From Conus ventricosus (lineage: Eukaryota > Mollusca > Gastropoda > Neogastropoda > Conidae), in assembly GCA_018398815.1 (NCBI GenBank), contig CM031596.1, forward strand, positions 66,965,449-67,029,448: a DNA stretch of 64,000 nucleotides, given 5' to 3'. The notes under the pieces were generated by a model that was not told the DNA's origin, did not search any database, and saw only the letters and a program-made list of their open reading frames with translations. Below, in pieces: positions 1-64,000 of the stretch (its first letter is position 1; every line of letters starts with the position of its first letter). Position numbers and translations under genes: made by a program.

Positions 1-2134
1 GACCTCAAATAAATAATTACACAGGGAAGCAGGCTGAATTTGTTTGGTTTCTCACCGCAGTTTGTTGTGTTAAAACCGTTTTGAAATGCAGGCACTACTT
101 CTGTTGATGGAAAAGAAAAGAAACTAAATGCATTGAGTTGCAGATAACACTGACTGGACTTTGCAATAAAAACTTGGCTGACCCTGCGAGTGCTAGTTTG
201 TTTGATGAAATGGTAGAGTATTCTTAGGATGATCTGGATCAAATTGTACAAGAAACAGAAATAAAACAAGAGACAGGAAATTTAGAAGAAGAACAGACAT
301 ATACAAAGATGATATTGCACACAAGGGTGAAAGTGATCTAAAGGATTAGTAAATACTGCTCAAGTGGTTGCATGCGTAGCCAATGGCCACACAACCTAAA
401 AATGTGACTTGACTTCAGAGATACCGGGACAGTCATGTGCCAAGGGAACAGCACGCTAGCTTCTTGGTATTTCTTACGCCTCCATTGCAGACTGGAAAGT
501 CATCAGTGTCTGACAATGGAATTGAAAAAAAAAATCATAACAACTGAATTTATTCAAGTCACGTCTGAGACAGTTAACCCTGACCTTTAACTCAGACTGT
601 CTTCCTTAAATACGAGTTAATTTTTTATACCATGTCAGTGAGTGAAGTATAAAACACAGAGCGAAATGTAGAATTACCATTTGCTATGATCATTCTGGAA
701 ACGGTGAAAATTCCTGGTCAAAGTGGATAAAAAAAAGCTAATAAATAACATACAAACCTTTTTCATACCAACAGAGGAAACAAAATATGTTTTTTTTATG
801 GAAGTAGGTATGGTAATAGTCTAGGCAGTAGGAGAATCTCTTTCCTGTTGGGATGGTTTCATTTGCTAAGGACAGTTTCAAGCGGTTCATGAGTTCAGAA
901 GAGGCAAATTGATGGAATGTTCAACGAGTTAGTAGTACAACGTATATATATCTGCAGTACTAACATAGACACAGATTTGCAGTCTTGAAGATGCAGGACA
1001 AGTACAGTTCTGCAGCAAAAGCTTTTCAGTAGAAAATGTTTCAGGGGCGCAGCTGAAGATAAAAAGGGAATATTGTTCCTTCAGTATATGTGAAGCAATT
1101 TTGGTCAGGAAAAAGCCCCCCCCCCCCCCCCCCCCAACTTAATATTAGTCCTTATAATATCAAGCAGTTTCTACCATGAAAAAGGCCTGTCCTCTACTTT
1201 TCTCAGTCTTTTCTCCCACCAAAGCTTTTTTTCACCCATGTCCTCACTGATCAGATGCATATTGTTGCCTCTAGCAGATTTGAGATCCAAAGCTAAGGCC
1301 CCTTTTTTGTGTGGATGGGTTTTGTTTTGCTATAATTGCTTTATACAGATTTCTGTGAATTTGGCAGGGGGAGGGAGGAGAGGGAGGGGGGCATGCCAGT
1401 CACTAGTGTCAGATGACTGATTTGTGTGGATAGTTTTTCTGTAGCTGTGATTTATGTGTGAAAGGGCAGTGGGAAGCAACAAGCATTCCTGGCTGAAAAT
1501 CATGTCGCTGGACTGAGTGCTATCTGCAACTTATGTTTCACTATAGATGGTGAATTCAGGTACACATACCTCAGCTGGAAATGTTTCATTGTTGCTTCAT
1601 TAGAAGCTTCAAGTTCGAAAGAAATCAAGCTAATGAAGGTATGGTAAATATCAGTTGAATAATTCATTTGTGGTTTTTTTGTACTCTTTTAAAATAGAAA
1701 TAAAAAAATCCAGATCGTTCGTGTAAGAAAAGCATCTGTGTCCAATAATAAAATTTGAAAAAAAAAGAAAAAAAAATCATCATTGAAGTTGAACAAGTCA
1801 ATGCACAGTTGACCATGTCCATTCACACAGGCTGTAACAGCATGTCTTGACCTCCGAATTGAATTTAAGAGAGGTTGCAGATGCTATTTCAGATGAGTGG
1901 AGAATTCCTTAGCCAACAACACAGGTGCCTCATCTGCATTATGAAGAGAGGGTCACACTCACTACTGAAAGACAATACAGTGATATGACAGTAGTTATGA
2001 ACCTTTTCAGTGTACTGCCCCATTGAATTCTTGTATATAGTTAGGAGTGAACTCTAGCGAATGTAGCAGTAAGTGTGTGTGCATGTGTGTGTGTGTTGAT
2101 TTATTTTTCTTTTGTTTGTGTCTGTGTTCAAAAG
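1..2134. other. Non-coding stretch, probably intron of the RS-domain gene
   Basis: I see no exon with coding character here. The sequence is AT-rich with short homopolymers and a C-run near 1117-1135. A splice acceptor (T-rich tract followed by AAAAG) closes it at 2134, so it is probably intron of the RS-domain gene whose 5' exons lie outside the window. Confidence 0.45.
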
Positions 2135-2247
2135 ACGACGATCAAGATCAAGAAGCGACCGCAGCAAGTCCAGCAAGAGCTGCCATCGCAGCAGAAGTGG
2201 GAGTGGAGACAGAGAGGGCAGTTCAAGCCGCAAAGACAGAGACCGCA
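2135..2247 (+). CDS. RS-domain gene, penultimate coding exon
   Basis: The acceptor is a T-rich tract ending AAAAG at 2134. The donor is CA|GTATGT at 2248. The reading frame starts at 2136 after one carried-over base. Codons are almost all Arg, Ser, Asp, Lys or Gly. The two longer open frames over the same bases (Gln/Ala rich) are shadows. Confidence 0.7.
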
Positions 2248-5200
2248 GTATGTATACAGAATGCCCAGTGGGTTGTTAGTTAAGATAGTATGTCTGGGAT
2301 TTTAATTTGATACATACAAACAGCGCTTTGACGTTACCAGACTGCAATAATTATTCGATGTCTAATTGGATGACTGGCATTGTGCACAGCAAATATCAAG
2401 AAACATTTGAGCTATTATTGTTGTTTCAAACAAAGTTTGTTCTTAATACTGACTGACGTGAAAAAAAAAATGTTGCTGCAGCACAGTATTCAGCAATCTG
2501 TCATAAACTATAAGAACATGAGGAGGTTACTATTATCTCCCAATGTTTCCCAAAAGTCGAAGGCAGCATTTGTAAGCCATGTTGCTGTTTATTTTTGTCT
2601 CTATACTAGTTGGACACACGGCATGATTGCAAGCTTACAGTTACAAGTTGGATGTCTGGCAGCATCTCATGTTCAGATGTCCCTTGGGGAAATGAGTAAA
2701 CACGGAAATAAAGTTTTTGATATGTGAGCTTAATAATTGTACATAGTTTTGGAGTGTATATTGATAGGTTTACGTGATTAAGAATTGTTCCACCAATGTG
2801 TGGGTTGTTTATGTTTATCAGTGTATGGGTATGTGGTCTTATATTTTCTGAAGTGCCATGTTTAGAATTCTTCTATGCTGTTCTGCTGTTCAGAATGAAC
2901 TTGAAGACATCTGCGGCAAACTCAGTGCATGGCTGCCTACCGTCCCGGAGTATCCGTATTTGTCCCCCGAAATAATGAAATCATGCAGCCTGTCCCTGGA
3001 ATCCACTTTTTTATTCTATGTCCCGCGAAAAAAAAATTCGGGAGAAAAAAACAACAAAAAAACGAAGTCGAGTTTGTCAGCTGATCACCGACTGACCGAC
3101 TTCGGTCGTGGCCATCCTGACCAAATCCGTCGGAAAGACCCGAACATTGCCGAACTGACCAGTGCGCATGCGCATACACCGTCTTCCTGAGTTTTGAAAG
3201 CGAGAAAAATGGACGCGAAACACGGAAAGCGTAAAAATGCCGACGGCGATCTCGACTATGGGGCTTCTCTCAAGAAGAAAACGTCGGCAGACATTCCTGT
3301 CAAAATATACGGAAACCTGGCCGTTCATCAAGCGTGGCAAGATCGAGACTTACGCGTCTTGTGAAATTTGTGCGTGTGAGTTCTCCATCGGATCTGGAGG
3401 TAGGGATGAAATAACCCGTCATGTCGCCACTGAAAAGCACAAGAAGAACACGAAAATCCGTGAGAGCGAGAAATCTTGTAACATTAGCGGATTCTTTCAG
3501 CGCGCTCAGACGTCAACCAGTCAGGAAACTTTTGACGTCTTAAGAGCTGAAACGATGATGGTTGACCTTGCAGCTGAACTGAATTTGCCGATGGATGAGT
3601 GGAAGGAAGTTGCGGGCCTGAGCTGCCTACTGCAGCCTGGGGCCAGCTAGTCCATAGTAATGGATGAAAAGCGACCGTGGTAGCCTGCTGGCAGCTCCGC
3701 ACTTAGTTTTTACCTTTTTTTGGGGGGTTTGCTTTTTTTGTGTAGGCTAGTGAGTAGGTAAGTTAGGGGTGGGGGGTGTCACTTTGTGGTATGAATGTGT
3801 GTAATCTCATGTTTATGAAAAAGGAATTAGAATAGGTTTTTTTTTTTTTTTTTTTTTTTTTCAGCAGATCCCCCGTTTATAGTCTCATAATAATCAGCTT
3901 GTTGATTGTGGAGACTCAACGGAAGAAGAAGACAAGCTAAACAGATGCGTTAAATTGATGTTTCCTGACTCGGACATCGCAAAGAAGTTTCAGTGCGCTA
4001 AAAGCAAAGTAGCATTGTAGAAGTTGTACATAGTGTAAATAAAGGTAAGCTTTCACTTTAATGTTGATGTGGTTGTGATATGTGCTACCGCTGCATGTGT
4101 CCCTGGAAATCAGTCAGTGTCCCTGGTTTTGAAAAAGTATGTCCCTGAAAGAGGTGGAAGGGGGCAGGCAGCCCTGTCAGTGCGTGCATGTGGGCATATA
4201 TGCATATTCAGCCACGTAATGAATAAGACATGGCAACACACACTCCTGCACCACACTCTAATACATATTACATATTTTTGGTCCTCACATAAGACCAGTC
4301 AATATGCGGACATTGATTTTCCAAATAGTTTGAAATTGTTTTTCTGAATTTTTTTTTCTTTTCTATTTTTTTCCCGAATGTTGTTAATGAAGAGAGCACA
4401 TGAAAAACTTACTTATGTTTACATATGTTTCACGCTAAAAAGTTAAGCTGTTAGAGGCATATTGTATTAAATGGGTGTCCTGATAACGGGGATGGTTTAC
4501 ACAGTATATGTCTGATTTCATATGGCCTATAAATTTTGGTGCCATATACTTTATCATGTCAGACTGTAACATTTAACGGCAGTTAGTTAGCTCTGAAAGG
4601 CCGAATTTGTGTGGCTAATGCAGTAATAAGACTATCATGTGACACCCACCCTACTTCCGCCAAGGAAGAAGGCGGTGCCAACTTCCTGTTCCGCATTCTG
4701 CTTCGGCCTTCCACCTGACAAGGACAGGTTTTCTTGCTCTGTCTCGCCTATACTGCTTTTTCGTAAAGATTGCCTGTGTTTGCCTTTTTTACTTGTTCTG
4801 TTGTGGCTTATGCTAAACCCTGGTACTATGGTCGTGTGAGGCTTACGAGTGGTGTTTTATTATTTTATGTTGTAGCTTCGGCAAACGAGTACTCCTCCTG
4901 GTCTCTCGATCCGCCATCTTGCCTCACCACGTGGTCGTCCTGTTTCTAGTTGTGCCTAGGTTTACTTGTGCTGGAAGTTTCTCTTGCACATTAGTTATTG
5001 TAATTATCTTAAGGTCAATCGAGTTTTCCTCCCGATCTCTTGATCCACCACCTTGTCTCCACTAAGCCCTGGTACTATAGTTGCATGAGGCTTACGCATG
5101 GCGTTTCATTATTTTATTGTGTAGCTTTCGGTGATCGAGTACTCCTCCCGATCTCTCGATCCGCCATCTTGCCTCACCTCTTGGTCGTCTGCTTTCTAGT

Positions 5201-6425
5201 TGTGACTAGGTTTAGTGGGGCTGTAGGTTTCCTCTTGCACATTAGTTATTGTAATTATCTTAGGGTCGATCGAATTTTCCTCCTGATCTCTTGATCCACC
5301 ACCTTGTCTCCACTTTGTGTTTGTGTGCTCCGTGTTTGTTCCGCCACCATAGCCCAACATGGTGAAAAGTACGTCTCTCTCCAGAAGTCGCTCTTTGCCC
5401 TGGAGGACCCACGTACTGATTCCATGGAACAAACCATTCTTTCTTCAGAAGAACGTACGACCGGTGTAGAGGGGGTTCCGCGGAGGGACGTGCGACCGTC
5501 ATTTTGATACCTCCTCTAACCGACCGGCGGATGCACGATCACTGCATCCGAAGGGCAAAAGGCAAGCTGCCACCATTACAAAGTGCCTTTCTGTTACATC
5601 CCACTTAAAACTTAAGGCAAGGCCCCCTTATAGGGAAGGCCCGTTTTAGAATTCACACTCGAATTCTCCTTCTCCCCCCCATTTTACCTAATGCTGGCTT
5701 GCCTTCTCCCCTTCGCATGCACGGTGAGATGCACAAAGATGCGAGCGACCAGCGTGAATTTTCGACGCTTGGCCACCCCGTCTGCTCTCCCTGTCATGCC
5801 GCGTCAGGTGACCTTCGGTCCCGCGGGGTCTTTACCGAGGTATGCACCAGCACGGGTGATGGGATGGCTATGGAATCGGCACCCGTCACTCACCTCAATG
5901 AGACTGCTGCTATTAGCTCCCCCCCCCCCCCCCCCCCCCACTAATAGCACGCAGGCTCATGGCGCTCTCCCCACCGTGCACAAGTGCAGCCACCACTAGT
6001 GCACGATGAGTGTCCTTCCTCCGGTGGCGGAGTTATGTCCACTCCCTGGTTTCACACTGGACATAACTCCGGGTCAGCTGCAGGCACCGCCACGCCCGGA
6101 CCTGTGTCACAGACCCCTGGCATTCGATGTACCCTGATCGATTGGCAACATTTCCCGTAGGGGTACAGGGCGTTGGGGACTGGAGTTATTCCGTTCCCCA
6201 CTTGGGCAATGTCCACGGTCCCTTTCCTCCGGGGGGAGGATCTACCAGCGGGACCAGGGGTAACCTGTTCGATCAGGACCTTGGTGTGACCATGCTACCG
6301 CAGCCACATCAACCCGTAGACAGGTGGATAGAGGGCTCGGTTGCCGTGCCCTCCACTGCTACCCCCTTCTCCACAGGGTCATATACGGATCCCACCAGGG
6401 AAGTGTATGTGGCATTGCACTCTCC

Positions 6426-6483
<58 letters not shown>

Positions 6484-9400
6484 AACACGACACGCTCTCT
6501 CGCAACCCACCCATGGAAATTCTGCCCCTGGGCCGCCACAGCCCATTTTTCTTCATGGGGACCAGTGGCTTCGCACAGACCTCGTCAGCTCCATGGTCGC
6601 CAGTGGCATCCAGCCTCCTCAAGCTGGTTCGACCTTGGTCCGCCTCCCTCTCAAGCGCTGTCCGATCGGCAGGACGGACTTCCCCCCCCTTAGTCCAGTC
6701 GGCGATCATGGAGCCACCAGGGACCTGCCCTTGTGTCATACTCCTCCCCTGCTAGGGCGGGACCCTCTCGCACACCTGTTCTTTGCCTCCTCTAGACGGT
6801 TCTTCGCAACCTCTCCAGGAACCCGACACACCCAATCTTGAGGATGAGGTTGAGGAATTCTCATCTTGTGACCCATCTGCTATTTAGCAGTGGTGCCCTG
6901 ATCTTGTCTTGAGAGTGTCCCCACCCTCAGACAAGTGCTTGGCAGTGTCAAGGTCCGCTCCGGCCACCCCTGCAAAGCGTGCTCGCGCCAGACTAGTCAC
7001 CCCTCAGATCCTGTCTTCCATTTGGGAGTGTCCGGCAACTCTGTCCAGGGGTGCGCATGTCGTCCCTCCTCCAGGGAAGTAATCCCTCTCGGCCCTGGAG
7101 GCGGCCCCTGCAGGCACGTTTCTTAGGGACCCCCGTCGGCACCACATCTCCTCCAGGTTTGCCTAGGACTACCCTGCGGCCAGGGAAATTGCCATTTCTC
7201 CTGCCGACCGCCGGTTGATCCCCCATTCGGTTCCTCCCACTGCCACTTCGATTTCACTCTAGACCCTAGTGGAATAGAGAAGGGACCGCATAGCCAGATC
7301 GAGGATCCAACACATCACTGCTGGTCATGAATTTTGACATGCTCACGTAGTGTGTGGAGGAGATCTGGCTGGAGGAGGACGACTTGGTCTCCGTGTCCTC
7401 GGACGCTCAGGCCTCTCGGACACACTCGAAGACTGACTTACGGTTCTGCAGGGACCCCATGATGCGAATCCTGGTCAACAGGAGCTCGCATCACATTCGG
7501 CTGCGGCGGACAGCGCAGCCAGGAGCCATTTTAATTATTTATTGGCCTGCAGAGATTCCTTCCTTTCGAAAGCTTATCTCTCTCTTCAGCCTCGCCCTCC
7601 CAAACCCCAACCTTATCGGAAGCAGGCCCCATCCCGCACCGCACGGCCCGCCCAGCGCTCTTCTCCCCCCTCTTGGCCTTACACGAACCTTCCCAAGCAC
7701 AATTTTTGTTGTGGCCGTCAGGGACAGCCCAAGAGGTGACTGGAGGACCCTCCCATGGGGGAGCTGGAGCAGAAAGAACTCAGACCGCAACCACTCAGTC
7801 ACCCTTCCTACAGCCCCCATCCCCTCCAGGGTCCCTCCGAAACCTGCCCCTCGGCCCATCTGGCGGGCAGCCTATCCTGACATGCCCACAAGTGGGCCCA
7901 TGGATAGTAGCAGTTCTAGAGGAGGGGTTCCGTCTGCCTTGGGCCCACGAACGCCCTCCTCTGATGCTTTTCTCCCCCTCCCTCTCCCAGCCATACCTTC
8001 CGGGTCCGGTGTCAATCCCACACCAACCAACTTCTACGCCTCTGTTCCTAGCTAGGGTTTGTCACCAACCCCAACAGTGCGAACTCATCCCCAATCAACA
8101 ATTCTCCTTTCTGGGTATGAGATTCGACACACTCTCCGTGATGGTCTTGCCGATTCCAGAGAGGTCCTCCTGTAACACACCCTGCCAGAACCCTTCCTCC
8201 CTCCTTGGGATGATGGAGTCCCTCATCCCTCTTCCCCTAGGCAGGGTCCCCAAGCACCAACTTTAAAGAGAGTTCCGTTGTTGATGGTCTCAAACCACCG
8301 ACCGCTGGGATCAGTCCACTCCCCTGGACCTTTGGTTCCAATGGCCCACGGACGAGTGGCTTGACCCTTCCACCCTACCCCCGGGGTTCCCATCTCCCTT
8401 CCAACTCAACCTCTGGAACTCTACACAGACGCTTCCAACTCGGGCTGGGACGCCCACTTAGAGACCCTTCATGCCCCCAGAGTGTGGGGTTCGGAGACAG
8501 CTCGCCCCCACATCAACGTCCTGGAATTGGAAGCAGTCATGCTGGCCCTCCACTTCCAACCCCAGGTCTCTCACCGACTTGTTCTCCTGTTCTTGGACAA
8601 CACTTAGGTGGCAGGGTATGTCAACAGGGGGTGGGGGGGGGCCTTGCTCCATCAGTCTCTCTCTCTGAACAGAGTCCCTCCCCCGCTGGTGCCACACGCA
8701 GGGAATACCTCTCCGTGTGAGGCACATAGTGGAACTCGCAATATCCTAGCGGACTCCCTCAGTCAGTCCAAGTCCCTCCACACGAAATGGACCCTCAGCA
8801 GGCTACCCTCCTCTCGGTGTGGAAACATTGGGTCAGGCCCATGATCGAGCTCTTTGTCTCCCCATTCAAGCTCCGTCTTCCAGTATATGTCTCTCCCGTC
8901 CCCGACCCCCAAGCGTATACAATCGACGCTCTCTCTCTCCTCCCTGGTCGGACCTCATAGCATACGCCTTCCCTCCGTTCCCGATCCTCCACAATGTGAT
9001 CTGGAAAGCAAGACTGGAAGGACCCAGGCTCATCCTCTGCCCCATGGTGGCCGACCCAGTCAGGGCTCCCGAACCCCAAGTCTCTCCCATGTTCCCCCTC
9101 TCCAGCAGGGTACACGTTTGGACATGCTCAGACAGCCTCGCTCGGGTCGCCCCTACTCCAACCACAGATGCTCCGCCTACACGCCTGGCTTCTGTGCCAG
9201 CCCAGTTGCGAACATCTGCCCCTCCCAATCGGACGGATCCCAGTCCGTCCTAGACATACTCTCTATGGCATGGGCCTCGCAAGACCTTCGGGACTTACCT
9301 ACGGTCTCTCGCAGAGCCAGCACCTAGTCTCTCTACGATTACCGTTGGGGGAGATGGGTCTCCTGGTTCTCAGATAACTTTGTTCCCCACAATCGTCCTT

Positions 9401-12400
9401 CCAATACCCAGTTAGGCAACTTTCTATCCCACCTACCCCCTCTCTATAGGGCTGCAGGTCAGCTATCTGTACCACTATTCGCCAGCTCGGCGGCCCCCCC
9501 TTTTAGAATAACTCCCTTCTCAGAGAGAATCAAAGGGGGTAGCTCTACGTGAGTCTCAGTCCCCTAGGCGGGTCCCCCTTTGGGACCTCTTCATCCACCT
9601 TGACGCTCTCAGAAAACCCCTTATTGGGGACCCCAGAGACAGTGCCTTCCTTGTCTCTCTTTCAAGTTTCTTCCCAAATTCTTAGCCAAGAATCAGGACC
9701 GGGCACAGCCTCTCCCTCCATCGACATCCGCTCACTCGCGGATATCTTGGGAAAAGGGGAAAGCGGGGGGACATGGACCTGTGCTCTTCTAGGTGTCTGA
9801 GATACTACTGGGAACGCTCGCGCCCCAGGCGCTCCTCCCAGAGACGTCTCCTCATTCCATCAACCCCAATCATCATAAAAACTTCTCTGCTGGCACTGTC
9901 TCTGGGTGGCTTTCCAGATGGTCAGATCTGCTTACGCCCAGGCATACAGTGAAACCTCCGTAACCGGACCACCCACGGGACCCGCCAAAAGTGGTCCACT
10001 TACAGAGGTGGTCCGCTTACGGAGGTAGGGGTGTGTCACTGAGTGCCGGGGGGAAGGAGGGGGTGGTAGTGGGTGTGTGCATGTGTTAGGGGCATTTCTT
10101 TATATTATTATTGTCCGTTTTTCACAGACTCATTTAATAAATCAAAATGTCTAAAATTGTACTGTACAGGTATATGAAAAGGCCTTTATAAAAAGACAGG
10201 CAGTGGTATGCGAAGGCTTTCATTTAAAAAAGTTTTCCATTGTTGTTTGTTTTGCGGCTGAGAGAGCACACATCCCTTCTTCCAACTTGTAGAGTACAGG
10301 AAGCAAGTGAGTGGCGTCTTTGTTCAAGACAAAGGACTTGAGCTCCTCAACATAATCCAGTGCCTGTTTGGTTGTCTTGAGGGCCAGTTCTGTTGATCTT
10401 GTGGACTCTGTCTCCTTCATGTCATTGTCTGAGGCACTGCCATTGAAGTCATCCAAGACACTTTGCACTAAATTTGTGTCGTCGTTGTTGCACGTGTCCA
10501 GGTTTTCATCGCATTGGAGGTAGTCGTCCATGCTCTCACTGTTCAGCTCGAAGGTCTTCTGGACTTGTGTTATCAAACTTGCCAGTGGGATGTTGTCTTC
10601 ATCTTCAAAGTCGTCGTCGTTTGCAAGACAATCATCAGTCATCCCAGCCTTTGCGAAGCATTTTTTCACCGTTGTGGGGCTCACTTCTTTGACAGACGCT
10701 GCTATCCAATTGATGGCATCCAGGACAGAAATGCACTGGTTTATGTTGGCAATGTCTTCCTTTTTTTCCATCTTGGCAAGCACTTTTTGAAGGAGCCTTC
10801 TTCGGTACCTCTGCTTGATGGCCCTGATGATGCCTTGGTCCAGAGGTTGAAGGACGGAAGGGGTGTTGGCTGGCAGATAAACCATCTTGACGTTGGACAG
10901 CTGGAGGCCCCTAGGGTGGCTGGGGCGTTGTCAAGAAGAAGCAGAACATTCCTATGTTGACGACGCATTCTTTTGTTGAAGTCATTGACCCATGCCAAAA
11001 AAACGCCAGTGTTCATCCATGCTTTTTTGTTGAACTGCCATGTGACAGGCATATGGTCAACATTCTTGAAACATCTTGGGTTAGCGCTTTTTCCTATGAC
11101 TAGGGTTTTCTCGAACTCTCCTTGCATGTTGACACAAAAGGAGGCAGTCAATCGGTCCTTGGATTTCTTACCGCCCTTGTATTCTTCACCTTTCACCCTA
11201 AGAGTCTTGTCAGGAAGTGCTCTGTAGAAAATGCCGCTTTCATCCATGTTGAAGACATCGCGTGGTTGTATCCCTTCAATATCTCTGGCAGCTTTTCTTT
11301 CCATGCAGAGACTTGATTTGCATCAACGGAAGCGCTTTCACCACATATGACGGCAGCATTGATGTTGTGGCGATGTTTGAATTTGTCGAGCCAACCATTT
11401 GATGCTTTGAAGTCGGGCGTGTTCTGTGCTTCTGCGAATTCTTTGGCCTTTTCTTGTATTAATGGTCCACTCAATGGCAAGCTCAATCCCCTGGCCCTTG
11501 TAAACCATTCAAAGGTAAGACTGTCGATCTCTCTCTCAAACTGTGTGTCTTCAAGCTTGAGTCTTTTTCTGTCATCATTTGTGTTTTCTTCAAACGCAGT
11601 CATCCATTCTGCTTTTCGTTTCAAGATTCTCTGGACTTGCGACTTCCCAACGCCATATTCTGCAGCAAGTTGTTGTTGTGATTTTCCATTTTCGCTTTTC
11701 CTAATCAGCTGGACTTTGTCTTTAATTGTCAGTTCCTTCGCCTTCGCCTGTTTCCCTGCCATGTTTGCTAAGCAAGTGAAGCGAGTACAGGTGTATAGAA
11801 GCTTGTGGACTGTAAAGCAGCTATTGAATTGTTTATGAGTTCCTATTCATCACATTTGTCGCACTACACGATCCCGTGCAATGTGTGGAGTGAACTCTTA
11901 CTCTCTCTACATGGTGGTCCGCTTAAGGAGGTTTTAGGCCAGTTTGGGGCCAAAAGTGGGTGGTTCGGTCCGGATACGCGAGGTGGTCCGGTTACAGAGG
12001 TTTTTAATAGTCATACAAAGAAGGAAGAAATTCGGGACCAGAGAAAAGTGGTCCTAGTAACGAGGTGGTCCGCTTACGGAGGTGGTCCGCATGAGAGGTT
12101 CCACTGTATAAGGATCTCCCCATCGCATCTCCTCAGGCCCATGAGGTCAGAGCGCTGGCCACTTCCGCAGCGTTCCAGCGCTCTGTCCACTTGTGCCACC
12201 TCCTGGAGGCAGCCTACTGGCGTGTGGAAAATCCCTTCGTAAACTTTTATTAGGGATATCAGCATGACCAGGGCTGATGGTTCTAAGGGATTTCTTTTGC
12301 GGCTAACGCAGCCATATCTGTTCCACTTCTAACCCCAAGAACCATTAGGGCACTCAGCCCTCCTCCAATTCCTTTAGATTCTGCTATGGTCTGACATGGT

Positions 12401-13419
12401 AAAAGTATACGACGCCAAAATGGGGAGTTTGTAGTATGCTCCCTGTTTGGCTAGTATACTTACCATGTCAGACTCTAATGCCCGCCCTACCTTCCCCTCT
12501 AGCGCTATGGTTCTCGGGGTTACCTTGCGCATATGCCTTGCTGAACGAGGAACAGGAAGTTGGCACCGGCTTCTTCCTTGGCGGAAGTAGGGTGGGCGTC
12601 ACGTGATAGTCTATTACTGTATTAGCCACAAAAATTCGGCCTTTCAGAGCTAACTAACTGCCATTGATTGCTACGGCCTGACATGGTAAGTATACTAGCC
12701 AAACAGGGAGTATAATACAAACTCCCCATTTCTGACATTTTTTACACAACTGGGTTCATCAGAAAGTGTATGGAGTCATATTGTGTTGGGTGGATACCCA
12801 GATGATGGGAGTGGTCTGTAAAACATGGGTCAAATTTCATATAATTGTCCAGATAATACAGCAAATAGAAACATGCGTGCAAACACATTCAAATGCATAC
12901 ATGTGAACATAAACATTCTTGACTCTGATAATTTGCTAATGAAAAACTGCAGAAATCTTATAATGTTGTGGTAAACTCTTTATGCCTAAATCGGTAGAGT
13001 TCTTGTATTCATTCAAGTTTCTTACATCTTTGACAGAAGTGAGATTTTATACATAGCAACATCCAGTTGCAGTGTTCTACCACCAATATTATTATACAAA
13101 CCAGCACAGCCATGATTTGTCAAAATTTTTGAATCCACAATGACAAGGAAGCCATTCAATCAAAGCTGTTGTCTCAATTTTTGTGGTTAGTTTTTGTTCA
13201 CCTGGTTTGGAGTCTGCACCTGTTTTCTGTCACTGAAGCCCTCCCCTTGCACCCCCCCCCCCACTCCCCCTTTTTTTCCCCTTGTCTTCAGGGAAAGATG
13301 ACAGAGACCGGAACTCCAAGAGCCAATCCAAAGACCGGGAGAGGGAGAAGCAGCATAGCAGCAGTGCCAACAGGGAGCGGAACAGCCCCTCTCTCAGGTC
13401 TGATGACCGTGGCTTATAA
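2135..13419 (+). CDS. RS-domain (arginine/serine-rich) protein, 3' end of gene (partial, two exons)
   Basis: Two exons, 2135-2247 and 13292-13419, join in phase (A|GG gives Arg) into a C-terminal tail rich in RS, SR, RD and DR dipeptides, ending at TAA 13417-13419. The first exon reads RRSRSRS at its start and ends KDRDR. The second begins KDDRDRNSKSQSKDRERE and ends SDDRGL. Such tails mark SR and SR-like splicing factors, where the RS region mediates protein-protein contacts in nuclear speckles and is phosphorylated by SRPK/CLK kinases. No RNA-binding domain is visible because the 5' exons are outside the window, so the family member cannot be named. The 11 kb intron holds hAT, DIRS and pogo elements. 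A further exon inside it cannot be excluded, though the phases fit direct joining. Confidence 0.72.
2929..4175 (+). mobile_element. hAT-like DNA element carrying a BED-type zinc finger fragment
   Basis: The ends are short imperfect inverted repeats (left ATGGCTGCCTACC, right end reverse complement AGGGCTGCCTGCC), with subterminal TGTCCCTGGA / CCAGGGACA motifs. The flanks CTCAGTGC (2921-2928) and GTCAGTGC (4176-4183) match at 7 of 8 bases, as expected for the 8-bp duplication made by hAT transposases. Inside is a broken transposase N-terminus. No DDE/RNase H-like catalytic core is present, so the copy is non-autonomous. Confidence 0.6.
3237..4019 (+). pseudogene. Broken BED-type zinc-finger / hAT transposase N-terminal fragment
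   Basis: The open frame at about 3295-3600 contains a zinc-finger-like block: CEIC, then the GGRDEITRHVATEKH segment seen in BED-like fingers of hAT transposases and their domesticated relatives. Reading continues through LAAELNLP and is then lost at about 3610. About 300 bp of unrelated sequence with a T-run (3838-3861) intervenes. The frame resumes near 3937 with KLMFPDSDIAKKF, the next conserved stretch of these proteins, and stops at 4017-4019. An ATG at 3210 is out of frame with the finger, implying a frameshift. This is a decayed DNA-binding domain rather than a working gene. Confidence 0.6.
4534..4693 (+). repeat. Left inverted terminal repeat of the DIRS element
   Basis: It shares with the reverse complement of 12549-12731 a long stretch including the segment around the GGCAGTTAGTTAGCTCTGAA block and the CCACCCTACTTCCGCCAAGG block. 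Its outer end differs from the right repeat, as is usual for DIRS; the outer ends are each represented in the internal complementary region. Confidence 0.8.
4813..5314 (+). repeat. Tandem duplication, two units of about 250 bp, in the DIRS 5' region
   Basis: Unit 1 (4813-5061) and unit 2 (5062-5314) both begin with CTAARCCCTGGTACTAT and both carry the ATCCGCCATCTTGCCTCACC and TTGTAATTATCTTA blocks. Within each unit there is also a shorter internal echo (CTCCTCCYGATCTCTCGATCC, then a related copy). Confidence 0.85.
5330..7530 (+). pseudogene. Gag-like ORF1 region of the DIRS element, decayed
   Basis: The region lies where DIRS elements carry ORF1. It is GC- and C-rich with no single long frame; open stretches on + are broken by stops and by a (TG)n tract at 6427-6482. 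I recognise no specific domain. The assignment rests on position between the left repeat and the RT remnants. Confidence 0.45.
7840..8360 (+). pseudogene. Reverse transcriptase remnant of the DIRS element, palm deleted
   Basis: The N-terminal edge is recognisable at about 7860-7960 (SGGQP, then PWIVAVLEEGFRLPW, the stretch before the palm in DIRS RTs). The C-terminal edge follows almost at once at about 8050-8140 (CELIPNQQFSFLGMRFDT). The central palm, with the YxDD-type catalytic residues, is missing between about 7990 and 8050, and a frameshift lies at the junction. The domain is therefore dead by deletion. Confidence 0.65.
8400..9110 (+). pseudogene. RNase H and linker domain of the DIRS element
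   Basis: Frame 8400 onward reads LYTDASNSGWDAHL, then HINVLELEAVMLAL, then FLDNT, a TAG stop at 8604-8606, and VAGYVNRG. These are the conserved RNase H blocks of DIRS elements, with the acidic residues in TDAS, LELEAV and LDN. The segment at about 8860-9060 continues with LPVYVSPVPDPQAY and LIAYAFPPFP, typical of the RNase H to recombinase linker in this group. Internal stops and frame changes show decay. Confidence 0.75.
9947..12106 (-). mobile_element. pogo/Tigger-family DNA transposon
   Basis: The terminal inverted repeats start CAGTGAAACCTCCGTAACC at 9947 and, on the other strand from 12106, CAGTGGAACCTCTCATGC. TA dinucleotides flank both ends (9945-9946, 12107-12108), the target duplication of the Tc1/mariner-pogo superfamily. 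Subterminal GGTGGTCCGCTTACGGAGG-like repeats occur inside both ends. The transposase lies on - and spans nearly the whole element. The element sits inside the DIRS recombinase reading frame, so it is younger than the DIRS insertion. Confidence 0.9.
10220..11762 (-). pseudogene. pogo/Tigger transposase with two frameshifts
   Basis: The start at 11762 is an ATG followed by a pipsqueak/CENP-B-type helix-turn-helix (QLAAEYGVGKSQVQRIL) and a second CENP-B helix-turn-helix (GWLDKFKHRHNI). The frame is lost near 11280 and picked up by an overlapping frame holding the first catalytic Asp (FNMDESG) and the second (LLLLDNAPAT). Near 10910 the frame changes again, into the third block (LQPLDQGIIRAIK) and an acidic C-terminal tail ending at 10220. 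The domains are complete and in order with only two frameshifts, so the copy is recent but cannot make full transposase as sequenced. Either shift could be a sequencing error. Confidence 0.85.
12388..12473 (+). repeat. Internal complementary region of the DIRS element
   Basis: The first half (12388-12420) is the reverse complement of the left outer end (4534-4566). The second half (12421-12473) is the reverse complement of the right outer end (about 12680-12731). The two join at CCAAAA|TGGGG. In DIRS elements this region templates circularisation of the cDNA. The sequence is also self-complementary (TCTGACATGGTAA... / TTACCATGTCAGA). Confidence 0.8.
12549..12731 (-). repeat. Right inverted terminal repeat of the DIRS element
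   Basis: Reverse-complement match to 4534-4693 over the conserved inner part, extending outward through AGTATACTAGCCAAACAGGG to the end near ACTCCCCATT. Confidence 0.8.
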
Positions 13420-13469
13420 TCACCAGGTGACACTAAAACTGATTGAGGTACCGTCCAGGACCTCATAAG
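13292..13469 (+). CDS. RS-domain gene, exon with the stop codon and a following splice donor
   Basis: The acceptor is a long pyrimidine tract ending CTTCAG at 13291. The coding part is 13292-13419. A consensus donor AAG|GTAAGT follows at 13470, exactly 50 nt after the stop. Downstream there is a second acceptor/donor pair (TTTCCAGCAG then GTGAGT, 13531-13552). The transcript may therefore have a spliced 3' UTR, or this exon may be an alternative stop-containing exon. Confidence 0.6.
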
Positions 13470-13892
13470 GTAAGTGGTCATATTTCTTTTCATTTCTGTC
13501 GACTGTTTTGTCTTCATTACATTTTTTTCTTTCCAGCAGGTTGGAGGTGAGTTCTTCAGTTTGAAGTTGTCGTGGTAACGGAATCTACAGTCTGTGGGTG
13601 CCGTGGTCAGTGCGTACGACCAGCGATGGCTAGGAAGGAGGTATCATGGTCCTTTTGCAGGGGATGCATAGTGGAATTATGGGAAGGGAGTTGTCATTGC
13701 TAAGAAGGTAATTCGGTTCATATCTTCTTTCCTCCTGTTTAAAAAGAGTGATTTATTTTTCACATATATGTAAAAAGGGTTGTGAATGAGGGTGGAGGCT
13801 GGAGATGGTGGAAGGCTTGAGAGAGAAAGAGAGTACAGGCTTGAAATCCTCTTCCACTAGGTAGAATTGCACATTTGGAACACTCTCTGCGC

Positions 13893-13917
13893 CCCCCCCC
13901 CCCCCCCCCCCCCCCCA
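13893..13917 (+). repeat. Poly(C) tract
   Basis: Uninterrupted run of C of about 25 bases, one of a series of C/G homopolymers in the window. Confidence 0.9.
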
Positions 13918-15850
13918 ACTTTTTAGCTGAAAAATCATGTCGAACAGATGCTCCCTTTCTCTCCTTCCAGAAAATGAAGTGTAGTTTGTGAAACTTTCCT
14001 GGAAGAACATCATGTCATCGTATGTCCAAATGATGGCTACTGGATGCTCACCTTGAAAATTTAATGGTCCAATCTTATGCTAGGATGCATATGATAATCA
14101 GAAATGAAATTTTTTTTCCTGCTTTTCTTCCCTGTTAGTTTAAGCCTGAATTTGGCTTAAATCTGACAGAAATGACTCTCGTTTTGTTCAGATCTTTAAC
14201 AGCTGTGCTGTTTTCTTGAGCAGAAACAGTGGATCAAATTACAATTTGATTCTGGCAACAGATGAATTTGAAGGATTAGATATGATTCCAGATGGTAACT
14301 GATAAAATCATGATGACTACATTGGGGACTAATTGACGCAATTTGATTACAGTCAACGCACTTAGTTTAACTGAAACTTACTCAAAGATGGCTATGTGCC
14401 CTTGCTCACTCTGCTTAAACACAATGAAGTGCTCGGATTACTGTTTGATTTGTGCAGCTGAGATGAAAAGGAATGATGTGCACTTGGATAATCTGACTCA
14501 GGATGATGATCAACCATCACATGAGGATTTCACTGTCAGTTATTGGACTCATTGTGATGATGATCTGCTATAACTTGGCTTTGACATATGGTCAGATTTG
14601 ATGATCCAGTTGTCAAGTTATCCGCTGCCACCTTGTTTTGAAAAGAAAATGTTTTACCAGAAAAATTATTTTGAAAAGAAGGCACAGGGGGCAAAAAGCA
14701 GTAATGTTTTGCTTATATGCAGATGCATATCTTGAGAAGGTTAGTTATCAGTAAAATCAGATACCACCTGGGTTAAAAAGAATGATACTATAAATTTAGT
14801 GTAAGGTGTCTGCCACATATCGCAGATGGCCTGAAGGGTACATTTAGGATGCACCAGATAGCTTAGATGTAGACTATTTTTTGCAAGATTTTATGGGGAC
14901 TGAGAGTGAAAGGGGGCACAAAGACAGAGGGCATGCCCCTTGAAACCCTATTACTGCTTTATCTTCCAACTCACCAGCTTTCCGCCAGTTTTTATACCTG
15001 ACCATTTTTAGCCCTGACTGTAGGTGTGAATGCATTTTAGAACATAAACTCCATTAGCATGTTTTATATCGGCCGTATTTTGTTTTTCTGAATTTGTTCT
15101 TTTTCTTTGCGTTTTTGAACAAAACAGTTAAGAATGATTTGTGTCATTGACAGTTTGCAGGGATGAATATTCGTTTGTGATCCGTGATAGCATGTATTCG
15201 TAAATTTGCCTTCATAATGGACAGAATGCATTTCAGAAAGCAGACTTATATGTTGCATGAAGATGAATCGTCAGACCTGTATTTCCACAGAACATTGCCA
15301 TCAGCTTCTTTTAAAACGTTATGTCAGAAGTTCAGTGTTTTTGTTTTTTTTGTTTTGCTGGTGAGGACAGCTGATAGCTGTTATCTTCATTTTTCGAGCA
15401 GGAAAGAATGTAGTTTAAAACTGGATCTTTCAGTTAAAGGAATATTTTCTTTGTGCCTTTTTTCCTGTTATATACTCATCATTCACGTAACACGTAAGAG
15501 GACAGCATTGTTTATTCATTTGCATCATATGAAATGATTGCTGTATTAATTCATGTATTTTAGAAATGTGGGATGACCATCACAGACTTTTTTTCTGTGA
15601 AGTTCTTCACGTCTTGGGAAGCAAGTAAGAAGGCAATATGTAGTAGGTAGGAAATAGAGATGCAAAATGTTCTCACAAAAATGTTACTAGTTCTGAACAA
15701 GGACTCCTTTTTACATAATGTACTAGATTTATGTTTCTGCGTATTTGCAAAAAAAAAAAAATACTGTGTTCGGTGAAATAGGGTATATGTATGCATTTGT
15801 GCAAGTATGTTGATTTCCCCTAGGAGCAGTTAAGAAAAGATGGAAGCATG

Positions 15851-15851
<1 letters not shown>

Positions 15852-15893
<42 letters not shown>
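15852..15893 (+). repeat. (TG)n microsatellite
   Basis: About 20 uninterrupted GT units, followed by more degenerate TG/CATG sequence to about 15940. Confidence 0.95.
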
Positions 15894-15894
<1 letters not shown>

Positions 15895-16101
15895 ATGCAT
15901 GTGAACGTGCGTGTGTGCATGCGTGTTTGTGTGTCTGCATCCTAATGGCAGTAATAGGATATATTAATATTGAGTACAATGTGTTTATCAGTAAGTATGC
16001 ATGTACATATGTATGAAAGTACAAGCTTGACTGGGCATGTAGGTGGGGCTTTGTGTATGTGTAGCTGTACATGCATTGTGTGCATGTATGCATGTATGTT
16101 G

Positions 16102-16132
<31 letters not shown>

Positions 16133-16190
16133 AAGGGGGGAAGTTTATGTTGCTCTAGGGATTTTGTCCCTCGGTTGCATTTACCTGATC

Positions 16191-16250
16191 GTACCTAAAT
16201 CTGTTTACACACTTGCTTTCGTACCTGAATCTGTTTACACACTTGCTTTA
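16191..16250 (+). repeat. Tandem duplication of an ~31-bp unit
   Basis: The unit CGTACCTRAATCTGTTTACA plus CACTTGCTTT occurs twice back to back with one difference. Confidence 0.85.
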
Positions 16251-19200
16251 TATAATTAGGAAACTCTGAATGGTAGTCAGTGGCTCAAATAGTACAGCTG
16301 TTACAAAGAGAACAAAGTAATCTCCAGCAGAATCTGCTGCAACAGTTTTCTCCCAGTCTTTCCAAGCAGCTGAAAATTAGGAGATTATTAAATGTTGGTG
16401 TTCACATTTTTTTTAGGCATCCTTTTATTATTATTTGTTTTTTGATGTGTAGCACCTGCCTAAAACATTTGTTTTGACATGCCTATCTTCTTGTAATCTT
16501 TTGATTATCATCTTTTCTGCACAGTAATTTCCTTCTACCTACAGTAATATCTTTCTAATCCCAAACTTCTGCTGGCAAGCTGGGTGAGCGGTGGAACTAG
16601 TTTCGTGTTCTTCTTCAAGTTAAGATTTGCATAAACTATTTCTGTCAAAAAAATGACTGTGTTGATGTAAACACATGACGTATAGGTGTTTCAGTGGTGT
16701 GTCAGCCTGTCATTTTTGTGTGTGCAAAATACCTGCATTTTCCTGTGACAATATTAACATATCATTCAGTCATAAAATACTGAAAAGAAGTAAGTGTCTC
16801 TCTCTTTCTCTCTATCTCACTCACTCTTTCTGTCAGACTATATCTATGTTGGGGTTTGACTGGTATGAATCTACAGATATGTTTGGATATATCCTGCCAG
16901 CCAGCAATTCATGGGGAGATAGTTACTTTTCACAAGTCAGAAAATTCGCTGATAATGTTCTCTTCCATTTATTTGAATAGCTTTGGCATATTTACAGATT
17001 ATTATCTTGACTCTGTTTCTAGCACTCCATGTGTACTGATAGTGTATTTTCACTACAGAAACCTGCAAACATTGCAGTGACGTGGACGCCTGTTCACATT
17101 TAGAGTCGGAGTAACTTGTGTTTTAACCACATGGACTGATGTACAACGGAAGGTACAGGAGCCAGCTTGTGCAGACAGCAAGGACACTGCTTTCTGATTC
17201 ACAGTCTCTGCTTCCGGTCTTGGTTCACAAATGCTGTAAACTGACAGTTGGAGTAACGCCGTCTGGACTTGGCAATCACCAGTTGATTTCAAAATGATCA
17301 CAAAAATAAATTTCTAACCAAAGGACTCATTACCAGTACAAAAGGAAAACAATACATTGAGGAAGAATATCTCAGGACATTATACTGTCAAAACCAAAAT
17401 TAACAAATCCAGTGATGGGTGGAAGGAGGGGATGGGTGTGGGAGGAATTTTGGAGTGAATGGGAAAAGTGGCAGTTGGCAGGTTGGAATTCAAAGGTTTA
17501 CCGTAACTAACTGAAAAGACCTGGAGATTGAGTTGACAGCTATGGCTGCAGCAGATGCTGTTGGAGATTGCATTTTTTCTCTGGTGTGCAATTGTCAAGA
17601 GTCAAGAGACTTGATATTGTTATTCACCTCTTAAACATCTTGTATGAGCTACACGCCCAGACAAGACTGGGTGATTAATTTTCTCAGCAACATGGCGACT
17701 GCTGCCCAGGGAAAAGCACTGGAACACCTGCTCTGCCAGTGACTTAAGTTGTGTTCAAGGTATTGGCCCTTAACCCCTGTTGCTTGCCACTTTGCTGTTC
17801 TCTCTTTATTGTTTGATGTTTGTCTTAGTTGGGAGGGAGAAAAAAACAACAACCCAAAGCCCTCAATTGGTGCTTGATGCTTTTCCCCTCTTGTTAGTAA
17901 TCATTTGTTGGTTTTTGCCCATTGTCTGTTCTTAGGATGAGTATTACCAGGTGTTGATCACAAGGTGTTTGAAAAGTAGGTACACAGGTGTATTATCAGC
18001 TCAAGGACACAAAGGAGACAGAAACTCTGGTTTGAGTACCTGGGATTTGCATTTTGCTGTAATGTTTTCCTCCTTCCTAACAAAATTCCTTGATTTGAAA
18101 TTGTCTGTTGTAAAACGTGTTTTTGTGTTCAGTAAAAACAACATGTGCCTCTGAAAGGAAGGAAAATACAAACTGCAGCTGTTTACCTATTTTTGAAATG
18201 CCTCATGTACATATTAATGCTTTACCAATATCATGTTCATGATGAATGTCATGGAGTATGTGATTTTTTTTCAAAAGATTGTATATTGTATAGCAAGTGA
18301 CTTTGAGCATTTGCTTTGAATGTCTTGAAAAGAATCTCACACGTTTTTAAAACTTTGTGAATGATGAAGATTTTCTGTGCAGACCTATTTACCCTTATGG
18401 TCTTACTGTAGTATTCATGCAGTTTGGCCATTCTTCTCAGATTTGTGGCTGTAGACAGAAAAAAATGTCCAGTTTAAATCAGGAAAAAATCCTTAGTCAG
18501 AATTTGGTTCAGTTTTGCAAGTGAATGCATTATGACAAGAACCTTGTCTGCCATTGTTTAACTGTTAAAGCAGAGGAAGTGAAGAAAAAACATGAATAGT
18601 GTTAGGCAGTAGCATTTTGTCTCTAGTTGTTTGGTTTCTTTAGTCTTGTGGGGATTTCTCTTTTCTTCTCTGTGCTTGAGTGTGTGCAAGTATGATTTTG
18701 TACACAGAGATTTTTTTCCCCTTTATAAGCGCCTCTGAAAAACAAGGTGGAAAAAAAGGTTTTGTGTGTGTGTGTGTGTTTGTGCACGTGTATGTGTGTT
18801 GCGGTGGTAGAATTGTGTACTAGGCTGAATAGGAGAGGACTGGTTTGGTATCACATACTGTAGTACCAAGGAGGGCAGAGAAGGAAAGGAATGTGTGTAG
18901 TTCGTACTAGCTTACCATTTCAGAGGAGAAAGGGTGGAGAGAAAGGGGTGGTTAGAAAGGGGTGGTTGGAAGGTGGACACGAAAGAAGGGGTGGTGAGAG
19001 GAGCAGGCTGGCTGACCTGAGTGTGATCAGTGCAGTTACTTCATTGTGCTTTTGGCCATAGTTCAGCTTTAAGTATCTCTGCTTTCACTGATTAAGATAG
19101 GGGAAGGGTGGAATTCTATGTTTTGGAGTCATTTACAGGTTTTTTGTGTTCTCTCTGTCTTCCCTAATTTTTGTCTTCTTTTTATCATTTACTTAAAGGA

Positions 19201-19487
19201 ATATTTTATGGGGTCATTATGATTTCCTTTTTATCATCTCTTTTTGTTTCTCATTATCTTATGTCTGTGAAGACTCTTTCCCCCTACCCTCATTCTGTCT
19301 TATTTTTTGTTTGTTTTCTGAGAAGTGATGGAATGTGTGTGATACGTTAAATTTGTGTTTAGATTGCTTTTTACCAACACAAGACTTGCAAAGTTTGAGG
19401 AAAGTTCCAGGATTACTGACTGGTGAAAAATGAGGTAAAAGGCCTGCCTGTGAAGGAAGTTGTCAGCGCTAGAAATATAACCTTAAT

Positions 19488-19830
19488 TGTTGGGGCCAGG
19501 TTGGCCGAGAGGGTAAGCTGTCAGACTCTTGTTCCAAGATCCAGGGTTCGATCCCCAAACAAGAGAGCCAGGTTGCGCTCTTCGGAGTTAACACGAGCGG
19601 ATTCAAATATCTCCTAGTCCTTCAGATGAGGCTTTGAACTAGGGTTCCATCAGTAAAAGTGTACATGGAAAAAAATTCCATGCATGTGTAATTCCATTCT
19701 GTGTGTTGGAGAGCCAAGGCCATTGCCTACTGGTGATATGGATGACATGAAAGTAAATCACATGCGCATTGATGGCGTTTTGAGACGTCATCCCCAAAGA
19801 TGGAATGTGGTTACTTTGATGGTTCGATTA
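19488..19830 (+). mobile_element. tRNA-derived SINE (family 2)
   Basis: The head has an A box (TGGCCGAGAGGG) and a B box (GGTTCGATCCC) in tRNA-like spacing. Downstream blocks (CGGAGTTAACAC, GTCCTTCAGATGAGGC, GGTTCC, TATGGATGACAT) also occur in the SINE at 59803 and reversed at 44480-44757. It is not a tRNA gene, because the cloverleaf 3' half does not close and the homologous body continues. Confidence 0.7.
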
Positions 19831-20834
19831 TTGACCATCATTTTATGCAAAAATCTCAGTAATTTTATGCAGTATGATAAACATCTGAGTTATGGCCAAG
19901 GAATGAAGAAAGGAAAGCAAGAAACCTCATGTTTGCAATATTTGTAGGAAGAATGAAATATAGAATCAAATGCAAACAAGCTGAATAATGTTTCTAATTG
20001 ATAACTAAACCCCCTCCTTTCTAAATTTTGATATGGCAGTATTTTTTTTCAAATGAACATAGTAACCAGATGCACTTTAGATGTCATTTATTGTGGGCCT
20101 GGGACTTCAGTGTGTGGCAAGGGATGGGATGGGGTTAGGTATTCATTTATTGCCAAAAAAAAAGGACAGATTCTCTATGTGATTAGATAGCACTCCATAT
20201 AAGTACAGTCTACTTAGACCAGTCATTTCAATGTTAGGTATAGAGATAGTTAAGATTTTTGTTTTCTGATTTTTTGTTTTTTTTAAATACACTTGAAAGA
20301 TGTTTCTACTGGCTGTAGCAGGCAACAAAATTATATCAACAGCCAAGACTTTCCTCTTAAATTTTCACCGTTGAAAAATAAAAAAGAACAGTCAGTGTTC
20401 GTACATCAGGATTTGATTTTTCTTATTAATGCTCAGAGAAAGCTCATGTTCTTTAATTGCTGTTTTCTCAGTCTCTACTCAGCACTTGATCTGTGAACTA
20501 CGAAGTTTCTTCAGAGCTTCTGGAGATGTTTGAGATGATAGTGCAAATCAGTCCGTTCAGATATGCAGCTGCTTATGAGGTGGGTTCATTTTATTGATGA
20601 GCGTGAAACTTTGTGATGGGACCACAAAAAAAAAATCATCAACATCGAAAGTTATTCGTGGGGGCAGTTAATCATGTTGCTCCCCCCCCTCCCCAGCCAC
20701 TTCTTACTGTCAGTAACGAGTTTGTCATTCAGTTAATTTGCATTTGTTGCTTAGTTTATATGTAAAGTATGCAAGAGCTTCGAAACCAATGAAACTTGAT
20801 GGAATGCAGCCCAAGTACGAATCCATTGGATTTT

Positions 20835-21085
20835 TGCAGGGAGCCATGTCAAAGGGCAGATCCAAGATACACTCGGAAACCACTGACCTGATTTTAAAAA
20901 TACTGGCTGGAAAGATGGAATGTGTCCCCTGGGGGGGGGGGGAGGGGGGGGGGGGGGGGGGGGAGACTGTCCATATATGGTGTGGATTCATGGTGAGAAT
21001 CCTGATCAAAAAAGCAGATACAGGATCACATTGACTTTGACAGAGGTCTGCACGCTCCTGCTCCCGAGTGCTCTTGTAGGTCACG
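20835..21085 (+). repeat. Interspersed repeat (family 3), with poly(G) interruption
   Basis: It shares blocks with 51990-52204 (AGAGGGCAAATCCAGGATAC type, then TGGTGCAGATC type, then GAGGTCTRYGC). The identity is moderate and the nature unknown. A G-rich run (20931-20963) sits in its middle. Confidence 0.5.
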
Positions 21086-21226
21086 TTATATGTGTTGATT
21101 GGTTTGATTGCTTGAAACAAACTTAACTTTCTCAGCCATATTAAAAACCTCAAAACTGCTTGCCAAAAGGCACTGAATATTCTGCGGGTCGTAGCACACA
21201 CCGACTGGGGCGCTGATAAGAAAACT

Positions 21227-22690
21227 TTGTTGCACCTCTACAGAGCCCTGGTCCGTTCCAAACTGGACTACGGTTGTGCTGTGTACGGCTCCGCAAGATC
21301 ATCTTACCTCAAACTCTTGGACCCTATCCACCATCAAGGGCTTCGTCTCTGTCTTGGAGCGTTCCGCACCACCCCTGTGTACAGCCTGTACGCAGAGGCA
21401 GGTGAACCCTCACTGTCCAACCGCAGGCTGAAACTGTCTTTGGGAAAAGAAACACCCGAAGGTGCTGGGGAGGACCCAGAGAAGCACTGTCTTCGCCTGC
21501 CTTTAGAGCAGTCCTGTACCACCCTTGGAGGCCTGCGCTGTGTTGACGATGGGTACAGGCCGCAGGCTGAAACTGTCTTTGAATTATTACATCCGACTGT
21601 TCTCAGAACCGCAGAATCCTGCCTATGACTGTGTTTTTTGACCCTCCGTTCCAAAGTAAGTTTGAAACAAACCCGAAATGTATTCCGCCGTTGGCTTCGT
21701 ATGCAGCCTCACGTGCGGAATGCAGGTATAGACCTGGGCGTAGTTTCCGATTTTTCCAAGTTTCCGGATCAACCTCCATGGACCTTTAATCACACCAGAG
21801 ATTCGTTTTGATCTCGCAGCTTTCCGTAAGGAGTCTACCAGCTCTCTGGCGTACAAGGCTTTGTATGCCGAGCTCTGTTCCAAATTCCCATCCATCAAAA
21901 AGTTTTCACTGACGGTTCCAAGTCTGAGGATGGAGTGGCCTGTGCAGCCTACTGCCCTGGGGCTCCTTCTCAGATATTGTTGGAACATATACATTCAGAT
22001 GCTCTGTCTATTCTGCTGAACTTACTGCTCTAGTACTGGCTTTGAAGATAATCTCCCATTCTTCGAGGAGGGACTTTCTGGTTATGTCGATTCGCTGTCA
22101 GCTTTGGAGGCCATAGCTGGCCGCAACCTTCAGCATCCAGAAATTTTACTTTTTTTTTTAACTTTTTAGCAAGTTGAAGGCGGACGGTTACAACATTACT
22201 CTTGCTTGGGTTCCTGGCCATGTTGGCATCGGCGGGAACGAAATGGTTGATCGTTATAGCCAAGAACGCCACACGAGAGAAACTGTCCAACACTTATATC
22301 CCCTGCTCAGATGTGAAACCCAAAATTAACGATTATGTGAGAGACCTCTGGCAGGAGGATTGGAACACACAGACGAATAACAAACTCTTTCAGATCCGTC
22401 CAAACCTTAAAGACTTCCTCCCATCTACGTCGGGTGGTCGTAAAGAGGAAACGGTTCTGTGCCGGCTGCACACCGGCCATTCGTATTTTACCCATTCTTA
22501 CCTTTTAAAGAGTGAAGTACTGAAGAAGCTCCGTGGTGCATTCCATGTCATGCACCACTCACAATGAAACATGTTCTTTTAGAGTGTTGGACTTGCACGA
22601 TGTGAGACACAAACATTTTACAGCGGAGTCCATGAAGATCCTGTTCAGGGATGTCCCGCCTGACGTGATCCTTGGGTTTTTGAGAGAAAT
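21227..22690 (+). pseudogene. LINE ORF2 C-terminal remnant (RT thumb, RNase H)
   Basis: Decayed coding sequence of the LINE. The frame is open to about 21440, where a 22-bp direct repeat (21421-21442 and 21560-21581) brackets a 139-bp offset. The canonical order resumes after it with FELLHPTV in one frame and the PAYDCVFDPPFQ-type block in another. RNase H coding is split between 21890 and 22270. Confidence 0.75.
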
Positions 22691-22802
22691 ATAACATTTT
22701 TCATCTGATTTGAGATTTTACGGAAGAAGGATTTTTAACAAAGTTTCTGGTTCGTTTGTAGACGATGTCATTTAACGAGATGTGTGAAAGTTTGTTGTTG
22801 TT

Positions 22803-22805
<3 letters not shown>

Positions 22806-22858
<53 letters not shown>
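22806..22858 (+). repeat. Poly(T) tract
   Basis: About 53 T in a row inside the LINE 3' region. Confidence 0.95.
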
Positions 22859-22859
<1 letters not shown>

Positions 22860-22961
22860 TTTTTAATGACTGGTGAGTTGATTTTAACGTGGTGACAGCC
22901 CTGATGTGGCCCTCTGCGGTCGGCTGGGCTATAAGCAACATTATCTTATCTTGAAACAAAC

Positions 22962-25900
22962 AAAATTTTTTTTTTTTTTTAAATGACTCGAAGAGTTTGG
23001 TTTTTGTGGCTTTCATCTTAAATTCTTCAGGAGAACACAGTTGTTCATCCATGACAATGCACTTGGTTGATGATTTTTTTTTCTTCCCATCACACTTGTA
23101 GTATGATTTGTTCTTCTCTTGTCTGCTGTTTTGTCAGTTGTTTTGTGTGACAGATGCAGTTTGTAGAGAAACACTACTGATGACGTTTTAACTGACTTTA
23201 ACACATCAGTTTGTTCTGTTTCATCTTTTCCAGGGGCAGCTTTTTGTAAGAAGTCTGATGTATGAACTGGATGCCCTGTTTTCAAGAGGTTGAAGCTGTC
23301 CTCTCTGTTGCCGTTTCACAACGTTTTGGGGTATTTGAATTAGTTTGTTTTCACTTGTTTGTTTTAGAAGAAAATGCATTGCTTATTTTCTGCTTAAATT
23401 CTGTTACTGCTGTAGGCGTATCATAATTTTTTGGCCCAAACAGGTGTGAAGTCAAGTGGAATTTTCTTGGCTTTGATGTCCGTTCTGGAAATAAAGGCCT
23501 GTCCAGATTTCTTCCAGCTAGAAGCAAAGGCTTCCCAGTCTCAGTTTAGTTAGGAGTCAAAAGTCAAGAAGTTGTGTCTGATCATAAAACAGATCTTAAG
23601 CATGTCACTGCTATTGAGAAGCAAAATGCTGTTGGTTACTTAAGAAGGTAAAACAAAAATTTTACTTGGTCCCATGTCTTTTAATGAAAGTGGACAGGCC
23701 AACTGTAATGCTTTATACATTTAATTCCTTTTGATGCACCCAAAGCAAGATTTTTGTTTGAAAATGAAAGGTGCATTTGATACACTTTTGCATTCTGTAG
23801 GCCAAAAATTATGGTATATCATTGAAGTAATTTTTATTTGTGTGAGAACTGATGATAGTGGTAGGAAAAGCTTGGGTATAAAACTGCTCAAAAGGAAGAA
23901 AAGGTATGAAAGTAGGCAGTTAAAGAATAGAATATGAATCAAGTCTAATTTAGCATTTCAAATGAGGGAAACAGAATGCGAAATGAACAAATTGAGTGTG
24001 AATATCGATGGATTGAAATAGTGAATTGCCAGAATTGAGTGGTGAGAGATATAGCATATTTTTTACTACTTGAAGAACACAGTGCTTAACAGCGGCTGCC
24101 AGCTTGTAAAATTTATGGACTTTATCTTTCCTTTTGCTTTGATGTTGTTTCATTAAAGGTTATGGGGGTAGATACTTTGTATTTCCTTCTTGGTGAAAGT
24201 GTTTTGTTTTGCCCACAGAACATAATTCTGATGGGAAGTTTACTTGAAACAAGTGCATGTCACTCATTTTTCTTGATAATAGTGAAGGAGAGGCATATAA
24301 ACTACAGGTGAAGGAAAGAATGAGTGCAGTGTCAATGAAAGTCTGTATTTTATTTCCAAATGTCAACAACTTTGAATTAAACAGTAATTTGTGGTCTGTA
24401 AGGGGCTTGGAATGGTGCAAACTTTGTATTACATGTCAAACAAGTTCATGTTATTGTGATTTTGCATATTGTTGCCATAGCTTGTTGAAATCCATGCATA
24501 GATAAACATTCTACAAGAACACTTAAATTATAACAGCTGTTAGTTAAGGTCAGGGTAAAGGGTAGCAATTCTGTTCGATTTACTCAGCTGGAAATGTAAC
24601 AGTTTGTCTGCAATGGGTGCATACATTTAATAAGATTTAAGAAGTCAGAATTAGAGCAAGACTTTTGCACACACAGCACATAATGTTTTCTGAAGAAGTG
24701 GGAAAAATTGAAGAGAAATCATGTATGTTTCATATTGATGGCATAGCTGAAAAACATTGAGGCTTATGTAACTCTATATGCCCAGTGTCATATATCATGT
24801 ATCCTTTAACATTTTGAAACCGTGCTGATTTGAGTTAACTTGGATGTGGGAAAAGGAATGCCCGTTGCATTTGATTCACATAAGTTATTTTGTGGTTTTT
24901 GTTGTTTTAGCAGAGTCAGAGAGTGATGAAGCTAAAAAAAATTCCTTAAATTTCGGTGTTTTCACTTATCCAGCAGTGATTGTTACGCGCTTCATGTACA
25001 AATGTGATGGCTGTATTGAAACAAGAAAATAGTTGTGCTCACATAATGTTCTCATACCTCCTTTCTACAAAAATGGTTTTATGTCTGGGGTCGCAGATGG
25101 GAAGATTGATTTTGTATTTCATTAGGTTTTTTTTTTTTTTTATTCTGTCCCCCTCCCATCCACCTAAAATATGTTTTGACTCGAGAGCACTGACAGACAG
25201 GACTGTTAATGATGCAAGGCCATTTTAAGTTTTGATTTAAATGGGTTTTTTTTTTCTCTTCACAACTGTGGTATGGAATATGAAATAAGTTACAGACTAA
25301 CTCATTTTGGGGGACTCTGTGCTTGACCAGTGCATTGACAATGTGTAGGTCTGGCATCCGCAGTCTTGTCAGTGAGCTCCCATCCTATTTCTTGCACAGT
25401 TTACTTCATGTATTTATTCAGTTTCAGTTACAATGGCCTTGTGGCTCAGTAAATGTGTAGTACTTGTAGTGTATGTATGGATTAATCCACACAGGGTGAT
25501 GCCTCATAAACAAAACTTGATTGAGGACCGATTATTCAAGAGTGTGTATTGGAGGAACAATTACCTGTTTGAACATTGCAGAAGAATGCCGAGATAAGTG
25601 TTTTCAGGGAGATTAAAGTCATTATGGATATTAATGGAAATGGTCTTTCATCTTTTCTGCCAGGTGTTTGTGTGTAGGTAAGGATAATTTTAAGTCATTG
25701 AAGTAAGAATAACCAAAGGGTACAATTTGATATTAAATTACTGGAAATGCTGTATTTCATAGTAGTTTGTACTGCCAGACCTTCTTTCACCTTTTCATGT
25801 GAATTATTTCATGATTTCCAAAATCAAATGAAAAAATAAAAGCAAATAAAAAAGAAAGAATAAAATGGTTATATGTTTGAAAATGTCCTTGCACATGTAT

Positions 25901-26451
25901 GAATGTGCTTGTCTCTTATAGTGTGTATGTGCTTGTGTGTAGGTTGAGCATTTGTAGAGTGTGGTGCAATTGTTGAAACTGGAGTATTTTGTGTGGACAT
26001 CAATGAGTTGAATGTAACCTGATACACACCCAGAAACTGAAAAAGGATCTCCATAACCACAACCATAGTTCTCTACTGATTTAAAAAAAAAAGACAATCT
26101 CGTGCATACACACTTTCTCATTTGCATATTTTTCATTCTGTCTTGTCCGGTTCTCTTGGGTAAAAGAGAGGGGAAAAAACACTCGCACACTGTGATTGAA
26201 ACAGTTCAGTAGATGAATCCTTTACAAATGCACAAACAGTATGAGATCTATTTCAAAAGAATGTAATAGAATTAGTTTAATGAAGAAAAGAGAACATTCC
26301 ATCAAGAGAAAATTAAACAATAAAAACCAGTCACATGAAATATAACTGAGATGGAAGCACCATGCCATATGTTGTTTGCTTGTCTACAATGTTTGAAATC
26401 AGTCAGTTCCAGACTTATTAACCCCAAAATGCTATTTGTGTACTTTTCCAC

Positions 26452-26483
<32 letters not shown>

Positions 26484-26772
26484 TTTTAAGGATGTGTACT
26501 CTGGTTCATGGGGAGTGGGGTGGTGGTGGTGGTGATGTCAAATTTAGCAGGATGGGCAACGCTGAAGTTGTTCTCAAGAGTCACAACATTGAGATTGAAT
26601 TTGCCCACTGAGTCAACACCCCATTCCAAAGGTGTTAATGCTACTCAGGAGCTGCATGTCCTGATTCCCCCACCCCCTTTTTTTTATGTTCAGCATATCC
26701 TGGATATTTTTTTTCAAAACTTGAGCACAGAGATACGTACGAGAACAGGTGTGACACACATACCCCCCCCCC

Positions 26773-26803
<31 letters not shown>

Positions 26804-28215
26804 ACTCCCTCTGATCTCAGTCTAACTGCTCTCACACATATTTACAGTACATAGATACTATTGTTGGTATACTTTTGGGCTAGATTTTGCAGCACACGGA
26901 TTCACTCTTTGATCTAGATCTTGACTGCACACACACTCACATATGTATAAATATGGATCTGTTGTTAGTTTATCTGTAACTAATAAGCTTCCCTATGTAT
27001 GAATATAACACATAGAAGAATGGGCCATTGCATACAAGTGGCATACATGACACAAAGAAGAATGCACCATTGTGTGCTAGCTGCAAAGAAAACATGCATA
27101 CTGGTGTCATTATAGTGGCATAAAAAAAAGGTTCCACCACCTCCCCCTTCTTCCCCTACATTCTCAACCTCAAGAGTTCTAGCAAAGGACCAAATAAGGA
27201 AGAAGGGATAGAAGGCAGACCGGCTTGCACAAACCATACTCACAAAACTGATGGGTATATCACACGGGTAAATTTTCAGTCTGGCCTGCAGATGGTTTCT
27301 AAAGCTTACATCAGAACTGAAAGTTCTTTATTTGCATCATATTTTATTGCCATCTGGCAACAGTGTAAAGGGGGGTGGGGGTGGGGGGTGGGGGGGGGGG
27401 GGGGGGCTATTGGATTAATCTTCGTAAGCATATTTCTGATGTAGTTGAGTTGTTTTTATCTGAATAGTAGATTATGTCTTTATTTTGTTTGTTTTGCCTT
27501 TTTTTAGTTTTTGCTTTGTTTTGCCTTTTGGATTGCTCCCTATACTTGTCCCTACACAGTCTTGTCCTGTCCCAGAGCCCAATAGGAGCTATAAGACCTA
27601 CTCAGTATCAGACTGCTATGCTTAAAAGCCACCAGGGAGAGAAAGGTCTTCCCTTCTGTCACATCATCTGATAGAGTTACAGGATGACAAGACTCGCTCT
27701 AAATAAAGCAGTCTACGTTTTTAAATATCAGGCTCCCCCCAAAAGAACTGGGTTGGGATGCCACTGGATTAGTTGTCTGTGCACTTACAAACCAGGGTGA
27801 TGCTGAATTTAATCAATCAATTCTGACCACACAAAATTTGCATTTTAATCCTGTCCTCTCTCAAATTCTTTCTTTCATATGCATAACAGAAACATTACTC
27901 CTCAAATCCTTTCTTTCATACACGAAACAAAGATTAACCCTGTTCAAGTGAATAAAACAGCTGTTCGTATCACGATCAAATAGAAAAATTACAATTATAC
28001 TGTTTTCAACTAAGTCAAGAAACAAGCATAGCAAGCATTAATGCAGAAAGAACAGGCATGTACTTTCTTCCTGTTCTATACAGAAAACAAAATAGTTGAG
28101 CCCTTGTTTTGATGCTAATTAGTCTCCAGCTATGTGCCTTTTTTTTTCTTCTTAAAACAACTGCTTAAACATAATTCCAAGCCCTGTGTGACATGCAAAT
28201 CTTTTGAACCATGAA
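22962..28215. other. No gene recognised
   Basis: AT-rich intergenic sequence. Contents are short homopolymers, a (TG)n tract at 26458-26484, a poly(C)/(CA)n compound at 26763-26806 and a G-rich run at 27370-27408. No spliced coding pattern and no recognisable protein motif was found on either strand. Confidence 0.45.
26763..26806 (+). repeat. Poly(C) followed by (CA)n
   Basis: About 28 C then about 8 CA units. Confidence 0.9.
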
Positions 28216-28420
28216 GTAACCTTGTATTGCTTGCCCCATGTGATGACAAACTTTTTGTTTTTAATCATTCATGATCCTATTGCTTGCCCAATGTGTTGAA
28301 AAAAAGTTAGATTTTTAAATTGTTCTTCAACATCATATTGTTTGCTCAGTGTGATGACAAATTAATTTTTAATAGTTCATCAGTGTCTTATTGCTTGCCC
28401 GCTTTGATGACAAACTAATA
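28216..28420 (+). repeat. Degenerate tandem repeat, four units of about 50-60 bp
   Basis: Each unit contains ATTGCTTGCCC or a close variant, then TGTGATGACAAA, then a T/A-rich stretch ending with a CATCA/CATGATC-type block. Units begin near 28226, 28278, 28338 and 28389. Confidence 0.65.
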
Positions 28421-28430
28421 GGCATAGGCA

Positions 28431-29425
28431 CCAGCTGTTGTGGCAAAGTGGTTAGCATCTCGGATCCCAACTGAGAGGCTGTAGGTTTTATTCCCAAAAG
28501 GTACCTCGAAGTTGGAGTGTGGCTGCCCACGTGGCGGGGTAATAAAAAATGGTCGCACACGTAATGTTCTCAAAACCCAGCTGATGCATTTGTACCATAT
28601 GTTCAAGTACTTTGGCTGTTCAGATGATCCCTGGAGTCTTTTAGCCAAGGTATGACAACAACAACAACATTCCCAAAAGGGACACTTATTTGTGGGATTT
28701 TTCCTTCCCAACCACCTCATATGCTGTGAGCTCAACTGGGAAGGCTGGGACCATACAGTCAGGATTTATCCACTTATTATCTTGAGAGTGTTGCTCAAAT
28801 TTCCTGACAAACACTACAGGTGTCTGTATCCCTTTGGCCTGGTTGACATTCAAATACATTATGAAAGTAAGCATAGAGCACACCCCTGTCATGCAGTCTC
28901 AGTCCTGAATGGAAATACATAACATCTTCTTCATCCTCATCCTCATTGATCAGCATAAAAAGAAGTTCCAAATTCTATGGCCCTTCATATCTTGCTCTCG
29001 TGTTGACCTCAGTTTTGATATCCTCTCTCTGTCTATGCTCTTGGTGGAGGTCTGTCGGGTCCACTGGTATAGCAAATCCATGGAGACTGTCACTGAATGA
29101 ACATGGTGAAGCCCTCAGGAGGGAGATCTCACCGATGCTGGCTCTGTCACTATGGAATCGTAAAGCGGAGGCTTAGTAGATGGTGTCCTGCATAATTGTG
29201 TTAGATCAGAACAGACCCCACTGAAGTGAAGTGACTCGGCAGCAATGCCGTGCCTTCTTAGGTGGGTTGCCTAATGACGACTCAATACTGACTACTCCCT
29301 GTGGATTGCTGTTGCTGGGGCCATGACAGGACAAGCCAGGCTGTGGCTGTGGATGGGGAGGCGAAATGAGCGGCATGGGCGCAGTGCCACAGAAGTGGCA
29401 CAGGAGATGAGATGGTAAAGAGAAA
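28431..29425 (+). mobile_element. ~850-bp tRNA-headed repeat (family 1), copy A, with a nested insertion
   Basis: It matches in order the family copies at 60454 (+) and 33694-34547 (-). The degenerate tRNA-like head (TGGCAAAGTGGTTAGC) is at 28441. The body includes the GAGAGTGTTGCTCAAATTTC block, the GGCTTAGTAGATGG block and the tail GATGGTAAAGAG. A 167-bp unrelated insertion at 28502-28668 interrupts the head. The copy lies just downstream of METTL23, antisense to it. Confidence 0.8.
28502..28668 (+). mobile_element. Truncated family-2 SINE nested in repeat copy A
   Basis: It is bracketed by the 12-bp direct repeat ATTCCCAAAAGG (28490-28501 and 28669-28680). The insert shares GAAGTTGGAGTRTGGCTGCC and the following block with the SINE at 60075-60120, lacks the tRNA head, and ends in (CAA)n: a 5'-truncated retroposed copy. 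Confidence 0.75.
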
Positions 29426-29470
29426 CGTAAACAAACAAATAAGATGGACACAAGACCAGCACACTTCTTG

Positions 29471-29720
29471 TCACTGCTGTCAACTGTGTATGTGAAGTGT
29501 GATGACAAAGGACTCGATTTGCCAGTGCCTGGCAAGGGCCATTGTTGAAGTTAGTCCTGTTGCAGTTCTTGTTGAAGAACGTCGCTATCTGTTTGTCACT
29601 GCTTTCAACTGTGCATGTGAAGTGTGATGACAAAGGACTCAATTTGCCAGTGCCTGGCAAGGGCCATTGTTGAAGTTAGTCCTGTTGCAGTTCTTGTTGA
29701 AGAACGTCGCTATCTGTTGT
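29471..29720 (+). repeat. Tandem duplication of a 125-bp unit at the METTL23 3' end
   Basis: Units 29471-29595 and 29596-29720 differ by only a few bases, and a third start (GTGATGACAAAC) follows. The right unit overlaps the METTL23 stop codon and adjoining 3' UTR. Confidence 0.9.
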
Positions 29721-29866
29721 GCATGTTCTTTGTGATGACAAACAAGTGGATGCTGTCTGTTCCTGGACCGTCACAGTCCTTGGTTTCCAAACAAAAGGAG
29801 CTGATAGGAACCTCAAATGCAGCCAGGTCCCATTTCATCAGATAAAACTGGATGGATCGCATAGCA
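29710..29866 (-). CDS. METTL23: METTL23 coding exon 5 and stop
   Basis: Acceptor TTTTTTCCAG|TGCTATG. Encodes SAMRSIQFYLMKWDL to the C-terminus; stop TAG at 29712-29710. The position and LMKWDL block match the last exon of METTL23 proteins. Confidence 0.85.
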
Positions 29867-32141
29867 CTGGAAAAAACAAACAAACCCACAAGTGTTATTC
29901 CATTCAAACAAAATGAAATTCAAATACATGTTTGAAATTGGATACAAATAAAAACCAAGACTTGCTTTACACTTAAAACAGAAAGTGTGATGGGTGGATA
30001 TGTTCCACCTTCATTTCATCCTATGCTAGAAAACATTTAAAGTTTTGATGTTTCCTTGAACTTACTTATGCTTGAGAGTGGAACCTCTGTTGACAACATG
30101 TCTATGCAATGAGTCCCTCATCTAATGACCAAGAAATTTTTGAGGGAACATTTTTCACAAATATCATTTTCAACCTCAGTAGAAAAGGCAGCCAACTTAC
30201 CTACAGTCAGTGACACATTTCATGCTAAACTGTTGAAGAAAGAGGAAGGTAAAAGGTTTTACTTCCCAGTCCTTTACTTGGTTCAAGCCCTCTTGAATTC
30301 TAACAGTCGTTTTGCACAGTTTTGTTTTCCTACTGATGTGAACTTATGAGACTGAACAAAACTTTGAACATATACAACATGGCATTAAACCCTTGTGTGA
30401 GGATGGTCTGAACAGGAATTTGCTTGTTCTTTTGTGCATCGACTAATTGTCACAGTATGGTAAGTTCTGAACATTTCCTGTTTCATACACTTTATGATCG
30501 TTGCACTATCTTATGATTGAACATGGACACATAACAAGGTTATGATCTGGTCCTGTGCAGTCACTGAGGCAACAGCAGACCTGTTCGCCCACACAATTTT
30601 ACTGTATATTTTGTACCAAAAAAAAAGATCTACAACTATGATAAACTGAAAAAAAAGAAAAAAAATTGAGAAAAATCTGGACATGCCGTTACAATGCATG
30701 TAACAAAAATACGTTGATGGATACTAATGAAAACTAGAGGGAAACTGTGATTGGCAACATATGCAAACACAAAACTGTAATGGCTAATGCATGTCACAAA
30801 ATTAAGCACAAAGAATGCAAAACCTCCCATTTCTGTTTTGGCTTTGTGGCTGTACAAGCAGCAGCAAAAATTATATAAACACAAATGATCTTGGCTTCAG
30901 TACAATCGTCCATTCAGAAATCTGTCTTCTGTTCTGTCAGACACAGAAAGCCTGGATGCAGTCCAAATAAAGCCAAACTAATGGCATCAATACAAAGAAA
31001 TGTATTGGTTTTTGCCTGGTAACTTTTTTTTCTACCCTTGAAACAATTATTACATTTTGTGCCTCCTATCTTGAGGCTCTGCATTTGTACCTGTTGTAAA
31101 AACCTTCACTATTTTAAATATCAATTCATTATTGCAAAAATATTTACATTTATGCAAATAAGAGTTTTTGAACGTTAGATTTTAATTTTATGCAAAATAT
31201 GGATACAATAATACACCAACCAACCTTCGTTTTTGGTATGAACACCAGAACTGACATCCAGGATTGCGTGTGAGCAAGAAGGAAATTGTGACCAACACAT
31301 CTTCAAAATCTGTTGAAACAACAGAAACAAAAAAATAAACACGAATCAGGGGTGCATGCAAAAAGACGCGAGTGGAAGGCACCAAAACCTACTAAAGGCT
31401 GAAAAAAGATCATAAACAAAAGCCTGCGTCTTGCTTAGCAGTTGCTGGTCATAGGAATGAGGGGTTGGGTGACAACTCTGCACTAAAGGGAGGGAAGAGT
31501 GACTAGCCAGAAGACGGGCAGACTTGCCTGTGAGTATTGGTACTGTGTTAGCCATGTAAGTTTGGGCTGGCAGAGCGGACTACTGGTTGTAGCTTGCACC
31601 AGTTTCACACTGTATATTATTCACATGGGGGGGGGGGGGGGGGGGGGGGGTTAGTAAGTGGTGTCCTGCATATGTTGGATCAGAACAGGCACCACTGAAC
31701 ACTGCATTGACTTGGCAGCAGTGCAGTGTCTCCCCTGATGGGTTGCTCTTGATGGCTTGACATTGACTGCTCCCTGTGAATTGCACGTGCCAGTTCTGTG
31801 GTGGACTGGGCTGGGCTGCAGCTGTGGACGGGCGGTCGGAATGAACGCGTGGGTACAATACCACTGAGGTGTCCCAGAAGATGGGACAGTGAAAAAGGAA
31901 AAATAAAAAAAAGAGAAAAAACAATACACAAAACAAAAGAAAAAAAAAATTAGTATCTACACAGGGGTTAGATCAACCTCCCCTCACTGATGTAAGGAAA
32001 ATAAATCTATGAAGGACACGCGCGCACACACACACAAACACCTGCAAATTCAACTAGATGTATTACATGGAAATACATCTTGCCACAAAAAAGTAACGTC
32101 CATAATTGTTTTCTGTCCTACTTCCTGTGCCACCTCAGTGG

Positions 32142-32178
<37 letters not shown>

Positions 32179-35100
32179 ATGCCACTCATTCTTGCTCCCT
32201 GTCCGCAGCCACTCCCGGGCCTGTTCCACAGAAACTCGGCACAGGTCCACATGGAACAGTGAATGTTGTCATCATGAGGCCCCCACCAGAGATGTACTGC
32301 ATGCTGGGGTGCAAGCCACTTCAGTGGTGTTCAGTGGTGCTTGTTCTGATCCAACACACACAGGATGCCACTTCCTAAGCCAGCCCCCCCCCCCCCCCCC
32401 CCCAAACCAGTGATAGTAGCTGCCACATCATGGAGGCAGCAGCATGAGTGAACATCCTCCTCCAGAGGGTGTCTCCACATCCCTCAGATAACAGAATATT
32501 GATTAATATTGGTGATGTTATGGGCAATATAAAGGCAGACTGCTGCATTCCTGTCATGAAGAAAAAAGAGATCTGGTTATCTTTAACAACAACAACCAAA
32601 AAAAACATTCCCTTTTCATTCTTACTGAAACATACAGTCCTGTACTTATAAAATTGTATAAAAAGATGCATGGTGGCAGTGTGATCAATCCAGCATAATG
32701 CCAGTCAACAACAAAACATGCGGTTCAGCCATACTTTCAATGCCCAACTTTCAACTGTCTCACCTTTGGTGTCATAAAAACAGTCGGATCCCAGAATGAT
32801 GTCCACCACAGGTAGCTGGAGAAGGTTAGGGGTCACTAGACCCCATGTCAGTGGAACAATTTTGACGTCTGTAAGCTGATTGGCCAGAACACTCTCATGA
32901 CAGTTACGTAGACAGTGAGGGAGAAGGGCACTGTCACTGAGAATCACCTTGGCTCCACATTTGGCAGCAACTACACCACACAGAGCTGTCCCACTCCCTA
33001 TCTGTATACAAATATTTTGTTTGAATTATATGTATGAAATGACCATTCTTAACCCTTTCCCTGCCACAGGATAAGAGCTTATCTGTATTGCTGAGTGCCG
33101 GGGCCAAATTCTGCTTTTTGCAGTAGGTTCACTCATCTGTTCACTATTCATTCATGTGAGATATCTCTTAGATTTTTTTTCTTTTTTTTTTCTTATACCC
33201 TGTGCTATGATGTGGTATCATAATAATTTGATTTTGCTGGTTATTAGTATGACAAAAATAAACATAATCAAGTGTTTTTGTAATAAGTACCCTGTAGCAG
33301 ACACGGTTACGGTTGTACAAGATCGTGAAAATGACCCCATAATAGACACGGGGCAAGCAGGGAAGAGGTTAATGATTGTTGAGAAAAAAAAACTATAAAA
33401 ACTATCTCGTACAAAACTTGACAACAGGAATTGCAAAGGCCCAACATACTAGATTTTCAACAGCAACAAAAAATCACATGCATACATCTAACATCAACAT
33501 GTGCTGTTAACATCTGAATGAGAATGGGTGCACATGCACATTTGTACATACACCTATCCCATGCAGGTATTCATGACTCGTGTGTTTGACATTGCGTCTT
33601 ACCTAAAATCATTGAGATGGCCATTGAGATGAATGATTATGCCATAAAACATAGCAAATCTTGTGACTGAAATCAAAACACCTGAAAGAACTTTTGTTGT
33701 TGTTGTTGTTGCTGTCCCAACCTCTGCGCCATCTCAGAGGCAGTGCACCCACGCCGCTCATTCCGACACCCCGTCCACAGCCACAGCCCGGTCGGTCCCG
33801 CCGCAGCCCCGGCACCGGCAATCCACAGGGAGCAGTCAATGTCAAGTCGTCAAGAGGCAACCCACCAGAGGAGACACTGCACTGCTGCCGAGTCACTTCG
33901 GTGGTGTTCAGCGGCGCCCGTTCTGATCTAACATACACAGGACACCACCTACTAAGCCCCTACTGACGACAATAATTGCTTAGTCACGGAGCCGGCGTGA
34001 GTGAGCTCTCCCTCCGGAGGGCACCACCACGTCTGTCCAACGACAGCCCCCATGGACTCGCCGATACCAGTGACCCCGACGGAACCAAACCAAGGCCACA
34101 GACGTGGAGAGGACATCGAAATTGAGGTCACCATGAGAGCAGGGCGTGAAGAGCCACAGAATTTGAGACATTTTTTTAAAATGCTGATCGATGAGAATGA
34201 GGATGATTAAGATGATGCTACGGATTTCCATTTCGGTCTGAGACTACATGACAGGGCTGTACTCTACGCGTCCTTTCATAATATATCCTGGCGTCAACCA
34301 GGCCCGAGAGATACAGGCACCTGCAGTGTTGGTCAGGAAATTTGAGTAACACTCTCAGAAACGCATCCATTAAGTGGATAGAAAGTCGACTGTGTGGTCC
34401 CAGTCTTCCCAACTGAGTCCGCAGCAACTCAACCCTGGGTAGGAGCCGGTCGGGGCAGAAAAACCCACATGACTTCTGATGGGATTCGAACCCACGATCT
34501 CCCAGCCAGGAGTCCGTGACGCTACCCACTTCGCCACGGCGGCTGGTCACCTGAAAGAACTTAATCTAGCTTTTATGTCACCAGTCCTGTTGCCATCCAT
34601 TGACTCCACATCACAATCAAAGTTAGAAATTACAAAATCCGCATTTTAAACAAAGACATGGATTTTTTTTTATCCATCCTTGCAAAGAAGATTCTTTCCC
34701 TTTCAATTATGCACAATCCAACAAATTTGACTTCACAAAAAAAAGTAATGCATAACAAATGTAGCTGAACATGTAAACACAGCATCCAACAATATTTGAG
34801 TAACAATTTAAATTGAGAGTAAATATGAAATATGGAAGGTTTTTCTTTCTACACATTACGCCTTTCTCATCCTCACAAATCCGACTTCTCTTTCTCACAG
34901 TTCATCTTCCCAACCTATTACCCAGCAAGCCCACTCTACAGCCGATACATCCCTCTACACCTGCGAAGGACATGAATTTTAGCCTCACAAAAAAAAATTG
35001 TGAACATATTTGTATAATATGAATTCTTGAGTGATGGAAGAGTCGGTGGACACATTGCTGTCACAGTAGTATACAGTTTTGAGCTGAGGCATGCTGTGCA

Positions 35101-35971
35101 GCATGTGCCTGCCTGTAAATATCCCTTTTGAGTGAGATCCAAAGTTTAGTGTGTATTTTGTGTCCCTGGCAAACTCTGAGGAGTAAATTTCTCTCTGGTC
35201 TGTATCTCTCTTGTATAGTTTGTACCTCAAGAACTACTTTTTCTGCCATCAGCTGACGGTGGCGCCACACATACTGAGCCAAGACTGGTGCACACGGCCA
35301 GGTGTACATGCCATAATCTGGATCTGCCACCTGCAAAGGCATCTCAGATTATTCATGATATCATGGAAAATAAAGTTTCTAACGTAACTTATGAAAAACA
35401 TCTGAGGGAAAATGTTTAAAGCACCTGTGAAACATCTTCAACAACAATTAAAAAAAGCAGGAAAATGTTCTTGAGAAAAGGCGGGCAAGTTTAGTAACAA
35501 TATAAGAGATTGTAACAAAAAAAATTATATTTTTTTTAAAGTTGATCATCACAAGGCAGAGCTAGGTTTGAGTATGTAACTGTATATAATATTAGGATCA
35601 TTCTGTTTTTTTTAAACCATGCGATGAAATTTGAAGAACAAAAATTGTAATTTGCAAAAAGGAAATAAAAATCAATACATATCATTTATTGCTACAATCC
35701 AGCCATAATGTACTTTTATACCAATTTTCCAATGACAATAAATATGCTATCCAAGATTATTAAGTATAATTGTGGTTCCAAACACACACACTTTTGCTTA
35801 CATGCACAGACACAGCACCCACCCAACCACTGCCCAGTCTTGAATGGAAATCACCTCAGGAATGTTAACACTTAGGGCACACTCCTCTGTGTCATCTTCA
35901 AATGTGAATGTCTTCACAGAAACAAGTTTTCCATCTGTTTTCTCCGCTGTATTGGCTGCGCAGACCTCCAT
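29710..35971 (-). CDS. METTL23: METTL23-like protein arginine methyltransferase
   Basis: Seven-beta-strand S-adenosylmethionine-dependent methyltransferase of the METTL21/23 group. Mammalian METTL23 methylates histone H3 arginine 17. Five exons on - (35855-35971, 35226-35330, 32764-33001, 31225-31309, 29710-29866) join at GT-AG sites into 702 nt, 233 codons plus stop, with no frame break. Visible landmarks are YGMYTWPCAPVLAQYVW (family N-terminal signature), IGSGTALCGVVAAKCGA (motif I, SAM binding), VILSDSALLPHC (post I), PVVDIILGSDCFYD (motif II) and FEDVLVTISFLL. The ATG at 35971 is the first Met after an in-frame TAA, with G at -3 and +4. Introns are loaded with family-1 repeats. I see no degeneration. 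Confidence 0.92.
31225..31309 (-). CDS. METTL23: METTL23 coding exon 4
   Basis: Acceptor TTTCAACAG|ATTTTG, donor CGAAG|GTTGGT. Encodes FEDVLVTISFLLTRNPG and FWCSYQKR. 85 nt. Confidence 0.9.
31627..31946 (+). mobile_element. 5'-truncated family-1 repeat (copy E) headed by poly(G)
   Basis: Body 31651-31900 matches the 3' third of the family (TTAGTAAGTGGTGTCCTGCA through GATGGGACAGTG, then A-rich tail). A 24-base G-run lies exactly where intact copies have AGTAGGGGGCTTAG. It lies in METTL23 intron 3. Confidence 0.8.
32111..32491 (-). mobile_element. Truncated family-1 repeat (copy F) with two poly(C) expansions
   Basis: Reverse-oriented 3' part of the family (GCCACCTCAGTGGC, CACTTCAGTGGTGTTCAGTGG, GCATGAGTGAACATCCTCC). 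C-runs at about 32148-32178 and 32385-32403 replace short C stretches of other copies. It lies in METTL23 intron 3, tail-to-tail with copy E. Confidence 0.75.
32764..33001 (-). CDS. METTL23: METTL23 coding exon 3
   Basis: Acceptor ATACAG|ATAGGG, donor AAAG|GTGAGA. Encodes the SAM-binding IGSGTALCG loop, LSDSALLPHC and the DIILGSDCFYD motif. 238 nt, ends in phase 1. Confidence 0.92.
33694..34547 (-). mobile_element. ~850-bp tRNA-headed repeat (family 1), copy B, full length with 15-bp target-site duplication
   Basis: The direct repeat CACCTGAAAGAACTT is perfect at 33679-33693 and 34548-34562. Read on -, the element starts ACCAGCCGCCGTGGCGAAGT with A box and B box (GGTTCGAATCCCATC), runs 854 bp and ends in (CAA)n. 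It lies in METTL23 intron 2. Open frames within it are shadows shared by other copies and show no protein family. Confidence 0.92.
35226..35330 (-). CDS. METTL23: METTL23 coding exon 2
   Basis: Acceptor TTTGCAG|GTGGCAG, donor GAG|GTACAA. Encodes VADPDYGMYTWPC through VVLE, leading into motif I. 105 nt, phase 0. Confidence 0.92.
35855..35971 (-). CDS. METTL23: METTL23 coding exon 1
   Basis: Encodes the first 39 residues (MEVCAANTAEK... to VNIPE), including the KTFTFEDD strand typical of the family. Donor GAG|GTGATT. Phase 0. Confidence 0.88.
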
Positions 35972-37149
35972 GACAAACTTGGCAGATGACTGTACTTTCT
36001 TCTTCCAGTGAAGAACATGGCCTTAGGATGCCATACTGGCTCTGTGATCACAAATAATCCAGTGACATGACATGGGTGTAGATCATATCAAAAAATAAGA
36101 GTGAGACCATGGGATGGAAAATCCCACCAAATAGATTTATTCATGGTGTGTGTGTGTGTGTGTGTGTGTAGAATGTGTTCAAAGAGCAGCTGATTAAAGT
36201 GACAACGGCACAGGTGTCTGAGCACCTTTATGAACAGTAAAGGAGGTGGGCTGACTGAATACGTGAGGGAAAGAAAAAATGAGTCTTGATTAAACAGGGC
36301 AGATTGTGTTAGTTGATCCTGTTTGCACCTCTAGTTCTTTGTTTACAAATGGTCATAAATCATAGAATCTGGAGTTACGCACCAGTTTCAGTGTGAGCTG
36401 ACATAGTCTAATAACAGGCTCGCATAGTTTAATAACAGGCAGCAACCCCATGAATGACTACCATCCAGGAAATAACAACAATCACAAAAACTTTTCAAGA
36501 GGAAGCGATGGTACACTGGGGTCACACTCGCTTATATAAATAGATGATAATATGAAGCTAGGGATTAAACAGATCAATAAACAGAAATACGAAACCACCT
36601 CAAACCCAATATAAAAAATAATACAATGATGAGATCCATTGCACTTTTGAACACATGATTCCTGAGTGTGTCCATATGGCTTTTGAAAGAGCAGCGAGTC
36701 CCCTTCCTGGTGATTGGTAGGGACATGCACCAGACATGGTGAAACATCATGTCAAAGTCAATCTTCTAACACCCATACTACAAGAAGATGGAGGTCATGC
36801 TGTACCTGGACTAGATCTACGCCGCTGTAGACTGCAGCGTTTCTGGCAGATCATATATGCTGGCTGAGAACAGGCAAGGAATGGCCTCATGTACAGACCC
36901 CGATCAGGGGGTACTACTGATTTAACTGAAAGAGAAGCAAGATCCATTTATACAAGACTGTCTGATGCCAGACACACAAATCCCCATCTAGCAAACACCC
37001 AGGACAGAAACACAAAACACAATATGATTAACACACAATAATACATTTTTGGAATGAGCACAATGATGATGATTATGATGACAATGGCATGAAATTAGAG
37101 GCCACTTAGTGCTGTATACACCTGTAAAAAAGCGGCACATGTAGTATCA
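35972..37149. other. METTL23 upstream region, no further gene seen
   Basis: Holds the presumed METTL23 promoter/5' UTR and a (TG)n tract at 36146-36168. No TATA-like or other definite promoter motif is assigned. Confidence 0.35.
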
Positions 37150-38110
37150 ATTCTGACAAATTGTTTCATTTCTTCTTCTACTTCAGTTTTGATGCAGGAA
37201 TTCCGACAGTCTGCTGGATTTCAGAGTGACAGCATCAATGTGTGAATCCCAGCCGACATCCTTCTTGACGGTGATACTTGGGTTCTTCACAGTGTCCAGT
37301 ATGTGGCCATGCAAATGGTAGGTATATTGCACAGGCTGTCGACTCCTGGACACATTAAAGAGCAGTACACTTAACCAGGATGGATGACTAAGTCCCAGCT
37401 CTTCTACCTTTCTCAAAATTGCTGGAGGTCTTGTTTCAGGAAGTCTTGGTCAGATCCAGCTGTTCCATAAACTGCAGGTTCATCAGTGAATGGACTTGCG
37501 GGTGAGGTCACTTTAACATGAAGAGCATTGATGTTTATGAGGAACAGACAAGGTCCCAGCACTGATTCCTGTGGCACGCCTGACTTCACACTCACCAAGT
37601 CTGTCTTCATCCATGACTGCTGATCATCTGCCACAGATCCACTGACTGACATTACCCTTGTTGATGCCATAGTGCTGAAGCTTGTGAAGAAGGAGACTGT
37701 AGTTGATCTTATCAAATGCCTTGGTGAAATCCATGAAAAGCAAATCTGCCTGCCCTCCTCCATGCTATCCATCTGTTCGTCAACGAGTTCCAGAAGCTGA
37801 GCTTCATAGGTATGCCGTATTCTGAAACCGTGCTGGTGGAAGCACAGAATGCTATTCTGCTTGAGGTATCTGTCATTGAGCTGACAATGAAGTGATAAAA
37901 CAGTCTGCATGCAATGACCTTCGGTGAGACATACCTGTAGATGGGTGGGTCATAGTGCTCCATTTTCCTGCAGGCAGGCATGATAAGTGCATTTCTCTGG
38001 TCTGTGGTGAGTGGTGGATGGTGATGAGAGCAGGGGCAACTCCATCAGCAAGTTCTTTCATGGCTGCAGTGCTGATACCATCAGGCCTGGTGAATTCATG
38101 AGGGTCTGGG
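37150..38110 (-). pseudogene. LINE reverse transcriptase fragment
   Basis: On - the frames read FHQHGFRIRHTYEAQLLELV, then SGVPQESVLGPCLFLININA, then a degenerate palm (SPFTDEPAVYG where F/Y-x-DD is expected), then LHGHILDTV. These are the central RT motifs of Jockey/CR1-like LINEs. The catalytic aspartates are lost and several frames are needed, so the fragment is inactive. No ends or target-site duplication were found. Confidence 0.75.
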
Positions 38111-38807
38111 GTTTTATGGTGAGAGTTCCCAAAAGATATCTTGGGGTTTCAGGGTCATTGCTGGCTATTCCCAGCCTGGGAAGTTTAGTTCCCCTACTAT
38201 CAGAATGTATGCATGTGCTTATAAACATGCACGAATATGTATGACACTGTTATCAAACCATTATACTTATTTCACATCACAAAACATGTATGTAGCATCT
38301 TCCACTTTTCTCACACAATCATAAGATGTTAAATTATAACAACGGTTTATCCACTGAAATGTGAGAGGGATCATTTACTGATTTAGGCTCAGACTGGAAT
38401 CATTCAACATGACTCACCCTGGCAGAGCACAGCAGTCCCCCTGCTTATTTCATATTTACGACCATTTTCTGACTTACAGTAAAAGTTGAGCTGCCACGTA
38501 CATGTGGAATGTGGCTTGGAAGTGGCTGGAAGGATTCACTTCATAATAACGGCTGAAAAACGAGCTGGAAAATGCAAATGTAAACATGGCAACTTACAAT
38601 AAACACTGGCCAGGTTTAGGGGAAAAAAAAAGTGGCTCTCAAGTGACAAAATTCTTTATTTATGAGGTTAAGAGATATGCACCACTGTGCTTTTTCACAT
38701 CCAGTCCTCACTCCAGATGGGTCCATAATAAAGAAATGAAGTACCTGAAGCATAAAAGGAGAAGTCAAAAGACAGATGGGCAGACAGAGAGAAACAGGAA
38801 GGCTGCA

Positions 38808-38841
<34 letters not shown>

Positions 38842-38902
38842 TGTGTGCGTGCATATATGTGTGTGTGTGCGCACACGTGCATATGTGTGTGTGTGCACAT
38901 GC

Positions 38903-38946
<44 letters not shown>

Positions 38947-39177
38947 ATGGGAGAGAGACAGAGAGAGAGAGAGAGATTGATTGATTGATTGACTGATAAT
39001 CTTTATTCCCAAAGGTAACAGAGTTAAGCATGACGATATTTTCACTTTCATCTGGCCCTTGCCCCATCAGGAAGTAAGGATACTAACACATTAATACTAT
39101 GATTTAAGATAGACCTGATTGTAACAAAACAGCATAAAAGAAAACATGCGTACACACTAAAACTTTAACACACACAC

Positions 39178-39247
<70 letters not shown>

Positions 39248-39480
39248 TCTTTCTCTCTTTCCCCCTCAATATTCCTATGTGTAAAGAGAATTCAAGAAGC
39301 ATCAATCATCATAATAGAATCATCACCAGTCTGTGGAGAAATAAGCTGTGATTCATGAGGCTGTCTTGTTCCAGAAAACAAGCATATAATAATATATTCA
39401 TATTCAACTTTCTTGTTCATTATGCAAGTCTGGTTTTGAAGACAGTGAGAAATAAGAGATAATGTTCATGCTAATGGCAC

Positions 39481-39534
<54 letters not shown>

Positions 39535-40038
39535 CTAACATTCATTGATATTATGAGAAGTGGTGTGGAGGTCCATGAAAGAAAAAAAAAGCATAAAGCT
39601 AAACATAAGAATTGAGAAAAAAACTACCCCCCCCCCCTTATCCATCCCATTCACCTGTCAAAAAATGTACATATGATTATAATACCTGGCTCAAAAACAT
39701 ACATCGCATGAGTACATTATGTTTCACATACAGACATTTCTATGCGCTGACATAGTGTGTCCAATCATTAATGACTGAGCAGTTTTCTTCTTCTTCTTCT
39801 TCTTCCTAAAATACTGGTTCACTCTAAAACGAGTAGGCATGTTAAAAAGTAAAATAAAATAACATAAAATAGTGCGACTCAGACTGTTGGCCCCTGGAGC
39901 AAATTTGGCAACAAGGGGTCGCACTCGACACTCAAGAAGCCAAAAGCAATGGCCAAACTCAGGCCCAGTTAACAGTAAAATATCTGGGGAAGTAAAAAAA
40001 TAGAAAAACATCAATATGCAGATCTCAAAACTGTCGTA
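38111..40038. repeat. Simple-repeat-rich stretch
   Basis: Contains compound (TG)n/(TA)n/(GA)n at 38808-38974, GATT repeats at 38974-38993, (CA)n at 39180-39244 and (GA)n at 39483-39532. No gene is visible. Confidence 0.8.
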
Positions 40039-40569
40039 TCAATTTGTTTTTTTAAAAGAGATTGCATTTGTGGCAATCTTGATGGCACCCGGCAGTGAGT
40101 TCCACAGCCGTACAGAACTGGGATAAAAAGAATGTAAGTGGCTGTCAATATTTGATGCAGGTATGGTATAACACTGACCGCCACTCCTGGTGCTACTTTT
40201 ATTCAATACTAGTTGTTCCATTGGAATATCAATTACTTTAGCTCTGCCTTTGAAAAAGGTGTTAAGTTTAATAAAAGCTCTTCTCTCTTCTAAGGGTTTC
40301 CATTCTAATTTCCTCATGTTCTTCCTAGTATTCACCTTTTCTCTGATGTGGTTCCCTGTTACGAACCGTGCTGCTCTCTTCTGAATCTTTTCAAGGTTAT
40401 CAATGTCCTTTAGATGGTAAGGATCCCAAACTGAGCAACCATATTCCAGTACTGGTCTAACCAGTGTTTTGTAGCAGTCGTCTTTAACCTTTTGGGGGCA
40501 GTCATTGATATTCCTGTGTAAGAAAGCTAAGATGTTTTCATTCAAATAATTGTAAATAGAAATAATCAC
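40039..40569 (-). pseudogene. LINE ORF2 C-terminal fragment
   Basis: A single open frame of 176 codons. It reads YKTLVRPVLEYGCSVWDPYH, IQKRAARFVTGNH, LEWKPLEERRAFIKLNTFFK and SSVRLWNSLPGA, the conserved region after the RT palm in Jockey/CR1-like LINEs. It lies upstream, on its own strand, of the RT fragment at 37.2-38.1 kb, so the two are not one collinear element. The open frame suggests a younger copy, 5'-truncated. Confidence 0.8.
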
Positions 40570-40598
40570 TTTGAGAGTGTAAGTAAAATGTACTACTA

Positions 40599-40599
40599 T

Positions 40600-40652
<53 letters not shown>

Positions 40653-40695
40653 ACTTTCGTAACCAGACAAAATTACAATCGGTAAGAATAACTGT

Positions 40696-40729
<34 letters not shown>

Positions 40730-40730
40730 A
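40599..40730 (+). repeat. Two (GA)n microsatellites
   Basis: (GA)n at about 40599-40650 and 40698-40728, separated by unique sequence, about 400 bp upstream of the SIRT7 start. Confidence 0.9.
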
Positions 40731-41119
40731 TTCTTCTTCTAGATCGTATTAAACTAGTATACTTGCAGACTAGCAGTCTATCTGGTTTGCACTTTTGATT
40801 TGCATTTTGAAGTCACGTATTTGAAAACTTTTCGCTGCAGTCCTGTTCAAAACAATAAAAGAAAGAAAGAAAGAAAACCTACCAGAGAATGGTCTCCCTT
40901 GCTTATCCCTCATCCTCCCCTCTTCCCTATCCTTCATTCTCCACCTCCCCTCTTCATTTCTGCGCTTTGTCTCCATACTTTAGAACACTGACATTAAAAA
41001 CAGATCAACCTAGAATTCATTTTCATGTTTGTGTGTAGTCTCAGTTGTGGTGATATAAAAATATAATCTCTGAATAGAACTCTCGCACGCATGTAAATTG
41101 CTATGGTATGGTTGGAAAG

Positions 41120-41239
41120 ATGGCCGACGAGAGTGCAATAACAAACTCAAATTGTAGACCAAAGAGGTTGGCTACCATTCGCCGTTTTCAGAGCAACCAA
41201 GCACACGCGAAACAAGAAGTGCGGAAAAAGTTGAGAAAG
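41120..41239 (+). CDS. SIRT7: SIRT7 exon 1 (coding part)
   Basis: Encodes [10 protein letters not shown] through the basic RKKLRK, 40 codons, donor AAAG|GTGAAC. It corresponds to the Lys/Arg-rich N-terminal helix of SIRT7. Confidence 0.75.
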
Positions 41240-44200
41240 GTGAACTGCTTATTTGTCTTGTTTTAGCATGATTTTGATCACAACATCGATGTAGATTACT
41301 AGTGTCAGTTGATTCATTCACTGTTCAGATTCAGTTTGAACTTGTTTTCAACTTTCAAAAACGCTCGCAATCCCATCGCCAGTCGCAGTATTTTCATTTT
41401 TGTACACTTTTCTCAGAGTCCCTTCATGTCATCAATTTGGTTTCCCGTTTACGTGATCTGTTTAAGTTTTTATGCAGGCTTCTTCAGTTGACGGTGGCCC
41501 GAAGTGATTCTACGTTTACACAACGCACGTTTTGTTTCAGTGTTACAATGCGTTACATCAACGATACCATTTAACCAAGAAGCCAATGGTTCATATTTTA
41601 ATGATTGCTTTGAATGATACTGAAAGAAACGTTATTTTAATGTAGACTAATTTGAAAGGAAATCTTAGACGAGGCACGAAACAGTAAATTAATAAGGAAA
41701 GGTAGGTTTAACTCTTACTCACATGATGAGATAAATTACATGTACCCATAGCTCCAAATGACTGTTACTGGAGTTGTGGGCATCTAATTCTATCACATCA
41801 TGGGAGCAAGAACTACCCAGCTTATTCATTGTAGACTGATTTGTTATGGTAGATACTAGCTACTACGGTTATGGGTTTGATTCAGCAGAGCCTTCTGTTT
41901 TAAATACTTTTAGTTGTCTGGGAACAATTAAAAAAAATCTGTTTGATTTCACATATTTGGACAGTTAGCCCAAATGGAGCAGACTGACAGATTTTGCACT
42001 CAAACTAGATTGGACAGGAAGTTTCTAGTCTGTATGTTGGATGAGTATGTAATCTAGGCTGAATGGAATGGTCTGCACATCAGGACATGCACTTGTCACA
42101 TAGTTGTGCCAACAGAATTTGTTTAGGGATTTGGATCCAGACTGACATGAGGCACCTACAAGGAGCTGCACATCCATAATGGTGATCCTGCAGGCTCGGA
42201 GCATTCTGATGGACTGAGTTGAGCAGGAGTTTTAGGGGTTTGTGGGTAGCTGTGCACAGTGAGGCATGCACAGGAGCCATGCATGGAGGTGAAGGAGTGG
42301 AAGGCTGACATGAACTGATGATGAAGGATGCACAATGATACTGGCCCGGGAAGTCTGGTTGCTCTGTTAACAGGAAAGCAGGAATGTGGAGCAGAGAGAA
42401 TAGACTGGAGAACCAAGATTTGGCTGGCCACCACTGGACAGTGAAATTTTTTTTTCTTTTTTTGTAGTCATGCTATCTGGATCACATTGTGACAGGGAAG
42501 AGGGTAAAGGCATAAGTGACTTGTTGTGGACATCAACAGAGCATGGACTTGGGACTACTAGAGATTAGTTGTAAAAGCTTGTTTCAAAGAGGTTAATCCC
42601 ACTCTGTCTGCAGAAGGTTTTTGCTGATGGTCCATTTTCTTTGGAAGAAAGTATAGGACCTGCTGAGGAAGGTAGCTGAGATATTCTGACTCCTTGTAGG
42701 ATGTTGGGCTGTGAGGGTGATAAAAGTTAGTGACAACATCAAAGAAAAGCTGCTGCTCCTCAAAAGAAGTTGACTGAGCATGGCCGCCCTCCTTCACGTA
42801 ACAGACCACCATGATGTTGTCTGTAAGAAGAGAGCATGGCTGCCCTCCTTCACATAACAGACCACCATGATGTCTGTAAGAAGAGAGCATGGCCACCCTC
42901 CTTCACGTAACAGACCACCATGATGTTGTCTGTAAGAAGAGGGATGTAATTCCCTTTTGCTTATTTCTGGATACAGAGGAGTGAGCATTAGACTGTTTCC
43001 AACTCTTGTAGACAATGTGAGTCTGTACTTTCTTGGGGATCCAAGACCTTGAGACATGCATCAGTCCCGTGTGGACACCCTATCCTGTGCTGGAGGTTTG
43101 CATGTATGGCAATGTCAGAATGGTCGAAGAGAGATGGGAACACCCTGTGACCCAGCGCCGTTCTGTCCATGCACTTGTCAGTTGCCAACTGGAACCCAGT
43201 GTAATGGAGGAGTATCACAAGCAGATCTGTTGGACCAACACACTTGAAACTTGTACTTGAATTAACTTGTGAGGATCTGTTCAAGGGGAATGATGAGAGC
43301 CATGAATTCCATCATTCCCAAAAGGCAGGAGAGGATCTGACTGTGGCTTGAGACGAGTGCTTTATCTGGGAAGAAAGCTCCGAGAGAGAGCATGAACTGT
43401 CAGGTATTGGGAAGACAGTTGCTGAATGGATGTTTAAGGACATCTCAATGAAGCAGAGGGACAGGCTGGGACAAAACTCACACTTGGCAAGATTGGTGGT
43501 GAACCCCAGCTGGGAGCACTTGTCCAGTAACCAGGCTATTTTAGGATGCGATGAACTTTCAAATGGGCCAGGAAATGCCATTCATGATCCAGGTAGACAG
43601 ATGGGTAACTTTTTTCCTGGCTTGGGAAGTCATCTCCCTGCTATGCTGTCTTTGTAAAGTGGAATGGCACCAGGGATAGACTGAAGGGGGGGGGGGGGGG
43701 GGCAGAACTCAAAGACTCTCAGACAATATCAGGTACTGGCGATTGGCTGGGTGAATTTAAACATTTAGAAGCAGGCAAGAAAGTGCTCAGTCTCCATGTT
43801 GGATAGAGTCATAGAGTCCCTGATCTGAGAGTAGGATTCCGTCTTAAACTTCACTTTCCTCAGGAAATGATTGGATGGGGAGAGGCTGAGCATCAGCTAC
43901 CATCCCCCAGAGCTCAGAGGAAGAGGTAAAGAAAATCAGGAGTAGGATCTGTTATGTCTGTGACTGCTGTCTTACGAAGGTCTTGAGACATCTTCATAAA
44001 GAGAGGCACTGTTGTCAACTGAGGTGGGAAGTAAACAAATGGAGGATGTTCTGCCTTCCTGGGGAGCCTGTTTCTCTTCTCGAGTGCTGAGATTATTTTT
44101 ATGCAGGGGTTCAATTCCCACTGCTACTGCTGGTGGATATACCTAGAAAGGCTGTTTCCCACCTGTGAAGGGGGGACTGTACCAGAGAGGGATCCATAGC

Positions 44201-45246
44201 TCTTATTTTTGGTGCAGCCGTTTCTTGCCAAACTGAAATAGGAAGAGAGACCTGTCATCCTTGGTGGAAGGTGGGGGGTTCCAAGCCTCTGAACTTAAGG
44301 ATTTTCTGTTGGACCTGGGTAAAGGTCTGCGCTCTCATAAGTACTTTCTGGTTTGTTGTTATTCCTACTGATATTTCCATACAAAAAAAACAAATTTAGT
44401 TTACCTGTTTTCTTTCTTTCTTTCTGCGTACACAGGCTGATACTCCTGCGGACACTCCCTGTATAGACAGGCAGTGGAGTTTTGTGTGTATGACCGTTTT
44501 TTATCCTGCCATTAAGGCAGCCATACTCTATCTTCGGGGAAGGTGCATGCTATGTGTATTGTGTCATGCATACCAATGGCAAAACTGGCCTTCTCTTCTG
44601 AAAGTTGATGATTGGATTTTACGTGTATGGGGAATGGAGTCAGAAGCAATGTTAACTCTGAGGGAAAAATCCCCCTGCAGAGATGCGAACCTGCAACCCC
44701 ATGATCACCAGAGTCCGGTGCTCTACCAACTTAGCTATTCTGGTCCCCGTTTACAGGGTCTGTTTAAATACTATAGATTTGCTATGATTTTTTGTTTGCT
44801 GCTTGTGATCAGCAGTTTGCTGAACAAATTCAATCTTCTGTTTGCGTATCCCTTAAATCAGTCCCTGCAGTGTTGAGTTATAGCATGTTTGCTTGTATAT
44901 TGTCTCCTAGTTTTCAGCTTGTGTTCACCACTGAAGATTGCAACAACATGATATGATTGTAAATTTGAAGGTGGCTCAAAAGAGAACTGGGCAAAAGCAT
45001 CTGTAATAGAATATTGTATCCTTGCTTGTTGATTTGAATACACCTGTCACAACTGAGTTTGTATGCTGTCCAGGTTTCTGGTATTTTAAAGAAGAAGGAA
45101 GCTGAACGCACAGAAGAAGAAATCCACACGTTGCGTCAGCTTCCAGACATTGTGAAAGCAGCAGAAAAAAATGCCAAAAGAACTCTGCAGCAAAAAGAAA
45201 GAGTTTTAGAGGTAAGCTGTACATGCTGGAATGCATGGATTCATGT

Positions 45247-45277
<31 letters not shown>

Positions 45278-47165
45278 CACACACACACATTGGGATTATA
45301 GCTATTCTGAAGGTGTGTTCAGCTTAGTGTGGCAGTCACCTACCCTTTTTTTTGTTTTTTATTTCTCTTTTCATTACCATCTTAAATTCCATTAATTTAA
45401 TACCACAGCTAAAGGTTGGAATCATTATATAGAAATATATATATATATATATTTTTTTTTTTTCTTCTAAAAAACATAACTGCATACTGCCCTTTCAGGG
45501 CGGGTAGTCTGTATGGAAGTGGAGTACAGAGAGTGTACACTATATTGCTTGTGTATTTGAGTTATTCATTACTGTTGTTCTTCCTCTCACATTTAAAAAG
45601 AAGTTTCATCTTAAGTTTTGAAAAAGTTTATGAAATCAAGCTTCATGACTTGATTTGTGGAAGGATTGAAGTTGACATTTTTCAGCAGTACTACTATGCT
45701 TGATGCGCTTTTGATGTTCTCTTGCAACTGTGTCGTGTGTTCATTTTCAGATTGAAGATGACCCTGATGTACTGGACCAAAAGTGTCAGGAATTGGCACA
45801 GATGTTGCAGTCAGCTAAAAATGCTGTTTTGTACACTGGAGCTGGCATCAGTACGGTAAGTTTAATCAGTATTTTCTGAATAATGTTATGCTTGTATGTA
45901 TGAGCTCGTGCAAGGTCCTTTGGAGATTATCTTTCATTCGTGAGTGTGCATGCCTCTGTGTGTGTGTGTGTGTGTGTACGTTTTGTGCATGCACGCATAT
46001 AGATGGTTAAATGTATTCAATTGTGTGCAATTTGAAATGTTGTTTATTTTTTGGCTTGTCTCATCTGTGCCACTTCAGCGGCATTCCCCCCTCCCGCCCC
46101 CTTCCCGTCCCTTCCCACCTCCCCAGCTGTTCATTAGGACTTCTAGTCCACAGTCATAACCTTGCCTGTCCTGCCGCTGACCTGGCACAGGCAATCCATA
46201 TGAAGCAGTCAGTTTCATGTCATTGAGCAACCCACTGGAGGAGACACTGCATTGCTGCCGAGTTACTTCAGTGGTGTTCGGTGACGGCTGTTCTGTTTCA
46301 ACATAGGCAGGCATCACCTACAAAGCCCTCTGGTGATGAAGAAAAAAATTGCTTTGTCGGAGAGCCAGCATCAGCGAATGTTCTGTTCTAGAGGGCGCTA
46401 CCATGTTTGCCCAGTAACAGTCCCTGTAAATTTTCTGATACAAGCGATATGCACACAAACTCACTTAGAGCATGGAAATGGTGAGAAATCAAAACATAGG
46501 TTGTCATGAGAGCAGGGAATAAAGGACCATTGAATTTGATATTTTGTTTATAATGCTGAGTGATGAGAAAGTGTATGGTGAAGATGATGCTATGGATTTC
46601 CATTGTAGTCTGAAGTTGCATGCCAGGGCTGTAGCTATGGTTGCTTTCATTACATACCCATGTGTCAGCCAGGCCCACAAGATACAGACACCTGTGGTAT
46701 TGGTCAGGAAATGTGAGCCACACTCTAAGCCGATGAAACTTAACTGTATGGTTCCAGTCTTCCCAGTTGCAAGCTCAGCACTTGGCAGAAAAATCCACAA
46801 GTAAATGGCTGTGAGATGAATCAAACCCATGACCTCCCAGCTGGGAATCTGTGATGCTAACATTTGTAACAACTGAGGAACAGGGGTTGGTTTAATGGTT
46901 TAAATCATTTTCTTTGGAGCTGAAGTCTCTAGGCATGTCAGTGGCACAAAATTTTAAAAGGTAACAGATATTCATGCTCCACCGGATTGTCAGTGCTGAT
47001 GCTACAACAGGGCATGCCCGAGTGTGGTTCTTTTTGGGTTTGCCACGATGGGCAGCATGTTAGTAATGCCACTGATGAGACAGGAAAGATGAAACAGTAC
47101 CAAAAAAAGTCGTATATACTGTATTGCTAGCCTTGAATTTAAGATTTGACTTCTTCATGCAACAT

Positions 47166-47205
<40 letters not shown>

Positions 47206-50200
47206 TACAGGCCGCCTCAATTCCAGACTACAGGGGTCCCAATGGAGTATGGACTCTACTGAGGAAAGGACAGGCTTTAAGGTATTGTAAAAATTCACTC
47301 ATCTGAGTGGAGACGAAAAACACATCCATACATATCCTGTTAGGAGGACTTGTCTATACATAGATCTTGTAATTTTCTTACAACTTTTTGTCGAAGTGTT
47401 TGTGTTGAAGAAGAAAGTTTTGAGACATGGCTGTGCAAGGTAGTCTTTTTTAGAGTGCATATGTTGTAGTTGTAGAATGTACATTAAAAACATCTTTTAT
47501 GTTGTTTCTGTGGGGGCTGAATTTTTTCTTGAATGTACACACAGACACATGCACGCACACACACACACACACACGTACACACACCATATGATCAGTACAA
47601 TATTTCAGGAGGGCTGTTATTGCTAAAACTTCATGCTTGTTGTCAGGATTCTTAGACATCATAACTGTGTTTCAGTGCTCAAGACCTTGCTGATGCTGAA
47701 CCAACCTACACTCACATGTGCATCACAAAGCTGTATAAAGTGGGCATGGTAAGTTTCTTTGTTTTGTGTGTCTTATTTCGTTACAAAGCTGTATAAAGTG
47801 GGCATGGTAAGTTTCTTTGTTTGTGTGTCTTATTTCGTTTGTTTGTTTGTTTTGTTGTTTGTTCATTTGTTTTTTTTTTGTCATTTGTTTGTTTGTTTGC
47901 TTGTTTTGTTTTTACAGATAAGAGGTATTCTGTACTATTTGTTACAAAGTGTTGGTGACTGTGTTCACAAATTAATTGAAGGATGGGTGTAATGTAAATT
48001 GAAAGTTAAAAGTGAAATGTAGAACATGTTGGAAAGAAAGTCTTTAAAGATTTATTTAATCATTCAAAGTAATTTCTCAAAAGAGCTGATGGTAATTGTA
48101 CTTGGCACAGAAAATATCTATCAAGATTCGTGGTCTGAAGTAAAGAGCAGAGGTCTTCTAGTTGTGTTGAATGACTTTCAGTTTATCTCCCTTTGCTCTT
48201 TTTCTCTTGTATCCTCAGAGTATTTGCAGTCATGCTCAAAGTGCAAGGCATGTACAAATAGGGCTCTAATACTGTATGACTTATCTTGAATTAAAAAAAA
48301 ATCTTCTCAAGGTCTTGAATCCCCTTAAAGAAATCCATTACTTTTAAAGAAATCCTTCGTGAAAATTTTTGTAAAACAAAATCGTTAATGAAATGAGGTA
48401 GGGAACAGTAAACGATAAACAGTAAACAAGTGGGGTATGTTTTGCTCCCATAAGGAAACCTAACACAGAGTAACTTTTATTCAAGACTGGCACAGCCTTT
48501 TAAACTTGAATAAAGTCAGACAAATACATAGACGAACAATTTAATAGTGGGGGAAAAACAAGCGCAGGCCAACAACTGAACTGTCTGGCAAAGATTTGGA
48601 CTTGAGGGGAGGGGAGAGGAGAGTTTGAAGATGGAGAAACTGGGAAAATGAAATTTAAAAAAAAAAAAAAAAAAAAAAATTAAATTAAAAAAATAAATAA
48701 AAATGTTACAGATATGAAAACTCTTCTCTAGCTGCATAAGGGAACCATCGCAATCCCTTTTGAAGGCAGATATATTTGTATTGCCTGCTCCGAGGCCTTT
48801 CGCCCGCTGGATCGGGACTCATCAGGGAGACACGGCTGGTTGTGTCTGCGCTCCCGGCGTCAAATAGAGACACACCACAGTCCATAATACTGTGGTGTTC
48901 TCACCACCATGGGTGCAAAAAAGAATCCATTGGCAATAGCACCCCCAGCTCTGGGGGTGCTATTGCCAATGGATTCTTTTTTGCACCCATTGCCAATGGA
49001 TTCTTTTTTGCACCCATGGTGGTGAGAACACCACAGTATTATGGACTGTGGTGTGTCTCTATTTGACGCCGGGAGCGCAGACACAACCAGCCGTGTCTCC
49101 CTGATGAGTCCCGATCCAGCGGGCGAAAGGCCTCGGAGCAGGCAATACAAATATATCTGCCTTCAAAAGGGATTGCGATGGTTCCCTTATGCAGCTAGAG
49201 AAGAGTTTTCATATCTGTAACATTTTTATTTATTTTTTTAATCTAATTTTTTTAATATTTTTTTTATTTTAAAAATTTCATTTTCCCAGTTTCTCCATCT
49301 TCAAACTCTCCTCTCCCCTCCCCTCAAGTCCAAATCTTTGCCAGACAGTTCAGTTGTTGGCCTGCGCTTGTTTTTCCCCACTATTAAATTGTTCGTCTAT
49401 GTATTTGTCTGACTTTATTCAAGTTTAAAAGGCTGTGCCAGTCTTGAATAAAAGTTACTCTGTGTTAGGTTTCCTTATGGGAGCAAAACATACCCCACTT
49501 GTTTACTGTTTTTTGTAAAACAGCTTTTCAGGGTCACAAGATTTGGTAGTATGGAGAAAATAGAAAACGACCTGAAAAAGTTTTGTTCAGATGTCTTTCA
49601 GGATAAACGTATACATAGCAAAAGAGAGATGAAATACACATAGAAATTTGAGGGCAGTGAAGAGGAATTAGGGATTTGGATGAGAAATGCATATTTATTG
49701 GTATTCTTTAATTAATCTTTGAAAAATCTGCTATGCTTTCTCATCTTTATGTTTGCCTCTGAAATTCCAATCTACCCCCGAAATTTCTTTGAAAACTCCT
49801 TGACTTTGTTAATATTTTGTCTGTAAGAGCCATGGCCACCTGTCTAAACATAACTTTGTTGTATCATATTGTCTGTAAGAGCTGCCTAAACATAAAGGAA
49901 AAATTAAATTAAGTATTTGGGCAGAGTAGCTTAGACGCAGTGCGATGCAAAAGTGCAGTTTATCTTGAACTGTTGTGATTGCAGGTGAAATACCTGGTGT
50001 CCCAGAACTGTGATGGTCTTCATATACGCAGTGGTTTTCCTCGCAATTCTATGTCAGAAGTTCATGGCAATATGTTTATTGAGGTGAGTGGGTTTTGTTT
50101 TCCTTTTCTGAACAGCATTTTGTTTGTTTTGCTTTGTGTTTTATTGATTATTCAAGAACCAGAATATTTTTGTCTGTGTTAATGTAAGCAGCGTGTGGTG

Positions 50201-53200
50201 GAGTCCAGCAACACAAGTTTTGGTAACACAAGAACTTGGTTTGCACAAGCATTGTTTACATTTTGACTAGAAACTGCGGTTTTCCTTGTCGATATTCTCC
50301 ATTAATGCGATTCTTAATCTTGTAACATGAATTTTTGCTTGAGAAGTGAATTTGCAACCTACGGACAAGTGAAATGAAAAACTGCCTGTTTTCTTACCTT
50401 TCATCATAAAATACTACTTTTCTGAGAAAATGATAATCAAATGCCATGATGGCAATGTTGCTTCCCCGTTTTTTGATCGGATCTTTTCAAATGTCTTTGA
50501 TGTTCCCTCCTGCGATCAGTTTAGAAGACTGCAGTGATTGCCTCACGAAAGGTAAGCTGTTGGTGATTGGAAGTCAACAGACAAATGATGATTTTGATAT
50601 TGGGGAAAAAAAAAGAAAATTCTTGCTGAACTTGGCAGCTCTGATGTGATCCTGATTGTTGTATATTGTCTGATGATCTCATTTGACTTTACAGTGAGTT
50701 GTATGAACTGCTGTTTCCCTCATTTACACTCTTTGATTCTGTAATCTTAGTGATTGTTTTTAGAGGTGTGTGTGTTTTTAATGAAGGGAAATACAGACAG
50801 AGGTTTGAACTTCATATAACTTCTCTTTCACATGTCTTTGTATCCTTGTAGACATTTGTTGGACAGGTCAGTGTACATCTGTGATTGTCGTGCCTTGTCT
50901 ACTTTTTCCCTTTCACATATTTGTTCCAACTTGAACATGCATAACTTGATTTGTTAGCGTAGATATTCCTTAAAGTGAACAGTCCCACTAGTTGTAAAAT
51001 ACTCCACTGTATATTTATGAAATCTGAGTCTAAAATGTCTGAGAAAATGAATATTCTCAGTTTCTTTGTGCGTGTTGTTTGACAAAGGTTTGCCGTTGCA
51101 TGCTGGAGAAGTGACTTGCAATTCTGATTTCTTTCCCTTCTCTGCTTCCTCTCAACCCTGCAATGATTTGTTATGCTTTTCAGATGTGCAAGAACTGCAA
51201 GCCACAAAAGGAGTACCTGAGGTTGTTCGATGTGACCGAGCGCACAGCAAAATGGCGACACAAGACTGGCCGCACCTGCAAGAAGTGTGGTAGCGGGCTT
51301 GTTGACAGTATTGTTCACTTTGGGGAGAAAGGAGGACTCAAGTCCCCGTACAAATGGAAACAGGCTGTCAAGGCTGTTAGCAAGTCGGACCTCATTATCT
51401 GTCTGGGGTCAAGCTTGAAGGTATGTGCACACATGACCATAAAGGTTTTCTGCTATATCAAAGACTTGCATGGTTCCTTGAAGTGAATCTCCTGTATTGG
51501 TAACAATGTTCTTCCAGGCTGCACGTGGTGTATGAGTTTGGGTGGAGTTGATTCCTTCCATCTGGCCATGTTTTTCTTGTGTTGTTTGAAAAAAGGCTTG
51601 TTTTTTTGCATGCAGGAAATGTGACTGGTAGTTGCTTGAGCATTCAGCTAGCTGACTTGCTTCAGTCATCCCCAAACCGTAGTATTGCTGGAATGATATG
51701 AAAAGAGTAAACATTCAACCGTCACAGTTAGATCGTTCAGGTCCTTATTTTTTCTGTAAACTCCCTTGGCCAAGGAGTTTATATATATACACCTACATCT
51801 TGCTTGTCTGTCTATTAGCAGCATCATGCTAAATCTACAGAATCAGTTTCAATGAAACTTGCAGGAAAGATCGAATAACAGCCCTGATGTGGCCCTTTGC
51901 GGTCGGCTGGGCTATAAGCAACATTATCTTATCTTATCTTATCGAATAAAGCGCAAAGATGAACAAACCCATTAAATTTTGGTGCTGATCTGTGGCGGAG
52001 ATCCAGGTCAGAGGGCAAATCCAGGATACATTCAGCAAGAGTAGCAAACTGCATGGAAAGATAGAAAATGGCCCACCGGCAAATCCATTAAATATTGGTG
52101 CAGATCTATGGTGCAGATCCAGATCAATCCACAGGAAGCTTTCAGTGTTCAACCCTTGTGGAGGTCTATGCTGTTCCACACACACTTCTTTGATTGCTTT
52201 CTAGGAACAAATTATTATTTTTTGTTTAATGTTCAAACATGGAAGTTGTCAGTACTTGTTGAGGGTTATTTTTAGATTGTGGGTATACCATTGACGAATA
52301 GTGATTTTTTCCTTCAAGTAAATAAATATAAGTAGTCGGTAACAAATGAAGTTGTTGCCAGAGTTAGGTCAAAAAGATTCACAAAACATATGCAGTAGAG
52401 TGTTGCTGTTTTCCGTATGTTCTACAGAATAAAAGAGATAGGATTAAAGTGGCTTCAAATTCTTTTTTTTTTCTTTCTGTTTGCTGTCTCATCGCTTGTG
52501 CCACTTCAGTGGCATCATCCTTACTCAACTCATTCCAGCTCCCTGTCCATAGCCACCCACACCCTGCCTTGGCTTAACCCACCCAATGCAGCCTCACCAG
52601 CGACAATCCACAGGAAGCTGTCAGTGTCAAACTGTCTTGAGACAGTTCAGAATAAATGTAAATCTTAGTATTATAGCAACCAGTACATCATTAATGAGTG
52701 AAAGAAGAGTGTTCTTTTTCCTTTCCTTGGCAAACTAAACTGATGCTTTAAACTTACTTGGCATGAAGAATTGTTTGTGATACTGAGAGAAAAAATATCC
52801 AACAAACTCTTTCTGGATGGGTTGTTCACTGTTTCTGGACTAAATTTCATATAGCTCTTACCCACAAGGTATGGTAACCTTCAGCGAGTTTCTTTATTTT
52901 ATCAGCTACATGCAAGATTGGGGGAAAAGAATTGCATACGTTTGTTTTCACATTCACGCTGAAATAAAGTAGTTTATAGATAAATATGTCCTTAGAATTC
53001 AGCTAAATTTAAAAAAGTTACTCCAGTTTCAGATACCTGTAAACTACAGTTTTCTTTGGTTCATGTTAAAAGAGCCTCTGCATTGTAACGTTTTTTAATG
53101 TTATTTTTTTAAAATGATCATGCTTAATGGCGATGCAAACCTATTCCACAATGTTCTTACTTGAAGTACTGAAAGTTTTCGTTGTTCATGTTATTTTTGC

Positions 53201-56200
53201 ATTTATTAACATAGTATGATTATTGATGATTCCAAATCCAATGCCTTTTTCCCTTTTCACTCTCTCTCTTTCCATCCCAACCTCTCTCCCCATGACCCCT
53301 CACCTCTCGAAGTCTTAATATTTCTGTGTGTGTATGTTTCTCTGTCTTTGACTCCCTGTCTGTCAGATGTATAACCTGGCTGTGGAAGAGTGCATGTTCA
53401 TCAGTCATATAAAATAATAAATACATCCTTGCTTATTCTTGAACTACATAAAACTAAAATTTATAATTGTACAGTAACACAATTGTGAATTGAAAGAAAG
53501 TTTACAGTTTTTAACAAAATTTCATTCTGATGACTAATATTGCTATTAAAGATGATTCTGTGTCTGGATAACTCTTTAGCATCTTTGTTCAGGACAAATA
53601 ATGTTGAATATGCAGTCAATAAAGCTATTTAATGGATCCAAAATGATTTGTTCAGGTCCTGCGGCGCTACCCATGTCTGTGGAGGATGGATATTAGACCA
53701 GAACAGCGTCCTAAGCTGGTCATTGTGAACTTGCAGTGGACTCCGAAAGATGAGCAGTCCAGTCTTAAGATTCATGGTAAGAAAGATTACTGCTGACACT
53801 TCCCATTAATGTGCACCAACATATATGATGCTACATGCAAAAGTCATGTACAAGTCACCAGCCCCAGATTAAACAAAATTTTATTTAATGTACATTGATT
53901 AAAGTTTTATGCACACAGTGCAGAGAGTATTGAAAATGATTGCAATTATTTTTACGCATTTTTCAGAATTATCTGTTTTTCATGATGAAATTTGAACCTC
54001 ATTTTGTAAATCTTTATTTTCTGTCAGTTATTTTCACATGCCATTAAAGCCGCATATCATACATGTACATTGAAGACATATCAAAGCTTGTGTGTGCATG
54101 CTTGCACACATATGCTTACATGTGAATAAGAACAAGAAGATTTCAAAATATGTACATGCTGCATTATATACGTTAGGGATCATGAAAATGTTGGCAGGCT
54201 AGCCAATTGTGATACAAACATTGGCGGTTCAAGCAACATTTTCCACGAATTAGCCTGGATAATTACATGTTTTAGTTCTAATTTGATTCTATACCGTTGC
54301 CAACCTCCCACCCTTCCCCTGCCAACAAAGAGAGCTCAACTCATACTGGGATGCTGGGCTATACTGCAGACAAAGATAGCACTTAATGGTGACATTTTTC
54401 AGGGCATTTTGGACAGTTTATCTTGTTGTTGCACCACAGATGGCTGAACTGAAGACGAAGATAGCTCTTCTTGGTGACATTTTTCAAGGCATTTTTGGAC
54501 AATCTATCTTATTTTTGCTGAAGAGATGGCTTCACCACAGAGACAGCACTTCTTGGTGACATTTTTCGAGGCATTTTGGACAGTTTATCATGATATTGCA
54601 CCACAGATGGCTGAACCGAAGGTGAAGATTGCACTTCTTGGTGACATTTTTCGAGGCATTTTTGGACAGTTTATCTGGTTGTTGCACAAAAGATGGCTGA
54701 ACCGAAGACAAAGACAGCGTTTTTTGGTGACATTTTTCAAGGCATTTTTGGACAGTTTATCTTGATTTTGCACCTTGTCTTCCTTCATTTCTCTTTTGAT
54801 TTCTTTTCTTAACCCATTTACTGCTTAACATGTGCTCAGGAAGAAAGCGTATTTTGAGGGTATTGTTTTTAAAACTTGATTTTTATCTGTATGTTCATGA
54901 ATCGGGGAGAAAATTCAGTGTTAGTGTGGATATATTGTTTTAAGTTTACAAGGTGGTAATCTGGCTGATCCTGACGGAAACATTGTGCGATAACATACTA
55001 AGTCAGGCTGCAGTTTGCCACTCCACAGACAAACGGTTCCCCACTCGGCAAGAAAGAATTCCAAAGTTGTTATAAGGTTTTGCTATTTTGATGTCACAGA
55101 AAGAGAATACAGAGGAAGCAAGGAAATATTTTTGGCTCATTTTCAAGATACCTGCACTGGGAAAACAGAAAGTAGTTGATAAAGGTCTGTGATTTGCTGG
55201 CAGCTTGGCATATTGCATGTACTGACAGACCTGTCAGTTTAATGGTCTGGGGCAGTCAAGTGTTTAGTAATAGCAAGTTTCTTTGAGCTATGTCTTCGGT
55301 GCTAGATTCAGAAGTTTTTATGCCTGGAACTGAATCTAATGAAAGACAGTGTTTCAGGTCGATGTGATGATGTACTCAGGAGGCTTGCTGAACACCTTGG
55401 GCTCACTGTGCCGGCATACCGCAGGTAAACTGTTCAAACTTGAAGCCACTTTGCATCAAAATAAATGTTTAGGTTAAAGAACTAGCATTGTCATTGTTTT
55501 GTCATCTTGTTTTTATCTTTTTTAAAAGCTTTTTAGAATTGCATTATTGATATTCCCATTTTGATAGTTCCTTTTTTTCTTCTTTTCTCTTTTTTTTTTG
55601 TTTGCTGTTGTTTTTATAGAAAGTGCGCTGCATTTTGTTGAAATACATAAGCATGAATTATGCCATCATGGAGTAAGGAGATCAGTCATTCTTGCTCACA
55701 TTTCCTTTACGTCATTCCTGTAGGTGTACATTATATTTTAAATGCCTTGTATCCATATACGTCAGTGGATGTGTTTCTGTGTTTTTATTTATCATAAACA
55801 TTTTTTTATTTGACATTGAGAAGCAAACTAAACATTTTTTTTATTTGACATTGAGAAGCAAACTTAGACAGAAGCATATTTCAGGCCCTGGACTCTTGAT
55901 TTCTTGCTTTATGTAATAAATCTGAGTCTGTTCCTTTCTTTTTTTAAATATTCAGTTCAACCATTGGATCCTCTTCAGCTGCTTTAGGACTGCAGATGAC
56001 CCAGGCAAAAGTGTTGGGATGGCTGCTGTTCAGGATCTGTCACAAAAAAAAAAAGAAAAAAAGAAACAACCTCATCTGTCAAATCTTAGTTAAAGGAACA
56101 TGACCTCAGTACGACCTCTGCATCACATTCCGAAACTTGCTGACATTTTGAATCCTGAGCACTTGGAAAGAGTTCACATTTATTCTCAACCACTGGTCAT

Positions 56201-59089
56201 CAAAAGAAAAGAATCCAGTGAAGCAAACTCACCGGGCCAAGTTTGAAAAGTGATCAAGAAGGGAAGTTCTATCGATATACCGGCAAACCCTGAAAAGTCT
56301 TCCTAGTGCTTCCTACCTGTTCTCAATGCTTTGTAGCAGCTGAGGAGGGTTCACTGATGGAATCGAAACATTCAAGCAACTAAGTAACAGTCTTTGAAAA
56401 TCTGTTGATTTCAGGTAAAAAAAACCCAAAACCGTTTCATTTTGAAGCTGTAATAACATTTGATGAGCAAGTTGTGGTGGAATTTGTTTCTTAATGAAAC
56501 TTCACTATGTTGGTCTTTTTTGTTCTTTCTTTTAGCATATCGCAGGATTTCTTGAGAGGCTTGAGATGAAGGTAATGCATATTCCAGTCAATCAGGGCCA
56601 GTATTCACTGATAGCTTAGGCATGAGCAGACAGGGAATACGTCCTTAGTGTGTGTGCCGGTCTGCTCGTGCAAAGTTGTGTCAAGTTCTGATTTCACAAT
56701 ATGCAAAGCACGAGTCCTAGCCCAGGTTTCTTGATTGAAGAAAGTCTGTTATCAAGAAGACCCAAAACATGTGCAAAACTTCCCTTGTAAACTTTATTGG
56801 AACAAACTCAGCTTTGTTAATCATTTTTTCCCTCTGCAATCAGTGACAGGATGTGCCATTCTCGTCTTTCATGGTTTCTCCATTTTTCTCAAAGAAATCC
56901 TTTAGTACAGTTTATTTGTGCCAGTTCTATATTTCGTGGTTTTGAGCTTTGGTTTTCTGTTGGAAAAAAAAAAACGAACCCTTACTTATTCACGTACTTA
57001 TTTTGGGCAATTCTCGTTATTTTTTAACTTTGTTTTCAAGAAGGAAGCGCTGAGCAGTTTCTTTCATGTCTTTGTTGTCCTATTCTGTCCTCTACTGATC
57101 TTTCTGTGGCTGCTCTGTCAGCATGTCAGCCACACAGAGAGCATGGGAGATATCAAGGGAGGGAGGGTAGAGAGGGGAATGGGATTAGGAAAGAGAGAGG
57201 TGGAACGAGGGAGGAGGTTGGGGGCGGGAGAGAGGTAGGACCCACTGCCATCAACCATGAAATTCCTATGGGTCAGCCTCCTTTGCTAATGAGCTTCAGA
57301 GGCTAGGGGGCTTAGTATTTAATGTTCTTTGGGAACCAGACAAAATATAACTGTCTTTTTATATGTAACCGAATATGTGTACTGTGCACTTGGATGATTG
57401 ATTAAATAAATATTTGAATTTAAATACTAAGCCGAATTTCAGGATATAGTTATTTCACTCTCCATATCTGCCCCACCCATCTCCACCATACCCCCTCTCC
57501 ATTCTGTCTTCCCTAGAGAAGAAGAAAAATAAATCCCTACATAAAAATGTTCTCGGAAAGTACTGTTAGTGTCTTTTGTTTGATGCAGGGAGGTGGACCC
57601 GCTGTTCAGACTGCACACCCCAGTTCGGAAGGGCGAGGAGCACATTGTCAGCAAAAAATCCTTGAAGATTCCAGCCCATACAGGAGTGAGACAGAGAAAG
57701 GTATTTCACCAAGTGCCCAAGGATGTGTCCCCACAGACTCCTCTGCTCAAGGCAAACTTCCTCCAAGAAAGCGGAACAACTCGCAACCCTCAAGCCTTCA
57801 AATCAATAAGCAATGTTGTTGATCCCGTAATTCCACTAGAAGGAGTTTTTCTCAAACCTAAACCCAGGTTTGTTCGTGATTTAGAAGCTGAGCATGCCTT
57901 GCACTTGGAGACCATGTCTGAGAACAACTTCATCACTCATGCAGAGAGAGACTGTGCAGAAAAGAAGTTCTTCCCTCTTTTATTGACTGGCTCTGCTAGT
58001 GGGGCTTTGCCCAGTCTAGCAGTCAGCTCTGAAAACCGACACATTCCTGACCCACTCCGTGTGAAGCTCGAACAGATGCTGAAGGAGCGAGGAGTGATGA
58101 GCAGCACCTTGGACACATCCTCCACCAGCAAGATTCCTCTGACGGAGAACAGATCTGTCTCAAGTGCCACAGCCCCATTACCTGGAATTGGCAACTTTCT
58201 GCACAAGGAAAGGGGTGGGGAGGGGGTCACACTGCAGCACCACTCTCGCCCCAATCTCTGTCAGCTGCTGGACCCTGTCCCTGCACAGTCGCAGGTGAAG
58301 AAGGATCAGGAGGTGTTCCGGGTCGACCTGTCTACCAGCCCCATCAGCATCAGCACCACACACTGTTCCCCTGATTCCCAGTGCTTGGGGGTCACTTTGG
58401 AGGGCACGGCCCACCCTGCCTCTGCCTCTGTGGAACCAAAGACTCGTGACACACCCTGGGCTTCCGCTTCAGGCTATGCAAAACTTTTGCGCAATATACG
58501 TTTTGATCATTCCTACTCCAAACCTGCTCACAAGGCCCATCCGTCAGGGAGAATGCAAAATGATATCAGGGATTCTTTGTCTTGCTCAGTGAATACTCAA
58601 ATGTTTCAGCGTCTGCAGAATTCTCCGTCATTGTCAGCATCATCTGTGATACCTATCTCCAGTTACAATCACTTGACTATGAACCAGAACACGAGTGAAC
58701 AAGGTGTGGAGTGTTACTTCCTGAAGCAGTGCGGAAGCATCGACTCTAACCCTGTGCATCTCGGTCACTGTCCTCATGTGCCGAGTCCAGTTTGCAGTGA
58801 AGCTCAGGACAAAGTGGTTGTCAACTTGAACGCTGGCACAGCCATGGCCTTCCCCACCCTTGCCCAGTCTAGGGTCCTGTCTATGCAGCAGCCTCAAGAC
58901 ATGAAAGCAGCTGGTTCAGCACAGCCATCAGTGTCTTTCGGTGACGGTCACTGTGCGCTTCCAAAGGGGGTGGAAAATGGCGATGAAGACTCAGAGAATC
59001 ACCAGACTTCAGAGAGGAGGAAAAAACCTGGGTCTGTCCCTGGCTGGTTTGGGAAAGGGTTGAGAATAAGGAGGAAGCGTACCATGTGA
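41120..59089 (+). CDS. SIRT7: SIRT7 NAD-dependent deacylase with large C-terminal expansion
   Basis: Class IV sirtuin; known SIRT7 proteins are nucleolar/chromatin NAD+-dependent H3K18 deacetylases. Ten exons (41120-41239, 45074-45211, 45751-45855, 47211-47281, 47676-47748, 49985-50083, 51184-51420, 53656-53776, 55358-55424, 57589-59089) join in frame into 843 codons plus stop. Landmarks: basic N-terminal helix; YTGAGIST (about 114-121); [28 protein letters not shown] with the catalytic His near 196; zinc cysteines CKNC (204/207) and CKKC (234/237); [26 protein letters not shown]. Human SIRT7 is 400 residues. Here about 430 Ser/Pro-rich residues are added before the conserved basic end [12 protein letters not shown]. 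The start has A at -3 and G at +4. Confidence 0.94.
42778..42942 (-). repeat. Three tandem ~55-bp units within the DIRS remnant RNase H
   Basis: Units start GCATGGCYRCCCTCCTTCAC at 42778, 42834 and 42887, each with ACAGACCACCATGATG and CTGTAAGAAGAG. The repeated segment encodes the DN-x-VVxYV block on -. Confidence 0.9.
43687..43703 (+). repeat. Poly(G) tract
   Basis: About 17 G in a row. Confidence 0.85.
44480..44757 (-). mobile_element. tRNA-derived SINE (family 2), internally deleted
   Basis: On - it starts GGACCAGAATAGCTAAGTTG with A box, B box (GGTTCGCATCTC) and GGGGGATTTTTCCCTC, like the copy at 59803. A segment of about 70 bp present there is missing. It then resumes with AATCCAATCATCAACTTTC and ends with the GGCTGCCTTAATGGCAGGAT block. 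It lies in SIRT7 intron 1. Confidence 0.8.
45074..45211 (+). CDS. SIRT7: SIRT7 exon 2
   Basis: Acceptor GTCCAG|GTTTCT, donor GAG|GTAAGC. Encodes the charged helix [16 protein letters not shown] to KERVLE. 138 nt, phase 0. Confidence 0.9.
45246..45291 (+). repeat. Compound (GCAC)n/(CA)n microsatellite
   Basis: GCAC units followed by about 13 CA units, 35 bp after the exon 2 donor. Confidence 0.9.
45751..45855 (+). CDS. SIRT7: SIRT7 exon 3
   Basis: Acceptor TTTTCAG|ATTGAA, donor ACG|GTAAGT. Encodes [12 protein letters not shown], the NAD-binding Rossmann motif. 105 nt. Confidence 0.94.
46054..46880 (-). mobile_element. ~850-bp tRNA-headed repeat (family 1), copy D, old
   Basis: Collinear on - with copies B and C through the whole body (GCCACTTCAGCGGC, GTCATTGAGCAACCCACTGG, GCTTTGTCGGAGAGCCAGC, ATTGGTCAGGAAATGTGAG). 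The head is degenerate at 46830-46880. It lies in SIRT7 intron 3. Confidence 0.8.
47167..47203 (+). repeat. (GT)n microsatellite abutting the exon 4 acceptor
   Basis: About 18 GT units ending 7 bases before the acceptor AG of exon 4. Confidence 0.95.
47211..47281 (+). CDS. SIRT7: SIRT7 exon 4
   Basis: The acceptor GCTTACAG directly follows a (GT)n run that takes the place of the polypyrimidine tract. Encodes [17 protein letters not shown]. Donor AAG|GTATTG, ends in phase 2. Confidence 0.93.
47676..47748 (+). CDS. SIRT7: SIRT7 exon 5
   Basis: Acceptor TGTTTCAG|TGCTCA. Encodes [15 protein letters not shown] to YKVGM. Donor ATG|GTAAGT. The last 24 exon bases and the donor are repeated 58 bp downstream. 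Confidence 0.92.
47725..47840 (+). repeat. 58-bp tandem duplication of the exon 5 end and its splice donor
   Basis: Units begin ACAAAGCTGTATAAAGTGGG at 47725 and 47783 and each includes CATG|GTAAGTTTC. The second donor is at about 47807. Reading into the second unit meets TAA in frame. Confidence 0.93.
48418..49510. repeat. 1.1-kb near-perfect palindrome in SIRT7 intron 5
   Basis: Left arm 48418-48948 and right arm 48951-49510 are reverse complements over almost their whole length. They meet at GCACCCCCAG-CT-CTGGGGGTGC, a two-base spacer. The outer ends read AACAGTAAACAAGTGGGG and its complement. Differences: an A/T-rich tract (48655-48710 against 49220-49280) and an extra 27-bp copy of the ATTGCCAATGGATTC unit near 48990 in the right arm. 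No coding potential; the mirrored open frames are shadows. Confidence 0.95.
49985..50083 (+). CDS. SIRT7: SIRT7 exon 6
   Basis: Acceptor GATTGCAG|GTGAAA, donor GAG|GTGAGT. Encodes [17 protein letters not shown] and EVHGNMF with the catalytic histidine. 99 nt. Confidence 0.94.
51184..51420 (+). CDS. SIRT7: SIRT7 exon 7
   Basis: Acceptor CTTTTCAG|ATGTGC, donor AAG|GTATGT. Encodes the four-cysteine zinc module, [17 protein letters not shown] and ICLGSSLK. 237 nt. Confidence 0.95.
51760..52204 (+). repeat. Interspersed repeat (family 3) with internal near-duplicate
   Basis: Begins with the palindrome CTTGGCCAAGG. Two echoing segments (CCCATTAAATTTTGGTGCTG at 51969 and TCCATTAAATATTGGTGCAG at 52084) follow. 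It shares blocks with 20835-21085. It lies in SIRT7 intron 7 and hosts a LINE-tail insertion. Confidence 0.55.
51878..51943 (+). mobile_element. Tiny 5'-truncated LINE insertion (3' tail only)
   Basis: The sequence CAGCCCTGATGTGGCCCTTT... GGGCTATAAGCAACATTATC with TTATC repeats is the 3' end of the LINE at 21123-22949. ATCGAATAA appears on both sides (about 51870 and 51941), a likely target-site duplication. Confidence 0.75.
52484..52642 (-). mobile_element. Family-1 repeat 3' fragment (copy G)
   Basis: Reverse-oriented tail segment (GTGCCACTTCAGTGGCATC, CTCCCTGTCCATAGCCACC, ATCCACAGGAAGCTGTCAG). It lies in SIRT7 intron 7. Confidence 0.7.
53656..53776 (+). CDS. SIRT7: SIRT7 exon 8
   Basis: Acceptor TTGTTCAG|GTCCTG, donor CATG|GTAAGA. 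Encodes LRRYPCLW and [15 protein letters not shown]. 121 nt, ends in phase 1. Confidence 0.94.
54366..54775 (+). repeat. Minisatellite, about five units of ~84 bp, in SIRT7 intron 8
   Basis: Each unit has GATGGCT, AAGACAAAGA-type, CTTCTTGGTGACATTTTTC, AAGGCATTTTTGGACAG and TTTATCTTG. Units begin near 54366, 54440, 54524, 54607 and 54692. Open frames on both strands simply follow the repeat. Confidence 0.9.
55358..55424 (+). CDS. SIRT7: SIRT7 exon 9
   Basis: Acceptor GTTTCAG|GTCGAT, donor GCAG|GTAAAC. Encodes [16 protein letters not shown] and TVPAYR, the last helix of the Rossmann fold. 67 nt. Confidence 0.93.
55793..55866 (+). repeat. Tandem duplication of an ~37-bp unit
   Basis: AACATTTTTTTATTTGACAT plus TGAGAAGCAAACT occurs twice. 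Confidence 0.85.
57589..59089 (+). CDS. SIRT7: SIRT7 exon 10, expanded C-terminal exon
   Basis: Acceptor TTGATGCAG|GGAGGT. It opens with [17 protein letters not shown], matching the SIRT7 segment after the core, and ends with [16 protein letters not shown] and TGA. The 430 or so residues between are Ser, Thr, Pro, His and Gln rich, without membrane segments or repeats, and look disordered. The uninterrupted 1.5-kb frame argues for selection on the extension. Confidence 0.93.
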
Positions 59090-59222
59090 TTTGATGCAGT
59101 GCCGAGCAGTTGTGTCCGTTTTTATACTCTTTTCTTTTTGGGGCTATGGGGGTCTGTCTGTGCCTGTCTGCATCTGAATGCAAGTGCTTATATGTGGTTT
59201 TGGTATGTGTATGTGTGCATGC

Positions 59223-59223
<1 letters not shown>

Positions 59224-59253
<30 letters not shown>

Positions 59254-59330
59254 GCAAGAGTAAGTGTGTGTGCGAGTAAGTGTGTGTGAGTAAGTGTGTG
59301 TGTGTGTGTGTGCGTGTGTGTGTGTGTGCT
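59224..59330 (+). repeat. Interrupted (TG)n microsatellite in the SIRT7 3' UTR
   Basis: Runs of TG broken by CG, AAGAGTAAG and similar steps. Confidence 0.9.
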
Positions 59331-59522
59331 TTCATACAGCTTTTGTGTATGACACAATTTGTGTGATGCTGACAAGCTGATGAATTTTGGAACTGCCTTG
59401 TGGATTGCTGATGTTTTCATGATGGAAATACACGAAAGTGCATTTTCCAGTTCTGGCAGCTCCGTTCATCGTTTTCACTTAGAAGAAAATAAAAAGTTAT
59501 CATTTATCTTCGTGGAAAAAGC

Positions 59523-59528
59523 AATAAA
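59523..59528 (+). terminator. Candidate SIRT7 polyadenylation signal
   Basis: AATAAA about 430 nt after the SIRT7 stop; another AATAAA lies at 59488-59493. Confidence 0.55.
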
Positions 59529-59802
59529 GCAGTTGGAAAAGTCATAAACATTTTAGCATAAAAGATATCAGAAAATAAAAATGAAGAGTGATAGAACAAT
59601 TATCTCATAGTGGTTGACACTGAAGGTGTGTGTCCTGTGTACCTGTGTATAACATGACTCGCTTTACATGTAACAGCTGTATAGTTTTCATTGGGTTTTC
59701 AGTTGCAGGGAACTTGCAGTTGAGCTTGCTTTTGCTCTAGACATGCAAAATAACAAGAGAGTCAGCTTGTCTATGTGATGAATGATGCAATGGCGGGATG
59801 GA

Positions 59803-60175
59803 GGGCCGGAATAGCTGAGTTGGTAGAGCGCTGGACTCGTGATCCTGAGGTTACGGGTTCGAATTTCGGCACAGGGGGATTTTTCCCTCGGAGTTAACAC
59901 TGGTTCTGACTCCATTCCCCATACAGTCCTTCGAATGAGACAATAAACCGAGGTTCCGTGTGTGAACACACGCACAACATCTTGCACACACATAAAATCC
60001 CATCACCAACTTTCGGAAGAGAAGGCCAGTTTGGCCGTTGGTATGGATGACACGTTACACATAGCATGCACCTTCCCTGAAGTTGGAGTATGGCTGCCTT
60101 AATGGCGGGATAAAAACACGGTCATAGTGTCAGAATCTTCAACTTGATGACGGTGGACACTCGAAGAAAGAAGTA
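59803..60175 (+). mobile_element. tRNA-derived SINE (family 2), longest copy
   Basis: The head GGGCCGGAATAGCTGAGTTG contains the A box (TAGCTGAGTTGG) and the B box (GGTTCGAATTTC), then GGGGGATTTTTCCCTCGGAG. The body continues through GTCCTTCGAATGAGAC, CACATAAAATCCCATCACC, GGTATGGATGACACG and GAAGTTGGAGTATGGCTGCC to a GAA-rich end. It is the fullest copy for defining the family. Confidence 0.8.
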
Positions 60176-60453
60176 TGGGTGGAGAAAGAGAGGAGCATGC
60201 AGTTAGATTCTAATGTAATAGACAGATTTGGTAAGAGTAGGTCAGGGTAGGATAAAGAAGTTGGATAGAGAAGGAATATGGGTATAGTAATTAAAAGGGG
60301 TGAAGATGGTGGACCCCCTCAGGCCAGAAACATATGGGTATAACCAAGTCGGTTCACGATAATGTTTCATTGGCAGCATACAAGAAGACAGCGCCTGAAA
60401 AAACACATAATGAAACATAAATAAATGGCAAGCAACAATAAAAGGACATGATA

Positions 60454-61307
60454 CCAGCCGCCGTGGTGAAGTGGTTAGCGTCGTGGACTCCCGGCTGGGA
60501 GGTTGTGGGTTCGAATCCCATCAGAGTCATGTGGGTTTTCCTGCCCTGACTGGCTCCTACCCAGAGTTGAGTTTGCTGCGGACTCAGTTGGGAAAACTGG
60601 GACCACACAGTCGAGTTTCATCCACTTAATGGATGCGTTTCTGAGAGTGTTGCTCAAATTTCCTGACCAACACTGCAGGTGCCTGTATCTCTCGAGCCTG
60701 GTTGACGCCGGGATATATTATGAAAGGACGCGTAGAGTACAGCCCTGTCAAGTAGTCTCAGACCGAAATGGAAATCCGTAGCATCATCTTAATCATCCTC
60801 ATTCTCATCGATCAGCATAAAAAAAAAGTCTCAAATTCTGTGGCCCTTCATGCCCTGCTCTCCTGGTGACCTCAGTTTCAACGTCCTCTCCACGTCTGTG
60901 GCTTTGGTTTGATTCCGTCAGGGTCACCGGTATCGGCGAGTCCATGGGGGCTGTCGGACGGATGTGGTGGCGCCCTCCGGAGGGAGAGTTCACTCATGCC
61001 GGCTTCGCGACTAAGCAATTATTGTTGTCAGTAGGGGGCTTAGTAGGTGGTGTCCTGCATATGTTAGATCAGAACGGGCGCCACTGAACACCACTGAAGT
61101 GACTCGGCAGCAGTACAGTGTCTCCTTCGGTGGGTTGTCTCTTAACAACTTGACACTGCTCCCAGTGGATTGCCGGTGCCGGGGCTGCGGCAGGGCCGAC
61201 CGGACTTCGGCTGTGGATGGGGTGTCGGAACGGGCGGCGTGGGTGCACTGCCTCTGAGGTGGCGCAGAGGTTGGGACAGCGAAAAAAAAAAAAATAATAA
61301 AAATAAA
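60454..61307 (+). mobile_element. ~850-bp tRNA-headed repeat (family 1), copy C, full length with ~17-bp target-site duplication
   Basis: The direct repeat AATAAAAGGACATGATA flanks it (60437-60453 and 61308-61324). The head CCAGCCGCCGTGGTGAAGTG has an A box, and the B box GGTTCGAATCCC follows at the expected distance. The body has no long conserved protein frame, and an A-rich tail closes the element. Length 854 bp, the same as copy B. Confidence 0.93.
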
Positions 61308-62066
61308 AATAAAAGGACATGATATTTACAGGGTGGTAAATACAAAAGGGACATGTATATAAGATGGTTTAACAATTCAGCTGATATCAATCACTCTTGT
61401 CCCATTGCCTAGTTTTGTGTTGACTATGTGAGTCGGACACAACATTCGTATCTATCTATGATGGGCTTAGAGTTCAGTCTTTACCACAAATTATTCAATG
61501 GTACTCTTCCTAAAAGCCACTGAATACTATTACTCTTTGTGGAAGACTAATATTAAATTCAAAGTGAAAAATGAAAATAAAGTTCTGAGAGACCAGGCTC
61601 TAAGTAGTTAAGTGAGCCAATGAATACATAAACGACTTGAAGTAGCCAAGTGAGGCCATGAATGAATCATATATATATATTGACCACCCACACATGATAT
61701 AGCTGAGCGGGGAGATAACTAAATAACTATCAGTAGTAGCACAACTAATTATGAAATGGATAAACGAACATAAGATAAACAACAGTTTTCACACAACATC
61801 ACCATCATAAAAACTGATAAAACTGCAAAGAGCCTAAGAAGGCAGCACCTATGAAAGAGGCACAACAGCTACAAAACAACAGTGCCAGTCAGTGACTGTG
61901 TGAGACTGACATGACTGATTAGCATGCTTCCTTTCAATGAGCTGTGTGAGCTCACACAATGTGTGGCGTCTGAAGCAGCAATGCAGTTAGATCCTGCACA
62001 GGTGAGAGCTTGGCCCATGCTGGCAAGTGTGCAAAAACAAACCGAGTCATGTAAAGAAAATAAGAA

Positions 62067-62150
62067 ACAAATTCTGTAGCCCTTCATGTTCTCTTCTCAT
62101 GGCGACCTCATCTTTAATTTCCTCTCTACATTCATGCATGTAGCGATTTT
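62067..62150 (+). mobile_element. Family-1 repeat internal fragment (copy H)
   Basis: Matches the body block CAAATTCTGTRGCCCTTCAT, then TGGYGACCTCA and CCTCTCYAC. Head and tail are absent. Confidence 0.55.
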
Positions 62151-62298
62151 GTGTTGAAGTCTGTAATAAGTTCATAAATAAAAGTGTTCAGCAAAGACAA
62201 TAATCATGATGAAATAGAAGATGAGATTTTTAGGATGTAGACATGCATTTGATCTGTTAGATCCAGTTGCAAAGTGAGACAACTGCAGGCGGAAATCT

Positions 62299-62680
62299 AA
62301 ACAAATCTTACATAAATGTTAGCGAACTGCCAAGAGAGAAGTGGACAAACGAGTCACAAGACAAAACACAATGCGTTTTGACCTCTTAGGTCTTCTTCAG
62401 CCAAAACACAAACAAATAGGACAATGAAAATAAACAAGTTATCACTTCGTTCAGTTGACTCACACATTATCTCCCTTCTAACAGCCTCGTTTTCATTTCA
62501 ACGCCTACCTTGCGATGAAGAGCTCAAAGCTAAGTGATAACCCGTTCATTTTCATTGTCCTATTTGTTTGTGTCTTGCCTGAAGAAGGCCTAAGAGGTCG
62601 AAACACGTAGTGTTTTTTCTTGTGACTTGTTTGTCCATGTATCTCTTGGCGGTTTGCTAACATTTATTTAAGATTTGTTT
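62299..62680. repeat. Inverted repeat with 149-bp arms
   Basis: Arms 62299-62447 and 62532-62680 are reverse complements with scattered mismatches, around an 84-bp unrelated middle. Outer ends read ACAAATCTTAMATAAATGTT. Each arm carries the motif CTGAAGAAGRCCTAAGAGGT followed by C(G/A)AAAC. Confidence 0.88.
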
Positions 62681-62834
62681 TGATCTGTTAATTTTGATGA
62701 TGTCACATGTTTTAAAGCTTTTATGGAAGTAAAACAAAAAACAACCAAATAGCACAGGTACTTTTAGAGAAGCAATGGTCTTCTATCATAGACTTTGAAA
62801 CTTTGATGAATGGTGATGATTGTTTTATGTTTTT

Positions 62835-62901
62835 TTAACGTGGTGACAGCCCTGATGTGGCCCTTTGCGGTCGGCTGGGCTATAAGCAACATTATCTTAT
62901 C
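62835..62901 (+). mobile_element. 67-bp LINE-tail insertion
   Basis: TTAACGTGGTGACAGCCCTG to the TTATCTTATC end matches the 3' end of the LINE at 21123-22949. The flanking direct repeat TTTTATGTTTTT is at 62823-62834 and 62902-62913. Confidence 0.85.
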
Positions 62902-62913
62902 TTTTATGTTTTT

Positions 62914-64000
62914 AGTTTGTTCAGCATTTTGAAAAGTGCTTTCAGATTGTTCACAGAATAATCAGAAAAGTGCTCTGTACATTGTATTTGCTTCTAGCAG
63001 CATATTTAGGTGTTAGAAATAGAAACTTTGACAAGAAAATAGGAAGACTTGACAACTGAGAATGCATGACTCTAACAACCTGACCCCAACATAACCCTTA
63101 CAAGTTATGTGCAGGACACTTAGATAAATGGTGAGACACTATATTCAGCGAGTGTGGAGAAAAAGTGATCATTTGCCTTTCATGGCCATTAGATTTGGTC
63201 ACAGAGATTACTTGAAATGTAGCTCACTCGAAAAGAAAACGTAATCCCCCCAGTTTTGATGTGAAACATGCTACTTAGGCATACTGTGAAACTTCATGTA
63301 TACACAGAGAAGTAAGAGCACTTACAGGACAGAGTATCACTGTTGCATGATTTCTCTTTATGAGTGATATGAATCACTCCAATTTCATTGATCAAACACT
63401 GCATGTTCTTTAGTCTATGTTACTTTGTCATTTTGGAGGTATCCAGACCTACATTTGGAAGTGTTTATAGCTGCTATGATTCCTACAATTAGCATGGATT
63501 ACACTGATCAGATTATTACTTGTATAGAATTGTTCAGCACTTTAAGTTAACTGTACTGGGTTTTTTTCTGGTGCTAGCTGCATGCTCATTTTCGAATGAC
63601 TTCAAAGGAAAGATTGCCTTCTTTGGGTCAGTCTTTTAAAAGTGCGCCACTTCTCATGTAACATACAGTACCCCAACCTGGTTTCTACGGAGTGTGAAGT
63701 TAGTTCTTAGTCGCTGGAATGAATGTCGATAAACCTGCTTGGGAATGGGTTAAACAGTTTTATCTGATCTTCCATGCAAGAGAATGCACACATGCTCTCA
63801 TATGCTTGTGTGTGTGTGTGACTGTGAAACGAGTTGAATATGAACAGTATTCTCTTGGATTGTTCATGCACTGCTAAAAAGTGGTTTGGTCATCCCAGTA
63901 TCACAAACATTTCCGAACATTGTCTATTGTATTGGGTATATTGCATCACATATGGTGATATATGATCAGTTATGTGTTATTTGATGATGTGTATGCATGT
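62914..64000. other. No gene or repeat recognised
   Basis: AT-rich sequence with short open frames only and a brief (TG)n at 63807-63821. Confidence 0.4.

Follow-up and report, generated by a model that had tools for sequence, protein, structure and literature searches.

The 64,000-nucleotide stretch of Conus ventricosus DNA analysed here (the window) raises the question of what kind of element is represented by its two intact long repeat copies, B and C, each of which begins with a tRNA-like head and ends in a simple tail. A preliminary description of the window had read them as a long tRNA-headed SINE, and our analysis arrives at the same identification, given the tRNA head, the flanking target site duplications (TSDs), the A-tail, the 835-bp body without a protein match and the thousands of copies. 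It is very probable (roughly 0.9) that the repeat is a tRNA-derived SINE, of the SINE2 type, whose 835-bp body is followed by an A-rich tail, and that it is mobilised in trans by a LINE accepting A-tailed RNA. The element is real, abundant and recently mobile.

When aligned with each other, copies B and C are identical in 779 of 855 columns (91%) and are copies of one repeat, as had been proposed. Both are flanked by perfect direct repeats (15 bp in B, 17 bp in C), which sit outside the tail, and the tails themselves, (CAA)n in B and A-rich in C, are those given in the preliminary description. The common length of 854 bp is correct for each copy, but the equality is partly luck, because the two copies reach it differently, B with an additional 5' base and a (CAA)n tail, C with an A-rich tail, on a consensus body of 835 bp. 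The coordinates of all copies and of their parts are collected in Table 1.

Table 1. Features of the repeat family within the 64-kb window.
Feature	Position	Strand	Remarks
Copy B, full-length element with (CAA)n tail	33694..34547	-	96.8% to consensus over 1-835
Copy C, full-length element with A-rich tail	60454..61307	+	94.4% to consensus over 1-835
TSD of B, 5' side	34548..34562	-	AAGTTCTTTCAGGTG, 15 bp, perfect
TSD of B, 3' side	33679..33693	-	AAGTTCTTTCAGGTG
TSD of C, 5' side	60437..60453	+	AATAAAAGGACATGATA, 17 bp, perfect
TSD of C, 3' side	61308..61324	+	
A box of B	34526..34536	-	TGGCGAAGTGG; sequence and consensus scan
B box of B	34482..34492	-	GGTTCGAATCC; sequence and consensus scan
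tRNA-like head of B	34471..34543	-	Rfam tRNA, whole model 1-71, 21.6 bits, below gathering score 29
tRNA-like head of C	60457..60529	+	Rfam tRNA, whole model, 20.3 bits, below gathering score 29
T5 run behind head of B	34459..34463	-	Pol III terminator-like
T4 run behind head of C	60536..60539	+	sole copy of 31 with fewer than five T
Copy A, old	28431..29403	+	head 28431-28496, body 28722-29403, split by nested SINE 3' fragment
Copy D, old	46122..46861	-	consensus 21-798 aligned; T5 run and internal A-rich stretch kept
Copy E, 3' part	31645..31889	+	consensus 585-834; begins at expanded G-run
Copy F, 3' part	32176..32488	-	split by expanded G/C-run; main piece 32381-32176, further weak piece to 32488
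Weak 3'-end match	52483..52630	-	consensus 701-835, 68%
Internal fragment, 62 bp	62068..62129	+	consensus 380-441

The 3.52-Gb assembly that contains the window was searched for further copies. The best 40 of 14,278 candidates, picked by score, were scored in a first search; each of them, including copy C, spans almost the full query at 91% or higher, and they are dispersed over 23 contigs, although matches chosen by score give no information on truncation. A consensus consisting of an 835-bp body and an A-tail was derived from 31 copies, i.e. 30 returned loci (of which L001 is copy C itself) and copy B. The sampled copies differ from this consensus by 1.4-4.7%, gaps not counted, and transitions at CpG occur at 4.6%, about four times the rate of other transitions (1.2%). 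Minor states present in at least five of the 31 copies occur at 16 sites, and to judge by eye they point to two subfamilies or more.

The high abundance that had been surmised from the window alone is borne out genome-wide: an exact 39-mer of the element occurs 3,833 times (strands 1939/1894), an exact 24-mer near consensus 703 occurs 6,673 times (3355/3318) and a head-side pattern allowing a variable gap 5,210 times (2588/2622); the reversed-pattern controls of all three gave zero. Contig C1, for which the match lists are complete as far as 60.34 Mb, has 117 matches of the 5' side and 100 of the 3' side in this part, with both sides present in 53 cases. The 24-mer lies 482-521 bp downstream at 34 of 61 places with the 39-mer, and the remaining links between 5' and 3' sides were accepted in a window of 500-720 bp. 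Capture-recapture (117 x 100 / 53) yields about 220 copies on C1 as far as 60.34 Mb, a figure that is low because the copies are of unequal age, and extrapolation to the whole genome gives roughly 13,000 copies young enough to retain these words. Copies and fragments account for 1.3% of 86 kb of flanking sequence around 29 loci, which is a small and non-random sample. One 30-mer of the element had no exact match in viral_contigs, where records close to the window's genome may be absent.

The head of the element is related to tRNA. Its consensus contains an A box, TGGCGAAGTGG, at position 11 and a B box, GGTTCGAATCC, at position 55, both of them perfect and of the usual form, which agrees with the claim that the head carries both boxes; copy C itself reads TGGTGAAGTGG. 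The Rfam tRNA model covers the heads of B and C from its first to its last position. The gathering score of 29 is passed at the head by two of the 29 other copies (L002-L030), namely L019 with 29.7 and L023 with 32 bits, and the heads of B, C and the other 27 copies score below it. ARAGORN detected no tRNA within the window, and the consensus head, folded by itself, yields no cloverleaf (z -1.61; equally good folds in 15 of 200 shuffles). No known RNA emerged as origin of the body: the only Rfam matches in copies B and C besides tRNA lie below the gathering scores. The 5' end, at the head, is constant to within a few bases across the 31 copies.

Traces of the insertion process are equally regular. 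Exact duplications of 10-18 bp flank 24 of the 31 copies, compared with 2 of 930 mismatched flank pairs used as a control; the script had counted 25 copies, from which L013 was dropped as a TTG-repeat artefact. A credible exact TSD of 10 bp is missing in seven copies: besides L013, no exact TSD of at least 10 bp is present in L015, L016, L018, L023, L027 and L030, of which L023 shows an exact 9-mer duplication, whereas in L030 a duplicated 12-mer differs at one position. The edge of the duplication is 0-3 bases away from consensus base 1 in most copies. A simple tail is found in all 31 copies, as an A-run or A-rich stretch in 30 and as (CAA)n in B. Among the 23 copies with a hand-placed TSD, 19 have a C or T immediately ahead of the duplication and 21 have an A as its first base; the second of these numbers is in part forced, since a duplication next to an A-tail can extend over A. 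Judged by their sequence, tail and nick site are compatible with a LINE that accepts A-tails.

The family also has a past within the window, which holds eight copies or fragments, the number originally counted: B, C, A, D and four fragments, one of them weak. Copies A and D, which had been described as full-length and older, are indeed near full length and have an identity of 72-80% to the consensus depending on the alignment. Copy A matches consensus 122-822 in 80% of aligned bases (77% in another alignment, 76% by BLAST), and copy D matches consensus 21-798 in 77% (72% in the other alignment and 72% by BLAST). The long layout is found in A and D as well and hence predates the young burst. 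The best-kept stretches among the seven old pieces lie around consensus 150-240, 270-300 and 600-690. A short G-run near consensus 585 has expanded to long G/C homopolymers in E (31627-31650) and F (32384-32403). Inside copy A there is a SINE-like fragment with a (CAA)n tail (28502-28668), flanked, as far as can be judged by eye, by a 12-bp duplication, ATTCCCAAAAGG.

The long layout might itself be composite, made of a tRNA-SINE of about 365 bp, with its end at an internal A-run, and of a second unit of 470 bp with the present 3' end, the pair having moved jointly. An A-run following CAGCAT near consensus 366 does divide the body: it consists of 6-11 A in 26 of the 31 copies and of three in one, the script finding none in four, and the old copy D reads AAACAAAA at this site. 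One old fragment in L024 stops at consensus 366, but it does so in a GA-repeat and not in a clean A-tail with TSD. Both parts are, however, already present in the old copies A and D, so that any fusion is old, and a free half-element was not seen among the loci examined. A composite origin is possible, yet we hold it to be clearly the less likely history.

For a tRNA-derived SINE moved by a LINE, the sequence allows a life cycle to be proposed. Pol III would start from the A and B boxes of the head, and the RNA would pass the T5-T6 run 8-12 nt behind the head by read-through and continue through the body into the genome-encoded A-tail. A LINE endonuclease would then nick the target at an A-rich site, the reverse transcriptase would prime on the A-tail, and the insertion would leave the duplications of 10-18 bp.

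It is the T-run that makes the first part of this cycle difficult. The only run of at least four T in the consensus is a T5 at 84-88, behind the tRNA-like part; neither it nor the internal A-run near 366 had featured in the preliminary description. Five or more T are present in 30 of the 31 copies, the exception being C, and the old copies A and D have kept the T5. Among the first 100 listed of the 5,210 head-side matches, 60 have T5, 33 have T6, two have T7 and five have fewer, i.e. at least five T in 95. At a divergence of about 2% the retention of the run needs no selection, and the source copies carried it. The T5-T6 run has the form of a Pol III terminator, and this form argues against a simple full-length transcription of the element by Pol III. 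T5 was an effective terminator in an assay with the mammalian B2 SINE, and the addition of one T to TTTT led to nearly 100% termination, according to the consulted part of PMC8466645; if the same applied here, Pol III would have to read through, or the full-length RNA would have to be made by another polymerase.

Such another polymerase could be Pol II; the element would then resemble a retroposed non-coding RNA whose full-length transcript comes from promoters of host genes or of the flanks and whose head is no more than a relic. The T5-T6 run, which should block Pol III by the data in the same part of PMC8466645, speaks for this explanation. Against it, the 5' end of the 31 score-picked copies is constant at the head, as expected from an internal promoter, and the consensus has both promoter boxes, A and B, intact. 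AATAAA is absent from the consensus body, and likewise from positions 791-835 in all 31 copies, so that the A-tail is unlikely to stem from mRNA processing; ATTAAA occurs once in the body, at 365, far from the tail. We regard a Pol II element as improbable.

The preliminary description had itself raised the prospect that the body belongs to a LINE or LTR element with only a chance tRNA-like start. Sequences bearing a reverse transcriptase are very abundant in this genome (92,558 first-look candidates), from which a fragment of a LINE or of another autonomous element could be drawn. Pfam, however, matches none of eight open segments of the consensus, in agreement with the earlier statement that no protein frame is conserved; the TSDs bound the element at its head, and the Rfam tRNA model scores above its curated cut-off in two of 29 copies. 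The last 150 bp of the element, moreover, find no match in six RTE-like LINE loci, taken from 150 scored reverse transcriptase matches, which would have shared them as a common 3' end. A LINE origin of the body is rejected on these grounds as very improbable. A candidate recognition hairpin for a LINE in the folded 3' end was likewise rejected, the fold being no better than that of shuffled sequences (z -0.13).

Several other mobile elements were noted along the way. The six LINE loci (L035-L040) form a young RTE-like family, its clade assigned by eye, with pairwise identities of 97.5-98.8% and reverse transcriptase matches free of stop codons. Three stretches of the window that look LINE-like by eye have no Pfam match, and past their ends no A-tailed partner was seen. 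On the minus strand of the window, 10220-11846 contains pieces of a transposase (Pfam DDE_1, HTH_Tnp_Tc5, CENP-B_N), presumably pogo/Tigger-like.

A non-autonomous LTR element of the Helenus type, which does carry a tRNA-like sequence and occurs in molluscs (bivalves) but has two LTRs and TSDs of 4-5 bp (excerpts of PMC10886601), is ruled out almost entirely by the absence of LTRs (self-comparison of the consensus reveals no direct repeat longer than 8 bp), the A-rich tail and the TSDs of 10-18 bp.

In comparison with known families, the element resembles tRNA-derived SINEs in its tRNA head with A and B boxes, the lack of a protein, the TSDs, the simple tail and the thousands of dispersed copies; it differs from them in the T5-T6 run directly behind the head and in its 835-bp body, which is longer than the often quoted range of 100-700 bp (consulted part of PMC8825457), length being a descriptive and not a mechanistic criterion. 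The Nin-SINE of the limpet Lottia gigantea is likewise a gastropod tRNA-SINE with A and B boxes, but with 369 bp it has less than half the length (excerpts of PMC11121367). The T-runs of Pol III terminator form within the element recall T+ SINEs such as mouse B2; in B2, however, the terminator stands by the 3' A-tail with AATAAA upstream (consulted part of PMC8466645), whereas here the T-run follows the head and AATAAA is lacking. A possible likeness to V-SINEs, which include RUDI of molluscs, concerns GTGGGTTTTTCTG..CCGGCTCCTACCC just behind the head. An approximate V core used as query gave p=0.037 for the first 160 bp and, for bases 71-835, p=0.013 but with the best place elsewhere.

No such family is named in the consulted parts of two Conus genome papers (PMC7900195, PMC3040727), the second of which mentions repeated contigs with weak tRNA homology. 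Four strings of the element and two V-SINE strings are not printed in the PMC texts searched, in which repeats are rarely printed, and our literature search on very long SINEs returned nothing relevant.

The T-run is not confined to this family. A second tRNA-SINE-like family is represented in the window from 59805 on (+) and in L020 from 372 on, with Rfam tRNA scores of 36.7 and 29.7 bits; its tRNA-like stretch at 59805-59871 is the sole match in the window above an Rfam gathering score. Both copies seen (59805 and L020) have a T5 about 10 nt behind the head. A third type of head, GGTTCGAATCCCAGCCATGA, occurs in the flanks of L013 and L018 and lacks a T-run in the 40 nt that follow.

The family may have propagated, in its old as in its young copies, with a functional Pol III terminator fixed immediately after the head, a proposal that we put forward tentatively and as the less likely case. 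If true, the head would normally release a tRNA-like RNA of about 90 nt, and the mobile RNA of 835 nt would arise only via read-through or another polymerase, which would amount to a built-in brake or to a two-RNA design. With its many near-identical copies, the family represents a long SINE that has been active recently, in a genome of very large size, and its T-run makes the question of how tRNA-SINEs pass Pol III termination a testable one. The same layout in the second SINE family hints that the answer may reach beyond this element.
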